Source: Flagellimonas okinawensis
Lineage (GTDB): Bacteria > Bacteroidota > Bacteroidia > Flavobacteriales > Flavobacteriaceae
NCBI RefSeq assembly: GCF_029194005.1
Contig: NZ_JARFVA010000007.1
Coordinates: 124,001-188,000, forward strand
Direction of reading: 5' to 3'
Length of the DNA stretch: 64,000 bases
Shown: positions 1 through 64,000 of the stretch, piece after piece
How the letters are laid out: every line of letters starts with the position of its first letter
Position numbering within the stretch: position 1 is the stretch's first letter
The notes under the pieces: generated by a model
Told to the model about the DNA's origin: nothing
What the model saw: the letters and a program-made list of their open reading frames with translations, nothing else
Databases searched by the model: none
Translations under genes and position numbers: made by a program

Positions 1-323
1 GCGCTGCCCTGAAAAAGAAAACCGATATCGGAACGCAGTTCATCCAAGTCCTCTTGATCCATGGTTACAATATTCTTACCGAGTACCTCTACAATCCCGG
101 AATCCGGGGACATGAGACCTACAAGGCATTTGATCATTACAGATTTTCCCGAACCGGACTTGCCCATAACCACCAGGTTTTCCCCTTTGTGAAGAACCAT
201 ATTGAAACCATTCAATACTTTGTTGTCCCCAAAACTTTTGTACAAATCCCGAAGGCGAACGACCACTTCCCGAGTTGTTCCCGCATCCACAGTTGACACT
301 ATTTTTTCCTTTACCTCGCTCAT
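1..323 (-). CDS. Mla-type ABC transporter ATPase (3' part cut by window edge)
   Basis: Partial gene; only the first ~107 residues are in the window. The Walker A motif GKSGSGKS is visible at about residues 54-61, and the frame runs into the Q-loop region (FLFQGS) at the edge. The start ATG overlaps the stop of the upstream permease gene by 4 bp (ATGA, 320-323), so the two are translationally coupled. With a MlaE-like permease beside it, this is most likely the MlaF-like ATPase that powers phospholipid transport between inner and outer membrane; assignment to lipid transport rests on the neighbour, since the ATPase domain itself is generic. Confidence 0.85.
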   Translation of the reverse strand, partial: MSEVKEKIVSTVDAGTTREVVVRLRDLYKSFGDNKVLNGFNMVLHKGENLVVMGKSGSGKSVMIKCLVGLMSPDSGIVEVLGKNIVTMDQEDLDELRSDIGFLFQGS

Positions 324-1126
324 AGTTCATAAAAAATATCCGAAACGAATACTGCGATAAAATCGACAACAAACAACAGTAGGGATGCCATAACCACGGC
401 CGTATTGGCCGCTATACCTACACCCGCCGTACCACGTCCGGTATTATAACCCTTGTAACAACCTGTTAGCCCAATAACAAAACCGAAGAAAAAAGACTTG
501 ATGGTCGCAGGTACCAAATCCCCATAAGAGAGGGCCTCGAACACGGTATTGAAATACAGCCTGAAGGATACATTACCTTTGGTAAACTCCACCAAAGAGG
601 AACCAAAAAGTGCAATGAGATCACCGAATATGACCAGGAGGGGCAGCATTAAGGTAGCGGCCAAAATCCGGGTGACCACCAAATACTTGAAAGGATTGGT
701 TCCCGAAACTTCCATCGCATCTATTTGTTCGGTTACCCTCATCGAACCAAGTTCCGCCCCAAAACCCGAGGCAATTCTCCCTGAACAGATCAAAGCTGTG
801 ATAACGGGGCCTACCTCGCGAACAATGGAGATACCAACCATATTCGGCATCCAAGATACCGCACCGAACTCTATGAGCGTAGGTCTTGTCTGTAAAGTGA
901 GCACCAAGCCGATGATAAAGCCAGTGGCCATTACAAGCAACAAGGATCTGTTCCCGACCTGATAACACTGCTTTAGCAATTCCTTGAACTCAAATGGAGG
1001 TCTTACCGCCTGTTTAAAAAAGCGGATGGCAAAATAGGAAAGGTCACCTATTTCGATAAAAAACTCCTTGGTTTTATGGATAATCTGCACTGTAAATGCC
1101 ATACCTAGATCCTTGTTCGGTCTCAT
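320..1126 (-). CDS. MlaE/YrbE-family ABC transporter permease
   Basis: A 268-aa integral membrane protein of the MlaE permease family, the usual length. The long hydrophobic segments fit the five- to six-helix fold (for example around residues 58-80, 148-175, 210-235 and 245-265), and the internal stretch GSMRVTEQIDAMEVSGTNP is the family signature (glutamate/aspartate-rich cytoplasmic loop). It is expected to form the inner-membrane channel of a phospholipid transporter that maintains outer-membrane asymmetry. The ATPase gene follows with a 4-bp overlap. Substrate-binding MlaD would be expected beyond the window start. Confidence 0.92.
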   Translation of the reverse strand: MRPNKDLGMAFTVQIIHKTKEFFIEIGDLSYFAIRFFKQAVRPPFEFKELLKQCYQVGNRSLLLVMATGFIIGLVLTLQTRPTLIEFGAVSWMPNMVGISIVREVGPVITALICSGRIASGFGAELGSMRVTEQIDAMEVSGTNPFKYLVVTRILAATLMLPLLVIFGDLIALFGSSLVEFTKGNVSFRLYFNTVFEALSYGDLVPATIKSFFFGFVIGLTGCYKGYNTGRGTAGVGIAANTAVVMASLLLFVVDFIAVFVSDIFYEL

Positions 1127-1155
1127 AAAAATAGTCCCGGCAAGGCTTTTTTGAC

Positions 1156-1202
1156 ATGACCAATATCAGTAAGGGGCTTAGCATCAATCAGATGCCCTTT
1201 AC
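1156..1202 (+). promoter_or_regulatory. FNR/CRP-like box (TGA-N6-TCA) with a conserved downstream block, copy 1
   Basis: ATGACCAATATCAGT at 1156-1170 contains TGA-N6-TCA, the half-site spacing used by CRP/FNR-family regulators. The same 15 bases recur exactly at 30791-30805, and the 12-mer GATGCCCTTTAC follows both copies (here 1191-1202). The site lies between the divergent permease and lipoprotein genes and could act on either. Role inferred, not shown. Confidence 0.45.
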
Positions 1203-1323
1203 CAACCATAAGTTAGGGACAGGGGTCAGCGCCCTGTTGCACTGGTTTCAAGGGTTTGGACTGATCAAGATCATTTAGTGACTTTCAATTGAGCGGTACC
1301 TTTCCGAATAAAATTTTAAGACC

Positions 1324-1701
1324 ATGAAAAAAGTTGTTTTACTTATCGGTTTGTTCCTGGCCCTGTTGGGATTTCAGGCGTGTGGTCCCGTAATCGTATC
1401 ACATAGATTGGCGGACCCTCCACCTCCATGGTTCTACCCCAACAGGGTGGAAACTGTGAGGTACGTTTTTTTTCCCGAGTTCAACATGTATTATGACCTG
1501 ACCACAAGAGTATATATTTATTTGGATGGCGGTGTATGGGTAAGGAGAAATGTTCTGCCAACAAGGTATCGTTCATATAATTTAAGTAGAGCCAGATACG
1601 AAAGGGTCCGCAATTATTATGATGACAATATTGAACGTTATCACAACCAAAACAGCAACAGGGGGCGCAGCAATAGAAGTGTTGACCGCAGGAACAACTA
1701 A
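1324..1701 (+). CDS. Small putative lipoprotein, unknown function
   Basis: 125 aa. The N-terminus is a lipoprotein-type signal (MKK, hydrophobic core, then FQAC with the acylated cysteine at about residue 20). The mature part is rich in Tyr, Arg and Asn, contains a proline cluster DPPPPWF and a tyrosine-rich middle (NMYYDLTTRVYIYLDGG), and ends in a very basic, Asn/Arg-rich tail. I do not recognise a named family; similar small Tyr-rich lipoproteins are common in Flavobacteria. It stands alone, 197 bp after the divergent permease start, downstream of the FNR-like box at 1156. Confidence 0.7.
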   Translation: MKKVVLLIGLFLALLGFQACGPVIVSHRLADPPPPWFYPNRVETVRYVFFPEFNMYYDLTTRVYIYLDGGVWVRRNVLPTRYRSYNLSRARYERVRNYYDDNIERYHNQNSNRGRSNRSVDRRNN

Positions 1702-1788
1702 GATACATTGAAGAAACATTAGTTGAGCAATGTCATAAAAATTGAAAGACATTGGCCTTAATTTTAATATGAACTAAAATGTAACGGT

Positions 1789-2193
1789 ATGTTTAATTCT
1801 GAGAAAATAGGGAACGAATTCTATCAAAACCTTGGAAAGTTATTTTATGCCGTGGCAATGGCAGATCACAATGTAAGGCCGGTCGAGGTAAAAAGGTTAC
1901 GGAAATATGTCAGACAACATTGGTTGGAAGTTGATCAATTTGAAGATGAATTCCATACGGATTCCGCCTATCAGATTGAGATTGTTTTTGACTGGTTGGA
2001 AGGGGAAGAAAAAGATGGGGACGAATATTTTGAAGAATTCAAGGAGTTCTACAAGGACCATCCCGAAAAATTTTCTGAAAAACTAAAACAATTGATCGTG
2101 GAAACTGCAGAATCCATAGCAAGTTCGTTCGCGGGAAAAAATAGATCGGAGATGTTGGCTATCTTTAAGCTCAAACAGCTTTTTAACCATTAG
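1789..2193 (+). CDS. TerB-like (TerB/DjlA-N fold) protein
   Basis: 134 aa, all-helical and acidic. The N-terminal segment (about residues 10-45: FYQNLGKLFYAVAMADHNV followed by a basic helix) resembles the TerB/DjlA N-terminal fold, in which acidic residues bind metal. The family is named from tellurite resistance but most members have other, unknown roles; no ter genes accompany it here. The deoC start lies 1 nt after its stop, so it is probably cotranscribed with the salvage genes. Confidence 0.65.
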   Translation: MFNSEKIGNEFYQNLGKLFYAVAMADHNVRPVEVKRLRKYVRQHWLEVDQFEDEFHTDSAYQIEIVFDWLEGEEKDGDEYFEEFKEFYKDHPEKFSEKLKQLIVETAESIASSFAGKNRSEMLAIFKLKQLFNH

Positions 2194-2194
2194 T

Positions 2195-2833
2195 ATGGCA
2201 TTGGAAAAATATATAGACCACACAAACCTGAGACCAACAGCTACCGTTGACGACATTGAAAAATTATGTAAAGAAGCCCTTGAGCATAATTTCTATGCCG
2301 TATGCGTTAACGGTTGTCACGTATCTTCGGCCAAGGAAAACCTGAGCGGCAGCCCAGTGAAAGTTGCCGCCGTAATCGGGTTTCCGCTCGGCGCCATGTC
2401 AACCAAAGCGAAAATATGCGAAGCGCTTGACTGTTGCAAAAACGGTGCGGATGAAATTGACATGGTCATTAACATCGGGTGGTTAAAGTCCAGGCTGTAC
2501 GATAGTGTCCGAGAAGAGATAACAGCAATTAAGGGGGCCATTGGGGACAATGTTCTCAAGGTGATCATTGAAACTTGCTACCTTACGGATTCAGAAAAAG
2601 AAACAGCATGCATACTGGCTGTGGAGGCTGGTGCGGATTTTGTCAAAACCTCAACAGGATTCGGTACGGGAGGCGCAACCCTGGAAGATGTCAAGCTCAT
2701 GAAAAACATTGTAGGTGATAAGGCTGAAATCAAAGCATCCGGTGGAGTCAAGGACAAAGCATCGGCGCAGCAATATATCGACCTAGGCGTATCTCGAATT
2801 GGAACTTCTTCCGGTCCATCACTCATTAAATAA
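2195..2833 (+). CDS. deoC: Deoxyribose-phosphate aldolase
   Basis: 212 aa, normal for the short DeoC class. It cleaves 2-deoxyribose-5-phosphate to glyceraldehyde-3-phosphate and acetaldehyde. The Schiff-base lysine is K151 in KTSTGF, and the second active-site lysine is K180 in KASGG; the early DHT motif (residues 8-10) is also present. deoD follows 9 bp downstream, so the pair would release deoxyribose-1-phosphate from purine deoxynucleosides and feed it to glycolysis. The phosphopentomutase needed between the two steps is not in the window. Confidence 0.95.
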   Translation: MALEKYIDHTNLRPTATVDDIEKLCKEALEHNFYAVCVNGCHVSSAKENLSGSPVKVAAVIGFPLGAMSTKAKICEALDCCKNGADEIDMVINIGWLKSRLYDSVREEITAIKGAIGDNVLKVIIETCYLTDSEKETACILAVEAGADFVKTSTGFGTGGATLEDVKLMKNIVGDKAEIKASGGVKDKASAQQYIDLGVSRIGTSSGPSLIK

Positions 2834-2842
2834 AAAAATTCC

Positions 2843-3550
2843 ATGAGTACCCATATAGAAGCAAAACCAGGTGAAATTGCCGAAACCGTTCTTATGCCGG
2901 GAGACCCTTTAAGGGCCAAATGGATAGCTGAAACGTTTTTGGAAAACCCCGTATGTTACAATAGGGTTCGCGGCATGCTCGGGTATACGGGCACCTATAA
3001 GGGAAAAAAGGTATCCGTACAGGGAAGCGGCATGGGCATGCCTTCTGCCATGATTTATTTCCATGAACTCATCAACGAGTACGGAGTGAAAAATATAATT
3101 CGGGTCGGGTCAGCTGGATCGTACCAAGAAGACGTTAAATTGAACGATGTGGTTCTCGCCATGGCTGCTTCCACAACATCGGGGATGAACAATTCTAGAT
3201 TTATCAATTCGGACTATTCCCCTACCGCAGATTTTGATCTTTTCATTAAAGCGGTCAATTATGCACAGAACAACAACATCCCCATTAAGGCCGGAAACGT
3301 ACTTTCTTCGGATGAATTTTACAATGATGATCCCGAGGAATATAAACTGTGGGCACAGTATGGTGTTCTCTGTGTGGAAATGGAAACAGCCGGTCTATAC
3401 ACCATTGCAGCCAAATACAATATTAGGGCCTTGACCATTCTCACCATATCGGACTCTTTAGTGACGGAAGAAAAACTCTCCGCCCATGCCCGTGAGACCA
3501 CTTTTAAGGATATGGTAAAAATTGCGCTTGCGGCCGCCTCCATGCCATAA
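2843..3550 (+). CDS. deoD: Purine-nucleoside phosphorylase (DeoD type)
   Basis: 235 aa, matching the hexameric bacterial DeoD class. Phosphorolysis of purine (deoxy)nucleosides gives free base and (deoxy)ribose-1-phosphate. Visible motifs are GSGMGMPS (phosphate-binding region), the VEMETAG nucleoside-binding segment and a terminal SDSL containing the catalytic aspartate. It is the last gene of the TerB-like/deoC/deoD run and converges with the mscS gene, whose stop is only 1 bp away. Confidence 0.95.
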
Positions 3551-3551
3551 A

Positions 3552-4811
3552 CTACCGATCATCATGGGGCACGTAGTCCTTTGACACGGGAAGTTCAAAA
3601 AGTTCCAACGAAAAATAAGGTAGGGCCGCCAGTAAATGGTCGAATATATCCGCCATGACATATTCGTAGTTCTCCCATCTTTTATCGGAACTAAATGCAT
3701 AAATCTCCAAGGGTATACCTTGCGTTGTCGGTTGCAATTGCCTGACCATCAAAGTCATGTTCTTATTGATGGCGGAATGGCTTTCCAAGTAATTGGTGAC
3801 GTATTTTCTGAAAACCCCAAAATTGGTAAGATTGCGGCCGTTGACCAAAAGGTCCTTATTGATCTGGTTGGATTGGTTATAGCTATTTATCTGCTCGTTC
3901 CTAGTGACAATGTATCCTTCTACCAATTGGATCTTTTTTAATTGTTCGACTTCCTCGGTAGTCAAAAAACGAATACTTTTTTGACGGATGATCAACGATC
4001 GCTTTATTCGACGGCCACCGGAAACCTGCATGCCCCGCCAGTTTTTGAAAGAATCCGAAATCAGGGCATAGGTGGGTATCGTTGTTATGGTCATATCAAA
4101 ATTCTGCACCTTTACAGTGGCCAGACTGATTTCCACCACATCACCATCCGCTCCATATTTTTCAAAAGTGATCCAATCCCCGATACGAACCATGTCGTTT
4201 ATAGTAACTTGGATGCTGGCCACAAGACCTAGTATCGAGTCCTTAAAAATAAGGAGGACAACGGCGGAGGCCGCTCCCAATGCGGTAAAAAACTTCCAAA
4301 TGGTCGTCTCCGTAACAATCGCAAAAATGGTCAGGATACCCACGACCCAAGCAAAGATCATGAACACCTGAACATAACTATCTATAGGCTTATCCTTGAA
4401 TTTGGGAAGTGTTTTGAGGTATCCGTTCACGCTCTTAAAAAACTTCCGGAAAATCACCAAGGTCAAGAATACAAAAAGAATCTTGATGGTCTTCAGAGCT
4501 ATTCCTTCGGCATAATCAAAATCTGCAAAGGCAACGGGAACAAACTCCACTAATATGGTCAACGGGACTACATGTGCCACATAACGGGGAACACGGTGGG
4601 TGACCAAAAAGTTATCAAAATTGTTCTTTGACTTTCTCGCCAATCTAACGGAAAGGCCGCGCAAAATTTTCCATATCAAGATATCCAACAACCAAACCAG
4701 CACCAGCACAACGACTACAAGAACAAACAAATTGATATAGGATGCCAAACCCTCGTTCATGCCCGTTTTCAGCAAATAATTGTACAGTAAACGTCCTAAA
4801 TCCTTGTCCAT
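3552..4811 (-). CDS. MscS-family mechanosensitive ion channel (YbdG/YnaI-like)
   Basis: 419 aa. Five transmembrane segments are visible (about residues 24-45, 80-100, 108-120, 145-165 and 173-195). The last is the pore helix (GAASAVVLLIFKDSILGLVA), followed by the MscS beta domain (MVRIGDWITFEKYGADGDV). The long C-terminal cytoplasmic domain resembles the YbdG/MscM subgroup, which responds to modest osmotic downshock. It converges tail to tail with deoD. No partner gene is evident. Confidence 0.9.
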   Translation of the reverse strand: MDKDLGRLLYNYLLKTGMNEGLASYINLFVLVVVVLVLVWLLDILIWKILRGLSVRLARKSKNNFDNFLVTHRVPRYVAHVVPLTILVEFVPVAFADFDYAEGIALKTIKILFVFLTLVIFRKFFKSVNGYLKTLPKFKDKPIDSYVQVFMIFAWVVGILTIFAIVTETTIWKFFTALGAASAVVLLIFKDSILGLVASIQVTINDMVRIGDWITFEKYGADGDVVEISLATVKVQNFDMTITTIPTYALISDSFKNWRGMQVSGGRRIKRSLIIRQKSIRFLTTEEVEQLKKIQLVEGYIVTRNEQINSYNQSNQINKDLLVNGRNLTNFGVFRKYVTNYLESHSAINKNMTLMVRQLQPTTQGIPLEIYAFSSDKRWENYEYVMADIFDHLLAALPYFSLELFELPVSKDYVPHDDR

Positions 4812-4872
4812 AGATTAATCTGTAGATTGTGCCACAAAATTACGGGATCTATTCCGAGTTTAGGACCAAATT

Positions 4873-6270
4873 TTAAAGGATTGTTCGCTTAATGGACACC
4901 TCCAATAAACTGGTCACCCGCTCTGATGGCTCTATTTGGTAGGTAGCCCTTAACCGGTCTATTTCTTTACGTATACCGCTAAGGAATTTGGTCTCTGTAA
5001 TATTACCTTCCTTGTGGTTGGCCAGGGCTAGGTACCACTTAAAATAGGAAAAGGAGACATAATTTTTAACGAACTGGGATTCCCTATCAAGGAGGTTGTA
5101 TCGTCTAATGGTCTTTTTTATCTGCTTGAACTCCTCCAAGTGCACCAGTGTCTCCATATATGTTCTGAAAAATTTGTTCCAATTGTGTTCCAAGATATCC
5201 TTCTCATAGATGGACAAGCGGTTTTCGGCATATCGCTTTGAGTTCAGGTATTGGCCATTATCGTTATAGCTTTTCATCAGGGATGAGATAAAAAGTGTTC
5301 GGTTGTACTTGTTCGACATTTGCCTTGCAAAAGGACGTGCTTCTATCAACAGTTCCAAGGCCTCCTTTGGTCTGCCAAGTTTAGAAAGGTTAAAGGAGTA
5401 ATTGTTCAGGTACATGATATAATCATTGCCCTGTTCACTAATGGACAGTTTGCCGTAATACAATGCCAGATCATAATGGCCCAATTTCATTAGGATAAGC
5501 TGTTTGTTCCCATAGTAATTGAGCAACAATTTTTTGGAATAATAAGACCCGTCCTCAAGTCTTGGCTCCAATTCCCCATAGTAGCCCAATACTTCGTCAA
5601 GGGTATCCTCTTTGAGCAGGGCAACATAGCTCATTAAAATCAGGGTCTGATACCTATTGTATCCATCAAGGCCAGGCTCTGACCATAAACGTGTAAGCCA
5701 GGAAATCCATTTAAGGGAATTCGGTGAAATCTTGAGGTTGTGGTAATCGGTAACAATGTCAACGGTGGCCTGGGTCATTCGGTTACTTACCTCCTTGCAC
5801 CTCACATAATCATCGTGATAGTCATGGACAAAAGTGTGTATGAGTTCGTAATCGTTGAGTCTTACCCGGACCAAGAGGAACATGAGGTAGTTCTTGACCA
5901 CTTCGTAAAACCGGATAAAATGAAAGTGATGGGGTTCGTATTGCTTTATGAGCTGCAACAGCTCCTTTTCTTCGTCGGAAGATATGGTATCCGTTTTTAT
6001 ACGGATGTCAAAATAATTGAGACGTTCATAATACTGATCCGTGCAGAATCCATCCAATTTGGATTCCATCCAATTCATCAAATGGGAGTATTTTCTCTTA
6101 TCGATGTTCTCATCAAATTCCTTGGGAGGTTTGCCACTGCAGACATTATAATGGATAAGGTCGAAAATTTCATCCCTTTCACTATCCTGAAACTGTTTGA
6201 CCCCATTGAGCAAAATGACTTCATGGGGTAACAAAGAGTCCGTATATACCTGAAATTTTTTAAGTTTCAT
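4873..6270 (-). CDS. Uncharacterised 465-aa helical-repeat protein
   Basis: 465 aa with no signal peptide or membrane helix, so probably cytoplasmic. The sequence is rich in Tyr, Leu and charged residues. The middle and C-terminal half (about residues 240-400) reads as successive helix pairs of TPR character (for example GHYDLALYYGKLSI and LGRPKEALELLIEAR), suggesting a protein-binding scaffold. The N-terminal 200 residues show nothing I recognise and there is no DNA-binding motif. It lies between the mscS and fabG-like genes on the same strand, 61 and 58 bp away. Function unknown. Confidence 0.75.
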   Translation of the reverse strand: MKLKKFQVYTDSLLPHEVILLNGVKQFQDSERDEIFDLIHYNVCSGKPPKEFDENIDKRKYSHLMNWMESKLDGFCTDQYYERLNYFDIRIKTDTISSDEEKELLQLIKQYEPHHFHFIRFYEVVKNYLMFLLVRVRLNDYELIHTFVHDYHDDYVRCKEVSNRMTQATVDIVTDYHNLKISPNSLKWISWLTRLWSEPGLDGYNRYQTLILMSYVALLKEDTLDEVLGYYGELEPRLEDGSYYSKKLLLNYYGNKQLILMKLGHYDLALYYGKLSISEQGNDYIMYLNNYSFNLSKLGRPKEALELLIEARPFARQMSNKYNRTLFISSLMKSYNDNGQYLNSKRYAENRLSIYEKDILEHNWNKFFRTYMETLVHLEEFKQIKKTIRRYNLLDRESQFVKNYVSFSYFKWYLALANHKEGNITETKFLSGIRKEIDRLRATYQIEPSERVTSLLEVSIKRTIL

Positions 6271-6328
6271 TTGTATGCTTTTGTTTGTTCATTACAACCT
6301 GGATACGGACCCTTGCCCTAGATGTCAA

Positions 6329-7066
6329 TTACATGACCAATCCCCCATCTACACTCAGGACCGTTCCATTGATAAAATCCGCCTCGCCGGAGGAGAGAAA
6401 CAAGTAGGCATTGGCAATATCCTCCGGGGTTCCCATACGCCCCAAAGGTGTTTTCTCCTCTAAGTTCTGAATCACCTTTTCCGGTATGGTACCTACCATT
6501 TCCGTGGCAATAAAACCTGGGGCAACGGCATTGACACAAATCCCCTTTCTCCCCAGTTCACGGGCCCAAACTTTAGTCATTCCTATAACACCTGATTTGG
6601 TTGCCACATAATTGGTCTGGCCAAAATTCCCATAAAGCCCGACAATGGAGGCTGCACTCACAATTTTACCGCTTCCCTGGGCGACCATATGTTCGGATAT
6701 TGCCTGGGTACAGTTGAAAACACCGGTCAAATTCACATCTATGACCGATTTCCATTGTTCAGCGGTCATTTTTTTGAGGGTTGCATCCCTGGTAATCCCC
6801 GCATTATTGATCAGTATATCAATATGCCCATGGGTAGCCATAACATCGGTTACGGCCCTGTCCACAGATTCCCTGTTTACCGTATTCACCTCTTGAAAGA
6901 ACAGTGGTTTTCCATTGTAAAGATCCAGTAAAGTCTTTCCGGCATCAGAATCAATGTCCCAACACACCACGGTTGCCCCCTCGTTCAAAAATTTTTCTAC
7001 GGTGGACTTTCCGATTCCTTTGGCCCCACCAGTAACGATGGCGACCTTATTCTTTAATCGCTCCAT
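6329..7066 (-). CDS. Short-chain dehydrogenase/reductase, FabG-like
   Basis: 245 aa classical SDR. The cofactor-binding motif TGGAKGIG is at residues 12-19, NNAG at about 88-91, and the catalytic set is N112, S140, Y153, K157 (YVATK). The sequence is close to 3-oxoacyl-ACP reductases, which reduce 3-ketoacyl thioesters with NADPH, but hydroxy-acid dehydrogenases of the same fold cannot be excluded. It is transcribed away from the symporter/hydrolase/receptor/KAS III/ligase unit, whose first start is 376 bp away; it may supply that module with a reductase or 3-hydroxyacid dehydrogenase (inference). The symbol fabG is left off because the physiological substrate is uncertain. Confidence 0.88.
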   Translation of the reverse strand: MERLKNKVAIVTGGAKGIGKSTVEKFLNEGATVVCWDIDSDAGKTLLDLYNGKPLFFQEVNTVNRESVDRAVTDVMATHGHIDILINNAGITRDATLKKMTAEQWKSVIDVNLTGVFNCTQAISEHMVAQGSGKIVSAASIVGLYGNFGQTNYVATKSGVIGMTKVWARELGRKGICVNAVAPGFIATEMVGTIPEKVIQNLEEKTPLGRMGTPEDIANAYLFLSSGEADFINGTVLSVDGGLVM

Positions 7067-7442
7067 TTAAATTTAATTTTTGATAAAACTAACGCTAAAA
7101 GGTGACGGACAATATAGTATATTTATGTTTTATAGTATTGACTTATTTTTTATAATATTTCTTTTTATCTGATTCTTAATTTCTTACACTATTTTTATAT
7201 ATACTGACTTTTTTGTATTCAACTAGTTTAAAACGCCCATTTTACCTTCATTTTTGCCAAAAAAAATGAAAATATACCATTTTAGCTGTTTTTTAGTCAA
7301 AAAGTCAATATCTATAATCTTAAAAGTAGTAGACTCTTTCTCAATAAAAAAAATAATCTTTAAATGCGAATTTCACATAATTGAATTACATATTTTAATG
7401 ATTATTCATATTAACAACAACCATATTTACCATATTTAAATT
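7067..7442. other. A+T-rich divergent intergenic region
   Basis: 376 bp between the reductase and symporter genes, strongly A+T-rich, with no ORF of note and no exact TAnnTTTG element on either strand. An imperfect inverted repeat, TTCATTTTT (7248-7256) and AAAAATGAA (7262-7270), could be an operator or weak hairpin. It must carry the promoters of both divergent units; nothing more specific is visible. Confidence 0.5.
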
Positions 7443-8954
7443 ATGTCCGACTCTTACCAGATAACCACCCTTGTTGTTCTTATTGGATTCATGTCCATTT
7501 TATTCTATTTGGTTTACAAGTCAAGGTCCTCCACCGATAGCTTAGAAGTATATGCTGTAGGAAACAAATCTTTCTCTTCCATTTCGGTCGCCTTATCCTT
7601 GGCGGCATCCATAACAAGTGCCGCGACTTTTATTATAAATCCTGGTTTTATAGCACTGTACGGTTTAAGTGCTTTTATCGCTTTCGGCGTAGTAATGCCC
7701 TTCGCAATCTATGCCGCCCTTATCATCTTTATCAAACGCTTTCGAAAGTACGGGATGAACGTTAAATCCATATCCATTGCCGATTGGGTGGGCAAGCGGT
7801 ATGATTCTCGATTTCTAAAGATTTTATTCGGACTGTTGAGCATGCTGCTCATAACCTTTATAGTATTGATCTGTGTTGGAATGACCAAAGTGGTATCCAA
7901 AGCATTGAACGCCAACGAACTCACTATACTAATCATCATCGTGGTTATTGTTTTTACCTACATGATGATCGGTGGGGCGAATACCATGGTCTATACCAAC
8001 TCGGTACAGGCCACATTAATGATCATTGTGGCAGTTTTGCTCCTAGGATCTGGTGCTTACCTGTTGTTTGAATCTGGTGACAGAGGGCTTATGAATAAGT
8101 TAAACGAGATAGACCCTTCCCTAACCCAAACCTTTAACGAAAAAAGTCCTCTGTTCAGGGACTTCTTCGAGGTAGTCGTTTGCAACACCATTGTCGGTAT
8201 TGCCATAGTATGTCAACCACATATACTCACCAAGTCCCTATTGATCAAGAAGGATTCACAGGTCAATGCATTCTTATTGTATACCGTACTTATATTGATA
8301 CTCTTCTTTTCCGTTGTCTTTGTCGGTATTTATGCCCGTCTGAGCTTTCCTGACCTAATGTTCAATGGAAGCAAGCTAAATATGGACGGTATTGTTTCTG
8401 CATACGTCCTTTACCGGTTCCCGGTTTATGTGGGCATTATTGTGATCCTTGGTCTATTGGCAGCAGGCCTCTCCACATTGGAAGGTTTGATACAATCCAT
8501 CCCCACCACTATTACCAATGACTTTGTTATACCCTTGACCAAAATGGCCAATTTGAAGGTGACCCCAATGAAGATCAACAAAGTATTGACCGTAATCGTG
8601 GGGGGTATAGCCATTCTGTTGTCTTATGACCAATTGATCAATCCAAGTTTAAGTGTTGGAATTTTTGCCCAAAATGGGGTATATGCATTTTTCTCCGCTG
8701 CTTTTGTGCCAGTCTTCTTTGGCATTTTCACCAAAACCCGGAACAAATGGATTCCCATTGTCGCTTCACTGGTGGCCATCACCACGCACTTCGGTGTCTA
8801 CTATTTGGAACTCACACCATACATGGAGGGCATGACAGTGAAAAACCCTGCCATTGCATCGGCAATCGCCTTGATTCTGTCCACAGCGGTCGGTCTAATT
8901 ATATACGCCATAAAACCCATGAACTCTAAACAAAACGAACATGCCATTGCTTAA
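7443..8954 (+). CDS. Sodium:solute symporter (SSS family)
   Basis: 503 aa with about 13 hydrophobic segments spread over the whole length, typical of SSS transporters (LeuT fold). Features include the N-terminal helix, the unwound first-core region SLAASITSAATFIINPGF, and the later stretch GLLAAGLSTLEGLIQ of the family signature. It should import an organic solute, probably a carboxylate, with Na+ across the inner membrane. Its last 14 bp overlap the start of the hydrolase gene, so the two are translationally coupled. Context (periplasmic hydrolase, TonB receptor, acyl-CoA ligase) suggests it carries the acid released in the periplasm. Confidence 0.9.
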   Translation: MSDSYQITTLVVLIGFMSILFYLVYKSRSSTDSLEVYAVGNKSFSSISVALSLAASITSAATFIINPGFIALYGLSAFIAFGVVMPFAIYAALIIFIKRFRKYGMNVKSISIADWVGKRYDSRFLKILFGLLSMLLITFIVLICVGMTKVVSKALNANELTILIIIVVIVFTYMMIGGANTMVYTNSVQATLMIIVAVLLLGSGAYLLFESGDRGLMNKLNEIDPSLTQTFNEKSPLFRDFFEVVVCNTIVGIAIVCQPHILTKSLLIKKDSQVNAFLLYTVLILILFFSVVFVGIYARLSFPDLMFNGSKLNMDGIVSAYVLYRFPVYVGIIVILGLLAAGLSTLEGLIQSIPTTITNDFVIPLTKMANLKVTPMKINKVLTVIVGGIAILLSYDQLINPSLSVGIFAQNGVYAFFSAAFVPVFFGIFTKTRNKWIPIVASLVAITTHFGVYYLELTPYMEGMTVKNPAIASAIALILSTAVGLIIYAIKPMNSKQNEHAIA

Positions 8955-9897
8955 CAAACTTATTCGGATGTCTTGGAGATGGGGCATTTATGGAATCCTG
9001 ACCATGGCTTTTATTCAAAACAGTATGGGACAAGAAATTGAATCAAAGAAAATACACCTTTCCGATCAACAATTGGAAATCCATTACCTAAAGGCTGGAA
9101 ATGGAAAAACCAAATGGGTCTTGATCCATGGCCTGGGCAGTTACTCTAAAGCTTACAATAAAATTTTGTCCAATCTACCGGATCACGTTGAAGCTTACGC
9201 GTTGGATCTTCCCGGATTCGGTGAGACCAAAACTTCACACGACACCATAAGCATGGAAAGTTTTGCAGTAATCGTTAATGATTTTGTCATGGAACTTGGA
9301 TTGACCGATGTTGTATTGATGGGGCATTCCATGGGAGGACAGATTGCCATGACATTGGCAGTCACAAACCCGACATGGTTAAAAAACCTGGTACTCCTTG
9401 CGCCAGCTGGTATAGAGACCTTCACAGAAAAAGATCGCGCATGGTTTGATGCAGTGGTCACTGAGTCCCTGTACCTCAACCTGACCGATGAGCAGATTAG
9501 ACAGAATTTCAACATCAATTTTAATGGCATGCAACTTCCGGAGGATGCAGAGTTCATGTACCGGGACAGAATAAAGATCAAAGAAGACCAAGAATATTAT
9601 GAAGAATACTGCAAAACGACCGTGGGCAGCATAAAAGCCATGCTGGAAGGGCCTGTTTACCTGCAAATTGAAAAGATAAAGGCTCCCATTCTGGTTCTAT
9701 TCGGACAGAATGATGCCCTGATCCCCAATAAAATCTTGCACCCGGACCTTACCGTTGACCATTTAATGGAAGGACTGACAAATGATTATCCAAGTATTCA
9801 ACACAAGGTATTGGAAAGGGCCGGTCATTTTATCATATGGGATAGGACCAACAAGGTTCTCGAGGAAATAGAAACATTCACACAAGCACATAAATAG
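8941..9897 (+). CDS. Periplasmic alpha/beta hydrolase (esterase/lipase-like)
   Basis: 318 aa. The N-terminal ~30 residues form a signal peptide ending near SMGQE, so the enzyme should be exported. The fold is clear: oxyanion HGLG, nucleophile elbow GHSMGG, acid in FGQND and histidine in RAGHF near the C-terminus, with a cap domain in between (about residues 160-230). It probably hydrolyses an ester or related acyl bond; the substrate is not readable. It starts inside the symporter gene and ends 26 bp before the TonB receptor, placing it in the same operon. Confidence 0.88.
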   Translation: MPLLNKLIRMSWRWGIYGILTMAFIQNSMGQEIESKKIHLSDQQLEIHYLKAGNGKTKWVLIHGLGSYSKAYNKILSNLPDHVEAYALDLPGFGETKTSHDTISMESFAVIVNDFVMELGLTDVVLMGHSMGGQIAMTLAVTNPTWLKNLVLLAPAGIETFTEKDRAWFDAVVTESLYLNLTDEQIRQNFNINFNGMQLPEDAEFMYRDRIKIKEDQEYYEEYCKTTVGSIKAMLEGPVYLQIEKIKAPILVLFGQNDALIPNKILHPDLTVDHLMEGLTNDYPSIQHKVLERAGHFIIWDRTNKVLEEIETFTQAHK

Positions 9898-9923
9898 ATT
9901 AATTAACTAAACCTAAACAAACA

Positions 9924-12359
9924 ATGAAACTATTACAGACACTATTAGTACTGTTTCTTGGCATCACTGGACTTTTTGCCCAAGAAGTTGCTGTAACCGG
10001 TACCGTTACCGATGCGGACGGAGTCCCTTTGGAAGGTGCAAGCGTATATGTCGCGGAAATTAGTGTAGGCACCACCACCAATGCCAGCGGTAACTACGAA
10101 CTACTTTTAAAACCGGGCAAGCACATTGTACAATTCTCCTACATTGGATTCGCACCGGTATCTAGAGCAATCACTTTGGGAGAGTCGGGAACAACGATCA
10201 ATGTCACCCTACAAGCGAGTATGAGCTTGGATGAAGTGGTCATTGTATCGGGCTCCAAAAAGGCCGAAAAAATAACGAGTTCTCCGGCCACGATCGTGAC
10301 CATATCCCCAAGACAGATCAACGAATATGCCGGAAACCCAGCAGAATTGTTGGCACGAAAAAAGGGTATCGACTATTTCAGGGCAGGTATTGCCACCCCG
10401 GCTTTTAACATCCGTGGATTCAATTCCAACTTCAACTCCAAAAATCTTCAAGTAGCAGATGGAAGAATCTCAAGCCTTATAGCCACCGGACTGCCTATGG
10501 GACCATTGACCACAACGGTAAAAGAGGATATTGAACAAATCGAAGTTGTACTCGGGCCCAATGCCACCCTGTACGGACCCAATGCACATAATGGATTGCT
10601 GAACACCATTACCAAAGACCCCAGGAGACACGAAGGAATTACCGTGGCAACCAATTTAGGTGTAAACAGTGATGGAAACGGATACTACTCGGGCCGCCTG
10701 AGAGTAGCTAAAAAACTAAGCGACAAATGGGCCTTTAAAGCTACCGGAGAGTATACAAAGGCCACTGAATTTATTTATGCCGATTCCGTTTATATCGATA
10801 GGAACTTGGATGGTGTTACGGAAGGGTATCCCGAGTATGACCTGGACAACGATGTAAGGTTCTTCAAAACGGAGGCAAGTGCATACTACTCCCCTACTGA
10901 AGGAACAGACCTTATCGCCACATATGGACACAGTAACAGTACCTATCTTTCACCGACCAATGTGGGAAGAAACCAAATTATCGATTGGAGAATCAGTTTT
11001 TGGCAGTTGCGTTTTAAAACGCGCAATTTCTTTGCACAAGCTTATTACACCACTAGTAAAACGGACGACACCTATTCCATCGACGAAAGGACCAAACAAT
11101 ACTATCGCGGGATAGATGCAGGATTAACAGAGGAGGAAGCATCCGGTGAATTTTCATATGCCAGTGCTGCCCGGTTTATCGATGACTCCAAACGGTGGAA
11201 TGCCGAAATGCAATATTCCAATACGCTTTTTGATGACAAATTGGAATTCGTGACCGGACTGCAATGGCAATTGGATATGGCCAACAGCAAGGGATCTTAT
11301 TTACTGGATGAAGGGGGTGACATCGAGGTGGCCCAACTGGGAGGTTATCTGCATTTGGATTATGATTTTGGAAGCGGGTTCCGCGGAATTGCAGCCACCC
11401 GTATAGACAACCATGAGATCTACGGAACCAATGTGATTCCCAAGTTTGGAGTTTTGAAGGAGTTCGAAAAGGGAACACTTCGATTTACCTACGGTCAAGG
11501 TATTGCAGCACCGACCATCATCAATATGTACGGAAACCTTTTCTCCGGTTTGATATTGGGTAATTCCGATGGCTTCACCTTAACTGATGGAACCGTGGTA
11601 CCTGCCCAAGGTGTGGAAAAAGTGGACACCTACGAAATTGGATATCGCGGATCTTTGAGTCCTAAATTGTACGGTGATTTCAATGCCTATTACAATATCA
11701 ATAAAGATTTCTTAAGTCCTGTTACCGTCATCGGAGTGGCCACACAAAGAGGTGATACCCCGATTGAAGAAGTACAATCGGGATATGCTTTCTATAGTGG
11801 ATTGGTCGCGACCTATATCAATTTTGGACGCGTAAACACCTATGGGGCCGATCTATCGCTGACCTATAGCATTTCACCTAAATGGAGTGCCACGGCCAAC
11901 TATTCCTATTTCGATTATTCCTTTGACGAGGACGATACGGACAATGATTTCAACAATGATGGAGAGGTCAACTTTTTGGATTTCTTGATCAATTCCCCAA
12001 CCAATAAAATTGGGGCCGGAGTCAATTATAGTGGAGATAAATTCTTTGGGGGCGTATTTAGCAGATGGGTAGAGGAATACAACTATTTCTCCAGTTACCA
12101 GATTGCTTCCGAAACCTTGCCAGGGTACACCTATAGGGGCACGCCGATCGTTGAAGATTCAAAAAGCACGGATTCTTACAACTACGGTCCCTTGGGAGGT
12201 TTTGTAACTTTCGACCTCAACTTTGGATACCACTTCAATAAAAACTTTACACTCTCGTTTGCCGCTACCAATCTGTTCAATACGGAGATGAGGGAGTTCA
12301 CTGCGGCTCCTCCAACAGGTGGACTATATGTACTTGAAGCAAAATTGAACTTGGATTAA
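9924..12359 (+). CDS. TonB-dependent outer-membrane receptor
   Basis: 811 aa. A signal peptide (cleavage after LFAQ) is followed by a carboxypeptidase-regulatory-like beta domain (about residues 23-105), the plug (about 120-230; SSPATIVTISPRQINEYAG, then the NIRGFN segment) and a 22-strand barrel ending in a terminal aromatic/hydrophobic strand. It has no SusD partner, so it is not a standard glycan locus. Being sandwiched between an exported hydrolase and acyl-metabolism genes, it probably imports a lipophilic or ester substrate (inference). The KAS III-like gene follows 21 bp downstream. Confidence 0.92.
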   Translation: MKLLQTLLVLFLGITGLFAQEVAVTGTVTDADGVPLEGASVYVAEISVGTTTNASGNYELLLKPGKHIVQFSYIGFAPVSRAITLGESGTTINVTLQASMSLDEVVIVSGSKKAEKITSSPATIVTISPRQINEYAGNPAELLARKKGIDYFRAGIATPAFNIRGFNSNFNSKNLQVADGRISSLIATGLPMGPLTTTVKEDIEQIEVVLGPNATLYGPNAHNGLLNTITKDPRRHEGITVATNLGVNSDGNGYYSGRLRVAKKLSDKWAFKATGEYTKATEFIYADSVYIDRNLDGVTEGYPEYDLDNDVRFFKTEASAYYSPTEGTDLIATYGHSNSTYLSPTNVGRNQIIDWRISFWQLRFKTRNFFAQAYYTTSKTDDTYSIDERTKQYYRGIDAGLTEEEASGEFSYASAARFIDDSKRWNAEMQYSNTLFDDKLEFVTGLQWQLDMANSKGSYLLDEGGDIEVAQLGGYLHLDYDFGSGFRGIAATRIDNHEIYGTNVIPKFGVLKEFEKGTLRFTYGQGIAAPTIINMYGNLFSGLILGNSDGFTLTDGTVVPAQGVEKVDTYEIGYRGSLSPKLYGDFNAYYNINKDFLSPVTVIGVATQRGDTPIEEVQSGYAFYSGLVATYINFGRVNTYGADLSLTYSISPKWSATANYSYFDYSFDEDDTDNDFNNDGEVNFLDFLINSPTNKIGAGVNYSGDKFFGGVFSRWVEEYNYFSSYQIASETLPGYTYRGTPIVEDSKSTDSYNYGPLGGFVTFDLNFGYHFNKNFTLSFAATNLFNTEMREFTAAPPTGGLYVLEAKLNLD

Positions 12360-12380
12360 TAAAACATTCAAATAGCATAG

Positions 12381-13367
12381 ATGAAAAATGCAAAAATTAT
12401 ATCCTCGGGAATGTATGTTCCCGAGGACATTTACACCAATGCCTATTTTAACGAAATTCTGGGTGAAGATGTAGACACCTGGCTACGTGAAAATGTAGAA
12501 ATATTTGAGCGCAGATGGTGCAAAGAAGGGGAGTCCACGGCCGACCTTTGTGAAAAAGCTGCCAATTCCGCACTAAAAAATGCCGGAATGAAAGCTTCCG
12601 AGCTGGACCTGCTCATAATAGCCACTGATACACCCGAATATATCTCCCCTTCCACAGCAGCGGTGGTTCAGCATAGAATCGGAGCTGTGAACGCAGGAAC
12701 TTTCGACCTAAATTCGGCCTGTGCCGGGTTTGTAACGGCGACCGAAACTGCGGCCCATTACATTAAAAGTGGGGGGCTCCATAAAATTATGGTGATCGGC
12801 GCTTATGGCATGAGCAAATATTTGGACAAAACGGATAAAAAAACCGTCACCCTTTTTGCTGATGGGGCCGGAGCGGTCATCATGACCTCGACCGAAGAAA
12901 AAAACAAGGGACACCAAACGGGAAAATTAATTTCAAAAGGGGAATATGCCGATTGGATGGGCATTTACGCAGGTGGTACCAAATATCCTTCCAACCACGA
13001 GGTGATAGACCACAAAGACCACCAATTAAAGTTCGTAAAAAAATTCCCGCCCGAACTCAACCCGCAAATGTGGAGCATGCTGGCCGATCAACTAGCGGAG
13101 AATATGGGAATATCCGTCTCACAGGTAGATCAGTTCCTTATCACACAAATCAACATTAATGCAATAAGAGAAACCTTAAAAATATTGGAAGTGCCTGAAA
13201 ATAAAGCATATACCGTCATGCACCATTATGGTTATACGGGTTCCGCCTGCATTCCAATGGCACTCCACAAGGCATGGGAAAACCAAAAGATCAAAGAGGG
13301 CGACACCTTGTTTTTTATTGGTTCCGGTGGGGGATTGGCCTTTGCTGCAAATGCTTTTATACTGTAA
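12381..13367 (+). CDS. Divergent KAS III (FabH)-like thiolase-fold enzyme
   Basis: 328 aa, the normal length for the FabH family. The nucleophilic cysteine is present (C114 in NSACAG). However, the FabH histidine position (PHQAN) reads ITQIN (T255), and the FabH asparagine position (GNTSA) reads GYTGSA (Y285). These two residues normally stabilise the enolate in decarboxylative condensation, so a standard FabH reaction is unlikely; acyl transfer or another thioester reaction is more plausible. By contrast the second KAS III in the window (51599-52606) keeps Cys-His-Asn. The acyl-CoA ligase gene follows 12 bp later and could supply its acyl thioester substrate. Confidence 0.85.
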   Translation: MKNAKIISSGMYVPEDIYTNAYFNEILGEDVDTWLRENVEIFERRWCKEGESTADLCEKAANSALKNAGMKASELDLLIIATDTPEYISPSTAAVVQHRIGAVNAGTFDLNSACAGFVTATETAAHYIKSGGLHKIMVIGAYGMSKYLDKTDKKTVTLFADGAGAVIMTSTEEKNKGHQTGKLISKGEYADWMGIYAGGTKYPSNHEVIDHKDHQLKFVKKFPPELNPQMWSMLADQLAENMGISVSQVDQFLITQININAIRETLKILEVPENKAYTVMHHYGYTGSACIPMALHKAWENQKIKEGDTLFFIGSGGGLAFAANAFIL

Positions 13368-13379
13368 CTTTAGAGTATT

Positions 13380-14873
13380 ATGGTGAACACCTTTGATTGG
13401 TTCAATAAATGGTCGGGCTATACCCCGGAAAAGATAGCACTGAAGGATGCCGAAACAGGCAAAACCCTTAGCTATGCCCAAATCAATAATGCAGCGAACA
13501 GTATTGCCTTTTATCTAAAAGATAAGCATCAACTTGGCAAAGGTGATAGAATTGCGATCATTGCCGAGAACGACCTCACCCAGGTACTATTATTTGGGGC
13601 AGCTCAAAAAATGGGTGTTATTTTGGTACCCATCAATTATAGATTAGCGCATGCAGAGGTAGAATTTTTATTGAAAGACTCGGCATCCTCGTTGGTGTTG
13701 TATGATGAAAATTGTTATGATGTACACGCCTTAAAACACAAGGCTACCTACGAGCCAATTGCTCCGTTCATTCATTTTGTGGATGATGAAGGTCCCGACT
13801 TTTCAGAGCAATTGCTTGAAGAGGATCCTATTTTTATTTTATATACAAGTGGCACCACAGGTTTCCCAAAAGGAACAATGTACACCCATAAAATGCTGTT
13901 TTGGAACAGTATCAATACCGCACTCAGTTTGGTGATAAGCAGTGCCACGAAAACCTTGAACTGCATGCCCCTGTTCCATACAGGGGGGTGGAATGTACTC
14001 TTGACGCCGGTACTTCATCATGGTGGCACCATCATCATGTTCAAGAAGTTTGATGCAGAAAAGATATTGGACTCCATTGTGACCGAAAAACTGGACCTTT
14101 TCATGGGGGTACCCACCATGCTTAAAATGATAGCCGAACTTCCAAAATTTGAAACTACCGATATAGGCTTCCTCAACTATATCATAGTTGGGGGCGAGAG
14201 CATGCCAGTGCCCTTGATACGTAAATATCACGATAAAAATGTACCGATACGGCAGGGATACGGGTTAACGGAAGTTGGCCCCAACCTTACCTCACTACAT
14301 CAAAATATGGCGGAAAAAAAACAAGGTTCGATAGGAAAACCGAATTTTTATGTCCAACTACGTATTGTAGATGATGAAGGCAAAGACCTTCATAGAAATG
14401 AACCGGGGGAACTTTGGATTTCAGGGCCCATGATCACACCTGGATATTGGCAAAATCATGAAGCTTCACAAAACAGTATCGAGGATGGATGGTTCAAGAC
14501 CGGTGATGTCGCCATCATGGACGATGAAGGCTTTGTCTTTATCGTTGATAGAAAAAAACACATGTACATCAGTGGTGGCGAAAATGTATACCCCGTAGAG
14601 GTCGAGCGTGTGCTTTTACAGCATGAAGCCATCAGCGAAGCCGTGGTATTTGGAATTCCTCACGAAAAATGGGGAGAATGTGGAGCCGCACTTATTGTAA
14701 AGGGAACAGAAATTTCAGAAGAAGAGATCAAAACCTACTGTCTGGAAAATTTGGCCAAATTTAAAGTGCCCTCAGAAATACATTTTATTGATTCCGTCCC
14801 CAAAGGGGATACCGGTAAAATTGATCGCAAGAACATGAAGAAAGCCTTTATGATAGAAAGGAATCTGATTTAA
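13380..14873 (+). CDS. Class I adenylate-forming acyl-CoA ligase
   Basis: 497 aa, the usual size for AMP-dependent acid:CoA ligases. The P-loop LYTSGTTGFPKG lies at about residues 156-167, the GYGLTEVGP motif and the TGDVAIMDDEGFVFIVDRKK hinge are intact, and the catalytic lysine is K480 in TGKIDR. It would activate a carboxylic acid as acyl-AMP and then acyl-CoA; chain length cannot be judged. It is the last gene of the module and is followed by a strong terminator. Logical role: activating the acid brought in by the symporter for the KAS III-like enzyme. Confidence 0.92.
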   Translation: MVNTFDWFNKWSGYTPEKIALKDAETGKTLSYAQINNAANSIAFYLKDKHQLGKGDRIAIIAENDLTQVLLFGAAQKMGVILVPINYRLAHAEVEFLLKDSASSLVLYDENCYDVHALKHKATYEPIAPFIHFVDDEGPDFSEQLLEEDPIFILYTSGTTGFPKGTMYTHKMLFWNSINTALSLVISSATKTLNCMPLFHTGGWNVLLTPVLHHGGTIIMFKKFDAEKILDSIVTEKLDLFMGVPTMLKMIAELPKFETTDIGFLNYIIVGGESMPVPLIRKYHDKNVPIRQGYGLTEVGPNLTSLHQNMAEKKQGSIGKPNFYVQLRIVDDEGKDLHRNEPGELWISGPMITPGYWQNHEASQNSIEDGWFKTGDVAIMDDEGFVFIVDRKKHMYISGGENVYPVEVERVLLQHEAISEAVVFGIPHEKWGECGAALIVKGTEISEEEIKTYCLENLAKFKVPSEIHFIDSVPKGDTGKIDRKNMKKAFMIERNLI

Positions 14874-14923
14874 AATTTTTTGCTCAAGTTTTGATCTCGT
14901 TCGATAATTAGGTCGAGAAAAAA

Positions 14924-14957
14924 GGGCGGTAACCGAGATTTACCGTCCTTTTATTTT
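14924..14957 (+). terminator. Intrinsic terminator of the symporter-to-ligase operon
   Basis: Stem GGGCGGTAA (14924-14932) pairs with TTACCGTCC (14940-14948) with one G-T pair, followed by TTTTATTTTT. The run overlaps the stop codon of the convergent phosphatase gene. Confidence 0.8.
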
Positions 14958-16729
14958 TCCAAATCCAACGACTCTATAATTTTTTCAAAGATTTGGGTAT
15001 TCCCATAAACCCCATTAAAACGATCAGCTTGTGGACCATAGGCAAACAGTGGTACCATAATTCCTGTATGATCTACCGTTAAAAAATCACCTTGAACCAA
15101 GCCCTCATCCAAACTACCACCTACAATACCAAAACCAGAAGTTTCATGATCTGCAGTGATAACCACCAAGGTGTTTTTAGTGGTATCGGCAAACTTCAAT
15201 GCCTTGGCAATGGCTTGGTCAAAGTACAACATCTCATGCACAATATCCGTGGTACTGTTGGCATGCCCGCCATTGTCTATTTGTGCAGCTTCGACCATTA
15301 GGAAAAATGGATCTTTGGACCGCTCCAATACATCCAAGCTCTTTTGTACGGCCATTGGGAAAACGCTTCCCCTGTCATTCTCCATACTTGGCGCCTTATT
15401 ATCGCCCAAATACACGGCCGTAGGTCCTTTATAATCATTGAATGTATCCAATGTCCTTTCGTCGAAGGCCTTTCCAATGGTCGCATTTTCCATTTTCCCA
15501 CCAGCAATAAAAAAGTCCAACTGACTTCCCTTCAAATCCTCAACCAAACCAGTAGTATTATCCCGCTCTATTCGATGTGCATAAAATGAAGAAGGTGTGG
15601 CCCCGAAAATGGCATCGGTAGTTACAATGGCCGTGTTAAAGCATTTACTTCCCAGTACATCCACTAAACTGTTCAATGCTTTACCTTCGGGGTCCACCCC
15701 AATGGCCCTATTGATTGTTCTTGTACCTGTTGCCATAGCAGTGGCCCCAGCTGCTGAATCGGTGATCAGATCATCGGACGAGGCTGTTTTTACCAAGCCA
15801 ATATTTTTTAATCCTGTAACGGTAAGGTTTCCCCGATTGGCGATCATCGCAGAAGAGATCTGAGCCAAGCCATTACCATCGCCGATCATTAAAATGATGT
15901 TCCTTGGAGCTTCATATTCATCATACTCAAACTTGGGCGTATAAATTTCATTTGGTTGATCCAACTGAAAGGTATTCGCATTCAATTTGTCTAAATATTG
16001 CCTAGCCAAAGCGGGATGGTCGGTATTTATAAAATCAACACCCATTTTAGCTAATCGTGCCCAAGCAGTCTTAGTATCCGGAGTAGCCCAAAAACGGAAT
16101 GGTTTTTCTGAGGATTTTGCTTTTTCAATTGCATTTTCAACAGCCTCCAAGTCAGGCGCAGTCATTCTACCATAGCCGTTCCAAACGGAATAACTTTTAA
16201 AACTTACGCTAACCAAAGCAACTTTTTCAAGATCGATTTCATCCAACTCATCCAAATTCTGGTGATCGAACCAGATAAAATCAGGATAATTTTTATAATC
16301 TATGGGTTTGGGACGATTTCCTGAAATCACAAATTTTACTTTACCCCCTTTGACCAACTGAGGATATCCCTCCAAAACCCCAACAATTTTTTCCATGGTC
16401 ATATAAGCTTCGGACTTCAAATCAATGAGTAATTGAAGGTCTCGCAGGACTCCCTCTTCCTCCAAACGGCTCATCCTATCCAGATACAACCTTTTAAATG
16501 TATGCTTTGGATTGATTTCATCTTCCGCATGGGCCACAAAAAGCATATCATCCTTTAAAAATAAATCCGCCTCAATGGAAGATGCCCCAGTGCCATAGGC
16601 ATACCAAAAGGGTAATTCTTGGGCATAATCGTTATGGGAATGAACATGGTACGTGCCTTGACCATAAAGCAGGGTATTGGATTTAAGCAGCGCACATAAA
16701 AAGAAAAGGAAAGGTATAGTTATTCTCAT
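14951..16729 (-). CDS. PLC/GDPD-like domain fused to alkaline phosphatase
   Basis: 592 aa with a signal peptide (cleavage near LYGQG). Residues about 27-250 look like a PLC-like phosphodiesterase barrel of the glycerophosphodiesterase type: HSHNDY near the start, then SIEADLFLKDD and FVAHAED, positions where the family keeps its His and Glu/Asp ligands. Residues about 275-590 are an alkaline phosphatase: LMIGDG metal site, nucleophile S325 in TDSAAG, and the later DNGGH and ADHETSG ligand motifs. One exported enzyme could thus open a phosphodiester and then remove the phosphate. It stands alone and converges with the ligase operon. The split of functions is inferred from sequence; the phosphatase call is firm. 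Confidence 0.88.
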   Translation of the reverse strand: MRITIPFLFFLCALLKSNTLLYGQGTYHVHSHNDYAQELPFWYAYGTGASSIEADLFLKDDMLFVAHAEDEINPKHTFKRLYLDRMSRLEEEGVLRDLQLLIDLKSEAYMTMEKIVGVLEGYPQLVKGGKVKFVISGNRPKPIDYKNYPDFIWFDHQNLDELDEIDLEKVALVSVSFKSYSVWNGYGRMTAPDLEAVENAIEKAKSSEKPFRFWATPDTKTAWARLAKMGVDFINTDHPALARQYLDKLNANTFQLDQPNEIYTPKFEYDEYEAPRNIILMIGDGNGLAQISSAMIANRGNLTVTGLKNIGLVKTASSDDLITDSAAGATAMATGTRTINRAIGVDPEGKALNSLVDVLGSKCFNTAIVTTDAIFGATPSSFYAHRIERDNTTGLVEDLKGSQLDFFIAGGKMENATIGKAFDERTLDTFNDYKGPTAVYLGDNKAPSMENDRGSVFPMAVQKSLDVLERSKDPFFLMVEAAQIDNGGHANSTTDIVHEMLYFDQAIAKALKFADTTKNTLVVITADHETSGFGIVGGSLDEGLVQGDFLTVDHTGIMVPLFAYGPQADRFNGVYGNTQIFEKIIESLDLEK

Positions 16730-16928
16730 TTTACTTGGTTTAAAGTCTTAAAAAAAAGGTGATCTGAGAAAAGGCAAATACGAACAAATTTTCTAAAGAC
16801 GTTTTCATTCGGACATTATGATTTTGTAAAATTTATTACCATGCCCATGATTATCAGGTTATCGCTTGATTAAAAATATCCTCCGGAAATAGACCACATA
16901 AAACATGGCCCATTTATCTCAAAAAAAT

Positions 16929-16936
16929 TATATTTG
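16929..16936 (+). promoter_or_regulatory. -7 promoter element of tRNA-Leu
   Basis: TATATTTG is an exact match to the Bacteroidota -7 consensus TAnnTTTG, ending 19 bp before the tRNA. No clear -33 TTTG is visible at the right spacing. Confidence 0.55.
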
Positions 16937-16955
16937 CACACTTAAAATTCAATAG

Positions 16956-17039
16956 GCCCACGTGGTGGAATTGGTAGACACGCTACCTTGAGGGGGTAGT
17001 GTTCGTAAGGACGTGCTGGTTCGACTCCAGTCGTGGGCA
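16956..17039 (+). tRNA. tRNA-Leu (anticodon GAG)
   Basis: The 84-nt cloverleaf is readable: acceptor GCCCACG (16956-16962) pairs with CGTGGGC (17032-17038), discriminator A at 17039, no encoded CCA. Anticodon stem CTACC/GGTAG encloses loop TTGAGGG, giving GAG (reads CUC/CUU). A long variable arm (TGTTCGTAAGGACG region) and a T-arm with GGTTCGACTCC mark it as a class II leucine tRNA. Confidence 0.95.
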
Positions 17040-17043
17040 CAAG

Positions 17044-17073
17044 AAAAAACCGCAAATACTTGCGGTTTTTTTA
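17044..17073 (+). terminator. Intrinsic terminator after tRNA-Leu
   Basis: AAAAACCGCAA pairs with TTGCGGTTTTT around a short loop (ATAC), followed by further T residues, starting about 5 bp after the tRNA. Confidence 0.8.
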
Positions 17074-17174
17074 TTTAAACACTCCCTGACAAATCCTCAA
17101 ACCTTTTCCCAAAACCCTGATATTTTTAAAAAGGATTCTAAATTTTATGATAAAAAACTAGGATGACATCTTTT

Positions 17175-17205
17175 AAATTGTAAATTTGTTTAACGTTTAA
17201 ACCAA
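17175..17205 (+). promoter_or_regulatory. Promoter and candidate operator of the carotenoid operon
   Basis: TAAATTTG at 17181-17188 matches the Bacteroidota -7 consensus exactly and ends 21 bp before the regulator's start. Directly overlapping and following it, GTTTAAC and GTTTAAA form a direct repeat (17188-17201). On the opposite strand the block reads as three T-N2-AC elements about 7-8 bp apart, faintly like CarH half-sites, though the known spacing in Thermus is 11. Autoregulation is a guess. Confidence 0.4.
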
Positions 17206-17209
17206 AAAG

Positions 17210-18109
17210 ATGAACAACGTAAAAACTTCTTTTAGCATTCGTGATATGGAGAACCTTTCTGGTATTAAGGCCCATACCATTCGAATTTGGGAAAAGAGAT
17301 ACAATTTGTTCAGCCCTGAAAGAACGGATACCAATATCCGCACTTACAATCTGGAGAGTTTGCAAAAACTCTTGAACGTGACCCTGTTGTACAATAATGG
17401 GTACAAAATTTCCAAGATTGCGAAAATGGGCGATGAGAAAATACCGGCTTTGGTCAACGAGATAATTTCGGAAAAAAGCGAGAAAAGCCATGCGCTCAAT
17501 TCCTTTAAACTATCCATGTTGAACTTTGACCAATCCCTGTTCCTTAAGACCTACAATGGACTTATGGAAGAAAAATCGTTCACCCAGATTTTTAACGAAG
17601 TTTTCATTCCTCTCCTGAACGAGCTCGGGTTGCTTTGGCAGACCAATACCATCAGTCCTGCACATGAGCATTTCATATCCAACTTGATCAAACAAAAAAT
17701 TTACATCCATACGGAAAAACTTCAAGTTGAATCACCGACAAAACAGGATGAAGTCTTTGTACTTTTTCTGCCAGAGAACGAAATCCATGAATTGGGACTG
17801 CTCTACATCAATTACCAGTTGGCCCTGCAAGGCTACAAGACCATTTATCTCGGTCAGACCATGCCCATTGAAAGTCTGGAGGACCTTTTAAAATATTATA
17901 ATAAAATCAGGTTCGTTTCCTATTTTACCGTTTCACCAACAAAGGATGAAATTGATGACTATTTTGAGCGGTTCAATGAATTACTTAAAAAATCACCAGG
18001 ATCCCAACTTTATGCCTTGGGTTACCAGATACAGGAGTTAACCAACGATGTGGTCGACGGCCCCATAAAACCGTTCAAATCCATAAACGAACTTATAGAA
18101 TCTCTTTAA
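17210..18109 (+). CDS. MerR-type regulator with B12-binding domain (CarH/LitR-like)
   Basis: 299 aa. Residues about 7-75 form a MerR winged helix (FSIRDMENLSGIKAHTIRIW). Residues about 95-170 form the helical bundle and about 180-299 a Rossmann B12-binding domain. The diagnostic W-x9-EH motif of AdoCbl photoreceptors is present (W143, E153, H154), and H193 in ENEIHELG sits where the lower cobalt ligand lies (E/DxHxxG). In characterised CarH proteins AdoCbl keeps the repressor tetrameric in the dark and light releases it from DNA. The crtI start lies 6 bp after its stop, so a light-controlled carotenoid operon is a strong inference. Confidence 0.88.
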   Translation: MNNVKTSFSIRDMENLSGIKAHTIRIWEKRYNLFSPERTDTNIRTYNLESLQKLLNVTLLYNNGYKISKIAKMGDEKIPALVNEIISEKSEKSHALNSFKLSMLNFDQSLFLKTYNGLMEEKSFTQIFNEVFIPLLNELGLLWQTNTISPAHEHFISNLIKQKIYIHTEKLQVESPTKQDEVFVLFLPENEIHELGLLYINYQLALQGYKTIYLGQTMPIESLEDLLKYYNKIRFVSYFTVSPTKDEIDDYFERFNELLKKSPGSQLYALGYQIQELTNDVVDGPIKPFKSINELIESL

Positions 18110-18115
18110 ACTTAT

Positions 18116-19576
18116 ATGAAAAAGGCAATTGTCATAGGATCCGGCTTTTCTTCGCTCTCAGCTTCTTGTTATTTGGCCCAAGCTGGGTTTGAAGTTGACC
18201 TGTTCGAAAAGAACGACACTGTAGGTGGCAGGGCCAGGCAATTGATAAAGGACGGCTTTACTTTTGACATAGGTCCAAGCTGGTATTGGATGCCCGATAT
18301 TTTTGAAAAGTTCTTTGGAGATTTTGGAAAAAGAACATCGGATTACTACCAATTGGACAAATTAAATCCTGCTTATAAAATTTTCTTCACGGACGATACG
18401 ATCACCATAGGCGATTGCATGGATACCATCTGTGAAGAATTTGAAAGGATAGAGGAAGGAAGCAGTAAGCACTTGCGCCAATTCATAGAACAGGCCCAAG
18501 AAAATTACGACATCGCCATTAACAAGGTCGTGCTAAGGCCAGGTATTTCTCCCCTGGAACTGGTCACCAAGGAAACGGTCCTTAAAGTCGATCAGTTTTT
18601 CAAGACCATCAGTCAGCAGGTCCGTAAACGTTTCAAAAACCCAAAATTGATCTCTACCCTGGAATTTCCCGTATTGTTTTTGGGAGCCAAACCAAGTAAG
18701 ACCCCTTCTTTTTACAACTTCATGAACTTTGCCGACTTTGGACTGGGGACATGGCATCCCAAGGGAGGTATGTACGAAATCATCAAGGCCATGAAAAGTT
18801 TGGCCGAATCATTAGGGGTCACTATACATACCGATAGCCCTGTAAGTCACATTTTGGTTTCGGACGGTGAAGTACTGGGAATTCGAAGCAAAGGAAAAAA
18901 CCACTTGGCCGATTACGTGGTCAGCGGTGCCGATTACCATCATTCGGAGACCCTATTGGACAAAAAGTACCGTCAGTATTCAGAGGAATATTGGAACAAC
19001 AAGGTCTATGCACCTTCTTCCCTCCTATTTTATATCGGTTTCGATAAAAAGCTGGAGAACATAGAACACCATAACCTTTTTTTCGATACTGATTTTGAAA
19101 AACATGCCCAAGAAATATACGATGTCCCGCAATGGCCTACCGACCCATTGTTCTACGCCAATTTCCCATCCGTAACGGATAGCTCAATGGCTCCAGAAGG
19201 CAGGGAAACGGGATTTTTTTTGGTACCCATAGCACCAGGACTGGAAGATACGCCCGAACTCCGGGAGCAATATTATGACCTGATTATGGATCGATTTGAA
19301 AAATTGACCCAACAATCTGTAAAAAATTCTGTAATTTTTAAGGAAAGTTTCTGCGTAAACGATTTTGTGGAGCAGTACAATTCCTTTAAAGGAAACGCTT
19401 ACGGTATGGCCAATACATTGCGCCAGACCGCTTTTTTAAGACCTAACCTCAAAAGTAGCAAGGTAAAAAACTTGTTCTTTACCGGTCAGTTGACCGTTCC
19501 CGGCCCAGGGGTTCCACCATCCCTGATATCCGGTAAACTGGTGGCTGATTTAATCATTAAAGAAGTAAAAAGATGA
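18116..19576 (+). CDS. crtI: Phytoene desaturase (CrtI-type)
   Basis: 486 aa. The N-terminal FAD-binding segment (GSGFSSLSASCYLAQAGF, then EKNDTVGGRA) and the C-terminal carotenoid oxidoreductase signature (NLFFTGQLTVPGPGVPPSL) are clear. It is expected to desaturate phytoene to lycopene at the membrane. The third glycine of the usual GxGxxG is serine, a variant I have seen in flavobacterial CrtI. The stop overlaps the crtB start by 4 bp. A CrtD-type desaturase is the only close alternative; the crtB neighbour favours CrtI. Confidence 0.93.
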   Translation: MKKAIVIGSGFSSLSASCYLAQAGFEVDLFEKNDTVGGRARQLIKDGFTFDIGPSWYWMPDIFEKFFGDFGKRTSDYYQLDKLNPAYKIFFTDDTITIGDCMDTICEEFERIEEGSSKHLRQFIEQAQENYDIAINKVVLRPGISPLELVTKETVLKVDQFFKTISQQVRKRFKNPKLISTLEFPVLFLGAKPSKTPSFYNFMNFADFGLGTWHPKGGMYEIIKAMKSLAESLGVTIHTDSPVSHILVSDGEVLGIRSKGKNHLADYVVSGADYHHSETLLDKKYRQYSEEYWNNKVYAPSSLLFYIGFDKKLENIEHHNLFFDTDFEKHAQEIYDVPQWPTDPLFYANFPSVTDSSMAPEGRETGFFLVPIAPGLEDTPELREQYYDLIMDRFEKLTQQSVKNSVIFKESFCVNDFVEQYNSFKGNAYGMANTLRQTAFLRPNLKSSKVKNLFFTGQLTVPGPGVPPSLISGKLVADLIIKEVKR

Positions 19577-20415
19577 AATCTATTTTTGACGATGTCTCCT
19601 ACGACTGCAGCAAAGTTGTAACAAAATCCTACAGCACCTCTTTCTCTTTGGCGACAAAGATGTTGGCCCCATCCATAAGGGCGGACATTTACAATATTTA
19701 CGGCTTTGTGCGATTTGCGGACGAAATTGTGGACACTTTTCACGAATACGATAAGGCAAAGTTGTTCGATGCCTTTGAAAAGGACATGGAACAGGCCATA
19801 GAAGACAAAATCAGTCTTAACCCCATCCTGAACGCCTTTCAGTATACCTATCATAAATATGATATCCCACATCATTTGGTAGCGTCCTTTATGAAGAGTA
19901 TGCGAATGGACCTGACCAAGAAAAACTATGAAACGTTTGACGAGTACCGGGAGTACATTTACGGCTCTGCGGATGTAGTTGGATTGATGTGCCTTTGTGT
20001 GTTCGTAAAAGGCGACAAGGAAAAATATGAGGAACTCAAGGAATCAGCCATGGCCTTGGGCTCCGCTTTTCAGAAAGTGAACTTTTTAAGGGACCTTAAA
20101 GCAGATTACGAGGACCTGAACAGGACATATTTTCCGAACACCAACCTTTTGGAGCTGGACGAGGAGTCCAAAAAAAGAATTGTCAACGAGATAAAAGCTG
20201 ATTTTGCCCTTGGATATTCAGGAATTGTACAACTACCGGAACAGGCCAAGTTTGGGGTATATACGGCGTACCGATATTACAAAAAACTGCTACAAAAATT
20301 ACAGAGCACACCACCATTGGAAATAAAAAATACACGGATCCGGGTGCCGAACTATCAAAAATTTGGACTTTTGGCACAATCTTACGTCAACTATAAATTA
20401 CAACTGGTACAATGA
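19573..20415 (+). CDS. crtB: Phytoene synthase
   Basis: 280 aa, a squalene/phytoene synthase. It condenses two geranylgeranyl diphosphates to phytoene. The first aspartate-rich region reads RFADEIVDTF and the second reads NFLRDLKADYEDLNRTYFP, both intact. It overlaps crtI by 4 bp and crtZ by 4 bp, so all three are translationally coupled. Confidence 0.94.
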   Translation: MKSIFDDVSYDCSKVVTKSYSTSFSLATKMLAPSIRADIYNIYGFVRFADEIVDTFHEYDKAKLFDAFEKDMEQAIEDKISLNPILNAFQYTYHKYDIPHHLVASFMKSMRMDLTKKNYETFDEYREYIYGSADVVGLMCLCVFVKGDKEKYEELKESAMALGSAFQKVNFLRDLKADYEDLNRTYFPNTNLLELDEESKKRIVNEIKADFALGYSGIVQLPEQAKFGVYTAYRYYKKLLQKLQSTPPLEIKNTRIRVPNYQKFGLLAQSYVNYKLQLVQ

Positions 20416-20864
20416 AGATAGCACTTTGGATATTGATATTTCTGGGAACTTTTTGCTTTATGGAGTTCATGGCATGGTTCACCCATAAATATGTGATGCA
20501 CGGATTTTTATGGAGTCTTCATAGGGATCATCACAAAAAAGACCATGATTCTTGGTTCGAAAGAAATGATGCGTTTTTTATTTTTTATGCCATTGTGAGC
20601 ATGACGCTTTTTTACTTGGGCAACTACACCTGGTTCTGGTACGGGTGGCCCTTGGGCTTTGGCATATTGGCCTATGGAATAGCCTATTTTATGGTCCATG
20701 ACATTTTTATCCATCAACGTTTTAAAATATTCCGAAATGCCAACAACTGGTATGCACGTGGTGTACGTAGGGCTCATAAAATACATCACAAACATTTAGG
20801 AAAGGAAGACGGGGAATGCTTTGGAATGCTGGTAGTGCCCTTTAAGTATTTTAAAAGGAAATAA
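20412..20864 (+). CDS. crtZ: Beta-carotene hydroxylase
   Basis: 150 aa membrane di-iron hydroxylase of the fatty acid hydroxylase superfamily. The histidine boxes are HKYVMH, HRDHH, HDIFIH and HKIHHKH. It adds 3-hydroxyl groups to the beta rings, making zeaxanthin from beta-carotene. No lycopene cyclase (crtY) lies in the window, so that step is encoded elsewhere. It ends the operon and converges with the TlpA-like genes with no gap. Confidence 0.92.
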   Translation: MKIALWILIFLGTFCFMEFMAWFTHKYVMHGFLWSLHRDHHKKDHDSWFERNDAFFIFYAIVSMTLFYLGNYTWFWYGWPLGFGILAYGIAYFMVHDIFIHQRFKIFRNANNWYARGVRRAHKIHHKHLGKEDGECFGMLVVPFKYFKRK

Positions 20865-21431
20865 TTATTCGGATAACAGACCATCCAATAGGTCTCGGGT
20901 ACTGTCCGAGTTCCAATTGGCCGCTCCGGTCTTGTCGACCACAATATTTCCCTTTCTGTCTATAATATAAGTCACTGGAATGCTCCCACTTTCCAATTCA
21001 CTGGGCATGGCAGAAGCTTGAAAATACACTGGCAATTCGTATCCTTTCTTTTTTAGGAAAGCGACTACCTTATCTTTTTCATCATTGGCCACAAAGGCAA
21101 AACTGACTTTATCCTTATAATCCGAGTACAGATCTACAAAACCTGGAAGTTCCGCTACGCACGGCGGACACCATGTAGCCCAAACATTGACCAAGATCAC
21201 CTCTCCCTTCTTGGATTGAAGATTGGTTGGTCTACCCTCCAAATCTACCAAGCTCCAATTGTAGGTACCTAAAGTGGATTGTTCATCGGCATCTATGGTA
21301 CTTGGACTAATGACCGTGGCCACTACTTTATTAACCCACACCCTTACATGGAATCCGATGGGCGTGAAAAGAATGAGCAATATGGCCAAAATCCATATGC
21401 CATTGCTGATTTGTTCTTTCGTTATTTTCAT
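20865..21431 (-). CDS. TlpA-like membrane-anchored thioredoxin, intact CxxC
   Basis: 188 aa. One N-terminal membrane anchor (about residues 11-30) is followed by a periplasmic thioredoxin domain of the TlpA/ResA type with active site WCPPC (C88, C91). Such proteins reduce periplasmic disulfides, for example during cytochrome c maturation. It overlaps the upstream paralogue by 4 bp, so the pair is coexpressed. The target is unknown. Confidence 0.88.
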   Translation of the reverse strand: MKITKEQISNGIWILAILLILFTPIGFHVRVWVNKVVATVISPSTIDADEQSTLGTYNWSLVDLEGRPTNLQSKKGEVILVNVWATWCPPCVAELPGFVDLYSDYKDKVSFAFVANDEKDKVVAFLKKKGYELPVYFQASAMPSELESGSIPVTYIIDRKGNIVVDKTGAANWNSDSTRDLLDGLLSE

Positions 21432-21988
21432 TCTGCGATCAATTCATCCAACAGTGTGTAGACCTTTCGGTTGCTCCAATCGGATATACCCTCTTCGTGA
21501 ATTACAATGTTCCCCGATTTATCGATCAAATAGGAAGAAGGCACTGTGCTGGTATCAACCGCCATCTTGTCCCCAATGATCAAATAGGTAACCGGAAAAG
21601 TAAATCCATGTTCTTCCATAAAGGCCTCGACGGGCGCCTGTTCCTCATTGGTAATGATATAAAAGTCCATTTTACCTTTATATTGGTCGTACAATTCCTG
21701 AATACTTGCAAGTTCCGCCTCGCAGGGCAATCTCCATGAAGCCCAAAGGTTAATGAAGATAACCTTGCCCTTGGACTTGTTAAAATTGAAAAAATTCCAT
21801 TCCTCATCCTTGAGCCGCCAATCGTAATCGGATATTTTTTGCTGTTCCGAGGCTTCAATGATATCAGGTGAAAAGGCAAATAACCTGTTCAACCAAATTT
21901 TACCGTAGTAGCCTATTGGAGTTACGAAAAATGATAGGACAAAAAGAATCAATACGATATTGAGTACGGTCTTTTTACTGATCTTCAT
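21428..21988 (-). CDS. TlpA-like paralogue with altered active site (RLPC)
   Basis: 186 aa with the same anchor-plus-thioredoxin layout as the next gene; the two are tandem paralogues (shared TPIG, WLN/WVN, and GNIV elements). The active site reads W-R-L-P-C: the nucleophilic cysteine is R86 and only C89 remains. It cannot do normal dithiol exchange, so it may be a chaperone-like, binding or monothiol partner of the active copy. The codon there is AGA, read directly from the bases. No frameshift or stop suggests decay. Confidence 0.85.
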   Translation of the reverse strand: MKISKKTVLNIVLILFVLSFFVTPIGYYGKIWLNRLFAFSPDIIEASEQQKISDYDWRLKDEEWNFFNFNKSKGKVIFINLWASWRLPCEAELASIQELYDQYKGKMDFYIITNEEQAPVEAFMEEHGFTFPVTYLIIGDKMAVDTSTVPSSYLIDKSGNIVIHEEGISDWSNRKVYTLLDELIAE

Positions 21989-22011
21989 GGATGGGTGTTT
22001 ATCAAAAATTA

Positions 22012-22046
22012 AAAACTCCTGACATTTAAAATATATCAGGAGTTTT
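22012..22046 (-). terminator. Intrinsic terminator of the aconitase gene
   Basis: AAAACTCCTGA (22012-22022) pairs with TCAGGAGTTTT (22036-22046) around a 13-nt loop; on the minus strand it is followed by T-rich sequence. It sits 22 bp beyond the aconitase stop. Confidence 0.7.
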
Positions 22047-22068
22047 CACAACTTATTTTAGATACGAA

Positions 22069-24336
22069 TTATGCATTCTGTTTCTTGATCAAGTTCAAGG
22101 CTGAACCTTCATTGAACCATTTGATCTGTGCATCGTTATAGGAGTGGTTGGCAATAATGGTATCCTTGCTACCATCGGCATGAACCACTTCAATGGTCAA
22201 CGGTTTGTCAGGGGCAAACTCGGCTGCATCAACAATGTTGAAGGTATCGTCCTCCTGAATCAAATCGTAATCGTTCTCATTGGCAAAAGTCAATGCCAAC
22301 ATACCTTGTTTCTTCAAGTTGGTCTCATGGATCCTTGCGAAGGATTTAACCAATACCACGGCAACGCCCAAGTGTCTTGGCTGCATGGCCGCATGTTCCC
22401 TTGAAGAACCTTCACCGTAGTTATGGTCTCCCACAACAATGGTCTTGATCCCTTTCTTTTTATATTCCCTCTGGGTATCAGGAACACCTCCATACTCTCC
22501 GGTCAACTGGCTTTTTACCAAATTTGTTTTTTGGTTAAAAGCGTTTACCGCACCGATCAAAGTGTTATTGGCAATGTTGTCCAAGTGCCCTCTGAAACGC
22601 AACCAAGGTCCCGCCATGGAAATGTGGTCCGTGGTACATTTTCCGAAAGCTTTTATCAAAAGCTTCATACCTTGAAGTTCCTCTGCTTTGATTGGAACAA
22701 ATGGCTCCAATAATTGCAAACGTTCGGAGTCTTCGGCTACTATTACCTGAACACCGCTTCCATCTTCTCTTGGCTCTTCGTAACCGTTTTCCTTTACCTC
22801 AAATCCTTTTGGAGGCAATTCCCATCCTGTTGGCTCATCCAACATCACTTCTTCGCCATCCTCATTGATCAATTTATCGGTCAAAGGATTAAAATCCAAA
22901 CGACCTGCAATAGCAATTGCCGCTGTCATTTCTGGAGAGGCAACAAAAGCATGTGTATTTGGGTTGCCATCGGCTCGCTTTGCAAAGTTTCTGTTGAACG
23001 AGTGTACAATACTGTTTTTTGGAGCATTCTTTGGGTCCTCGTAACGTCCCCACTGACCTATACATGGTCCACAGGCATTGGTGAATATTTTGGCATCCAG
23101 CTTTTCGAATATCTCAAGGATTCCATCACGCTCTGTGGTATATCTCACTTGTTCGGAACCTGGGTTGATACCAAACTCGGCCTTTGTTTTCAATTTTTTG
23201 TCCAGCGCTTGCTGTGCTATGGATGATGCTCTTGACAAATCTTCGTAAGAAGAGTTGGTACAAGACCCAATCAATCCCCACTCAACGGCCAACGGCCATC
23301 CGTTTTCCGTAGCCTTATCTGTCATTGTTCCCACCTCTGTGGCCAAATCCGGAGTAAACGGACCGTTCAACAATGGCATAAGCTCGGAAAGATTGATCTC
23401 GATCACCTGATCAAAATACTGCTCTGGGTTGGCGTAAACTTCAGGGTCAGCAGTTAAATGTTCTTTCACTTTATTGGCCTCGTCGGCAACATCTTCTCTA
23501 TCCGTGGCCCTTAAATAGCGTTCCATGGATTCATCGTATCCGAAAGTCGATGTTGTAGCTCCAATTTCGGCTCCCATGTTACAAATGGTACCTTTACCTG
23601 TACAGGACATAGAAGTGGCTCCAGGTCCAAAATATTCTACGATTGCGCCTGTCCCCCCTTTTACGGTAAGAATCTCGGCAACTTTCAAGATTACATCCTT
23701 TGGTGCTGTCCAACCTGAAAGCTTTCCGGTCAATTTTACACCAATCAATTTAGGGAATTTAAGTTCCCAGGCCATTCCGGCCATTACATCCACAGCATCG
23801 GCACCACCTACACCAATGGCCACCATTCCCAATCCACCGGCATTCACGGTATGTGAATCGGTTCCGATCATCATACCTCCGGGAAAGGCATAGTTTTCCA
23901 ACACCACTTGGTGAATAATTCCCGCTCCGGGTTTCCAGAACCCGATTCCGTATTTGTTCGATACAGACCCTAAAAAGTCAAATACCTCCTTACTGGTCTC
24001 ATTGGCATGCTTCAAATCAGTAGCAGCTCCTTCCTTGGCTTGGATCAAGTGGTCACAGTGTACCGTTGTTGGAACAGCGACCTTATCCTTACCCGCTTGC
24101 ATGAACTGCAATAGGGCCATTTGTGCCGTTGCATCCTGACAAGCTATCCTATCTGGAGCAAAGTCTACATAATCCTTGCCTCTTACAAATGCTTTTTCGG
24201 GTTTACCGTCCCAAAGGTGAGAGTATAATATTTTTTCGGAAAGTGTCAGGGGCTTGCCCACCAACTCACGGGCTTTTTCTACGCGTTCCCCCATGGTAGC
24301 GTAGACACCCTTAATCATGTCTATATCAAATGCCAT
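22069..24336 (-). CDS. acnA: Aconitate hydratase
   Basis: 755 aa, the length of the mitochondrial-like aconitase common in Bacteroidota. It isomerises citrate to isocitrate in the TCA cycle. The [4Fe-4S] ligands are visible in GSCTNSS and [11 protein letters not shown], and the C-terminal swivel domain has the GSSREHA motif. It stands as a single gene with its own terminator. The acn symbol subtype is a convention; function is firm. Confidence 0.96.
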
Positions 24337-24441
24337 TATACAATTGAGTTTTTTAAGATTTTCGTAATTCGGTAAATTTACTAAATCGTGAAGTATTTTG
24401 GAATTAGAATCGTACTAAATAAGTGTTGACTTTCCTATTTT

Positions 24442-25395
24442 TTACAACAATTCCGTGATAATTTTTTCTTCGGTAATGCCTTCAGCTTCCGCTTTGTAGT
24501 TTTTGAGTATCCTATGGCGAAGGATTCCAAGGGCAACTGCCTTTACGTCCTCAATGTCCGGAGAGAACTTTCCATGAACGGCAGCATGGGCCTTTGCTCC
24601 AAGAACAAGGTTCTGGGATGCTCTGGGCCCGGCACCCCAATCAATATAATTTTTTACATATTCCGAAGCCCCTTCTTGGCCGGGCCTGGTTTTGTTCACC
24701 AGCCTTACCGCATAATCGATCACATTGTCAGGAACGGGAATTCGTCGGACCAAATGCTGTACCTCAATGATTTCCTCGGCATTGAAAAGTGTACTTATCT
24801 GCACATCGTCATCCGTTGTAGTGGCTTTGACCACTTGGATCTCTTCTTCCACCGATGGATACTTCAATTCTATGGCGAACATAAAACGGTCCAACTGTGC
24901 CTCGGGCAATGGGTAGGTTCCTTCTTGTTCTATGGGGTTTTGGGTAGCCAGCACAAAATAAGGACGATTGAGCTTGTATTGCTTTCCTGCAATGGTCACC
25001 GCACGTTCCTGCATGGCTTCCAGTAAAGCTGCCTGTGTCTTAGGTGGCGTCCTGTTTATTTCATCGGCCAGAATGATGTTTCCAAAAACTGGCCCCTTGA
25101 TAAATTTGAAGTTACGGTTTTGATCCAAAACCTCGCTACCCAGAATATCACTGGGCATTAGGTCCGGTGTAAATTGAATCCTTTTAAAATCCAAACCAAG
25201 GGTCTGGGCAATGGTATTTACCATAAGGGTCTTGGCCAAGCCAGGGACACCTATCAGCAAGGAATGCCCTCCGGTGTAGATAGATAGCAAAATTTGCTCG
25301 ATAACCGTTTCTTGGCCCACTATGACCTTGGCAATCTCTTTTTTTAGCTCCTTATGCTTCTTTACAAGGTTTTCTACCGCAACTACATCCGACAT
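24442..25395 (-). CDS. MoxR-family AAA+ ATPase
   Basis: 317 aa. Walker A reads GVPGLAKT, Walker B is in LADEINR, and sensor 1 is in ATQNPIEQEGTYPLPEAQLDRF, all typical of MoxR (RavA/MoxR group). MoxR proteins usually act as chaperone-like ATPases with DUF58 and VWA partners, but here the gene follows a SurA-type foldase by 4 bp instead. Perhaps it serves envelope protein assembly; the partner genes are not in the window. Confidence 0.93.
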   Translation of the reverse strand: MSDVVAVENLVKKHKELKKEIAKVIVGQETVIEQILLSIYTGGHSLLIGVPGLAKTLMVNTIAQTLGLDFKRIQFTPDLMPSDILGSEVLDQNRNFKFIKGPVFGNIILADEINRTPPKTQAALLEAMQERAVTIAGKQYKLNRPYFVLATQNPIEQEGTYPLPEAQLDRFMFAIELKYPSVEEEIQVVKATTTDDDVQISTLFNAEEIIEVQHLVRRIPVPDNVIDYAVRLVNKTRPGQEGASEYVKNYIDWGAGPRASQNLVLGAKAHAAVHGKFSPDIEDVKAVALGILRHRILKNYKAEAEGITEEKIITELL

Positions 25396-25399
25396 ACGA

Positions 25400-26800
25400 T
25401 TACTCCTTTACCCAGTTGTTCGCAAAATCGCAGCTTCTACTTTCAGGGTCTACATGGATGTAGGTATCTTCAATATGCTCGTTCATCCACTCTTTAATGG
25501 CCTTGAACTGCTTTTCACGAAGCGCCAACTCCTGGATTTTCAGATAATCCTTTGCAAAATCGGCCTCGTGCTCGTCGTACCTATTGGATATTTTCATGAT
25601 CTTGAATTTGGGTGGGCCACCTCTTTCATCATCTTCCCTTATGGGACGTGATATTTCACCATCTTTTAGGTCCCTAACTTGATTATATAGCTTGGGGTCC
25701 ATTTTGGTCAATTCGAAACGGGAATCGAAATTGATAGGGTTACGCAACAGACCTCCATCAAATTTGGTCTCTTTTTCCTCAGAGAAATTCAATGCTGCTT
25801 CTGCAAAAGTGTATTTTCCTTCAAGAATGTGCTTGCGAATGGTATCCAGTTCGCTTACCGCTTTATCGATTGCACTCTGAGGCACATCGGGAATCATTAA
25901 AATATGGCGGATGTCGCGTTCCTGCCCTCTAACTTTTTCAACGAAAATGATATGGTAGCCAAAAATGGTCTCGAACGGTTCCGAAACCTCTCCCTCATTA
26001 AGACTGAAGGCAACGTCCTTAAACTCCTTTACAAATCCCGTTTCTTTGGTAATGCTGTAAAAACCTCCATTAGGTCTGGAGCCGGGGTCCTCGGAATGTA
26101 AAATGGCCTTTACCCTAAAGTTTCCATCATTTTCAAGAACGTCTTGTCTGATCTTGTTCAGTTCGTTGATCACCTTTTGCTTTTCCTCTTCCGGCGCCTC
26201 GGGTTGCTTTACGATCTGGGCAATTTCCAGTTCCGCTCCGAATACCGGTCTCTCATCCTCTGGAATCTTATAAAAGAACTGACGTACTTCCTCTGGTGTG
26301 ATTTCTATCTCCTCAACAATTTTTCCCTGCATCTTTTCCGAGAGCATTCGCAACTTGTTGATCTCGAAAAGTTCCTCACGGAAACTCTCCATATCTGTTT
26401 TTTTGTAGTAACTGAGCATTTTTTCAACGCTCCCGATCTGCTGAGTCAATTGTTGTATCTGTCTATCACTTTGGGCATTTACCATATCATCGGATACCAA
26501 CAAACTGTCCTGTACCGCTTGGTGTGCATACAATCTGTCCTCCATAAGTTTGCCCAATAGGCTACAACGTGTAATATCTTCCGTAGAGGCTCCTTGGTTT
26601 TGAAGGTCGATCAAGGTCTTGTCGATATCTGATTCCAAGATCACATAATCGCCCACTACCGCAGCAATCCCATCTAGTTTAACTTTATTAACGGAGCTCG
26701 TAGAGTCATTGACTCCCAATGCCTCGTCCGCCTCTTGTGCTTGTACCATTCCAAAAAATGCAAGGAATGCAATGGACAATCCTTTAATCTTCTTTCTCAT
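25400..26800 (-). CDS. SurA-type periplasmic peptidyl-prolyl isomerase
   Basis: About 466 aa with the start at 26800, which gives a good signal peptide (MRKK, hydrophobic core, cleavage near VQAQ); a longer frame begins 33 bp upstream but adds only a basic extension. There is a SurA-like N-terminal chaperone region, then two parvulin (PpiC) domains at about residues 185-290 and 300-405, the first containing the FGYHIIFVEKV end motif. It would help fold outer-membrane beta-barrels. It overlaps the upstream lipoprotein gene by 17 bp. Confidence 0.88.
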   Translation of the reverse strand: MRKKIKGLSIAFLAFFGMVQAQEADEALGVNDSTSSVNKVKLDGIAAVVGDYVILESDIDKTLIDLQNQGASTEDITRCSLLGKLMEDRLYAHQAVQDSLLVSDDMVNAQSDRQIQQLTQQIGSVEKMLSYYKKTDMESFREELFEINKLRMLSEKMQGKIVEEIEITPEEVRQFFYKIPEDERPVFGAELEIAQIVKQPEAPEEEKQKVINELNKIRQDVLENDGNFRVKAILHSEDPGSRPNGGFYSITKETGFVKEFKDVAFSLNEGEVSEPFETIFGYHIIFVEKVRGQERDIRHILMIPDVPQSAIDKAVSELDTIRKHILEGKYTFAEAALNFSEEKETKFDGGLLRNPINFDSRFELTKMDPKLYNQVRDLKDGEISRPIREDDERGGPPKFKIMKISNRYDEHEADFAKDYLKIQELALREKQFKAIKEWMNEHIEDTYIHVDPESRSCDFANNWVKE

Positions 26801-27665
26801 AAACCTCAAATTCGTTCTTCTTAATAGCTTCATCTATGATCTCGGTTTCCAGTTTTCTAACGTAATTCAATCGTCTTCTGTTCAGGATCAATTGCCTAAT
26901 ATCCGGTTCCACGTAATCAAAAGGTGCTGTTTCATTGACTTCCAACACATTGGTCACCAAGCCCAAATATACCTCTAAGGAATCTTGTAACTCAAAAAAT
27001 TGTGATTTTTTTAAGTGGTCCTGTTCATTTGCCCTTGTTAGGGGCGGTATTTCTTCTATCACCCTTGCGGCACTGACCCAAATGGAATCGTTGAAATGTA
27101 TTTTTTTGAATTGCACCGCTATGGAATCCAAGTATCTTTTATCAGCATCGTCCCAGTTCCTTATCTTATCCTCAACGCCCGCCCTATCCAAGAACTGTTC
27201 GGACATACCCACAAACCTGAGCTGCACCAACTTTTCACGGAGTTTGAAATTTTCCTTCTCCCTTTCATAAAATTCCTCGAGCTGGCCCTTGGTCACTGAA
27301 GTGTCCTGGGATTGATTGACCAAAGCCTCGATATACGCCCTGGTGTATAAATCCGCTTTGTAATCGGAAACCAAACGATCGAACTCGGCCAATTTTTCTT
27401 CTGGAAGATTGATTTTTGATTTGGACAGCAATAATTGTTTGGACGCCCAATTATTGATATAATTTGTCACAAAAACCGCACTGTCCTTAGCTGTCATATC
27501 ATCTTGGATCAATGCAGCTATGTCCTCTTTATAAAGATAGGCATCACCCACTCTGGCCACAGGTTCCTTCTCTTCTGCCTTATTGAACATCCCCTCACAA
27601 GAAGTACCAAGGGTCAATGCCATAGTGCATAAGATAAAAAACGTATTTTTTTGGAGCTTAAGCAT
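26784..27665 (-). CDS. Lipoprotein with SurA/PpiC-like helical N-terminal region
   Basis: About 293 aa using the ATG at 27665, which is followed by a lipoprotein signal with lipobox LGTSC (C at about residue 21). A longer frame starts upstream at 27716 but would bury the signal. The mature protein is helical, rich in Lys and Glu, with the layout of SurA-family chaperones lacking an obvious parvulin domain. It is the first gene of a three-gene run (this, SurA-type, moxR). An exact TAnnTTTG element lies 4 bp before this start (27670-27677, minus), which would make the mRNA nearly leaderless. Confidence 0.75.
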   Translation of the reverse strand: MLKLQKNTFFILCTMALTLGTSCEGMFNKAEEKEPVARVGDAYLYKEDIAALIQDDMTAKDSAVFVTNYINNWASKQLLLSKSKINLPEEKLAEFDRLVSDYKADLYTRAYIEALVNQSQDTSVTKGQLEEFYEREKENFKLREKLVQLRFVGMSEQFLDRAGVEDKIRNWDDADKRYLDSIAVQFKKIHFNDSIWVSAARVIEEIPPLTRANEQDHLKKSQFFELQDSLEVYLGLVTNVLEVNETAPFDYVEPDIRQLILNRRRLNYVRKLETEIIDEAIKKNEFEVYEKED

Positions 27666-27783
27666 TTCGCAAAAATAACAATTACAAAATGCCCTACAAG
27701 TAGGTTCTAATTTCATTAACAGAATTTTTTAGTCGGAGATAGATGTTTAGAAATTGCTACATTAGTACCAAACCAAACTAAAA

Positions 27784-28236
27784 ATGAAGTACACTACCGA
27801 AATTGTTGTCGATGTTCCAAGGCATGAATTCATTCAAAAAATGGACGACCCCGAAAACATGAAACATTGGCAAAAAGGTCTTATCGGTTTTGAACAGCTG
27901 AGCAAAAATCCAGGACAAGAAGGTTCCAGAATGAGTCTAAGCTACGAAATGGGCAAAAGAAAAATGGATATGGTGGAGACCATTATCAAAAGAAACCTAC
28001 CGGAAGAGCTCCACATGACCTATGATACCAAAGGTGTGCACAACATTCAAAAAAACTATTTCAAGGAGGAGGGCGACAAGACACGCTGGGTTTCTGAATC
28101 CGAGTTTCAATTCTCGGGCCTTGGAATGAAACTTATGGGCCTGTTAATGCCCGGAGCCTTTAAAAAACAATCGTTAAAATACATGGAAGACTTTAAGGCA
28201 TTTGCCGAAAAAGGTGAATCCGTACTCAACTCATAA
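27784..28236 (+). CDS. SRPBCC (START/Bet v 1-like) family protein
   Basis: 150 aa, no signal peptide. The opening strand MKYTTEIVVDVPRHEF, then MDDPENMKHW, is the standard beginning of the SRPBCC fold, a hydrophobic-pocket domain that binds lipids or other apolar ligands. No more specific family signature is visible. The next small gene follows 4 bp after its stop. Confidence 0.8.
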   Translation: MKYTTEIVVDVPRHEFIQKMDDPENMKHWQKGLIGFEQLSKNPGQEGSRMSLSYEMGKRKMDMVETIIKRNLPEELHMTYDTKGVHNIQKNYFKEEGDKTRWVSESEFQFSGLGMKLMGLLMPGAFKKQSLKYMEDFKAFAEKGESVLNS

Positions 28237-28240
28237 CTTA

Positions 28241-28498
28241 ATGGAAAGACTTTTGGACAGAAAAATCAAGATCATTTGGGATTTTAGAGGACCTGGTGCC
28301 GCACGTACTGCGGAGCATTACCTAAAACACCTTAAAGAATTCGTTGACGTTGAGGAACTAAAGTACGACCTGGGGGGAGTAGAACACCACAGTCCAGTAC
28401 ACAGTATAGCCTATTTGGTGGTGGCGGAGTTCGAACTTCAGGAAGTTCGCAGTTTGCTCAAACCCCATCGTGGCCAAGTGTACGATAAAGAATTATAA
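28241..28498 (+). CDS. Small uncharacterised protein
   Basis: 85 aa using the ATG at 28241 (MERLLDRK); a frame beginning at 28202 would overlap the SRPBCC gene by 35 bp and is less likely. Soluble, alpha/beta in character, with the phrase DFRGPGAARTAEHYLKHL. It resembles small conserved Bacteroidota proteins of unknown function that I cannot name. Probably cotranscribed with the SRPBCC gene. Confidence 0.7.
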   Translation: MERLLDRKIKIIWDFRGPGAARTAEHYLKHLKEFVDVEELKYDLGGVEHHSPVHSIAYLVVAEFELQEVRSLLKPHRGQVYDKEL

Positions 28499-28502
28499 AA
28501 AC

Positions 28503-28554
28503 AAATGGGACATTGCCGCTAAGAACTATCTCCTTTTTGGCAACATCCCATTTT
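28503..28554 (+). terminator. Possible bidirectional terminator hairpin
   Basis: AAATGGGA (28503-28510) pairs with TCCCATTT (28546-28553), with an inner TTGCC/GGCAA extension, between two convergent genes. The loop is long and the T-run weak. Confidence 0.4.
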
Positions 28555-28585
28555 GCGGACTAGAATCCGTAAAAATCAAGAAACC

Positions 28586-30202
28586 TCATCCAACCATTTC
28601 TGGCTGTATGTTCCATTTATCGTTGGCCAAGAGTACTTGGTCAAAATCGATACCCTCGATGGGTTTTAAAGTTTTACTGGCTGCATCCCATTCTATTTTT
28701 CTACCCAGTTTCCAAGATAGACCGGCCATGTGAGCAGAAATAGCTTCCTCGAACCCTTCTTTGATACCACAACTTACTTTTCCACCGTTTTTGATAACAC
28801 TCAACCATTCCCGCATGTGCAAGAAGGTGGAATCTACCCGGACCCCATCAATATAGGTCCACATTAAACCTTTGTCGGCAAAATATTGCGATGTGGCCGA
28901 AGAAACTGCATCCGTTGCATTGGCAGCAGGATCATAATGGTAAATAGGTACATTGGGATTCATTTTTTCCGCTTCCAACATATCCGCATATCGGGTAGAA
29001 GCTCCATCTGGCCAAACGGTTAATCTATTTCCGAGTTCCATGGTGGCATCATGCCCCATGAGGATGGTCGGCCTACTGAACCCGTTCCCCAATGTGGCAC
29101 TGTAGCAAAAGGTCATACCATTTTCTTTGCCCTTAACTTGACTGCTTCCGGTACTGAAATCAGGAAACTCCATGTTCACTTGAATCACATCGGGCACATT
29201 TCGTCCATCGTTATGTGTGTAAATTCCACCTGAAGACATTACAGATGCTGGAATCCCCATATTTAATACGCAGTTCAAGCGATCATAATCATGCGACAAT
29301 AAATCCCCTGAAAGGCCGGAACCATAGGACCACCATTTACGCCATCTAAAAAAATGGTTCTTGTTGAATGGCACCTTTGGTGCAGAGCCCAAGAATTGGT
29401 CCCAATCAATGGTCTCCGGACTGGCTTTCTCATGGATATCATAGTTCCAAGCGCCGTTATCATCGTTCCTATTGGTATTGGTCTGGATCAATGAGACATG
29501 GCCCAGTGTTCCTTTGTCCACAATATCCCGGGCAGTACTGAAACTCAGTGTTTGCCTATGCTGGTGACCCACAGCGAATACTGCTTCGGATTTTTCGGCA
29601 GCGTCACGCAACGTATAGGTTTCCGCAACAGTGTGTGTCATGGGTTTTTCCACATACACGTGCACATTGTTGTTCAAGGCTTCAATGGACATAGGTGCAT
29701 GCCAGTGGTCGGGTGTGGCAATCACGACCGCATCCACTTCCCCACTTTGGATCATATCCTTGTAGGTAAGATATCTTTTGATCTTGTTGTCATCGGTGGA
29801 GAATGAATTGATGAACTTTTCGGCACGGACATCGAAAACGTCACAGATACCTACCAATTTCACATTGAGGCGTTCTTGTTTTTCAAAATCCTCCAACCTT
29901 TTATTGTTTGGATCCTCCTCTGCGGCCAAGCGCATCTCTTCCTTCCACTCATCGGTGGCAAAACCAAGAGCACGGGTCAACTGTTCTCCGCGGATACCAA
30001 AACCAATCACCCCGATCCTTACAGGGTCTCCTCCAATTCCGGGAACCGCAGGTGGCAAGGACGGTTTTATATTAAGTTGCTCCAAGATTTCGGAGCGTTT
30101 TTTCCGTGAGCCAACGGATGTCGCCGCACCGGCCCACCATACAGCTCCAAGTATAGGCAAGCCGCCCAATCCTATTAATAGGTCTCTTCTAGTCCATTTC
30201 AT
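28586..30202 (-). CDS. Gfo/Idh/MocA-family oxidoreductase, Tat-exported
   Basis: 538 aa. A twin-arginine signal leads (WTRRDLLIGLGGLPILG). The NAD(P)-binding Rossmann domain begins around residue 62 (IGVIGFGIRG), and the family motif EKPM is present (about residue 188). Exported Gfo/Idh/MocA proteins of this length are frequent in Bacteroidota and are thought to oxidise sugars or sugar derivatives with a tightly bound cofactor. The DoxX gene upstream overlaps its start by 4 bp, so the two form an operon. Substrate unknown. Confidence 0.9.
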   Translation of the reverse strand: MKWTRRDLLIGLGGLPILGAVWWAGAATSVGSRKKRSEILEQLNIKPSLPPAVPGIGGDPVRIGVIGFGIRGEQLTRALGFATDEWKEEMRLAAEEDPNNKRLEDFEKQERLNVKLVGICDVFDVRAEKFINSFSTDDNKIKRYLTYKDMIQSGEVDAVVIATPDHWHAPMSIEALNNNVHVYVEKPMTHTVAETYTLRDAAEKSEAVFAVGHQHRQTLSFSTARDIVDKGTLGHVSLIQTNTNRNDDNGAWNYDIHEKASPETIDWDQFLGSAPKVPFNKNHFFRWRKWWSYGSGLSGDLLSHDYDRLNCVLNMGIPASVMSSGGIYTHNDGRNVPDVIQVNMEFPDFSTGSSQVKGKENGMTFCYSATLGNGFSRPTILMGHDATMELGNRLTVWPDGASTRYADMLEAEKMNPNVPIYHYDPAANATDAVSSATSQYFADKGLMWTYIDGVRVDSTFLHMREWLSVIKNGGKVSCGIKEGFEEAISAHMAGLSWKLGRKIEWDAASKTLKPIEGIDFDQVLLANDKWNIQPEMVG

Positions 30203-30678
30203 TGTTCTTGAGTTTTAAGTTTGTTCTTTCTAAGATAGTCCAGGCCAAAATAAGATCCGGTAGGCATTTGATAGATAACGATACAGGCCACAAGCTCTAT
30301 CAAATTTTTATTGATGAGCCAATAGTTTCCTTCCACGTTCATTTGGGTAAGTCCCGGAAACGGCGGGTGTGCCAAAAAATAAAGGGCTAAAAGACCGACC
30401 CCCACAATGGCTCCGATTCGCTCGAAAATTCCAAGGGCAAAGGTCACACCGACTACCATTAGGGCAATAATGTTCAGGGTATCCACCCATCCGATTGTGG
30501 CATCACCGATCAACATGGTGAAAAACCACTCAAAAGGTCCTTGGGCAGTGGCCAGATATCCGAAAGAAGTCCATTCGGGATTGTACATCTTCACCACACC
30601 CTCAAATAAAAAATGCCACCCTATAAAAATTCGAAGCAGGGTAACACTTGCTTTTAATTTATTTTGATTTTGGTTCAT
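30199..30678 (-). CDS. DoxX-family membrane protein
   Basis: 159 aa with four hydrophobic segments (about residues 10-28, 60-80, 83-103 and 125-145). The opening VTLLRIFIGWHFLFEGVVKMYNP is typical of DoxX. It is coupled by a 4-bp overlap to the Tat-exported oxidoreductase, suggesting it serves it, perhaps in electron transfer to the quinone pool (inference). Confidence 0.85.
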   Translation of the reverse strand: MNQNQNKLKASVTLLRIFIGWHFLFEGVVKMYNPEWTSFGYLATAQGPFEWFFTMLIGDATIGWVDTLNIIALMVVGVTFALGIFERIGAIVGVGLLALYFLAHPPFPGLTQMNVEGNYWLINKNLIELVACIVIYQMPTGSYFGLDYLRKNKLKTQEQ

Positions 30679-31032
30679 AGTTGTTATGGTTAATTGAATT
30701 TGTTCCTTGTTCTTGTAGGTTGTTAAAGAAGAATTGGTGCTAGTTTTTTATTTGAAGTACTAAAATTACCTAAGGGCAACTCGAAATACCATGACCAATA
30801 TCAGTTTTTAAATATGCTGTTAAGTGGTGATGCCCTTTACTTTGCACCTCCATAAACTGACATTTTTTAGGTTTTCCATAATTAGGGATTGACCAATATG
30901 AATACCGAATTTTAAAAATATCGCTATGATCACAGCCTCATTTTTTGAAATTGGTTTTTATTACAAAATACTTTTCCCGACTGCATTTTTTTGATGAAGT
31001 TAACCGTACCAACCCATACTTGAAGAAGGCAC
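30679..31032. other. Regulatory intergenic region between doxX and the four-domain gene
   Basis: 354 bp without a credible gene. It holds the second FNR-like box (30791-30805), the shared GATGCCCTTTAC block (30829-30840), and an imperfect further copy of the box (TTGACCAATATGAA near 30889-30902). It must contain the promoters of both divergent units. Confidence 0.55.
30791..30844 (+). promoter_or_regulatory. FNR/CRP-like box with promoter-like downstream block, copy 2
   Basis: ATGACCAATATCAGT at 30791-30805 is identical to the box at 1156-1170, and GATGCCCTTTAC (30829-30840) runs into TTACTTTG (30837-30844), which matches TAnnTTTG at seven of eight positions. The box is about 43 bp upstream of that element, near where an activator would sit. 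Confidence 0.45.
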
Positions 31033-33615
31033 GTGAACCAGATTGAATCGGATATCAACTATCTTAAAGAGCAGTTTCCCCAAGGAACAATTTCCACATA
31101 CGAAAAAGGTCATGTGATTTGCAACATTCACACCAAGGTCAATACCTTCAGGTGGTTGCTCCAAGGTACATTTGACTATTTTACCACCACCAATGATCCT
31201 GAAGAGGAAGTATTGGTATGTCAAATTTCGGAGCCAATGAGCACTTTGGGCCTCAACGGCCTTAATGACCGAAAAAGGTACACCTACAAAATTGCAGTGG
31301 CATCCGAACAAGCAAGTTTTTTCGAGGTTCCCATAGAGCAAATGGTAGCGCATCTCCAACAAGACCGGACGAACCAAACGATAACCAAAATCAGCTGCTC
31401 ACTTTATCATCAGCTCAGACAGGCATTATTAAAACAGACCGACCTTTTGCAAGCTGCACGCTACAGACCATTGGAAAAAGATCGTGAATTTTTTATGGGT
31501 CCCGATACGGAAAGGTCCGAGGTGGTCTCACTGATGCGTCGCTCTCCTTTTTTGGATTATTTCGATGACCAACAACTGTCGCAAATCGCATCCATAGCCG
31601 AGCGGAGGGAATATGAACCAGACGAAGTATTGTACATTCAGGACAGGCTCACCAATGGACTTTTTATACTCATACATGGTGAAGTGGCCATCAAGCGTCT
31701 GGAAGGAAACATTGAGATACGCCAACGGTCCATCAATAACCCGGGCTTTATTTTTGGTTGGTCCTGTGCCATGGGAGAAAAGGATATCTGTTCCGCGGTG
31801 ACCACCCAAAAAAGCTCCATCTATTTTATCCATCAAAAGGATTTACTTCAATTGTTGGATAAATGCTCCGTTTTCGCCCATAATTTCTTTATGCGGCTGC
31901 TGTGGTTGATGGGCAACCAGATCAATGCTGCCTTTGTCCGGTATCTGGGGCTATTGGGAAAGCACAATCTTCAGGCCGTGTATCAATTGATCGAGAACAA
32001 CAAATCGCGATTGGCCCTCTCCTCCCCTTTGCATCAGGTGGGGCATTTGCTATCCAATACCAACACCAAACAATTGGGCTACGATGCCCTGTCCAAACTT
32101 ATCAGCAAAGGATCTCACTTGGAACGGCATATCGCTTCGTTGAGCTTGGAGCTTTTGCAGGAAGACATGCAGGAACTCAAGTTCATCAAAGGGCTTCAAC
32201 AGATCTATGAGACCGTTGCGGAGAAGAAGAATGAACCAGGTATCGATATCAGAAAATCATGTGCCAAGGCCACCAAAGATGCTTTTGAACATGTCCAGCA
32301 CCATATTGAAGGTTTGGAAAACCTTCCGGAGAAAAGTGGCTGTATCTTCATTTACAACCATCTTTTCAATCATGCTTTCTACACGCTCAACAACAAGTTC
32401 CAAATTACTTTGGATTCGCATTTTATAAGCGCAAAGATTTTGGACGACCACTACAACGACCCTGGAATTAGAACCGTGAGAATAGGTCGTGGTCAGGAAT
32501 ATGGCCATCAAAATTATTACAACAAACTGGGCTATATCAATGTATACACCAAGGAATCGGATACGGTGAACAAGCAAAGTAAAAAAGAGACCAGAAGCAT
32601 TTTTTACCGCACTGCCTCGGAACATCTGTACGGGGGACATAATTTGGTCATCAGTCCCGAGGGAACCTCATATTCAACTGAGGAGTCCCCTGGTCCTTTC
32701 AAGATGGGCGTCTTTAAGCTGGCGATGTCCATGGACCCCGAACCTTATATTGTCCCTATTGTACTGGCAAATTTTGACAAGCGAATTTCCGATGGCCTTT
32801 TTTACTGTAAGATCCATCAACCTTTTAAACTAAGCGAAAAATTATCGGAATCCGATGGTGGCCTATATGATTTTGTAAAGGGATATCAGCACACCTATTC
32901 AGGATATGTGGAAGAGGCAAGAAAACGTGCCGAAGAATTGTACATGAAGCCGGCTCCTACCGTAATGGAAGAGCCCCCGGAAATATGGCGCAACGAAATA
33001 AAACGACTTAAAAGACGTGTCCGTGGCCTGGACAACCATAACGACCTGATCATTTTTTACGGAAGTTCATCGGTACGCCTATGGGTAGGGATGAAGAAAG
33101 ACCTATATCCTTTCAATGTGCTCAATCTGGGATTTGGAGGTTCTACCTATGCCTGGTGCATTCATTATTTTGATGAAATCTTTAATGGGGCCCATCCCAG
33201 TAAAATTGTACTGTATGCGGGAGAGAATGACCTTGCACAGGGAAAATCGCCCCAAGAGGTCCTGAACGACTGCAATAAACTTGTTCAAATGATCCTTAAA
33301 AAATATCCCGAGGTGGAACTGGCATTTGTAAGCTTAAAACCTAGCTTGGAACGTGAAGAAATGATTCCGCTGATCATCGAAACCAATCTATTGCTGTCCA
33401 AGTATGTGATAGGGGAACTAAATTCGCAATACATCAATGTATTTGGACAAATGATCACTGCGGATAATCGTCCAAAACCAGAACTTTATATGTCCGATGG
33501 CCTACACCTCAACAAAAAGGGATATGCCATTTGGAGCGATGTCATCAAGACCGCTTTGTTATCAGTAGAGAATCCTATGGAAAAAGAATCATTGGATCTG
33601 ACTTCCGATGTCTAA
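31033..33615 (+). CDS. Four-domain protein: two cNMP-binding-like domains, acyltransferase, SGNH hydrolase
   Basis: 860 aa, no signal peptide or clear membrane helix. Residues about 20-115 and 170-290 resemble cyclic-nucleotide-binding domains of the CRP type; the second is clearer (YIQDRLTNGLFILIHGEVAI). Residues about 415-600 are a PlsC-like glycerolipid acyltransferase: N442-H443 and PEGTS (542-546) are present, but the H-x4-D aspartate is A448. Residues about 670-845 are an SGNH/GDSL hydrolase with GSS (S679), G700/G702, N732 in GEND, and D822/H825 in SDGLH. A GTG start is chosen because an in-frame stop (31021) lies just upstream; GAAGAAGG precedes it. It could be a cNMP- or signal-controlled lipid remodelling enzyme that both transfers and removes acyl groups. 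I know of no characterised protein with this order. Confidence 0.85.
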   Translation: MNQIESDINYLKEQFPQGTISTYEKGHVICNIHTKVNTFRWLLQGTFDYFTTTNDPEEEVLVCQISEPMSTLGLNGLNDRKRYTYKIAVASEQASFFEVPIEQMVAHLQQDRTNQTITKISCSLYHQLRQALLKQTDLLQAARYRPLEKDREFFMGPDTERSEVVSLMRRSPFLDYFDDQQLSQIASIAERREYEPDEVLYIQDRLTNGLFILIHGEVAIKRLEGNIEIRQRSINNPGFIFGWSCAMGEKDICSAVTTQKSSIYFIHQKDLLQLLDKCSVFAHNFFMRLLWLMGNQINAAFVRYLGLLGKHNLQAVYQLIENNKSRLALSSPLHQVGHLLSNTNTKQLGYDALSKLISKGSHLERHIASLSLELLQEDMQELKFIKGLQQIYETVAEKKNEPGIDIRKSCAKATKDAFEHVQHHIEGLENLPEKSGCIFIYNHLFNHAFYTLNNKFQITLDSHFISAKILDDHYNDPGIRTVRIGRGQEYGHQNYYNKLGYINVYTKESDTVNKQSKKETRSIFYRTASEHLYGGHNLVISPEGTSYSTEESPGPFKMGVFKLAMSMDPEPYIVPIVLANFDKRISDGLFYCKIHQPFKLSEKLSESDGGLYDFVKGYQHTYSGYVEEARKRAEELYMKPAPTVMEEPPEIWRNEIKRLKRRVRGLDNHNDLIIFYGSSSVRLWVGMKKDLYPFNVLNLGFGGSTYAWCIHYFDEIFNGAHPSKIVLYAGENDLAQGKSPQEVLNDCNKLVQMILKKYPEVELAFVSLKPSLEREEMIPLIIETNLLLSKYVIGELNSQYINVFGQMITADNRPKPELYMSDGLHLNKKGYAIWSDVIKTALLSVENPMEKESLDLTSDV

Positions 33616-34913
33616 GCGGGCTCACCGAACAAATCGTAATCGGACGCATCAGTGATCTTAATGTTCACAAAGTCTCCGATCTTTACATAATGTTTTGTGG
33701 CATCAATCAGTACTTCATTATCCACATCGGGTGAATCGAACTCGGTTCGACCAACAAAATGGTTTCCTTCCTTTCTATCTATAATACAACGGAACGTATG
33801 TCCGATCTTTTCTTGATTGAGTTCCCAAGAAATCTGAGATTGGATCTCCATAATGATGTTCGCTCGCTCTTGCTTCACTTCTTCGGGAACATCATCCTCT
33901 AAGTTGTAGGCATGGGTGTTCTCTTCGTGACTATAGGTAAAACAGCCCAATCGTTCAAAACGAATCTCTTTGACCCACTGTTTCAATGTCTCAAAATCTT
34001 CTTCCGTTTCTCCGGGGTATCCCACGATCAAAGTGGTTCTAATGGCCATTTCTGGCACAGCCTCCCTAAAGTCTTTCAATAACTTCGTGGTTTTGGCCTG
34101 TGTCGTCCCGCGTCGCATACTTTTAAGTATGGAATCGGATATATGCTGAAGTGGTATGTCGATATAATTACAGATCTTCGGCTCGTTGCGCATCACCTCC
34201 AAAACATCCATGGGGAATCCTGTTGGGAAGGCATAGTGCAAACGGATCCATTCAATACCATCAACCTTGGACAGGGCTCGCAACAATACAGCCAAGTTTC
34301 TTTTTTTGTACAGATCAAGACCATAATAGGTAAGATCCTGTGCAATCAAAATGAGCTCCTTGACTCCGTTGGCCGCCAATTTTTCAGCTTCGGCAACCAA
34401 ATCTTCAATCGGAGTGCTCTTATGCTTTCCTCGCATTAAGGGGATGGCACAGAAAGAACAAGGACGATCACATCCTTCTGCAATTTTAAGGTACGCATAG
34501 TTTTTTGGCGTGGTCGTTAAACGCTCACCGATCAGCTCGTGCTTATAATCGGCACCTAGGGCCTTCAACAAATTGGGAAGATCGCTGGTCCCGAAATATT
34601 CGTCCACATTGGGTATTTCCTTTTCCAAATCGGGCTTATAGCGTTCGCTCAAACAACCTGTCACAAACACCTTGTCCACATCGCCAGCTTCCTTTCGCTG
34701 TACATAGTCCAAAATGGTGTTGACGCTTTCTTCCTTTGCATTGGCAATAAACCCACAGGTGTTGATCACAACCACATTGCCTTCCTCTTCGTGAACCACC
34801 TCTTTGTTATTGGCACGCAGCTGTCCCATCAACACTTCCGAATCGTAGACGTTCTTGCTGCAACCCAAGGTCACCACATTAATTTTGTTCTTTTTAAGCG
34901 ATTTTGTGCGCAT
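33612..34913 (-). CDS. rimO: Ribosomal protein S12 methylthiotransferase
   Basis: 433 aa with the ATG at 34913 (MRTKSLKKN); a longer frame would add 12 residues with no family support. The N-terminal MTTase domain has TLGCSKN, the radical-SAM cluster motif is CDRPCSFC, and a C-terminal TRAM domain is present. It methylthiolates Asp88 (E. coli numbering) of ribosomal protein S12. Its stop overlaps that of the convergent four-domain gene by 3-4 bp. Confidence 0.95.
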   Translation of the reverse strand: MRTKSLKKNKINVVTLGCSKNVYDSEVLMGQLRANNKEVVHEEEGNVVVINTCGFIANAKEESVNTILDYVQRKEAGDVDKVFVTGCLSERYKPDLEKEIPNVDEYFGTSDLPNLLKALGADYKHELIGERLTTTPKNYAYLKIAEGCDRPCSFCAIPLMRGKHKSTPIEDLVAEAEKLAANGVKELILIAQDLTYYGLDLYKKRNLAVLLRALSKVDGIEWIRLHYAFPTGFPMDVLEVMRNEPKICNYIDIPLQHISDSILKSMRRGTTQAKTTKLLKDFREAVPEMAIRTTLIVGYPGETEEDFETLKQWVKEIRFERLGCFTYSHEENTHAYNLEDDVPEEVKQERANIIMEIQSQISWELNQEKIGHTFRCIIDRKEGNHFVGRTEFDSPDVDNEVLIDATKHYVKIGDFVNIKITDASDYDLFGEPA

Positions 34914-34932
34914 AGTTCCTTTAAATGGAGTG

Positions 34933-34940
34933 CAAAAATA
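34933..34940 (-). promoter_or_regulatory. -7 promoter element of rimO
   Basis: On the minus strand this reads TATTTTTG, an exact TAnnTTTG match, 19 bp before the chosen start. No good -33 element is seen. Confidence 0.5.
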
Positions 34941-35040
34941 CAATAACACAGGGCATTACATCGAATTGCTTGCATATTTTTAGTGTTTCAGCGTTAAACT
35001 ATTGACCCTCATTGTAGTCAAAGGTCTAAACTCCAATAGC

Positions 35041-36144
35041 ATGAAGCATCTTTTATTCTTGATCATCGGTTCAATATTGATCATTGGTTGTTCATCGGAT
35101 GATGGAGCAAACAATCCTGAACCTAACCCAATTCCTGAAGAAAGCGAATTATATTTCCCAACCATTGGAAGCAATGAATGGGAGACCATTTCTCCATCAG
35201 AACTGTCTTGGAATACCAATGCCGAAGACGATTTACGCGTGTTTTTAGATGAAAAAGGCACCGATGGCTTTATGATACTCAAAGAGGGGAAAATTGTCGT
35301 GGAATGGTATTTTGGTGATTTTACGGCAAATGACAACCATTCTTGGAACTCGGCCGGCAAAACTTTGACCGCAATGACCGTGGGCATTGCACAGGCCGAA
35401 GGGTTTCTCTCGATTGAAAACTCATCACAAGACTATTTGGGGGAAGGGTGGTCCATGCTCACCCCGGAACAGGAGGCCGACATTACGGTACGACATCATT
35501 TGACCATGACCACTGGTCTGGATTATACGGTGGACGACCCTTTTTGTTATGATCAAGAATGTTTGCTCTATAAAAATGAACCGGGCACTTTTTGGTATTA
35601 TCACAATGCGGCCTATACCATTTTGGACCAAATGGTCACCAATGCAACCGGAACTGATTTCCGACAGTATTCCTATCAAAAGATCAGGGACAGGATTGGA
35701 ATGCAAGGGGCTTGGGTCAAGGTCGGATACAACAATCTCTTCTTTAGCAATACACGGAGCATGGCTCGTTTTGGCCTGCTTTGCTTGAATCAAGGCATCT
35801 GGGACGGCGAGGAAATCTTAACGGACAAATCCTATTTTACTGAAATGACCAATACCTCCCAGGACCTAAACCCCTCCTACGGGTATTTATGGTGGTTGAA
35901 TGGCAAAAGTGGATTTAAAGCTCCCGGTTCGGAAGCCAATTTTCAAGGGGAGCTCATTCCCAATGCACCTAGTGACCTTATAGCCGGACTTGGTGCATTT
36001 GATCAAAAGTTATATCTGGTCCCCAGTAAAGATTTGGTCATTGTTCGCTTGGGTGACGATGCTGGTGAAGGCCAATTGGCGTCTTCTAGCTTCGACAATC
36101 AGCTTTGGGAAAAACTCAATGCCTTTATGAATCAATCTTTATAA
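35041..36144 (+). CDS. Serine hydrolase lipoprotein (beta-lactamase class C / PBP-like)
   Basis: About 367 aa from the ATG at 35041; the frame opens at 35002, but the later start gives a clean lipoprotein signal with lipobox IIGCSS. The active-site SxxK is SAGK and the YxN motif is YHN, both in the right order and spacing for class C beta-lactamase/D-alanyl-peptidase folds. The role is probably hydrolysis of a peptide or ester in the periplasm; beta-lactam resistance need not be involved. It converges with the amidase gene, overlapping by 13 bp. Confidence 0.88.
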   Translation: MKHLLFLIIGSILIIGCSSDDGANNPEPNPIPEESELYFPTIGSNEWETISPSELSWNTNAEDDLRVFLDEKGTDGFMILKEGKIVVEWYFGDFTANDNHSWNSAGKTLTAMTVGIAQAEGFLSIENSSQDYLGEGWSMLTPEQEADITVRHHLTMTTGLDYTVDDPFCYDQECLLYKNEPGTFWYYHNAAYTILDQMVTNATGTDFRQYSYQKIRDRIGMQGAWVKVGYNNLFFSNTRSMARFGLLCLNQGIWDGEEILTDKSYFTEMTNTSQDLNPSYGYLWWLNGKSGFKAPGSEANFQGELIPNAPSDLIAGLGAFDQKLYLVPSKDLVIVRLGDDAGEGQLASSSFDNQLWEKLNAFMNQSL

Positions 36145-37793
36145 AGTTCCGGGATTTTCCTGACATTGGTCAATTCCTCAAAAGCTTTACCGATACGCAG
36201 TAAATGTGCTTCGGAAAATGGTTTTCCGATAAAGGTCAGACTTCGTGGTTCACCATTGGTCCTGTATCCCATCGGAATTGTTAGGGCGGGATATTCGGCC
36301 ACTGCTGCATAACCCGCATGATAATTGTTGATACTCAACACGGCATCGAGGTCTTGTTCCTCCATGATCTTAAAGAACGCACGACCCGATTCCTTTAAAT
36401 CGGTTTTTATTCTTTCAAATTGTTCCGTACTGGTCGTATCGGCCAAGATACCATCTAAACGAGCTTGGCCATATGGTATCCTAACCAAGGAATCCTGTTG
36501 GTTAAAGGCTACGACATCTTCTACAGATTCCACTTTAACGGCATCTTTGTTTTTAACTTGTGACTTTAGATAGGCGGGCAAATCTTGCTCCATATCCAAA
36601 TTCAACAGAGTTGTAAAACCTTCCAAAGGGATATCCTCAGGTTCAAATTCTACGATTTGAGCTCCAGCTTCCCTCAAAGCATCCACATTGGAAGCATAAA
36701 TCGAATCACGTTCCATCAAGTTTTTCATCACTCCCAAACGAATTTCAGTAAGGGATTCCGGATTCATCCAAGCAGATAAAATGCCCGGTTCGGCACTGAC
36801 CGATTTATAATCGGCTTCATCTTTTCCGAGCAAGGCATCCAGTAGGATGGCATTATCGGTCACATTCTTGGTCATCGGGCCAGGTGTATCCAAGGTACTG
36901 GAAATAGGAACTATTCCCGTTCGGCTCAACAGACCAATGGTAGGTTTTAGGCCCACCACCGAATTTTGACTTGATGGCGACAGGATGGATCCCGAGGTCT
37001 CTGTACCTATCGCGCCTACAGCGTAGTTCGCGGCAGTGGATGTTCCGCTACCTGCACTTGACCCCCCAGTATCGAACATCCTTCTGCCATAAGGGTTTAA
37101 GGTCTGTCCCCCTACGGCGCTTTGACCATTTGGACAAACCCCACAGATAAAATTGGCCCACTCACTTAAATTGACCTTGCCCAAAATAAGGGCACCTTTT
37201 TTCTTCAAACGCTCCACTATAAAAGCATCATCGGTTTGATTCTCTTTCAAAGCAATGGCGCCTGCCGTAGTGTTCATTTCCGAAGTTCCGATATTATCCT
37301 TCAATAAAATCGGCATTCCATAGATCGGGTGATGTATTTCCTTGGTTTCATCAAGCTGACGCGCCTCTTCCAGCACATTGGCATTCAATGCAATAACCGT
37401 GTTCAGTGTTGTATTATTGGGCAGTTCGTACTTATAAATACGGTGGAGATAAAACAGTACCAAATCTTCATACGTAAAAGTGCCGTGGTCAATATGGGAT
37501 TGAATGGTCGGTATATCCTGCTCCAAAACCAAAGGTTTCATCCTTTCATATTGTGCTTCGGTAAATTGCGATACTTCATCATATAGCGGCAAAAACACTT
37601 CGTTTTTGTCCAGTACTTTACTTTGGATGAACTTATAGCGCATTCTGGGATTTTCATTGTCCTTGCTTTCGGCTACCTGGGCCGAATCATTATAGGCTTC
37701 CCAAATAACCTTTTCATCCTGGGATTCTATATTTTTTGGCTTACATGAAAAGAGGACCGATACCAGAAAGGAACACAATAAAAACCTGTACAT
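36132..37793 (-). CDS. Amidase-signature family hydrolase (lipoprotein)
   Basis: 553 aa. It carries a lipoprotein signal with lipobox LFSC (C17). The amidase signature Ser-cisSer-Lys triad is visible: the lysine in GMPILLKDNIG, the Ser-rich GGSSAGSGTSTA, and the ETSGSILSPSS segment. It would hydrolyse a C-N amide bond in the periplasm; the substrate is not evident. ftsY lies immediately upstream on the same strand (8-bp gap), so it may be read through from the ftsY promoter. Confidence 0.9.
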   Translation of the reverse strand: MYRFLLCSFLVSVLFSCKPKNIESQDEKVIWEAYNDSAQVAESKDNENPRMRYKFIQSKVLDKNEVFLPLYDEVSQFTEAQYERMKPLVLEQDIPTIQSHIDHGTFTYEDLVLFYLHRIYKYELPNNTTLNTVIALNANVLEEARQLDETKEIHHPIYGMPILLKDNIGTSEMNTTAGAIALKENQTDDAFIVERLKKKGALILGKVNLSEWANFICGVCPNGQSAVGGQTLNPYGRRMFDTGGSSAGSGTSTAANYAVGAIGTETSGSILSPSSQNSVVGLKPTIGLLSRTGIVPISSTLDTPGPMTKNVTDNAILLDALLGKDEADYKSVSAEPGILSAWMNPESLTEIRLGVMKNLMERDSIYASNVDALREAGAQIVEFEPEDIPLEGFTTLLNLDMEQDLPAYLKSQVKNKDAVKVESVEDVVAFNQQDSLVRIPYGQARLDGILADTTSTEQFERIKTDLKESGRAFFKIMEEQDLDAVLSINNYHAGYAAVAEYPALTIPMGYRTNGEPRSLTFIGKPFSEAHLLRIGKAFEELTNVRKIPELYKD

Positions 37794-37801
37794 GGGAAAC
37801 T

Positions 37802-38758
37802 TTATATGTTAAAAAATGAATCTACGAACTCATGTTTATTGAACACTTGAAGATCTTCGATACCTTCTCCTACACCTATATATTTTACGGGTATCTTGAA
37901 CTGGTCGGAAATACCGATGACCACCCCGCCTTTGGCCGTTCCATCCAACTTGGTAACCGCCAGACTGGTCACTTCGGTGGCCTTTGTAAATTGTTTGGCC
38001 TGTTCAAATGCATTCTGCCCTGTAGATCCGTCCAACACCAACAGTACATCGTGCGGTGCATCGGGCACCACTTTTTGCATAACACGCTTTACCTTGGATA
38101 GCTCGTTCATCAAGTTCACCTTATTGTGCAAACGACCCGCAGTATCCACCAAGACCACATCCGCCTTTTCTGCCACGGCCGAATTCAAAGTATCGAATGC
38201 GACCGAAGCGGGATCACTTCCCATTTTTTGTTTTACGATGGGAACATCCACGCGCTTCGCCCAGACTTCCAACTGATCTATTGCTGCGGCACGGAAAGTG
38301 TCCGCGGCCCCCAAGACTACTTTAAAGCCTTTGTTCTTGAATTGATGGGCCAGTTTCCCTATCGTGGTCGTTTTGCCCACTCCGTTAACACCAACGACCA
38401 TGATTACATAGGGCTTTTTATCCTTTGGCACCGTAATTTCGCTATCCTCACCGGAATTTGTCTCGGAAAGTAAGCCTGAAATCTCTTCTCGAAGAATGGT
38501 ATTGAGTTCGTCCGTGCCCATGTATTTGTCACGGGAAACACGTTCTTCGATGCGCTCGATTATTTTTAGCGTAGTATTTACGCCTACATCGGAAGTCACC
38601 AGTACCTCTTCCAGATTATCGAGTACTTCATCATCCACTTTGGATTTGCCGGCGACGGCTTTTCCAAGTTTTCCAAAGAAACTGGTCTTTGATTTTTCCA
38701 GACCCTTGTCCAAGGTCTCTTTTTTATCCTTTGAAAATATATTTTTGAATAGGCTCAT
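37802..38758 (-). CDS. ftsY: Signal recognition particle receptor FtsY
   Basis: About 318 aa from the ATG at 38758 (MSLFKNIF); the frame opens 33 bp earlier but this start matches the family and the -7 element. The NG domain is intact: P-loop GVNGVGKTTT, DTAGR, and TKLDGTAKGG. It docks SRP-ribosome complexes to the SecYEG translocon. In related genomes it follows rpmB-rpmG-DUF4295; here 2.2 kb containing a secreted protein gene on the other strand intervenes. Confidence 0.96.
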   Translation of the reverse strand: MSLFKNIFSKDKKETLDKGLEKSKTSFFGKLGKAVAGKSKVDDEVLDNLEEVLVTSDVGVNTTLKIIERIEERVSRDKYMGTDELNTILREEISGLLSETNSGEDSEITVPKDKKPYVIMVVGVNGVGKTTTIGKLAHQFKNKGFKVVLGAADTFRAAAIDQLEVWAKRVDVPIVKQKMGSDPASVAFDTLNSAVAEKADVVLVDTAGRLHNKVNLMNELSKVKRVMQKVVPDAPHDVLLVLDGSTGQNAFEQAKQFTKATEVTSLAVTKLDGTAKGGVVIGISDQFKIPVKYIGVGEGIEDLQVFNKHEFVDSFFNI

Positions 38759-38779
38759 CCTGTGATCTTTGAGAATGGT

Positions 38780-38787
38780 CAAAGATA
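38780..38787 (-). promoter_or_regulatory. -7 promoter element of ftsY
   Basis: The minus strand reads TATCTTTG, an exact TAnnTTTG match, 21 bp before the ftsY start. No clear -33 box at the usual spacing. Confidence 0.5.
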
Positions 38788-38983
38788 GCAAAGTAAGGGG
38801 AGTTTTGTTCGGTCAATTTTCAGTAAAAACATGTTGGAACAGAAGGGATTGCACCTTTGTTCAATTACCTATACCTCAGTCATACAATGTTTTACCCATT
38901 AAACACTTCACTACACAACAAAATTTGCCGTAAAAGCCGTATTCCTGGTTACTTTTACCCAACATCCAACTACAACGATTGAG

Positions 38984-40867
38984 ATGAACCTATCAACAAA
39001 CAAACTATTTTTCATTCTATTGGTCTTCAACATTATATCCGTTGCGGCCCAAGAAACGTTTTCCGACAACTTTAGTTCCGTCTCTTATTCCAATAACAAC
39101 GGTTCGCAGAACTGGTCCACCGATTGGTTGGAGTATAATGACAACAACAACCCTGCAAATGGTTATATAAGCATCAATGACAATGAGTTAAGGTTTCGAT
39201 ATATTTGGTCGGAGAATATAAGGCGATCTGCAGATTTAAGTCCTTATTACACAGCTTCATTATCTTTTGATTGGAGAACTAACAGTCTTGAATCCGGTGA
39301 AACACTGGCCATTCAAGTGTCGAGCGACGGCACGAATTTTACCACATTGGATACGTTTGCAGGAACACAGAGCGGAACGTTCAATCAAGATATATCCGCA
39401 TATATTTCCAGTAATACAACTATTCGTTTTAGAAAAGGAGGAAATGATTGGTCAGGTAACGATGATCGTACTTATATTGACAATATTAACATATCAACAA
39501 CATCGGTGCCTCAAACGGATACGGATGGGGATGGCATCATAGATGTGGTGGACTTGGATGACGACAACGACGGTATTACGGATGAGGAGGAATACTGCTC
39601 TTCAATCAATGCCTCCTTCCTGACTTCTTCCGATGTAGGAGAAAGATCTATTGTAATCAACCATAGCGATACAGGTTATTTGAGGCTCGATTTTTCTTCT
39701 ATGGACAACTCCTTCCAACTGGATATCAATGGAACAACGGTCCATCCTTCCGTATTGGAATTCGAGAACGGTGCATTGGATGCAGGGGACGAATATTTTG
39801 TATTTCAATCGGACGGTAGCTTTATAAACCAGCCGTGGGTAGCCAACTCCAATGGTATACCCAGATTGCGCCTAATCGTGAACGAATTTGGCGAAATCAA
39901 CCTATATGGAAGCAGAAATACCACTTCAACTTCTCTCGAACTTATGGAAGCCCAAGGGGGCACCCCGTTCAATACGATTGCATGGGTACCGGGCAACAAC
40001 AATACCTTTACATTGACCAACCAACAAGGTCCGGGGCCAGAAGGTTTCACCGGGGAACTCTTCGCAAGTTCCATATGTGATACGGATAGTGACGGCATCA
40101 GTAATCATCTGGACCTGGATTCGGACAATGATGGACTTTATGATATTATGGAGTCAGGTGTACTCGATGAAATCGGAGTTGCCGATGCCAACAACGATGG
40201 CATTATTGATGGGGCCATTTCTAGCTCGGGCACCAATGGCCTGTTCAACTCTATAGAGGATAACGACACCGTCTACGCTATTTTCAGTTATACCATTTTG
40301 GATTCCGATAGCGATGGAAACTATGACGCTTATACCCTTGACGCTGATGGTGATGGATGTCGTGATGTCGTGGAGTCTGGATTTACGGACGACAACGATG
40401 ATGGATATTTAGGGCCCGATCCCTTTATAGTGGACGCCAACGGATTGGTCACCACTGGTTCGGATGGTTATACCACACCATCGGACAATGATTCGAATGC
40501 GACCTATGATTTCAGGGAATTTGGATCGGTTCCAACCATAACATCCCAGCCTATAAATGTAACAACATGCCCTGGTTGCACTACCACTCTATCGGCCAGT
40601 GTTACGGCAGACCAATTGCAGTGGCAATATTACAATGGGAGTTCCTGGGAAAACCTGATAGATTCGGGACTATACTCGGGAACTGCCACGAACACGCTTA
40701 CCATAACCAACCCCACACCCAACCAAAACAATTTTCAATTTCGTTTGATTACCAGTAATGATTCCTTTGTATGCGGGACGACCATATCGGATACGGCCAG
40801 CTTGATGATACGGGTAAACACCGTGGTCAGCAACCGAAGAATTACCTATCGGGTCAATAAGAATTGA
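38984..40867 (+). CDS. Secreted protein with calcium-binding (TSP3-like) repeats and Ig-like domain
   Basis: 627 aa. A signal peptide is followed by a beta-rich domain (about residues 25-170), then Asp-rich repeats of the thrombospondin-3/OmpA calcium type (DTDGDGIIDVVDLDDDNDG near 178-200, further copies near 365-395 and 440-490), and an Ig-like domain (about 515-610). It likely sits on or outside the cell surface with bound Ca2+. No typical T9SS C-terminal sorting domain is visible: the protein ends in a short basic tail (NRRITYR near the C-terminus). It lies alone on the plus strand between ftsY and the ribosomal group, in an opposite orientation. Confidence 0.8.
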   Translation: MNLSTNKLFFILLVFNIISVAAQETFSDNFSSVSYSNNNGSQNWSTDWLEYNDNNNPANGYISINDNELRFRYIWSENIRRSADLSPYYTASLSFDWRTNSLESGETLAIQVSSDGTNFTTLDTFAGTQSGTFNQDISAYISSNTTIRFRKGGNDWSGNDDRTYIDNINISTTSVPQTDTDGDGIIDVVDLDDDNDGITDEEEYCSSINASFLTSSDVGERSIVINHSDTGYLRLDFSSMDNSFQLDINGTTVHPSVLEFENGALDAGDEYFVFQSDGSFINQPWVANSNGIPRLRLIVNEFGEINLYGSRNTTSTSLELMEAQGGTPFNTIAWVPGNNNTFTLTNQQGPGPEGFTGELFASSICDTDSDGISNHLDLDSDNDGLYDIMESGVLDEIGVADANNDGIIDGAISSSGTNGLFNSIEDNDTVYAIFSYTILDSDSDGNYDAYTLDADGDGCRDVVESGFTDDNDDGYLGPDPFIVDANGLVTTGSDGYTTPSDNDSNATYDFREFGSVPTITSQPINVTTCPGCTTTLSASVTADQLQWQYYNGSSWENLIDSGLYSGTATNTLTITNPTPNQNNFQFRLITSNDSFVCGTTISDTASLMIRVNTVVSNRRITYRVNKN

Positions 40868-40884
40868 TTTCTGGGCATAAAAAA

Positions 40885-40906
40885 AGCCGCTAAAAGCGGC
40901 TCTAAT
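40885..40906. terminator. Bidirectional terminator
   Basis: AGCCGC (40885-40890) pairs with AGCGGCT (GCGGCT at 40896-40901), flanked by A-run upstream and T-rich sequence downstream; serves the DUF4295 gene on the minus strand and probably the secreted protein gene on the plus strand. Confidence 0.75.
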
Positions 40907-40930
40907 ATTTTTTAAGGGATGCTACCCTTC

Positions 40931-41083
40931 TTATTTACTGTTCAACCAGTCGTTTACCATTTCTGGAGCCATTACGGACTCTACAAAAGTGTAAGCACCT
41001 GTTTTTGGTGATTTAACCATTTTGATGGCCTTTGTCAACCTTTTTGAAGACGACTGAAGTGTTGCTACTGTTTTCTTTGCCAT
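40931..41083 (-). CDS. DUF4295 family small protein
   Basis: 50 aa, too short for most gene callers, read from the minus strand: it begins MAKKTVATLQ and ends VNDWLNSK. Basic N-terminal half, family restricted to Bacteroidota and conserved next to L33/L28 genes, suggesting a ribosome-associated role, though the function is unproven. It starts 38 bp after the rpmG stop. Confidence 0.85.
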   Translation of the reverse strand: MAKKTVATLQSSSKRLTKAIKMVKSPKTGAYTFVESVMAPEMVNDWLNSK

Positions 41084-41121
41084 GGCTTATATTTTTTGCC
41101 CTTTACTTGGTAAAAAGCGTA

Positions 41122-41304
41122 TTACTTAATTTCTTTATGAACGGTCATTCGCTTAAGGATAGGATTGTACTTTTTGATTTCCATCCTATCTGGCGTGTTC
41201 TTTTTGTTCTTGGTGGTAATATACCTAGAAGTACCTGGCATACCAGATTCTTTGTGTTCTGTACACTCTAAAATTACCTGAACCCTATTTCCTTTCTTTG
41301 CCAT
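41122..41304 (-). CDS. rpmG: 50S ribosomal protein L33
   Basis: 60 aa, basic, with the L33 core ILECTEHKE and [12 protein letters not shown], ending [11 protein letters not shown]. The usual CxxC pairs of the zinc form are absent (only one Cys is seen), so this is a zinc-independent type. Component of the large subunit E-site region. It is cotranscribed with rpmB 28 bp upstream. Confidence 0.95.
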
Positions 41305-41332
41305 TGTATTGTACTTAAAATGCTTTTACAAC

Positions 41333-41560
41333 TTACTTTTTGGAATTGATTTCCTTCAAGACAGCAGAGATTCCTTTTTTGTTGATGATTTTCAACCCAC
41401 GGGCAGATACGTTCAAGGTTACCCAACGATCTTCCTCAGGAATATAAAATCTCTTCTTGGAGATATTTGAATCAAATCTCCTTTTTGTCTTATTGATAGA
41501 AAAGGAAACGTTGTTTCCAAACATCACCTTTTTTCCTGTTACTTCACAAACTTTAGACAT
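41333..41560 (-). CDS. rpmB: 50S ribosomal protein L28
   Basis: 75 aa with the L28 hallmark start MSKVCEVTGKKVMFGNNVS and NKTKRRFDSN. It is the first gene of the rpmB-rpmG-DUF4295 operon and has the best -33/-7 promoter in the window. Confidence 0.96.
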   Translation of the reverse strand: MSKVCEVTGKKVMFGNNVSFSINKTKRRFDSNISKKRFYIPEEDRWVTLNVSARGLKIINKKGISAVLKEINSKK

Positions 41561-41594
41561 CTCCCTAACTATTTGAGTGATTTTATTGAGGCTG

Positions 41595-41626
41595 CAAATT
41601 TATACCATTTTAATGGGACGTACAAA
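41595..41626 (-). promoter_or_regulatory. -33/-7 promoter of rpmB operon
   Basis: On the minus strand TTTG (41623-41626) is followed after 20 bp by TAAATTTG (41595-41602), matching the Bacteroidota -33 and -7 consensus exactly. The element ends 34 bp before the rpmB start. Confidence 0.75.
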
Positions 41627-41634
41627 ATTCTTTT

Positions 41635-42885
41635 TCAGAAATTTAAAATTTCTTTGTACAATAGCTCAAAAGCCTTGTTCACAGACTTTTTCACGACCCT
41701 TTCACGGTGTCTTCCCATGGTGAATTTTTGTGCAAAAGTACCTTTTGGAGTACTTATCCCTATATAAACGGTACCCACATCGGCATCGGAATCCCCTTTG
41801 GTGGGGCCTGCGTTACCTGTTGTAGCTATGGCAAAGTCACTGTTCAGTTTGGTTTTCACATTCTCGGCCATGGCAACGGCAACAGCTTCACTTACCACGG
41901 AATGCTCATCGATCAATTCTCGGGGAACCTCAAGTACATTGACTTTGGCCTCGGTGGCATAGCACACCATACTGCCCATAAAATAATTGGATGCACCGGG
42001 AACTGCCGTAATTCGTTCCGCAATGGCCCCGCCCGTAAAACTTTCCGCAGTGGACAAGGTCAGTCCTTTATCGGTCAATAAAGTACCTATCTGTTTTTCC
42101 ACTCTGCCGTCTTCCTCTTCCTCACCATATATGATATCACCGATCAAGGGGTACAATTTTTCAACTTGCTCTTCTATTCCTGCCATCAACGTTTCCTTAT
42201 CGTTCCCTTTGGCGGAAAGTCTTAATCGAACACTGCCCAAATTGGGCAAATAGGCAAACTTGATGTACGAAGGCAAATTATTTTCCCAGTCCTCCAACTT
42301 CTCGGCCACGGCACTCTCTCCCATACCATAGGTCACTATGGTCTTGTGGACGATGTGCGGGCGATCATATTCCTCCACGATTTTGGGCAATACGGATTTG
42401 GCCATCAAATTCTTCATCTCGTATGGCACACCAGGAAGGGAAACAAAGGCGGTCTCCCCTTTTTTGATCCAGATACCGGGTGCTGTTCCGAACTCGTTGT
42501 GCAAAACAGTGGCCTTGGAAGGCACCATGGCCTGCTCCCTGTTCAAATCGGATATCGGGGTGGTAATATACTTTTTGAAAAGTTCTTCGATATGGCCAAG
42601 TACCGCATCGTCCCGAACCAATCGATCATCAAAAAACTCACAAATGGCATGTTTGGTAATATCATCCTTTGTGGGTCCCAGACCGCCGGTAACAATTACT
42701 ACCGATGAACGCTCGCCGGCTTCCTTAAATGCTTTCAATATATGCTCCCTATCATCTTGTATGGAAGTGATCTGATATACCGAAACACCTATTTTATTGA
42801 GCTCTTTGGAAATGAATGCCGAATTGGAGTCTACGATTTGTCCAATAAGGATTTCATCGCCAATGGTGATGATTTCAGCCTGCAT
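41635..42885 (-). CDS. cinA: CinA-family protein (nicotinamide-nucleotide amidase)
   Basis: 416 aa with both domains: N-terminal MoaB/COG1058 nucleotide-pyrophosphatase domain (GDEILIGQ) and C-terminal PncC amidase domain (TAESFTGG, catalytic Ser region). It recycles NMN produced by NAD-dependent DNA ligase. The Hpt gene ends 0 bp upstream of its start (adjacent codons), so it is in an operon. Confidence 0.93.
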
Positions 42886-43224
42886 TTATAGATCAAAGTC
42901 GTTTTTTAGTTCAGCGACCACTTGGTGGATGTCCTTTTTTAGGATGGGAAATATACCTTCAATCTCCTCCATGCTTCCAGTGGTCTTGCCCAAGGTCTCT
43001 ATTTCGAGGGCCTTGGCCCTTGTTTGCTCCATTCCCAAAATATCCACATTGGGCTTGATCTTGTGAGCAAGTTTATATATGTTCTCGTAGTCCTTACAGC
43101 TGATGGCTTTTTCCAGCCCTTCCAAATCTTCGGGAACTTCTTCCAAAAACACGGAAATTACAGATACGATGAAATCCTCATCTCCTTCTGCCATTTCATT
43201 TATCTTATCGAGGTTGTAAATCAT
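42886..43224 (-). CDS. Stand-alone Hpt (histidine phosphotransfer) protein
   Basis: 112 aa helical bundle with the phosphorylated histidine H54 in LAHKIKPN, the usual HxxK pattern. It would relay phosphate between a hybrid histidine kinase and a response regulator; neither lies in the window. It shares 1 bp with the FAH-family gene upstream (TAATG) and abuts cinA. Its partner is unknown. Confidence 0.82.
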   Translation of the reverse strand: MIYNLDKINEMAEGDEDFIVSVISVFLEEVPEDLEGLEKAISCKDYENIYKLAHKIKPNVDILGMEQTRAKALEIETLGKTTGSMEEIEGIFPILKKDIHQVVAELKNDFDL

Positions 43225-43835
43225 TATCTTACATTAATATCAAACATTCGCTCTCCTTCCAATGCCCCGACAAGGTAGTCATTTGGGCTTACTTTACCAA
43301 CACCGGCCGGGGTGCCCGTAAAGATGATGTCTCCTTTTTTCAACATAAAATAGGTGGATACATGGGCGATGATTTCATCTATCTTCCAAAGCATCAAGGA
43401 AGTATTCCCCTCTTGGACCACCTCGCCGTTTTTGGTCAAGGAAAAATCCATATGATCAAGATCTTTAAACTGATCCTTTGGCAACCATTTTCCTACCACA
43501 GCGGCTCCATCGAAGCCTTTTGCCTTTTCCCAGGGGAGTCCTTTTGATTTTAATTTGGACTGAAGGTCCCTTGCAGTAAAGTCGATGCCCAAGCCAACTT
43601 CATCGTAATACTTGTGGGCAAACTCCTTGGAGATATGTTTTCCGACCTTTTTGATTTTCACCAATACTTCCACTTCGTAGTGTACATCATTGGAAAATTC
43701 GGGAATGTAAAAATCCTGCTCCTTTGGCAGAATTGCGGAATCGGGCTTAATAAAGACCACGGGTTCTTCCGGACGTTCGTTGTTCAGTTCATTGATATGA
43801 TCTACGTAATTACGTCCAATACAAATCAGCTTCAT
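43224..43835 (-). CDS. Fumarylacetoacetate hydrolase (FAH) family protein
   Basis: 203 aa, the short FAH form. The metal-binding glutamates lie in the NDVHYEVEVLVKI region and the GTPAGVG motif is present near residue 175. Family members are acylpyruvate or fumarylpyruvate hydrolases or oxaloacetate decarboxylases; the substrate cannot be chosen from the sequence. It opens the FAH-hpt-cinA run. Confidence 0.88.
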   Translation of the reverse strand: MKLICIGRNYVDHINELNNERPEEPVVFIKPDSAILPKEQDFYIPEFSNDVHYEVEVLVKIKKVGKHISKEFAHKYYDEVGLGIDFTARDLQSKLKSKGLPWEKAKGFDGAAVVGKWLPKDQFKDLDHMDFSLTKNGEVVQEGNTSLMLWKIDEIIAHVSTYFMLKKGDIIFTGTPAGVGKVSPNDYLVGALEGERMFDINVR

Positions 43836-43870
43836 AAGTTGTCAATGGGGGTTAACGCTTATTGTTACTC

Positions 43871-44653
43871 TTAAAATTTATTGTTGAGCTTGCTCAGTTT
43901 TATCTGGGTCAGCACTTTCTTAGTGTACAGAGGAAAATCCGCGTTCAGGATCCAGCCAAAATAACCCGGCTCCTTCTCCATGACCTCATCCACTGTTTTG
44001 CCCTTGTGCTTTCCAAAGGAAAATACGGGTTCGTCGTTTTCATCCAGACCAATAAAACCGGCAAAATCAAGGTTCTGTTTTCTGGTGGTAAACTCAGATA
44101 GCTTCTTCACATCGTTCTCTAGTTCCGGATATCGCTCCAACTGCGCCAACAAGACCTCGTATGTGGCCATGGTATCCGCTTCGGCACTATGGGCATCGTT
44201 AAGGTCTTTGTCGCAATAGAACTTATAGGCCGCCTCCAGGGTCCTCTTCTCCATTTTATGAAAGATGGTCTGTACATCGACAGACACCATGCTCTTCATA
44301 TCAAAGTCCACATCGGCACGGAGCATTTCCTCGGCCAATAAGGGTATATCGAACCGATCGGAATTAAACCCTGCCAGATCACTGTCCCTGATCATGGCGT
44401 AAATGTCCTTTGACAATTGTTTGAACGTTGGCTCATTGGCCACTTTCTCATTGGATATCCCATGAATGGCCACAGTCTCCGGTGGAATCGGCATTTCCGG
44501 GTTTACCAACCAAGTTCGGCTCTCCTTGTTGCCATTTGGAAAAACCTTGAGAATCGAAATCTCCACTATTCTATCTTTGGCCACGTTGGTTCCCGTGGTC
44601 TCCAAATCGAAAAAGCAGATGGGTTTGGTCAATTGTAATTGCATATGGGACAT
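43871..44653 (-). CDS. 3'-5' exonuclease (DnaQ-like, DEDDh)
   Basis: 260 aa. ExoI FFDLETTG, ExoII in FNSDRFDIPLLAEE, and ExoIII in HSAEADTMATYEV (H-x-A-x-x-D) are all present in the N-terminal ~170 residues. The C-terminal ~80 residues (FSFGKHKGKTVDEVM) match a small domain often added to such exonucleases. Function: DNA trimming, probably repair or the proofreading-like role; it is not the polymerase III epsilon of E. coli length. Start at 44653, with an alternative ATG 9 bp later. Confidence 0.88.
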   Translation of the reverse strand: MSHMQLQLTKPICFFDLETTGTNVAKDRIVEISILKVFPNGNKESRTWLVNPEMPIPPETVAIHGISNEKVANEPTFKQLSKDIYAMIRDSDLAGFNSDRFDIPLLAEEMLRADVDFDMKSMVSVDVQTIFHKMEKRTLEAAYKFYCDKDLNDAHSAEADTMATYEVLLAQLERYPELENDVKKLSEFTTRKQNLDFAGFIGLDENDEPVFSFGKHKGKTVDEVMEKEPGYFGWILNADFPLYTKKVLTQIKLSKLNNKF

Positions 44654-44717
44654 TTTAATTCAAATTCACTTGGTTTCTAAATTAACAATAGTGAAAGGAA
44701 CAAGCGGTTATTTTCTG

Positions 44718-46079
44718 CTAAATTTCCCTATTTACATCCCAAGCCTCCAAATAATCGGCCACTGCCTTTACGAACATTCCACCCAATGCCCCGTTTACAA
44801 CACGATGGTCGTAACTATGGGAAAGATACATTTTACTGCGTATCCCAATATATTCACCTTGATCGGTCTCTATCACGGACGGAATCTTCCTGATCGCGCC
44901 CAAAGCCAAGATACCAACTTGCGGCTGATTGATGATCGGGGTTCCGAAAACGCTTCCAAAGGAACCTACATTGGTCACCGTATAGGTACCTTCTTTGATT
45001 TCATCCGGTTTCAACTGATTGTTTCGGGCTCTATTGGCGAGGTCGTTCACCGTTTTGGCCATACCTACCAGATTCAACTGGTCTGCATTTTTAATTACGG
45101 GCACGATTAGATTGCCATCGGGCAATGCTGCTGCCATACCCAAGTTGATATTTTTCTTTTTAATGACCTTGTCCCCATCCAATGATATGTTCATCATAGG
45201 ATATTTCTTGAGGGCCATGGCAACGGCTTCCATAAATATGGGCGTAAAAGTGAGCTTTTCCCCTTCTCGTTGCTGGAAGGCGTTCTTGACCTTGTTCCTC
45301 CAATTCACCACATTGGTCACATCGACCTCCACAAAACTCTGTACATGGGCAGAGGTGGATACACTCTCGATCATATGGTGAGCGATCAATTTGCCCATTC
45401 TTGTCAATGGTATTACCTCATCTTGTGCACCAACTGCAATCTTGGACTCTTTTGGTTTGGTCTCGGCTGGCTTTGTGTTTTCTGGAGCTTCCACCTTTTC
45501 CGGTTTGGTTTCTGGTTGTGGTACAGCCTTTTGTTGTTCACCACCACCGTTGGAGCGACTTTCCAGATAAGCCATGATATCGTTCTTGGTGACCCTGCCC
45601 TCTTTACCCGTACCGGCAATCGCCTCCAATTCATCCATGGTCACATTTTCTTCCTTGGCTATATTTTTTACCAAAGGTGAATAGAAACGTTCCGAACTGG
45701 AAAAATCCGGAACTGGCGCGGAAACGGATTCCTTGACCCCTGCCATCTGAGCCTCCAGTTCCTTTGCCGGTACTGCTTCGGGTTCTTCCGCAATCTCTTC
45801 CTCTTTGGAACTATTATCAGACATGTTGTCGACCTCCCCCTCTATTTGGATCACGGCCACAACCTCACCTACCTTGACTACGTCATCAACATCGAACCGC
45901 TTTTCCAACAACACACCGTCCACTTCACTGGGGACCTCGGAATCCACTTTATCGGTAGCTATTTCGAAGACGGCCTCGTCCATCTCAATGGTATCGCCCA
46001 CTTCCTTTAACCAATTGGTCAGGGTAGCTTCTGCGACACTTTCTCCCATTTGCGGTAATTTCAATTCAAATTTTGACAT
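44718..46079 (-). CDS. 2-oxo acid dehydrogenase E2 (dihydrolipoamide acyltransferase)
   Basis: About 453 aa from the ATG at 46079; the frame opens 15 bp upstream. A single lipoyl domain with lysine in ATDKVDSE, an alanine/proline/glutamate-rich linker, a peripheral subunit-binding domain (about 130-165; YSPLVKNIAKEENV) and the catalytic domain ending with SYDHRVVNGA. The active-site motif reads HRVVNG where HRxxDG is usual, a variant known in branched-chain E2s. It resembles the branched-chain complex E2 more than the pyruvate or oxoglutarate ones. E1 and E3 are not adjacent. Confidence 0.9.
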   Translation of the reverse strand: MSKFELKLPQMGESVAEATLTNWLKEVGDTIEMDEAVFEIATDKVDSEVPSEVDGVLLEKRFDVDDVVKVGEVVAVIQIEGEVDNMSDNSSKEEEIAEEPEAVPAKELEAQMAGVKESVSAPVPDFSSSERFYSPLVKNIAKEENVTMDELEAIAGTGKEGRVTKNDIMAYLESRSNGGGEQQKAVPQPETKPEKVEAPENTKPAETKPKESKIAVGAQDEVIPLTRMGKLIAHHMIESVSTSAHVQSFVEVDVTNVVNWRNKVKNAFQQREGEKLTFTPIFMEAVAMALKKYPMMNISLDGDKVIKKKNINLGMAAALPDGNLIVPVIKNADQLNLVGMAKTVNDLANRARNNQLKPDEIKEGTYTVTNVGSFGSVFGTPIINQPQVGILALGAIRKIPSVIETDQGEYIGIRSKMYLSHSYDHRVVNGALGGMFVKAVADYLEAWDVNREI

Positions 46080-46116
46080 ATTCGTATTTATCAAAGTGAT
46101 TTTGATTAGTATGTTG

Positions 46117-46124
46117 CAAAAATA
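46117..46124 (-). promoter_or_regulatory. -7 promoter element of E2 gene
   Basis: The minus strand reads TATTTTTG, an exact TAnnTTTG match, 37 bp before the chosen start. No clear -33 element. Confidence 0.5.
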
Positions 46125-46158
46125 CTAAAGAAATCGACTTATTTTTGATTTATGTTTA

Positions 46159-46779
46159 TTAATTCGCTTTTATAGAACTTTCAAAGGGCACCCTATTGAT
46201 TATACTTCTGCCCAAAGTTACCTCATCTGCGTATTCCAATTCATCTCCCACAGAAATTCCCCTTGCAATAGTCGAGGTAGTGACATCCTGCCCCTCCAAT
46301 TGCTTGTAAATATAAAAATTGGTGGTATCGCCCTCCATCGTAGAACTCAGTGCCAATATCAATTCTTTAATGGTACCGTCCTTTACTTTTTTGATCAAGG
46401 GAACTATGTTCAGGTCCTGCGGCCCAACGCCTTCCATGGGGGATATTTTGCCGCCGAGCACATGGTATAGCCCATTGTATTGGGAGGTGTTCTCTATGGC
46501 CATCACGTCCCTAATATCCTCGACCACACACACCATGGTCTCATCTCTTTTGGGATTGGCACAGATCTCACAAACTTCGGTGTCCGATATATTGTAGCAG
46601 TTTTTACAAAAATTGACCTCGCCCCTTAGTTTTAGCACTGCATGCGCCAACAACTCAGTTCTTTCCTCTGGCTGTTTTAACAGGTGAAGCACCAGCCTCA
46701 ATGCCGTTCGTTTCCCTATCCCGGGCAATTGCGACATTTCATAGACTGCGTTTTCCAATAACTTTGATGAAAATTCCAT
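46159..46779 (-). CDS. recR: Recombination protein RecR
   Basis: 206 aa. HhH region ([12 protein letters not shown]), zinc finger from CKNCYNI to CEIC, and the Toprim domain ([16 protein letters not shown]) are in the usual order. It works with RecF/RecO to load RecA at gaps. It is a single gene with its own -7 element. Confidence 0.96.
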
Positions 46780-46795
46780 AGAATCAAATCTCGTA

Positions 46796-46803
46796 CAAAA
46801 TTA
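46796..46803 (-). promoter_or_regulatory. -7 promoter element of recR
   Basis: The minus strand reads TAATTTTG, an exact TAnnTTTG match, 16 bp before recR. Confidence 0.5.
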
Positions 46804-46855
46804 CAATTTTACTGTTATCAATTTACTTCCGTAATTTGCAAATCAAATTACATCT

Positions 46856-48343
46856 ATGACTGCCACGCAAATTCTGTTGCTTATAGGCGCCTATTTCCTG
46901 GTGCTGATCCTTATATCCTATTTTACCGGCAAAAACGATTCCAACGCTGATTTTTTTAAGGCGGGTAAACAATCGCCCTGGTATGTGGTTGCATTTGGAA
47001 TGGTGGGTGCATCGCTCTCAGGGGTCACCTTTATATCGGTACCGGGTTGGGTCGGCGACAGTCAATTGACCTATATGCAAGTAGTTCTGGGTTATTTGTT
47101 CGGCTATTTTGTGGTCGCTTTTGTCCTATTGCCTTTATATTACAGGCTCAACCTTACATCTATATATGAATACCTGCATGACCGCTTTGGAAAGGTAAGC
47201 CATCGTACGGGTGCTTTTTTCTTTTTTATATCAAGGGTATTGGGCGCTGCGTTCCGGTTATACCTCGTTGCCATTGTATTGCAGCAATTTGTTTTTGATG
47301 ACCTTGGGGTAAGGTTCGAGTTTACCGTGGTCATTTCCATTTTATTGATTTGGCTGTACACCAACAAAGGCGGGATAAAGACCATAGTCTGGACAGACAC
47401 CTTACAGACACTGTTCATGATTTTGGCAGTGATACTTTCCATTGTTATGATAAACCAAGAGTTGGGGTGGAGCTTTGGGGAGTTCCTGGCATCCGCCGAG
47501 CTCAAGGAGTATAACAACTTTTTAGTTACCGATAGCTTTTTGGATAAAAGCTATTTTATCAAATCCTTTGTGGGAGGGATGTTTGTCACCATTTGTATGA
47601 CAGGGCTCGATCAGGATATGATGCAAAAAAACCTCACCTGCAAATCATTGAAGGATGCACAAAAAAATATGGTCTCCTTTAGTTTTGTTCTGGTGGGCAC
47701 CACATTTTTGTTCATGTTGCTGGGGGCTTTGCTTTTCATTTACTCTAAAAGGGAGGGCATCGGAATACCCTTGATGGACGGCAGCCCAAAAACAGACTTG
47801 CTTTTTCCCGAAATTGCACTGAACGGTGGTTTGGGCCTTGCCCTTTCGGTGACGTTTATGCTCGGTCTTATCGCAGCGGCATACAGCAGTGCGGACAGTG
47901 CCCTCACCTCCTTGACGACGTCCTTTTGTGTAGACTTTCTAAATGTTCAGGAAAAAGATGATAGCATACAAAAACGAATTAGAAAACGTACCCATATTGC
48001 CATGAGTTTTGCCTTGGTGATCGTAATCATCGCCTTCAAGTACATTTTGAGCAGCAATGTAATCGACAGTTTGCTCACGGTGGCCGGATACACCTATGGT
48101 CCTTTATTGGGGCTATTTGCTTTTGGCATATTCACCAAGCACAAGATTAAGGATGGCTATGTATGGATCGTGGCCCTTATTTCGGTTGTCACCATAGTTT
48201 TGGTCGCCAATGTCCCCGTTGAATACCTGGGCGGATATCAGGTTGGCTATGAATTGTTACCGCTCAACGGATTGCTCACTTTTATAGGACTATGGTTGAT
48301 CAGGACCAAGGACAAAGCTCCCAGATCTAGTATTGCCCAGTAG
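46856..48343 (+). CDS. Sodium:solute symporter (SSS family), second copy
   Basis: 495 aa with 13 predicted hydrophobic segments. It has the family signature region ([21 protein letters not shown]) and a leading [15 protein letters not shown] helix. It is more distant from the first symporter (7443) in the C-terminal half. Substrate unknown; the neighbours give no hint. It converges with the CoA-binding protein gene, overlapping by 17 bp. Confidence 0.9.
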
Positions 48344-48686
48344 CAAGAAGCACCAAAGTACAGGCGACCTCGACCTCGATGCCAGTGTTTTCAAGGATTT
48401 CGTAGAACTCCGGATTTTCGGTTCCAGGATTAAAAATGACACGTCCTGGCTTGAGATCTATAATCTGTTGATAATATTCTTTTTGATTTTTAGGGCTTAA
48501 ATACAAAGTTACCGTATCAATATTTTGAAAATCAACTAAGTTGTCTTTAATTTGTACCCCTGATACAGTTCCCCCACGTATCCCAAATGCGGTTGTTTCA
48601 ATATTGTTTTCAACCAACCTACGAATTGCTGTGTTACTGTATCTTCCCGGGTTTGTAGAAGCCCCTATAACGAGTGTTTTTGACAT
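48327..48686 (-). CDS. CoA-binding domain protein
   Basis: 119 aa, a stand-alone CoA_binding_2 Rossmann domain ([15 protein letters not shown] near the start; [10 protein letters not shown]). Related domains occur in succinyl-CoA synthetase-like proteins. The role of the single-domain form is unproven; it may bind CoA and be S-CoA-modified under oxidative stress. Confidence 0.85.
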
Positions 48687-48719
48687 TTGTTAATTTTGGT
48701 GTTAAATTTTTATGTAGAC

Positions 48720-48745
48720 TGTAACTTTTTAGTTGAAAAGTCGTC
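48720..48745 (+). promoter_or_regulatory. ECF sigma-type promoter, upstream copy
   Basis: TGTAAC (48720-48725), 16-nt spacer, CGTC (48742-48745): the -35/-10 form of many ECF sigma promoters (for example Bacillus SigX/SigM types). It precedes an orphan terminator by about 82 nt. Confidence 0.55.
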
Positions 48746-48751
48746 TATTTT

Positions 48752-48860
48752 TTATATCTTAATGTCATTGGTAAGACTGTATTTTTATAGTTAATGGTTA
48801 GTGTTTAGTATAGCTTATCAATGTATAACCCCGGTATTTTTGCCGGGGTTTCTTCTTTTT
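48752..48860 (+). ncRNA. Candidate small RNA, about 105-110 nt
   Basis: A transcript starting about 7 nt after the CGTC element and ending at the terminator would be about 107 nt. It has no start codon with a useful frame, is A+T-rich in its 5' part and ends in a strong GC hairpin. Alternatively it is an attenuated leader of the TonB receptor gene, or the late terminator of the symporter. Existence not proven. Confidence 0.35.
48827..48860 (+). terminator. Orphan intrinsic terminator
   Basis: AACCCCGG (48827-48834) pairs with CCGGGGTT (48843-48850), loop TATTTTTG, followed by TCTTCTTTTT. No plus-strand gene ends nearby; the symporter stop is 484 bp upstream, antisense to the CoA-binding gene in between. 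Confidence 0.75.
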
Positions 48861-48957
48861 ATACCTCAACTTAATGGTCAACATTAATGTCAAGGCCTTA
48901 CAAAGGTGGAAATTACTTGTCTTTTTCTTGTAAAAGAATGTTAAAATAATGCTGCGC

Positions 48958-48983
48958 TGTAACAATCTTTAAACCCAGACGTC
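48958..48983 (+). promoter_or_regulatory. ECF sigma-type promoter of the TonB receptor gene
   Basis: TGTAAC (48958-48963), 16-nt spacer, CGTC (48980-48983). The start site would be near 48990, giving a leader of about 45 nt before the ATG at 49036. Confidence 0.55.
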
Positions 48984-48991
48984 TTAACAAT

Positions 48992-49021
48992 ATCATCAAT
49001 CAATCATCAATCATCAATCAA
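48992..49021 (+). repeat. Short tandem repeat in the receptor leader
   Basis: About four imperfect copies of (AT)CATCAATCA lie in the predicted 5' leader, ending 14 bp before the start codon. Too short for a CRISPR; may be replication slippage or set leader structure. Confidence 0.6.
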
Positions 49022-49035
49022 AAAACGAACTACTC

Positions 49036-51486
49036 ATGAGACATCTGAGCTTTCTTTTGGCACTCTTTCTGTGCCTAACATCCCCTTTTATTACATTCGC
49101 CAACGACCCTGATACTGCTCTGGGCATCGTTGACGGAAAAGTAGTGGACCAGACTTCGAATCAGCCCGTAGCCTATGCCGCCATTGTCATTAAATCCGAA
49201 GATGGGACCAAGACGATTACCGGAGGTATCACCACGGAAGATGGAAACTTTGAAATTCAAAAACTGCCCGATGGCAACTTCATTCTTGAAGTGCAGTATA
49301 TCGGGTACAAAACCCATTCCCAGAAACTGGAAATTGCCAAGGGCAAACGCAACCTTCACCTTGGCACGGTCATATTGGAGGAAGAAACCAAAGAACTCGA
49401 AGGGGTTGAAGTTGTTGCCGAACGCACGACCATTGAACAGCGCGTGGATCGCAAGGTGATCAATGTAGGGAAAGACCTGACCACCGCTGGTGCTTCGGCC
49501 TCTGATATTATGAACAACATCCCATCGGTAAACGTGGATTCCCAAACTGGTGATATTACACTTCGTGGCAATTCAAACGTTCGGGTTATGGTGGATGGTA
49601 AACTCTCGAATGTTCCCGTTGCACAATTATTGAAACAAATCCCTTCCACGGCGATCAAATCCATAGAATTGATCACCAATCCATCCGCCAAGTACAATCC
49701 TGAGGGCATGAGCGGCATCATCAATATTGTATTGCACAAAAACGCAAATATTGGTTTTAACGGAAATGTGAACATGGGACTTACCAAAGGTATCGAAGCC
49801 AAATTCAACAGTTCCATTGATTTGAACTACCGTAACGGAAAATTCAATTTTTATGGCAACTATGGAAACAATATCGGCAAATGGGTAAACGATGGAAGCA
49901 TTCTTAGAGTGGATGAAAATTCAAGACAAAAGTTTGACTTTTTCAACAACAACAAATCACACCTCTACAAGTTAGGCGTGGATTTCTATTTGAACGAGAA
50001 GAATACCATTTCCTTTTTCACCAACCAGAACATCTATGAAGGTGAGGGTACCGGTGCCACCGAGGTAACCTACTTCAACAATAGCTCCAGAAATGTCACA
50101 CAGCTCTTCCTGGACGATTCCAACAACCGTAGCGAACAATACAATTTTGACTATAAATTGGATTTTAACAAAGAGGGGCACAATATTGAACTGGAAGTGG
50201 ACCATAACCTGTTCGAAAGTGAACAAGACGCGGATTTTAGTTCCGTTGGCGCATCAACCTATCCCGACTATATGGATTTTGTGGACACGGAACGCACACA
50301 GACCACGGCGAACTTGGACTACGTAAATCCATTGGATAGCATCTCCAAATTGGAATTGGGGCTTCAATCAAGAAATTTCGAGACCAAGGTGGATTATTCC
50401 TCGACCGGACAATCTTTCAACTCCAATGTTGACCTGGCCCCTACTCCATCCACCAAATTTGTGTACGATATGGATATTTATTCCGCCTATGCCACTTTTG
50501 GCCAAACCTATGAAAAATGGTCCTATCAAATGGGGGTGCGTATCGAAGACGTACAGGTAAAAGCTGACACCAATGCTGTACGGGCGTTTACCGATAAGTA
50601 TACCGAAATTTATCCTTCCGCCTTTGTGACCTACAAGCCAAACGAAAAGGACCAACTACAAGTAAGCTATAGCAGACGGGTGGACAGACCCGGACTGCAA
50701 CAAGTAAACCCCATTAGGGAATTTGCCACGCCCTTGATATCTTCCTTTGGCAATCCAAATTTGGTTCCTCAGTTTACCAGTTCCTATGAAGCGAACTACA
50801 CAAAACGAATCAAAAATGGAAGTATCACAGGAGGTGTTTTCTACCGCAGCATTTCCGACGAAATCAACAGAGCCATTTACGTGGATAGGTTGGATTTGAA
50901 CAAGACGATCCTAACGTATGACAACTTCGACAAGACATCTGCTTACGGAGTTGAGCTTTCCACAAATTATAAGCCGATCAAATGGTGGAACATCAATGGC
51001 AGTTTTGACCTGTTCTCCCAAACCCAAAGAGGCCTCACCGAAACATTGAACACCACAGACCCCAACCCTAGTGAAGAGGATATTGTGGAACAAAGGGTAA
51101 AGGTCGACAATACGGCTTGGAACCTTAGGTTGAACAATAGTTTTACCGTCACCAAAAAACTGACGCTACAGGCATTCGGTTTCTACAGAGGACGAAATAA
51201 AAGCATACAGTTCGATGCAGACCCTATGTACTTTGTCAACTTAGGGGCACGGTACAGTTTTGCCGAGGGGAAAGGTACCTTGAGCTTAAACTATAATGAT
51301 ATTTTCAACACCATGCGCTTTGCATTTGAAGGAGAGTACCCCTACGCACAGGAAGGTGCCTTTAACTGGGAAAGCAACAATGTGTACGTTGGCATGTCCT
51401 ACCGATTTGGAAGTGGAAAAAATCGTGCCAAGCAACGTAAAAGAAGGGATAGCAACACCAAGCAAGGTGGCGGCGGAATCCTGTAA
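49036..51486 (+). CDS. TonB-dependent receptor, OMP beta-barrel type
   Basis: 816 aa. Signal peptide, carboxypeptidase-regulatory-like domain (about residues 30-110), TonB plug (about 125-215; SIELITNPSAKYNPEG, typical of this subgroup), and a barrel ending with a basic Arg/Lys-rich tail (RAKQRKRRD near the C-terminus). The subgroup (outer membrane beta-barrel family protein) is common in Bacteroidota and not tied to SusD. The substrate is unknown. It sits downstream of an ECF-type promoter, unlike the other receptor in the window. Confidence 0.9.
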   Translation: MRHLSFLLALFLCLTSPFITFANDPDTALGIVDGKVVDQTSNQPVAYAAIVIKSEDGTKTITGGITTEDGNFEIQKLPDGNFILEVQYIGYKTHSQKLEIAKGKRNLHLGTVILEEETKELEGVEVVAERTTIEQRVDRKVINVGKDLTTAGASASDIMNNIPSVNVDSQTGDITLRGNSNVRVMVDGKLSNVPVAQLLKQIPSTAIKSIELITNPSAKYNPEGMSGIINIVLHKNANIGFNGNVNMGLTKGIEAKFNSSIDLNYRNGKFNFYGNYGNNIGKWVNDGSILRVDENSRQKFDFFNNNKSHLYKLGVDFYLNEKNTISFFTNQNIYEGEGTGATEVTYFNNSSRNVTQLFLDDSNNRSEQYNFDYKLDFNKEGHNIELEVDHNLFESEQDADFSSVGASTYPDYMDFVDTERTQTTANLDYVNPLDSISKLELGLQSRNFETKVDYSSTGQSFNSNVDLAPTPSTKFVYDMDIYSAYATFGQTYEKWSYQMGVRIEDVQVKADTNAVRAFTDKYTEIYPSAFVTYKPNEKDQLQVSYSRRVDRPGLQQVNPIREFATPLISSFGNPNLVPQFTSSYEANYTKRIKNGSITGGVFYRSISDEINRAIYVDRLDLNKTILTYDNFDKTSAYGVELSTNYKPIKWWNINGSFDLFSQTQRGLTETLNTTDPNPSEEDIVEQRVKVDNTAWNLRLNNSFTVTKKLTLQAFGFYRGRNKSIQFDADPMYFVNLGARYSFAEGKGTLSLNYNDIFNTMRFAFEGEYPYAQEGAFNWESNNVYVGMSYRFGSGKNRAKQRKRRDSNTKQGGGGIL

Positions 51487-51544
51487 ATAGATTTGATGCT
51501 TCATATTTGAGTGTTGGTTGGTTATCTTGTGGGAGCATCAATTA

Positions 51545-51576
51545 AAAACCCCGATCTTAAGATCGGGGTTTTATTT
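51545..51576. terminator. Bidirectional terminator between TonB receptor and fabH
   Basis: AAAACCCCGATC (51545-51556) pairs exactly with GATCGGGGTTTT (51561-51572), loop TTAA, between two convergent genes. Confidence 0.85.
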
Positions 51577-51598
51577 TAAGGTATATTTTGTTTGGAAA

Positions 51599-52606
51599 TT
51601 ACCAGCGAATAATAACACTGCCCCAGGTAAAACCACTTCCGAATGCGGCAAGTACCACCAAATCACCTTCCTTGATCTTACCCTCTTCCCAAGCTTCGGT
51701 CAAGGCAATGGGAATGGAAGCGGCCGTGGTATTTCCGTATTTCATGATGTTGTTAAAGACCTGATCATCGCCCAATCCAAACTTCTTTTGGATGAACTGA
51801 GAAATTCTAAGATTGGCCTGGTGCGGGATCAACATGTCAATATTCTGGGGTGACAAGGCATTTTTCTGCAAACCCTCCATAATTACCTCACTGAATCTCA
51901 CCACTGCATTTTTGAAAACAAATTGACCGTTCATATAAGGAAAGTAAGATGTATCCTCTGGATCATTGTCCTCAATAATATCGGTCACCCATCGCTTTCC
52001 CATACCGGGTGCAATCAATGAAAGTTCTTCTGCATGCTGTCCTTCCGAATGCAAATGAGTGGACAAGATACCTTTGGAAGAGTCTTCCTCCCTGGTCAAA
52101 ACCGCGGCACCTGCACCATCACCGAATATCACGGATACCCCCCTTCCCCTTGTGGTCATGTCCAGTCCGTGAGAATGAAGTTCGGAACCGATGACCAGGA
52201 CGTTTTTGTACATCCCGCTTTTAATGTACTGATCGGCAACCGAAATACCGTAGACAAAGCCGGAACATTGGTTTCTTATATCCAGGGCTCCCACTGTATC
52301 CAGTCCAAGATCTCGTTGTACCAGTACACCCGGACCGGGGAAATAGTAATCGGGGCTCAGGGTCGCAAAAACGATAAAGTCGATTTCTTCTTTGGCAATA
52401 CCGGCCCGCTCTATGGCTTTTTGGGCTGCTTTTACTCCCATCGAGGTCGTAGTGTCGGTCCCTTTTACCACATGCCGTCTTTCCTTTATGCCGGTACGTT
52501 CCTGTATCCACTCGTCATTGGTGTCCATCACCTTCGATAAATCATCGTTAGTGACCACATTTTCAGGGACGTAAAATCCCAATCCTGATATTCTTGAATT
52601 ATACAT
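51599..52606 (-). CDS. 3-oxoacyl-ACP synthase III (FabH-like)
   Basis: 335 aa with the full catalytic set: C114 in NQCSG, His in IPHQAN and Asn in YGNTTAAS. It performs decarboxylative condensation of acyl-CoA with malonyl-ACP to start fatty acid synthesis. It may be one of several KAS III proteins in the genome, so the symbol is withheld. No acpP or plsX neighbour is seen. Confidence 0.93.
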   Translation of the reverse strand: MYNSRISGLGFYVPENVVTNDDLSKVMDTNDEWIQERTGIKERRHVVKGTDTTTSMGVKAAQKAIERAGIAKEEIDFIVFATLSPDYYFPGPGVLVQRDLGLDTVGALDIRNQCSGFVYGISVADQYIKSGMYKNVLVIGSELHSHGLDMTTRGRGVSVIFGDGAGAAVLTREEDSSKGILSTHLHSEGQHAEELSLIAPGMGKRWVTDIIEDNDPEDTSYFPYMNGQFVFKNAVVRFSEVIMEGLQKNALSPQNIDMLIPHQANLRISQFIQKKFGLGDDQVFNNIMKYGNTTAASIPIALTEAWEEGKIKEGDLVVLAAFGSGFTWGSVIIRW

Positions 52607-52702
52607 TACAAAGTGCTTAAATATTGAATCTTTAAAAAATTCTAGGCTAATTAACGGAAAAGTAAAAAATATATCCCAAGAACTGGAAATTTATTAACAA
52701 AA

Positions 52703-54013
52703 TTAGTCCATGTACTTTTCAAAATGATTCACCTCAACCTTGGCCCTGAGATCGTGCAAGAGGTTATAAAGTCCAAAAAATGTGCGGTTTATGTACAAAA
52801 AGTGTTTCGATCCCCTATTCCCGTTCATTTTTCTAATTTGCTCGTCCTTGGAATAACGCTCACTAAGGTTCGCGATCTTGTTCCAAAAACCTTCATCCCC
52901 GAAATCAAATGTTTCCTTATGGAAAGGCGATGTGAAAATGGTGAGCATCTCCTTGAACAAGGCCTTGAAAAACTGTAATTCCTCTTCGGAATCCGTTGGG
53001 GTCAGGATTTCCAGTTCGTACAATTTCTCCATGAAGATTCGATCGTTATTGATATTTTCTTCCTTGGCCAATTCAAAATAGGGCACGTAAAAATCCTCAG
53101 GTATTTGCTTGATACATCCAAAATCGATAGCGATCAATCTACCCTTAGGGCTTACAAGGAAATTGCCTGGATGCGGGTCTGCATGCACTTGGCGTAACTT
53201 GTGAATTTGGAACATATAAAAATCCCAAAGTGCCTGACCTAGGGTATTACCAAGTTGCGCATCGAAATCGGTTCGGGTAAACTCCCCTAAATGGGTTCCT
53301 TCCATCCAATCCATAGTGAGAATACGCTCACTTGACAATTCGCGGTAGTATTTTGGAAACTGCATATTGGGAATGACGGAGCAAGCTGTGGTAATCTCGT
53401 CACTTTGTTCCAACTCCAAAATATAGTTGGTCTCTTCAATAAGTTTATGTTCCACCTCCTTAAAATATTTTTCGGAGTCCTTGCCCTTTAGGTTGAACAT
53501 TTTTATGGCCACAGGTTTCACCAAGGCCAGATCACTGCTTATACTTTCGGCCACACCCGGGTATTGAATTTTAACGGCCAGTTTTTTTCCGTCCTTTTCA
53601 GCTCGGTGTACTTGCCCTATACTTGCGGCATTTACAGAATCCTTTTCAAATTCATCGAAAATGTCCTCTGGATATTTTCCTAAATATTTATTGAAGGTCT
53701 TTCGGACCAGTGGTGCGGACAAGGGCGGCACGGAAAACTGCGAAAGCGAGAATTTTTCCACATAGGCACTTGGCAAAAGGTTTTTCTCCATACTGAGCAT
53801 TTGTGCCACTTTTAGGGCACTTCCCTTTAAACTCTTTAGACCGTCATAAATATCCTCTGCATTGTCTTGATCCAAAGTATCTTTGGAGGTTTGGGGGTCC
53901 ACAAGTTTTTTACCATAGTATTTTACATAGTTCCCACCGATCTTGACCCCGGTCTTTACGAGCTTTCCTGCCCGCTCTATTTTCCCTGTGGGAATGGTAT
54001 CCAGACTTTTCAT
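52703..54013 (-). CDS. ABC1/AarF (UbiB)-family kinase-like protein
   Basis: 436 aa. It has the atypical kinase features of the UbiB/ABC1 family: the KVAQ (KxGQ-like) extension, lysine in KLAVKIQYPG, HADPHPGN and the metal-binding IAIDFG. Members support quinone biosynthesis or lipid metabolism. The upstream TetR-like gene is 5 bp away on the same strand, so expression is probably linked. Confidence 0.92.
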   Translation of the reverse strand: MKSLDTIPTGKIERAGKLVKTGVKIGGNYVKYYGKKLVDPQTSKDTLDQDNAEDIYDGLKSLKGSALKVAQMLSMEKNLLPSAYVEKFSLSQFSVPPLSAPLVRKTFNKYLGKYPEDIFDEFEKDSVNAASIGQVHRAEKDGKKLAVKIQYPGVAESISSDLALVKPVAIKMFNLKGKDSEKYFKEVEHKLIEETNYILELEQSDEITTACSVIPNMQFPKYYRELSSERILTMDWMEGTHLGEFTRTDFDAQLGNTLGQALWDFYMFQIHKLRQVHADPHPGNFLVSPKGRLIAIDFGCIKQIPEDFYVPYFELAKEENINNDRIFMEKLYELEILTPTDSEEELQFFKALFKEMLTIFTSPFHKETFDFGDEGFWNKIANLSERYSKDEQIRKMNGNRGSKHFLYINRTFFGLYNLLHDLRAKVEVNHFEKYMD

Positions 54014-54018
54014 TGTCC

Positions 54019-54675
54019 TTATGCGAATTTCTCTTTATACAGGAATTTCCCGAAGTCCACAATTTTTTCCAAAGGTGTACTCTCAAAAATCTGGAAGACC
54101 GTGGTAACCGATTTCTCTATGGCGATGTCTGTTTTCTCAAAACCTGGGGAACCATCTTCCATCCAAAACTTTAGGATAAAAAGAAACTGTAACCAAGCAC
54201 CCTCCGAAAACAAAGGAGCATTGTATTTGAACATCTTCAGGTTCTTCTCCTCATTTCTCTCCTCGATCAAAGTGGATGCAAAATCCTTGAACTTTTTGCG
54301 CAATCCTTTCAACTGCATCAATCCTTCAAGGGAATACTTATGTTCTTGCATGATAAACAGCACATAACTCCTGTTCAGGCTAAGATTCTCAAAAAAGGTA
54401 AAGAAAAAAGTAAGCATTTTTTCCTCATTGGTCATGGAACTATATTGCTTGTTTTTGACCATTAGTCCATAACTATTGTCAAAAAATTTGTTCCAGATGG
54501 ATTGTTGAAGTATTTCAAAGGAGCCGAAAAATCCATAAAACTCCTCTTCCTTTATTTTATGTTCCTTACAGAATTTGAACACCGAGCTTGGCACTTTTTC
54601 ATTATCCAGTACGGATTCCATGAACAGGTCCACTATTTTCTCCTCGGTGATCTTGGTTTTAGAAGTATTTGCCAT
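54019..54675 (-). CDS. TetR/AcrR-like transcriptional regulator
   Basis: About 218 aa from the ATG at 54675 (MANTSKTKITEEKI); a frame opening at 54771 would add 32 residues without family support. The helix-turn-helix lies at about residues 10-60 (KVPSSVFKFCKEHKIKEEEFYGFFG), followed by a helical ligand-binding part. The DNA-binding helix is less typical than in standard TetR, but the overall layout fits. The AarF-family gene follows and is the likely target. Confidence 0.75.
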   Translation of the reverse strand: MANTSKTKITEEKIVDLFMESVLDNEKVPSSVFKFCKEHKIKEEEFYGFFGSFEILQQSIWNKFFDNSYGLMVKNKQYSSMTNEEKMLTFFFTFFENLSLNRSYVLFIMQEHKYSLEGLMQLKGLRKKFKDFASTLIEERNEEKNLKMFKYNAPLFSEGAWLQFLFILKFWMEDGSPGFEKTDIAIEKSVTTVFQIFESTPLEKIVDFGKFLYKEKFA

Positions 54676-54910
54676 ATCGTTGTTTTTTTGAAGAATTACG
54701 AAGGTACGTTTTAAAGAAAATGCACCTTCTGGCGAAAGTGCATTTTCACAACCTAACCAATAAATAAACAAACTTGTTATAGTAATACTATTTCATAGCA
54801 ATTTTTAACCTATAACACTGTAAATATAATCATTTTGTTTAATCTTTATCAAAATAAAATAAACAATATTATGTTAAAATTGATATTGCACGTTAAAGCC
54901 AGATGTAAAA

Positions 54911-54924
54911 TGTCAGTTTGTCAG
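54911..54924 (+). promoter_or_regulatory. Direct repeat upstream of htpG
   Basis: TGTCAG (54911-54916) and TGTCAG (54919-54924), separated by TT, about 60 bp before the htpG start. Candidate heat-shock or stress operator; meaning unknown. Confidence 0.35.
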
Positions 54925-54983
54925 ATTGATCACTGTGGTATTTTTTTTGACTGAATTGGACTAAAGAATCAAAAAATAAAAAG

Positions 54984-56870
54984 ATGGCTACAGGTAAAAT
55001 CAATGTTTCGGTAGAGAACATTTTTCCCTTGATCAAAAAATTTCTTTACAGTGATCACGAAATTTTCTTGAGGGAACTTATTTCCAATGCTACGGATGCA
55101 ACCTTAAAATTAAAACACCTTACTTCCATTGGTGAGGCCACGGTCGAATATGGCAACCCTATGATCGAGGTCAAGGTGGACAAAGAAAACAAACGTATCC
55201 ATATTCTGGACCAAGGTATCGGTATGACCGAGGAGGAAGTGAAAAAGTATATTAACGAAGTAGCTTTTTCCGGTGCAGAGGAATTCCTGGACAAATACAA
55301 GGATGCAGGAAAGGATGCCGGTATTATCGGACATTTTGGCCTTGGTTTCTATTCAGCTTTTATGGTGGCGGAAAAAGTGGAGATCATCACAAAAAGTCAC
55401 AAAGATGAACCTGCAGTACATTGGAGCTGCGATGGATCGCCAGAATTTACCATAGAACCAAGCGATAAAACAGAAAGGGGTACGGAAATTATCCTTCACA
55501 TTGCCGAGGATTCCACAGAGTTCTTGGAAGATGCCAGGATCCGTGAACTATTGGTAAAATACAACAAGTTTATGCCCATCCCGATCAAGTTCGGGACCAA
55601 GACTGAAACACTTCCTAAACCGGAAGGTGCGAAGGAAGAAGATCCAGCTCCTACCCAAGAAGTGGACAACATCATCAACAATCCAAATCCTGCTTGGACC
55701 AAGCAGCCTACAGATTTAAGTGATGAGGATTATAAAAGCTTTTATCGCGAGCTATACCCAATGCAGTTCGAGGAACCTCTGTTCCATATCCATTTGAACG
55801 TAGATTATCCTTTCAACCTAACGGGAATTCTCTATTTCCCAAAGTTGACGAACGACCTGAGTATTCAAAAGGACAAGATACAGTTGTACCAAAACCAGGT
55901 ATTTGTTACGGATAATGTTGAAGGTATAGTTCCTGAATTCCTGACCATGCTGAAAGGGGTCATCGATTCCCCTGACATTCCCTTGAACGTATCCAGATCT
56001 TATTTACAGGCAGATGGTGCCGTTAAAAAGATTTCTTCCTACATCACCCGAAAAGTGGCGGACAAACTGACTTCCCTGTTCAAAAATAACCGTGAGGATT
56101 TTGAGCAAAAATGGAACGACATCAAAGTGGTGATCGAGTATGGTATGCTTTCGGAGGATAAATTCTTTGAAAAAGCGGACAAGTTTGCACTTTACCCTAC
56201 CGTGGACGGTAACTACTACACTTTTGAGGAGCTGGAAGCCAAGATCAAGGACAATCAGACCGACAAGGATGACAAGCTGGTCGTACTATATGCCTCTGAC
56301 AAGGAAGCACAGCACAGTTACATTGAAGCTGCAAAGAAAAAAGGATATGAGGTCCTTTTATTGGACTCCCCTATCGTTCCCCACCTGATGCAAAAACTGG
56401 AAACCTCCAAAGAGAACCTATCCTTTGTACGTGTGGATGCAGATCATGTGGACAACCTCATCAAAAAAGAGGATACCGCTATATCCAAATTGTCCGAAGA
56501 GGAAAAAGAAAGCCTTAAGGCCGATTTGGAAAAAGTGATTTCTGAAAAAGGTTACACCATCCAAATGGAGGCCATGGAGAGCAGTGCTTCCCCGTTCATA
56601 ATCACGGAGCCCGAATTTATGCGCCGAATGAAGGAAATGCAGCAAACCGGAGGTGGCGGGATGTTCGGCATGGGGAATATGCCGGATATGTATAACCTGA
56701 TCGTAAACACCAATCATGAGTTGGTCGGTGAAATACTGAACACCAAGACTGCCAAGAAAAAGGAAAGATTGATCAATCAATCATTGGATTTGGCAAGACT
56801 CTCGAAAGGATTGCTAAAAGGTGAGGAACTCACCAACTTTATAGCACGGAGTTACGAGATGATCAAATGA
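54984..56870 (+). CDS. htpG: Molecular chaperone HtpG (Hsp90)
   Basis: 628 aa, normal length. The ATP-binding GHKL domain is at the N-terminus (ELISNATDATLKL, DQGIGMTE, GHFGLGFYSAF), followed by the middle and dimerisation domains. A Gly/Met-rich loop (TGGGGMFGMGNMP) is present near residue 560, a feature of Bacteroidota HtpG. It aids client protein folding. A terminator follows 28 bp after the stop. Confidence 0.97.
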   Translation: MATGKINVSVENIFPLIKKFLYSDHEIFLRELISNATDATLKLKHLTSIGEATVEYGNPMIEVKVDKENKRIHILDQGIGMTEEEVKKYINEVAFSGAEEFLDKYKDAGKDAGIIGHFGLGFYSAFMVAEKVEIITKSHKDEPAVHWSCDGSPEFTIEPSDKTERGTEIILHIAEDSTEFLEDARIRELLVKYNKFMPIPIKFGTKTETLPKPEGAKEEDPAPTQEVDNIINNPNPAWTKQPTDLSDEDYKSFYRELYPMQFEEPLFHIHLNVDYPFNLTGILYFPKLTNDLSIQKDKIQLYQNQVFVTDNVEGIVPEFLTMLKGVIDSPDIPLNVSRSYLQADGAVKKISSYITRKVADKLTSLFKNNREDFEQKWNDIKVVIEYGMLSEDKFFEKADKFALYPTVDGNYYTFEELEAKIKDNQTDKDDKLVVLYASDKEAQHSYIEAAKKKGYEVLLLDSPIVPHLMQKLETSKENLSFVRVDADHVDNLIKKEDTAISKLSEEEKESLKADLEKVISEKGYTIQMEAMESSASPFIITEPEFMRRMKEMQQTGGGGMFGMGNMPDMYNLIVNTNHELVGEILNTKTAKKKERLINQSLDLARLSKGLLKGEELTNFIARSYEMIK

Positions 56871-56897
56871 TCATAGATTAACTATCATCAACAACGC

Positions 56898-56925
56898 AAA
56901 ACCGCTCAATATGAGCGGTTTTTGC
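56898..56925 (+). terminator. Intrinsic terminator of htpG
   Basis: AAAACCGCTC (56898-56907) pairs with GAGCGGTTTT (56913-56922), loop AATAT, T-rich after. It ends only ~8 bp before the ATG of the next gene (56931). Confidence 0.8.
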
Positions 56926-56930
56926 ATTTT

Positions 56931-58301
56931 ATGACTATATTGGAACAACCAATCAATCAAAACGTGGCCAATAACGATTACAATAGTCCAACCTTTAAAA
57001 AGCTCTTGGACTCCCTTCAACAGCAAAGTTGGGAACTGGAACTCATTATTTCTGGTTTCGCCATTTTTGGACTTTTTACCGCATACGAGCCACTACGTGT
57101 GGAAATGTTGAATGCGGAAAACGAAGATCAGATCTATCGCTTCGTAGTATATTTCATCCTCAACATTGCTTGTTCCATCCTCTTGTTCAATCTATTGCTC
57201 CACGTGGTCTTAAGGGGGCTTTGGATTGGTGCCCTTGGCCTGAGGTACGTTTCCGGGGATATCGAGTTCGAAAAACTTCGCTACTCCGAAAAGTTCACCA
57301 AATATCTACAAAAGCGCATCATCTCCTTTGACAGGTACATTGCCAATCTGGAAAACTATTGTAGCGTACTGTTTGCCATATCTTTTTTATTGATTTTTTA
57401 CGTGCTGGCCATGACCATGATCATTCTATCGATCGTGTTTGTGGCGAACTTTATAATCGAAGGTGATATTTTGCCCCAAGGAGTCGGCGGTGTGGTGGGT
57501 GCCATTCTTATCGTGTTCATTATCTGTGGAATGTGCCTTACCTTCATAGATTTTATCACACAGGGTTGGCTCAAAAAGAAAAAATGGATCTCACGTTTGT
57601 ATTTTCCAATTTATTGGGTATTCAGTTTTATCACCCTTTCCTTTCTGTATCGACCCTTGGTCTACAATTTTTTGGACAATCGATTTGGAAAAAGGCTGAT
57701 ACTACTCTTGGCCCCGATTTACATCGTCATTTTAATGATCACTACTTTGGAGTATAGGCAGTCCAATTATCTTGACAAGGAACAGCAATCGTCCAGCATT
57801 TTTGCCAAAAAAGAAAATTACTTGGATATGCTGACGGAGGATGGTGATTTTCCAGGACGAATGGTGATACCTTCCAAAGTCATTACAGGTTCCTACTTGA
57901 CCATATTTGTTCCATATACTGAAAACATTGAGGAACGTATCTTTAATTTCAATGATTCCCTAAGACCGAAAAATGACAGAAGGGGGCTATCCACCAGCAT
58001 GAAGATAAATACCAATTGGAGCGAAGAGATTACAAGTGCGCGCCAAAAGGACAGTATAAGGAAAGTGTATTTGAAGACTTTCAACAAAATGTATTCCTTT
58101 AAAATAGATAGTTTGGAGATGGACGAAGATTTCGTGGTGACCACTGGAATGAACAATATCCTCGGATTTGAAACCTATCTAAAGATTTCTGAATTGAACG
58201 AGGGAAAACATCTGTTGAGACTAAGACGAAAACTTAAGAGAAAAGATACCATTGTTACCCTTACAGATGTTATCTTGCCGTTTTGGTCTTTTAAAGAATA
58301 A
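56931..58301 (+). CDS. Uncharacterised integral membrane protein
   Basis: About 456 aa from the ATG at 56931; a TTG three codons earlier overlaps the htpG terminator and is rejected. Six hydrophobic segments lie in the first ~290 residues (about 25-43, 60-95, 140-170, 190-215, 240-260 and 275-292), then a soluble region rich in Lys and Ser of about 160 residues. No family recognised. It probably has its own promoter inside the terminator region, or relies on readthrough from htpG. The DoxX-like gene follows by 8 bp. Confidence 0.75.
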   Translation: MTILEQPINQNVANNDYNSPTFKKLLDSLQQQSWELELIISGFAIFGLFTAYEPLRVEMLNAENEDQIYRFVVYFILNIACSILLFNLLLHVVLRGLWIGALGLRYVSGDIEFEKLRYSEKFTKYLQKRIISFDRYIANLENYCSVLFAISFLLIFYVLAMTMIILSIVFVANFIIEGDILPQGVGGVVGAILIVFIICGMCLTFIDFITQGWLKKKKWISRLYFPIYWVFSFITLSFLYRPLVYNFLDNRFGKRLILLLAPIYIVILMITTLEYRQSNYLDKEQQSSSIFAKKENYLDMLTEDGDFPGRMVIPSKVITGSYLTIFVPYTENIEERIFNFNDSLRPKNDRRGLSTSMKINTNWSEEITSARQKDSIRKVYLKTFNKMYSFKIDSLEMDEDFVVTTGMNNILGFETYLKISELNEGKHLLRLRRKLKRKDTIVTLTDVILPFWSFKE

Positions 58302-58308
58302 GGCACTT

Positions 58309-58665
58309 ATGGCTCCATGGCACCTTTACGTAATGGCAGGAATGTACATTTTTGCAGGTTCAATGCATTTTATCAAGCCCAAAATGTATATGCGAATAAT
58401 GCCCTTGTACATACCAAAGCATAGACTTTTGGTCCATTTGAGCGGTATTGTAGAAATTTTGCTCGGTATAGGTGTATGTTTCGATGCCACCCGAAAACTG
58501 AGCACCTTTGGTATTATTTTAATGTTGGGGGTCTTTCTTTCGGTACATTTTTACATGCTTTCGGGCGAGAAGGCATCTGCAGGTATCCCCAGATGGATAT
58601 TGCTTCTTCGGATTCCCCTACAATTCCTTTTGATGTATTGGGCGTATTGCTATGCGTATATCTAA
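58309..58665 (+). CDS. DoxX-like small membrane protein
   Basis: About 118 aa from the ATG at 58309; a frame opening at 58252 overlaps the previous gene by 50 bp. Four hydrophobic segments, opening with the MAGMYIFAGSMHFIKP pattern typical of the DoxX-like group. Role unknown. It converges with the putative anti-sigma gene, overlapping by 4 bp. Confidence 0.75.
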   Translation: MAPWHLYVMAGMYIFAGSMHFIKPKMYMRIMPLYIPKHRLLVHLSGIVEILLGIGVCFDATRKLSTFGIILMLGVFLSVHFYMLSGEKASAGIPRWILLLRIPLQFLLMYWAYCYAYI

Positions 58666-59072
58666 AATATAGTCTTCTCCATTTGCTTTTTCAACCAAGG
58701 GACCTGTGCAAAAAACAGTAATCCAAAGGATAGGAAAGCATATACGGTTACTTTGGAAAAAGTAAAACCTTTTACCCAACCCCAATCTGAATGGAACCAC
58801 TTTTCCATATTCACGTTTTTAAACCATCCTTGACTATTATCCACTCCCAGTTGGGAACCTATTAAAATAAGTAGAGCAACAAAAGCAATAAATACAGCCG
58901 ACAATACTCTCCCGGATACTATGGGTTGGTATTGAAACACCTCCTTCGGAGTCTCAGTTTCCAATTTGCACATCACATTTTGGGTAAAATCAACCGAAGG
59001 TGACTCCAACGGAGCTTCTTCCATTAGTTTATCCACAAAAGCTTCCAGTTTTTTATCCTCTAAATCATCCAT
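58662..59072 (-). CDS. Putative anti-sigma factor (membrane, no zinc finger)
   Basis: 136 aa. The cytoplasmic N-terminal ~55 residues are acidic (LEAFVDKLMEEAP, then VDFTQNVMCKLE), followed by two membrane helices (about residues 57-77 and 110-130). It lacks the HxxxCxxC zinc finger of ZAS-type anti-sigma factors. Its start overlaps the ECF sigma gene's stop by 8 bp, so the pair is cotranslated; this context, more than the sequence, suggests an anti-sigma role. Confidence 0.6.
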   Translation of the reverse strand: MDDLEDKKLEAFVDKLMEEAPLESPSVDFTQNVMCKLETETPKEVFQYQPIVSGRVLSAVFIAFVALLILIGSQLGVDNSQGWFKNVNMEKWFHSDWGWVKGFTFSKVTVYAFLSFGLLFFAQVPWLKKQMEKTIF

Positions 59073-59643
59073 TGCTTTGCAATATTTCTTTGTTCACGCT
59101 CTTTTCCATAACACTGGCCAATCGTTTTCTGGCCCTGAACAACCTTACCTTCAGTGTATTTACTGGAAGACTGGTCGCTTTTTCCATTTCTTGCAGGTTC
59201 TTTTCCTCAAGATAAAACAAAGTAAGGACACCTGCATCTTCTGCCGATAATTTAGACAGACATTGTTTGATCAACTCACTCCGTTCGGTCTCCACCATTT
59301 GCTGAAAGGCCGTGTCCAAATCCGCATAGGCGACTTGATCGATATGTTCCAAATCGGTATGGATTCTTTTCTTTTTTATTTTTCTTATTCTGTCCAAGCA
59401 AGTGTTATAGGCAATTCTATACACCCATGTGGACATCTTGGAATCGCCTTTAAAATTCTGCAAGGACTTAAATACCTTGATAAATACATCCTGCGAAACC
59501 TCTTCGGCCTCTTGCCTATTGCCCAACATTCTAACGGATAAGGTAAAAACCAAATCCTTATAGTCATCCACCAAATCGGAGAACGCGCGGGTATTGCCCC
59601 TGCGTATTTCCGAAATGAGTTGTTTTTCCTTGTTGGTCAGCAT
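59065..59643 (-). CDS. ECF RNA polymerase sigma factor
   Basis: 192 aa with sigma-70 region 2 (about residues 20-90; DLVFTLSVRMLGNRQEAEEVSQDVFIKV) and region 4 (about 130-180; LSAEDAGVLTLFYLEEKN, helix-turn-helix). ECF subfamily size. It is coupled to the putative anti-sigma gene. Its own upstream region carries TGTAAC-N17-CGTC in the right direction, consistent with autoregulation. That element's -10 lies only 9 bp before the ATG, so the transcript would be nearly leaderless, which weakens the call for this particular site. Confidence 0.9.
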   Translation of the reverse strand: MLTNKEKQLISEIRRGNTRAFSDLVDDYKDLVFTLSVRMLGNRQEAEEVSQDVFIKVFKSLQNFKGDSKMSTWVYRIAYNTCLDRIRKIKKKRIHTDLEHIDQVAYADLDTAFQQMVETERSELIKQCLSKLSAEDAGVLTLFYLEEKNLQEMEKATSLPVNTLKVRLFRARKRLASVMEKSVNKEILQSNG

Positions 59644-59652
59644 TGTTCATTG

Positions 59653-59679
59653 GACGCCAAAAGTTGGATTTAGGTTACA
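59653..59679 (-). promoter_or_regulatory. ECF-type promoter toward the sigma gene
   Basis: On the minus strand TGTAAC (59674-59679), 17-nt spacer, CGTC (59653-59656). It is the mirror image of the plus-strand element at 59703. Confidence 0.5.
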
Positions 59680-59702
59680 CAAAAAATAATTTTTATAAAA
59701 AA

Positions 59703-59729
59703 TGTAACCTTATCTAAAAAACCGTCGTC
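59703..59729 (+). promoter_or_regulatory. ECF-type promoter toward the membrane protein gene
   Basis: TGTAAC (59703-59708), 17-nt spacer, CGTC (59726-59729; another CGTC at 59723-59726). The start site would be near 59736, giving a leader of about 42 nt before the ATG at 59778. Confidence 0.55.
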
Positions 59730-59777
59730 ATAGCTTATGAACAAATAAATTACGAATAATCATTAAAACGAACAGTT

Positions 59778-60131
59778 ATGGGATCAGAAGTAATTATCAT
59801 GCCTATTATAATGGGGGTCATTTTTGCCATCGCCTACCTTTATTTTTCAACAAGGAACAAGGAACGCCTGGCATTGATTGAAAAAGGCGCCGATGCCAGT
59901 ATTTTTGTCCGCGGCAAGAGAGAGAAGGCCGCTCCGGTCTGGAAAATCATCATTCTAAATCTGGCCTTGTTGCTCATGGGCATTGGGGCAGCCATTTTTG
60001 TAGCTTCCATTTTGCACTCCACTTTAGGTGTGGATGAGGAAGTTGCCTATCCAGGAAGTATCTTCTTAATGGCGGGCATAGGACTTTTTGTTGGCTTTAC
60101 AATGACCAAAAAATTAGATCAGGAGGATTGA
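59778..60131 (+). CDS. Small membrane protein (DUF6249-like)
   Basis: 117 aa with three hydrophobic segments (about residues 5-22, 50-75 and 85-108) around the conserved ERLALIEKG stretch seen in DUF6249 proteins. Its divergent position next to the ECF sigma gene and its ECF-type promoter suggest it belongs to that regulon. Function unknown. Confidence 0.7.
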   Translation: MGSEVIIMPIIMGVIFAIAYLYFSTRNKERLALIEKGADASIFVRGKREKAAPVWKIIILNLALLLMGIGAAIFVASILHSTLGVDEEVAYPGSIFLMAGIGLFVGFTMTKKLDQED

Positions 60132-60158
60132 TTCTCTACTTGAATTAAAAATATAAGG

Positions 60159-60184
60159 CCACCGTCATCAGCGGTGGTTTTTTT
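60159..60184 (+). terminator. Intrinsic terminator after the DUF6249-like gene
   Basis: CCACCG (60159-60164) pairs with CGGTGG (60172-60177), followed by seven T residues. The MOSC gene's ATG (60198) lies 14 bp beyond; an upstream GTG frame at 60174 falls inside this hairpin and is rejected. Confidence 0.8.
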
Positions 60185-60197
60185 ATACCTTGCCATT

Positions 60198-60830
60198 ATG
60201 AAAGTAATCTCAACAAACCTCGGCAAGCATACCAAGATCATTTGGAACGATAAAGAAATCATGACGGGCATCTACAAATATCCTGTTGATGAGTCACTTT
60301 ACCTGGATACGGAAGATGTACAGGGCGATACTGTTGTAGATAGAAAATACCACGGTGGCACATACAAGGCCTGTTATTTATTTTCAGCTGACAACTATCC
60401 CTATTGGAAAGAGAAATATCCACTTTTGGATTGGAATTGGGGCATGTTCGGTGAAAATCTTACCATTGAAGGCCTTAATGAATCAAAGATCAGGATAGGG
60501 AGCATTTACAAACTAGGCTCAGCCCTGGTCCAGATATCCCAACCTAGGGAACCTTGTTACAAACTGGGCGTTAGGTTTGGAGATCAGCGCATATTAAAAG
60601 AATTTATAGACCACGGCCATCCTGGTACCTATATCCGTGTATTGGAGCAAGGCAACGTAAAGAACGGTGATGTTATGGAACTCGTGGAAGAATCAACGAT
60701 ACCTTTGACCATTCAACAATACTATAGGTTACTATTCTCCACCACCAAAGATCAAGATGTATTACAAAGGGCCATAGACAACAATGCACTCCCTCTGGCC
60801 AAAAGGGAGAAACTTAAAAAATGGGCATAA
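60198..60830 (+). CDS. MOSC-domain protein (YiiM-like)
   Basis: About 210 aa. The MOSC core is visible: DTVVDRKYHGGTYKA, GENLTIEG and QPREPCYKLGVRFGD with the conserved cysteine. MOSC proteins of this type (YiiM) use molybdenum cofactor to reduce N-hydroxylated compounds such as 6-hydroxylaminopurine. The start is set at the ATG after the preceding terminator. Confidence 0.88.
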   Translation: MKVISTNLGKHTKIIWNDKEIMTGIYKYPVDESLYLDTEDVQGDTVVDRKYHGGTYKACYLFSADNYPYWKEKYPLLDWNWGMFGENLTIEGLNESKIRIGSIYKLGSALVQISQPREPCYKLGVRFGDQRILKEFIDHGHPGTYIRVLEQGNVKNGDVMELVEESTIPLTIQQYYRLLFSTTKDQDVLQRAIDNNALPLAKREKLKKWA

Positions 60831-60835
60831 AAAAA

Positions 60836-60853
60836 GGGGGCCTCCCGGCCCCC
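60836..60853 (-). terminator. Intrinsic terminator of the small secreted protein gene
   Basis: GGGGGCC (60836-60842) pairs with GGCCCCC (60847-60853), loop TCCC; on the minus strand a T-run follows. The stem is unusually GC-rich for this genome. Confidence 0.8.
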
Positions 60854-60880
60854 AATGCACATAAAAATTAACTAAACAAA

Positions 60881-61258
60881 CTATCTTACTTCCATAGTTT
60901 CTTTGTAGGTACCGAATTTGTCCACTACAACTATGGTATATTCATCTTCGAAAGCCTTTTCGAAATTGAATGATTTTTCTACTACTACGTCTCCATCGAT
61001 AGCCTCGTCAAAAACCAATCTGTTCTTGCTATCATAAACTTTAAGGAGCACTTTTCCTTGAGAGATGTTCAAAAGGTTCATCATTACCTTTTGACCCTTC
61101 TTTACAAATACTGGATCAAGGTTAACCTTTACCAAGTTCTTTTCAACCTCGTATTTGGCTACTACTTTTTTACCAAAATCGGTTGCCGTTCCGTTTGCCA
61201 TTCCCAAAGAAGATATCAAAAGGACTGCTGCTACTGTTAGGTTCTTTACTACTTTCAT
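60881..61258 (-). CDS. Small secreted protein, DUF3244-like
   Basis: 125 aa. Signal peptide (cleavage near GMANG), then a compact beta domain rich in Lys and Val (about residues 35-125), suggestive of an Ig-like fold. No catalytic motif. Resembles DUF3244-type secreted proteins of Bacteroidota, without certainty. It has its own terminator and a good -7 element. Confidence 0.7.
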   Translation of the reverse strand: MKVVKNLTVAAVLLISSLGMANGTATDFGKKVVAKYEVEKNLVKVNLDPVFVKKGQKVMMNLLNISQGKVLLKVYDSKNRLVFDEAIDGDVVVEKSFNFEKAFEDEYTIVVVDKFGTYKETMEVR

Positions 61259-61286
61259 AACATTTCGTTTTTTTAAGATTACAGTA

Positions 61287-61294
61287 CAAATGTA
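61287..61294 (-). promoter_or_regulatory. -7 promoter element of the small secreted protein gene
   Basis: The minus strand reads TACATTTG, an exact TAnnTTTG match, 28 bp before the start. No -33 element is clear. Confidence 0.5.
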
Positions 61295-61472
61295 TGGCGC
61301 AATAGGCTACAGGAATACCACCATCTTTTCCACTTTATATGGTATATTAACATGGTAGGTGTTTTAACATAGTATTAATGATAAAATAGCATAACTTTAT
61401 GGTAACATTGTAGATATTTGCATGATATTTAGTTTTTTACCTTTATCATATAAGTAGAAAAAATTGCAGTAA

Positions 61473-62345
61473 ATGATTCAAAAACCAGCATTTGAAGCAA
61501 TAGCCCCAAGTTTTGGTCATTCTTTCACCTTTCAGAAGTTCAATGAGAACAATGAGAACAAGAACAATGGCTGGCACTACCACCCCGAATTGGAGTTGGT
61601 ATACGTTAACGGGGGGTCAGGGAAAAGACAGATAGGAAGCCATGTATCCTATTATAGGAACGGAGACCTTATACTTATAGGTTCCAATTTACCGCACTGT
61701 GGCTTTACGGATAAACTCACTGGAAACAAAAGTGAGACCTTGGTGCAGATGAAAGCGGATTTTTTGGGGAGTGATTTTTTCAATATTCCGGAAATGAAGA
61801 ACATCCAAAAACTATTTGAAGTGGCCAAGGGAGGAATTGCATTTTCGGGCAAGACCAAAATAAAGGTAGGAGAGAAAATGGAAATCTTGGAGTACCAAAC
61901 GGATTTTCAACGGCTGCTCTCCATCCTTAATATATTGAACATACTTGCCACCTCCACAGAAATGAACGTATTGAATGCCGAAGGCTTCTCCATTGAAACT
62001 GAAGTAAAGGACAACGACCGCATCAATATTGTGTTCAACCATGTCAAAACCAATTTTAAGGAAGACATCAGTTTGGAGCAGATTGCAGATATGGTAAGTA
62101 TGACAGTACCATCATTTTGTAGGTACTTCAAAAAAATAACCAACAAGACCTTTACCCAGTTCGTCAATGAGTATAGGTTGGTGCATGCATCCAAATTATT
62201 GGCAGAGCAGCCAATGAGCATCACCCAGGTCTGTTATGATAGTGGTTTCAACAATTTTTCGCACTTCAACAAGTCGTTCAAGGCATTTACGGGACAAAAC
62301 CCGTCGGAATATAGAAACCAACTTAAGACGGTCCTACAGTCTTAA
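61473..62345 (+). CDS. AraC-family transcriptional regulator
   Basis: 290 aa. The N-terminal cupin ligand-binding domain (about residues 10-100; HYHPELELVYVNGG, GSNLPHCGF) is followed by the C-terminal double helix-turn-helix (about 185-285; VSMTVPSFCRYFKKITNKT, then FNNFSHFNKSFKAFTG). The effector is probably a small sugar-like or aromatic molecule; no target gene is evident nearby. It converges with the S1/P1 nuclease gene. Confidence 0.9.
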   Translation: MIQKPAFEAIAPSFGHSFTFQKFNENNENKNNGWHYHPELELVYVNGGSGKRQIGSHVSYYRNGDLILIGSNLPHCGFTDKLTGNKSETLVQMKADFLGSDFFNIPEMKNIQKLFEVAKGGIAFSGKTKIKVGEKMEILEYQTDFQRLLSILNILNILATSTEMNVLNAEGFSIETEVKDNDRINIVFNHVKTNFKEDISLEQIADMVSMTVPSFCRYFKKITNKTFTQFVNEYRLVHASKLLAEQPMSITQVCYDSGFNNFSHFNKSFKAFTGQNPSEYRNQLKTVLQS

Positions 62346-62356
62346 GACATTTCCGT

Positions 62357-63127
62357 TTAAGCGAAAATGTCGTTGAGCACCTTGGCAAGGCGCAATCCCC
62401 CTTTTTGTAGTTGTTGGAACAATAGGTCGTTGTAATCGTACGAATAACGGTACCCTAATTTTTGACCAATTTCCACGGAGTCGTAAAGTTCCGCACATAT
62501 TTCATGGGATTCGTCCACCCAATCATAAATTGAGCCTTCTTGAATGGTTTTTCGTTGTTTACGGTCTACATCGGTAAGTTCATGGGCAAGTTCAGTGTAG
62601 GTCATACCATAGGATTCGATCAAATTTTTGTCCCAAACCCGGTGCAGGTTACTCCCCTGCCCAAACCATTGTACTTGAATATCATTACCTCCCTTATCCT
62701 CTTCACGACTGGCATGCATGGGCTGATGCAGGTCCCCTATAAAATGGATCAGCAGTTTTAAGTGAAAAACACGGTCTTCCCGACTATTGTTCTTGTCCTT
62801 CACCTTTTTGATACAGTCCTCAATGGCCGTAACAATATCGCCATATTCACTTTTCTCAGAATCCTTATAGCCTACACCGAGTGGATAGTTGACATAGTGC
62901 CAAGCCGAATATTTTGAAAATGACCTGTCCGCTTTGATATCATCGGCAAATGTGGACACAAAAGCAAGGCTATGGCCATCCAAAAGATCTTCCAATGCTC
63001 TTTTTGCCTTACCGGTCAAATGTTCCTGGGCAATTTCACCCGTAACACGATGTCCTGTTTTGCCCCAAAAGGCATTACCAAAAACAACAACAGGAAATAA
63101 AAGCAAAAGGAATAAGGTTTTTTTCAT
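62357..63127 (-). CDS. S1/P1-type zinc nuclease
   Basis: 256 aa with signal peptide; cleavage should expose the N-terminal Trp of FWGKTGHR that ligates zinc. Further zinc ligands lie in SAWHYVNYP, HFIGDLHQPMHAS and NLHRVWD. Exported phosphodiesterase that degrades single-stranded DNA or RNA and 3'-nucleotides, probably for phosphate or nucleotide supply. It may complement the exported phosphatase fusion at 14951. Confidence 0.94.
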   Translation of the reverse strand: MKKTLFLLLLFPVVVFGNAFWGKTGHRVTGEIAQEHLTGKAKRALEDLLDGHSLAFVSTFADDIKADRSFSKYSAWHYVNYPLGVGYKDSEKSEYGDIVTAIEDCIKKVKDKNNSREDRVFHLKLLIHFIGDLHQPMHASREEDKGGNDIQVQWFGQGSNLHRVWDKNLIESYGMTYTELAHELTDVDRKQRKTIQEGSIYDWVDESHEICAELYDSVEIGQKLGYRYSYDYNDLLFQQLQKGGLRLAKVLNDIFA

Positions 63128-63208
63128 TTTTTGACGTCACTTATATGTAAAAAAATTCACACAGCTAAATTTCACAATGTTTTAGCAAAGAACAATCAAT
63201 TTTAGAAT

Positions 63209-63241
63209 TTTGGGATTTTTTTAACTATAAGCTTACATTTG
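63209..63241 (+). promoter_or_regulatory. -33/-7 promoter of the DUF5916-like gene
   Basis: TTTG (63209-63212), 21-nt spacer, TACATTTG (63234-63241), matching the Bacteroidota -33 and -7 consensus. The ATG follows 23 bp later. Confidence 0.65.
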
Positions 63242-63264
63242 ACGTACCAACTAAACTCAAAAAA

Positions 63265-64000
63265 ATGACCAAACGTTACTTTGCACTCGTTGCATTGCTT
63301 TTACCGTTTACCTTTTACTCGCAAACCAGTTCCAAAGAAATCAACGTAAAGTTTACGGAATCCGAATTTACCATTGATGGTGTACTGGACGAACCAGTAT
63401 GGGAAACTGCCGAACCAACGGATAGTTTTTATCAATTTTTCCCAGCTGACACCATTCAGGCCGTTAAGCAGACCGAGGTCCGCCTCCTTTACAGTAACAC
63501 CACCTTGTATGTGGGAATTAAAATGTACTCAGATGGTGAAGATTATGTGATTCCATCCTTAAAAAGGGATTATGGTGCCGGTGGAAACGACAACATTAGT
63601 ATTGTTTTCGATACGTTTAACGATGGGACCAATGCATTTTTGTTCGGTATCAACCCCTATGGAGTTAGAAGGGAGGCCTTAATATCGGGCGGTGGCCAGG
63701 GATCTAGTGGATTTACCATGTCCTGGGATGTAAAGTGGAAGGGGGAGACAAAAATTTTTGATGGGTACTACACCTCCGAGATCGCCATTCCCCTTACCTC
63801 CTTCAAATTTAGGCAAGGAGAGACCAAATGGCGTTTCAATGCCTACAGGTTCGACATGCAGACCAACGAACAAAGTACTTGGGTCCAGATACCGCAGAAC
63901 CAAAGAATTTACAACCTGGCCTTTATGGGCGATATGATTTTTGAGAAACCATTGGGAAAGTCCAGAACGCCACTGGCCCTGATTCCTTATGTAAATGGAT
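63265..64000 (+). CDS. DUF5916-like outer-membrane protein with CBM9-like N-terminal domain (partial, runs off the window)
   Basis: Only the first ~245 residues are present. A signal peptide (cleavage after FYSQ) is followed by a CBM9-like domain (EFTIDGVLDEPVWETAE, then LYVGIKMYS and SIVFDTFNDGTNAFLFGINPYGVRRE), the typical start of DUF5916 proteins, whose C-terminal part is usually a membrane beta-barrel. The role is unknown; Bacteroidota members sit in the outer membrane. Its promoter is one of the clearest in the window. Confidence 0.8.
   Translation, partial: MTKRYFALVALLLPFTFYSQTSSKEINVKFTESEFTIDGVLDEPVWETAEPTDSFYQFFPADTIQAVKQTEVRLLYSNTTLYVGIKMYSDGEDYVIPSLKRDYGAGGNDNISIVFDTFNDGTNAFLFGINPYGVRREALISGGGQGSSGFTMSWDVKWKGETKIFDGYYTSEIAIPLTSFKFRQGETKWRFNAYRFDMQTNEQSTWVQIPQNQRIYNLAFMGDMIFEKPLGKSRTPLALIPYVNG

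Follow-up and report, generated by a model that had tools for sequence, protein, structure and literature searches.

A flavobacterial protein combining tandem CNB folds with PlsC-fold acyltransferase and SGNH esterase domains, and its possible role in acyl transfer to a non-phosphorylated acceptor

A single intact gene in the window (the whole stretch of 64,000 nucleotides of Flagellimonas okinawensis DNA that was analysed) encodes an 860-residue protein in which two CNB folds and a helical segment precede a PlsC-fold acyltransferase (AT) domain and an SGNH esterase domain. The protein is tentatively viewed, at somewhat below an even chance, as one coupled acyl-transfer enzyme acting on a non-phosphorylated, perhaps sugar, acceptor, with an N-terminus that serves in regulation or docking. 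This reading is favoured over that of a first-pass annotation, which had proposed a cNMP-gated switch adding and removing acyl groups on lipids. The domains and the two acyl-type folds described there stand; the cNMP gating, the (lyso)phospholipid acylation and the add/remove switch are not supported in the form proposed.

Gene and genomic setting

The open reading frame was confirmed, the four recognisable domains on one polypeptide were borne out by Pfam and AlphaFold, and the domain borders first given were roughly correct, except that a conserved helical segment (about residues 279-400) had been missed. The features are as follows.

31033..33615, + strand: whole gene, 860 aa, in the order CNB1, CNB2, helical segment, PlsC-fold acyltransferase, SGNH esterase
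30199..30678, - strand: divergent upstream neighbour, DoxX family gene (Pfam; synteny)
33612..34949, - strand: convergent neighbour, RimO gene (NCBIfam TIGR01125)
31087..31362, + strand: CNB-like domain 1, about residues 19-110, then a helix at 115-138 (Pfam, AlphaFold, tandem-CNB alignments)
31519..31866, + strand: CNB domain 2, about residues 163-278, cassette degenerate (Pfam, VIA)
31867..32232, + strand: helical segment, about residues 279-400 (AlphaFold, Pfam, dN)
32239..32952, + strand: PlsC/LPLAT-fold acyltransferase domain, about residues 403-640 (Pfam PF01553, TmPlsC 5kym, profile-profile comparison)
32356..32376, + strand: motif I, N442-H443-L-x-N446-[H/D]447-x448 (24-sequence alignment)
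32413..32415, + strand: D461, an invariant residue opening the helix that follows the motif-I strand (alignment)
32653..32670, + strand: motif III, S-P-E543-G544-T-S546, EGTS replacing EGTR (24-sequence alignment)
32980..33567, + strand: SGNH hydrolase domain, about residues 650-845 (Pfam; 7pzg, 1wab)
33067..33069, + strand: S679, block I nucleophile, GSSS replacing GDS (24/24)
33496..33507, + strand: D822-x-x-H825, SGNH block V (24/24)

The start codon is GTG, and a homologous in-frame GTG occurs at all five genus loci read on the + strand (L003-L007), the sixth genus locus, L002, being on the minus strand. The RimO frame overlaps the gene tail to tail by 4 bp and forms the other border of the site at which the gene is present or absent. 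Searches with blastn (E≤0.01) for gene remnants at the empty site matched nothing in 10 of 12 non-carrier stretches; L196 and L202, both non-carriers, each gave a single 29-bp match lying outside it. The highest 19-residue Kyte-Doolittle mean is 1.16, without a clear transmembrane segment. As first annotated, the protein lacks a DNA-binding domain: the Pfam scan matched no DNA-binding family, and a role as a transcription factor was rejected on this basis. The arrangement had also been thought new, and no description of it was found in the literature searched.

Distribution and selection

Seventeen further full-length relatives, 61-90% identical, were found and, since full-length relatives occur in independent genomes, misassembly or fusion of two genes is ruled out. 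A pseudogene was rejected as well, omega being 0.008-0.060 wherever dS was unsaturated; dS was saturated in many of the part-by-comparison cells. For the AT part, dN is 0.08-0.34 against dS saturated in 16/16 comparisons, so that constraint is strong even though no omega can be given. The helical segment, predicted to comprise the long C-helix of CNB2 followed by several shorter helices, has the lowest dN of the five protein parts in 10 of the 16 comparisons; residues 291-385 gave no Pfam match.

In the sample of Bacteroidota genomes, members of this acyltransferase subfamily came from Flavobacteriaceae only. An AT profile (E≤1e-12, up to 10 candidates scored per genome) run against 247 genomes of the phylum matched in its own genome only. 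With a mixed profile (E≤1e-45, up to two candidates scored per genome), the non-Flavobacteriaceae matches listed begin at residue 600 or later and are essentially SGNH only, and an N-terminal profile matched 4 of 197 other phylum genomes, in short CNB-type frames only. The scan beyond the phylum relied on a pair of peptide patterns taken from CNB2 and the helical segment and could therefore detect close relatives alone. Two large frames with short AT-like matches (G003, 29% over residues 418-588; G024, 43% over residues 526-588) were set aside as GPAT_C-HAD-Acyltransferase proteins of another architecture.

Tandem CNB domains

The N-terminal parts had been described as cNMP-like, and their fold agrees with this. 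Across the whole protein, Pfam cNMP_binding scores 54.2 bits against a cut-off of 27.5, with two stretches at E≤1, the better at residues 191-277. Residues 1-151 alone match PF00027 over profile positions 3-88 of 89 (E 1.8e-4), at 21.8 bits and so below the same cut-off. AlphaFold predicts two beta-rolls within residues 1-325 (mean pLDDT 77.6, pTM 0.74), and in Foldseek this model best matches PKA/PKG proteins with tandem CNB domains (E about 2e-12, about 290 columns aligned). The TM-score of 0.33 and rmsd of 17 Å in these matches indicate that the rolls correspond, their mutual placement does not; the alignments to 5j3u and 2qvs begin at residue 1, again with a large rmsd. The CNB2 model superposes on 7pza (VIA) with Z 15.4 and rmsd 1.9 over 143 residues, and an N-terminal profile gave weak CNB2 matches only against the PDB (best E 0.023). 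Together, the CNB beta-roll is predicted in two copies, CNB2 being clear and CNB1 indicated by a sub-threshold Pfam match, the predicted fold and the tandem-CNB alignments.

The gating of the enzyme by cyclic nucleotides, as first suggested, finds no support, CNB2 having neither the cyclic-nucleotide Glu nor the Arg in any of the 17 aligned long forms. At the Glu place all 17 have Trp (G242-W243), as against Glu in 5/5 CRP-type relatives (alignment A5), and at the Arg place (251-253) all read D-[I/S]-C, the window protein D-I-C. The Glu place of CNB1, placed by eye, holds Leu, Ile or Val and never Glu (17/17). In CNB1 the cassette Arg may be retained at K81-R82.

An altered cassette has a precedent in trypanosome PKA, a CNB-fold protein described in part of PMC10959531 as binding purine nucleosides. 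The trypanosomatid PKA regulatory subunit shares the tandem CNB fold (6flo and 6hyq are among the fold matches) and, in the same portion of that source, also has its cAMP-binding Arg replaced. There, however, the nucleosides are held by cassette glutamates (PMC10959531, same portion), whereas the 860-residue protein has Trp in CNB2 and Leu, Ile or Val in CNB1.

CNB domains stand ahead of acyl-related enzymes in other proteins too. Mycobacterial Pat is a CNB-GNAT acyltransferase, and NTE/PNPLA6 joins CNB to patatin; the present protein differs from both in its enzyme families (no Pfam match at E≤1 to GNAT or patatin), in having two enzyme domains and in the degenerate CNB2 cassette.

Acyltransferase and SGNH domains

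Pfam Acyltransferase (PF01553) matches residues 424-578 with 34.2 bits against a cut-off of 23, and a long-form relative (L064) with 35.1 bits. The predicted model aligns 222 residues with TmPlsC (5kym; Z 18.4, rmsd 4.0), and profile-profile comparison matched the domain to five PlsC-type sequences, with an E-value that refers to a single comparison. Three of the five are proteins of its own genome and two are fragments of proteins from other genomes of the genus; the own-genome PF01553 matches L205 and L206 were left out. Other searches gave less: the AT profile reached 5kym in the PDB at E 0.025, the domain alone (phmmer) had no PDB match at E≤5, and NCBIfam AGP_acyltrn scored 23.9 bits, far under its cut-off of 102.95. 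In common with PlsC/LPLAT enzymes (5kym, SalA), the domain has the fold over residues 372-639, the motif-I NH, the motif-III EG and the motif-IV Pro. It differs in lacking Asp at H+5, in reading EGTS instead of EGTR, in an apparently longer stretch from the motif-I strand to the next helix, and in being fused to SGNH and, in the long form, CNB domains.

Both losses are general: motif I retains the catalytic His with Asp at H+5 in 0/24 sequences (residue 448 is P in 12, S in 6, A in 3, and T, E and Q in one each), and motif III keeps E and G, with Ser where the phosphate-binding Arg would stand, in 24/24. The motif-III Arg of TmPlsC is positioned for binding the phosphate of LPA, according to an excerpt of PMC6688108, and in SalA, an aminolipid enzyme, it is lost (Val) with HX5D present, as given in the section of PMC8319176 drawn on here. 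The proposed (lyso)phospholipid acylation is thus unsupported. Invariant residues comprise N442, H443, E543, G544, P575, D461, H463, R483, E489 and H492; judging by the alignment, D461 could substitute for the missing motif-I Asp, and R483 could stand in for TmPlsC K105 and still hold phosphate, which counts against a non-phosphorylated acceptor.

The SGNH domain is more conventional. Pfam Lipase_GDSL_2 matches residues 691-833 (41.5 bits, cut-off 32.9), and the predicted model gives Z 25.8 to 7pzg, 24.9 to 6njc and 23.8 to 1wab, its closest fold being thus the sugar O-acetylesterase 7pzg. The set S679, G700, N732, D822 and H825, first reported as intact, is present in all 24 aligned relatives. 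Fold and full S, G, N, D-x-x-H set are shared with the Phocaeicola sialic acid esterase (7pzg), PAF-AH Ib (1wab) and a free SGNH paralogue in the same genome (G000:C1:885948). Unlike these SGNH/GDSL hydrolases, the domain has block I GSSS/GSST, not GDS, and lies behind an acyltransferase.

Free AT-SGNH proteins and trehalose genes

Seven free AT-SGNH proteins of 451-467 aa (about 457), 36-39% identical to residues ~380-845, occur in small-genome Flavobacteriaceae. They form a separate branch with full support in an unrooted tree with flagged long branches. L069 was the single short form scanned with Pfam, and its PF01553 score of 21.8 bits lies below the cut-off of 23; in another, L074, a core-strand stretch has a Kyte-Doolittle mean of 1.61. 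As judged from these sequences, the AT-SGNH core forms an independent unit, kept even without the sensor part.

At four of the seven loci (L069, L071, L073 and L075) the AT-SGNH gene lies directly behind an otsBA-type fusion frame of 733-743 aa on the same strand, with gaps of -8, -4, +3 and -4 nt, respectively. The L069 frame contains GT20 and trehalose-phosphatase by Pfam and hence represents a trehalose-6-phosphate synthase/phosphatase fusion; the frames at the other three loci share 62-74% identity with it. The Pfam scan of neighbours outside the window covered four frames. That the entire region descends from a recent common ancestor is less likely, because the four AT-SGNH proteins are only 46-53% identical among themselves and the other neighbours mostly differ. 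The linkage was absent at the other three short-form loci and at the long-form loci examined. Mere co-occurrence with OtsA was rejected as a signal, GT20 being present in 30/30 genomes, including 10 that lack the gene.

Proposed function and alternatives

In the coupled acyl-transfer reading, the protein would be a soluble cytoplasmic enzyme whose two catalytic domains act together. With acyl-ACP or acyl-CoA as donor, the PlsC-fold domain would take up the acyl group, whose ester the SGNH domain would complete, proof-read or redistribute on one and the same acceptor. Glycerol phosphate would not be that acceptor; trehalose or another sugar, or the head group of a glycolipid, is the best candidate. 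The tandem CNB-plus-helical module present in Flagellimonas and relatives would control or localise this core by way of a partner or ligand different from classically bound cAMP. For this reading speak the AT-SGNH core as a separate unit, its otsBA linkage, the motif-III Ser, the SGNH set kept in 24/24 with a sugar O-acetylesterase as closest fold, the lack of a clear transmembrane segment and the trypanosome PKA precedent. Against it count the restriction of the linkage to 4/7 short forms, the thin sequence evidence for the AT domain outside Pfam and the L074 stretch; a literature search on trehalose glycolipids in Flavobacteriaceae turned up a single taxonomic paper. A division of labour of this kind is described, in the text consulted of PMC7448272, for OafA/OafB, in which acyltransferase and SGNH domains share one transfer to sugars and SGNH performs the last step. 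The AT3-SGNH O-acetyltransferases (OafA/OafB, OatA) likewise carry acyltransferase then SGNH in one chain (same text of PMC7448272); the present protein differs in having a PlsC fold instead of the multi-pass AT3 (no Pfam match to PF01757 at E≤1) and no clear transmembrane segment. A more specific form of this reading, which we consider quite unlikely, is a new class of sugar-lipid synthases, that is, a cytoplasmic PlsC-fold/SGNH acyl relay esterifying trehalose or a related sugar. It would be free and otsBA-linked in the flavobacteria with small genomes, whereas in Flagellimonas and relatives it would be subject to a tandem CNB module in which cAMP has been exchanged for another ligand. As to the add/remove switch with its putative opposed activities, the otsBA linkage (4/7) and the retention of AT-SGNH as a unit without the sensor agree no less well with both domains acting jointly on a single acceptor.

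That switch would be a ligand-gated Lands-cycle enzyme, in which SGNH deacylates and PlsC reacylates phospholipids under control of cyclic nucleotides or similar. Enzymes of phospholipid metabolism use both folds (PAF-AH, PlsC), 6/6 carrier genomes searched, own included, have a homologue of class III cyclases, and NTE is described in part of PMC6995513 as a phospholipase with putative CNB domains. Against this stand the CNB2 cassette without Glu and Arg and the non-Glu CNB1 place (by eye) in 17/17 long forms, and the missing phosphate-binding Arg in 24/24, so that the scheme is considered unlikely: with residues for cAMP binding missing from the sensors and an altered acyltransferase domain, the protein is probably no simple phospholipid switch.

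Two further alternatives concern the AT domain. It may acylate an aminolipid or another non-glycerophospholipid of Bacteroidota, with SGNH as a remodelling or editing esterase and the trehalose linkage incidental. SalA, an LPLAT-family, non-HX4D enzyme without the EGTR Arg, makes aminolipids (PMC8319176, section drawn on), and the long forms have no otsBA linkage; the position of otsBA directly ahead of 4/7 short forms makes this alternative unlikely. The domain may also be inactive, which counts against the coupled acyl-transfer reading; it would then be a pseudoenzyme binding lipid or its SGNH partner, leaving the esterase as the sole active part. The joint loss of the H+5 Asp and motif-III Arg in 24/24, the sub-threshold PF01553 score of L069 and the weak NCBIfam and PDB matches speak for such a pseudoenzyme, which the ten invariant residues and the strong constraint on the AT part (dN 0.08-0.34, dS saturated in 16/16) nonetheless render improbable.

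Implications

The protein unites signalling-type domains and two acyl enzymes in a single conserved chain. A CNB module with a new ligand, if confirmed, would provide a bacterial counterpart of the trypanosome PKA that binds nucleosides. The trehalose link, if true, would suggest that flavobacteria contain acylated trehalose or similar sugar lipids, and would supply the genes for testing this.

Domain architecture and predicted fold

The gene begins with a GTG codon, and the five genus loci compared (L003-L007, all on the + strand; L002, on the minus strand, was left out) each have an in-frame GTG at the equivalent position. The features of this region are as follows.

31033-33615, + strand: ORF of 860 aa, CNB1 - CNB2 - helical segment - PlsC-fold acyltransferase (AT) - SGNH
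30985-31032, directly 5' of the GTG start: stretch nearly identical to those of L003 and L004, that of L005 being similar; possibly a promoter, leader or regulator site
31867-32232: helical segment 3' of CNB2, residues 291-385 being without a Pfam match; its invariant stretches among long forms (full-length relatives with the CNB part) include GLLGKHNLQAV and LERHIASLSLELL

The first-pass annotation had placed four domains in one polypeptide, and this was borne out by Pfam, in which three families passed their curated cut-offs: cNMP_binding, with two stretches at E<=1 and the best at 191-277, a PlsC-type acyltransferase family and an SGNH/GDSL family. CNB1 alone matched cNMP_binding under the cut-off (profile positions 3-88, E 1.8e-4), as CNB1 of two other long forms matched at E 0.0035 and 0.024. 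NCBIfam matches were all far under cut-off (e.g. AGP_acyltrn, 23.9 vs 102.95 bits). The AlphaFold model of the whole protein was mediocre (mean pLDDT 72.0, pTM 0.46), the N-terminal half being predicted less well than the enzyme half, and residues 1-325 alone reached pLDDT 77.6 and pTM 0.74. The best Foldseek matches of these residues were PKA/PKG tandem-CNB proteins (TM-score 0.33), VIA-align superposed CNB2 on Clr (7pza; Z 15.4, rmsd 1.9, 143 residues), and the N-terminal profile gave weak matches to PDB sequences, confined to CNB2 (best E 0.023). Fold prediction thus agrees with the proposed CNB-like nature of the N-terminal parts. Tandem alignments from residue 1 gave rmsd values of 15.2 A (5j3u) and 18.6 A (2qvs), so that, in the model, each CNB roll fits tandem-CNB structures but the placement of the rolls relative to each other does not.

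Distribution and genomic site

A search of 59 genomes found full-length relatives in the window's own genome and in 6 of 35 further members of the genus, with five more long forms among 299 family genomes (G133, G210, G242, G293 and G343) and one among 395 order genomes (G691). A scan for Flagellimonas, Allomuricauda or Muricauda returned 11 loci, six already counted among the genus genomes and five new. The domain order therefore recurs in other Bacteroidota, in 18 distinct long forms, window included, 17 of which are in the alignment. Small-genome Flavobacteriaceae (assemblies of 1.3-2.0 Mb at 78-91% completeness) carry seven free AT-SGNH proteins that lack the CNB part (short forms, 451-467 aa). 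One more genome, G078, has a disrupted remnant of the AT-SGNH gene, seen on contig C18 as two short ORFs carrying pieces of both domains (L076:8281-9060). A second family search with the AT profile gave hits in 13 of 329 genomes, none new (five with a long form, seven with a short one and one with the disrupted gene), and at E<=1e-12 the AT subfamily was found in 1 of 247 genomes of a phylum sample, the own genome only. Long and short forms are split with full support in a tree that is unrooted and carries a long-branch warning. The own genome also encodes a free SGNH protein of 214 aa (contig C1, 885948-886541, in L063) with ~30% identity to the SGNH domain; matches of that strength (E<=1e-24, residues ~640-850) occur in 34/36 genus genomes.

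A convergent RimO ORF follows the gene in the window and in eight further loci of Flagellimonas type that were compared (9/9), with a DoxX ORF on the opposite side in eight (not picked out in L079). Among 12 non-carriers examined, from the 29 genus genomes without a long form, none has the gene beside RimO, and DoxX lies on that side of RimO in eight (not found in L194, L197, L199 and L201). In a RimO tree, carriers and non-carriers are interleaved in one group of 18 rows, 12 of them carriers and 6 non-carriers, with six label changes, at least three of them forced by well-supported branches; shuffles gave 8.3 on expectation and were as low as six in 45/500. This interleaving and the shared site suggest one old presence followed by repeated loss, a tendency only, since the RimO tree is weakly resolved. 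In two long-form loci of other genera, same-strand ORFs of one cluster precede the gene (L065:6917-8653 and L068:7028-8770), that of L065 being an ABC transporter (ABC_membrane + ABC_tran).

Against the 16 other long forms, CNB1 had the highest dN in 16/16 comparisons; the lowest dN was that of the helical segment (291-385) in 10, of CNB2 in three and of the SGNH part in three. Omega was 0.008-0.060 where defined; saturated dS left it undefined for the AT part in 16/16.

Catalytic motifs of the AT and SGNH domains

Motifs were aligned across 24 sequences (17 long and 7 short forms). The SGNH set S679, G700, N732, D822 and H825, compared with a review (PMC9487903), had been read as intact in the window protein and is present in 24/24. 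The AT domain likewise has N442, H443, N446, D461, H463, R483, E489, H492, E543, G544, S546 and P575 in every sequence. According to a review of LPAATs, the motif-I Asp is found in 59/60 of these enzymes, the conserved EGTR Arg is positioned for binding the LPA phosphate, and, as cited there, mutating either abolishes activity (PMC6688108). In contrast, none of the 24 sequences has Asp at H+5 (position 448), position H+4 (447) carries His in 19 of them and Asp in the other five, and S546 takes the place of the Arg throughout. The AT profile matched a PlsC-type profile built from five sequences (three own-genome proteins plus partial sequences of two from elsewhere in the genus) at 99.0% probability and E 2.6e-17 in a single comparison, with NH aligned on NH and gaps placed after NH; a PDB sequence search with the domain was almost empty. 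The AlphaFold model has the motif-I strand at 438-441 and then a long helix from residue 460, so D461 may replace the missing Asp. As simply stated, the earlier proposal of (lyso)phospholipid acylation is not supported for an AT without the usual phosphate grip. For SalA, aminolipid acylation is described as compatible with an HX5D motif and loss of the EGTR Arg (PMC8319176).

Cyclic nucleotides and the CNB domains

Mycobacterial Pat is a CNB-GNAT acyltransferase, and gating by cyclic nucleotides had been proposed for the present protein. This is disfavoured by the CNB2 cassette, in which each of the 17 long forms in the alignment has G242-W243, W243 standing at the Glu place where 5/5 CRP-type relatives have G-E, and D-[I/S]-C at 251-253, making classical binding by CNB2 unlikely as judged from sequence. 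Arg occurs elsewhere near the cassette in single long forms (L004 at 248; L066 at 258 and 260). In CNB1, the residue after G73, by eye the Glu place, is Leu in 15, Ile in one and Val in one, and a basic residue may be preserved in the invariant K81-R82. Homologues of class III adenylate/guanylate cyclases were present in 6/6 carrier genomes searched (57.4 bits in the own genome), so the cell may contain cyclic nucleotides; the own homologue (contig C8, 69707-70216, in L177 and L208) has a hydrophobic N-terminal part. Precedents are trypanosome PKA for a CNB ligand of another kind (PMC10959531) and NTE for CNB domains without nucleotide binding demonstrated (PMC6995513).

Trehalose genes and possible function

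In four short-form loci the AT-SGNH gene lies 3' of a same-strand ORF of 733-743 aa, forming a pair with a trehalose-6-phosphate synthase/phosphatase fusion.

L069:1446-5043: AT-SGNH + fusion pair, -8 nt
L071:3782-7395: AT-SGNH + fusion pair, -4 nt
L073:6923-10519: AT-SGNH + fusion pair, +3 nt
L075:8505-12091: AT-SGNH + fusion pair, -4 nt

The L069 fusion ORF, which was scanned, matched GT20 (E 5.2e-154) and trehalose-phosphatase (E 3e-49), and those of L071, L073 and L075 are 62-74% identical to it. Upstream of the fusion gene these three loci have a divergent ORF of 589-614 aa, the one scanned (L073) containing GH15 and a trehalase-like N-terminal domain; the L069 contig extends only ~1.4 kb upstream. 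No trehalose-gene linkage was seen in short-form loci L070, L072 and L074 or in any of 14 long-form loci compared. As GT20 was present in 30/30 genomes examined (12 long-form carriers, 8 with the short or disrupted form, 10 with neither), the evidence is linkage, not presence. A same-strand 163-aa ORF without a Pfam match (E<=0.01) overlaps the short-form 3' end by 4 nt in L070 (8481-8972), and a similar ORF occurs in L071.

Neither this architecture nor a trehalose link was found by title or abstract start among the papers listed in literature searches, which covered few subscription papers and is weak evidence of absence. In OafA/OafB, an analogy for AT and SGNH domains sharing one acyl transfer, the last transfer step is done by the SGNH domain (PMC7448272). 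Together, this analogy, the retention of the AT-SGNH pair both with and without the sensor part, and an AT without the phosphate grip make it our best guess that the two domains would be coupled in transferring an acyl group, with a non-phosphorylated acceptor that gene linkage alone suggests to be trehalose.
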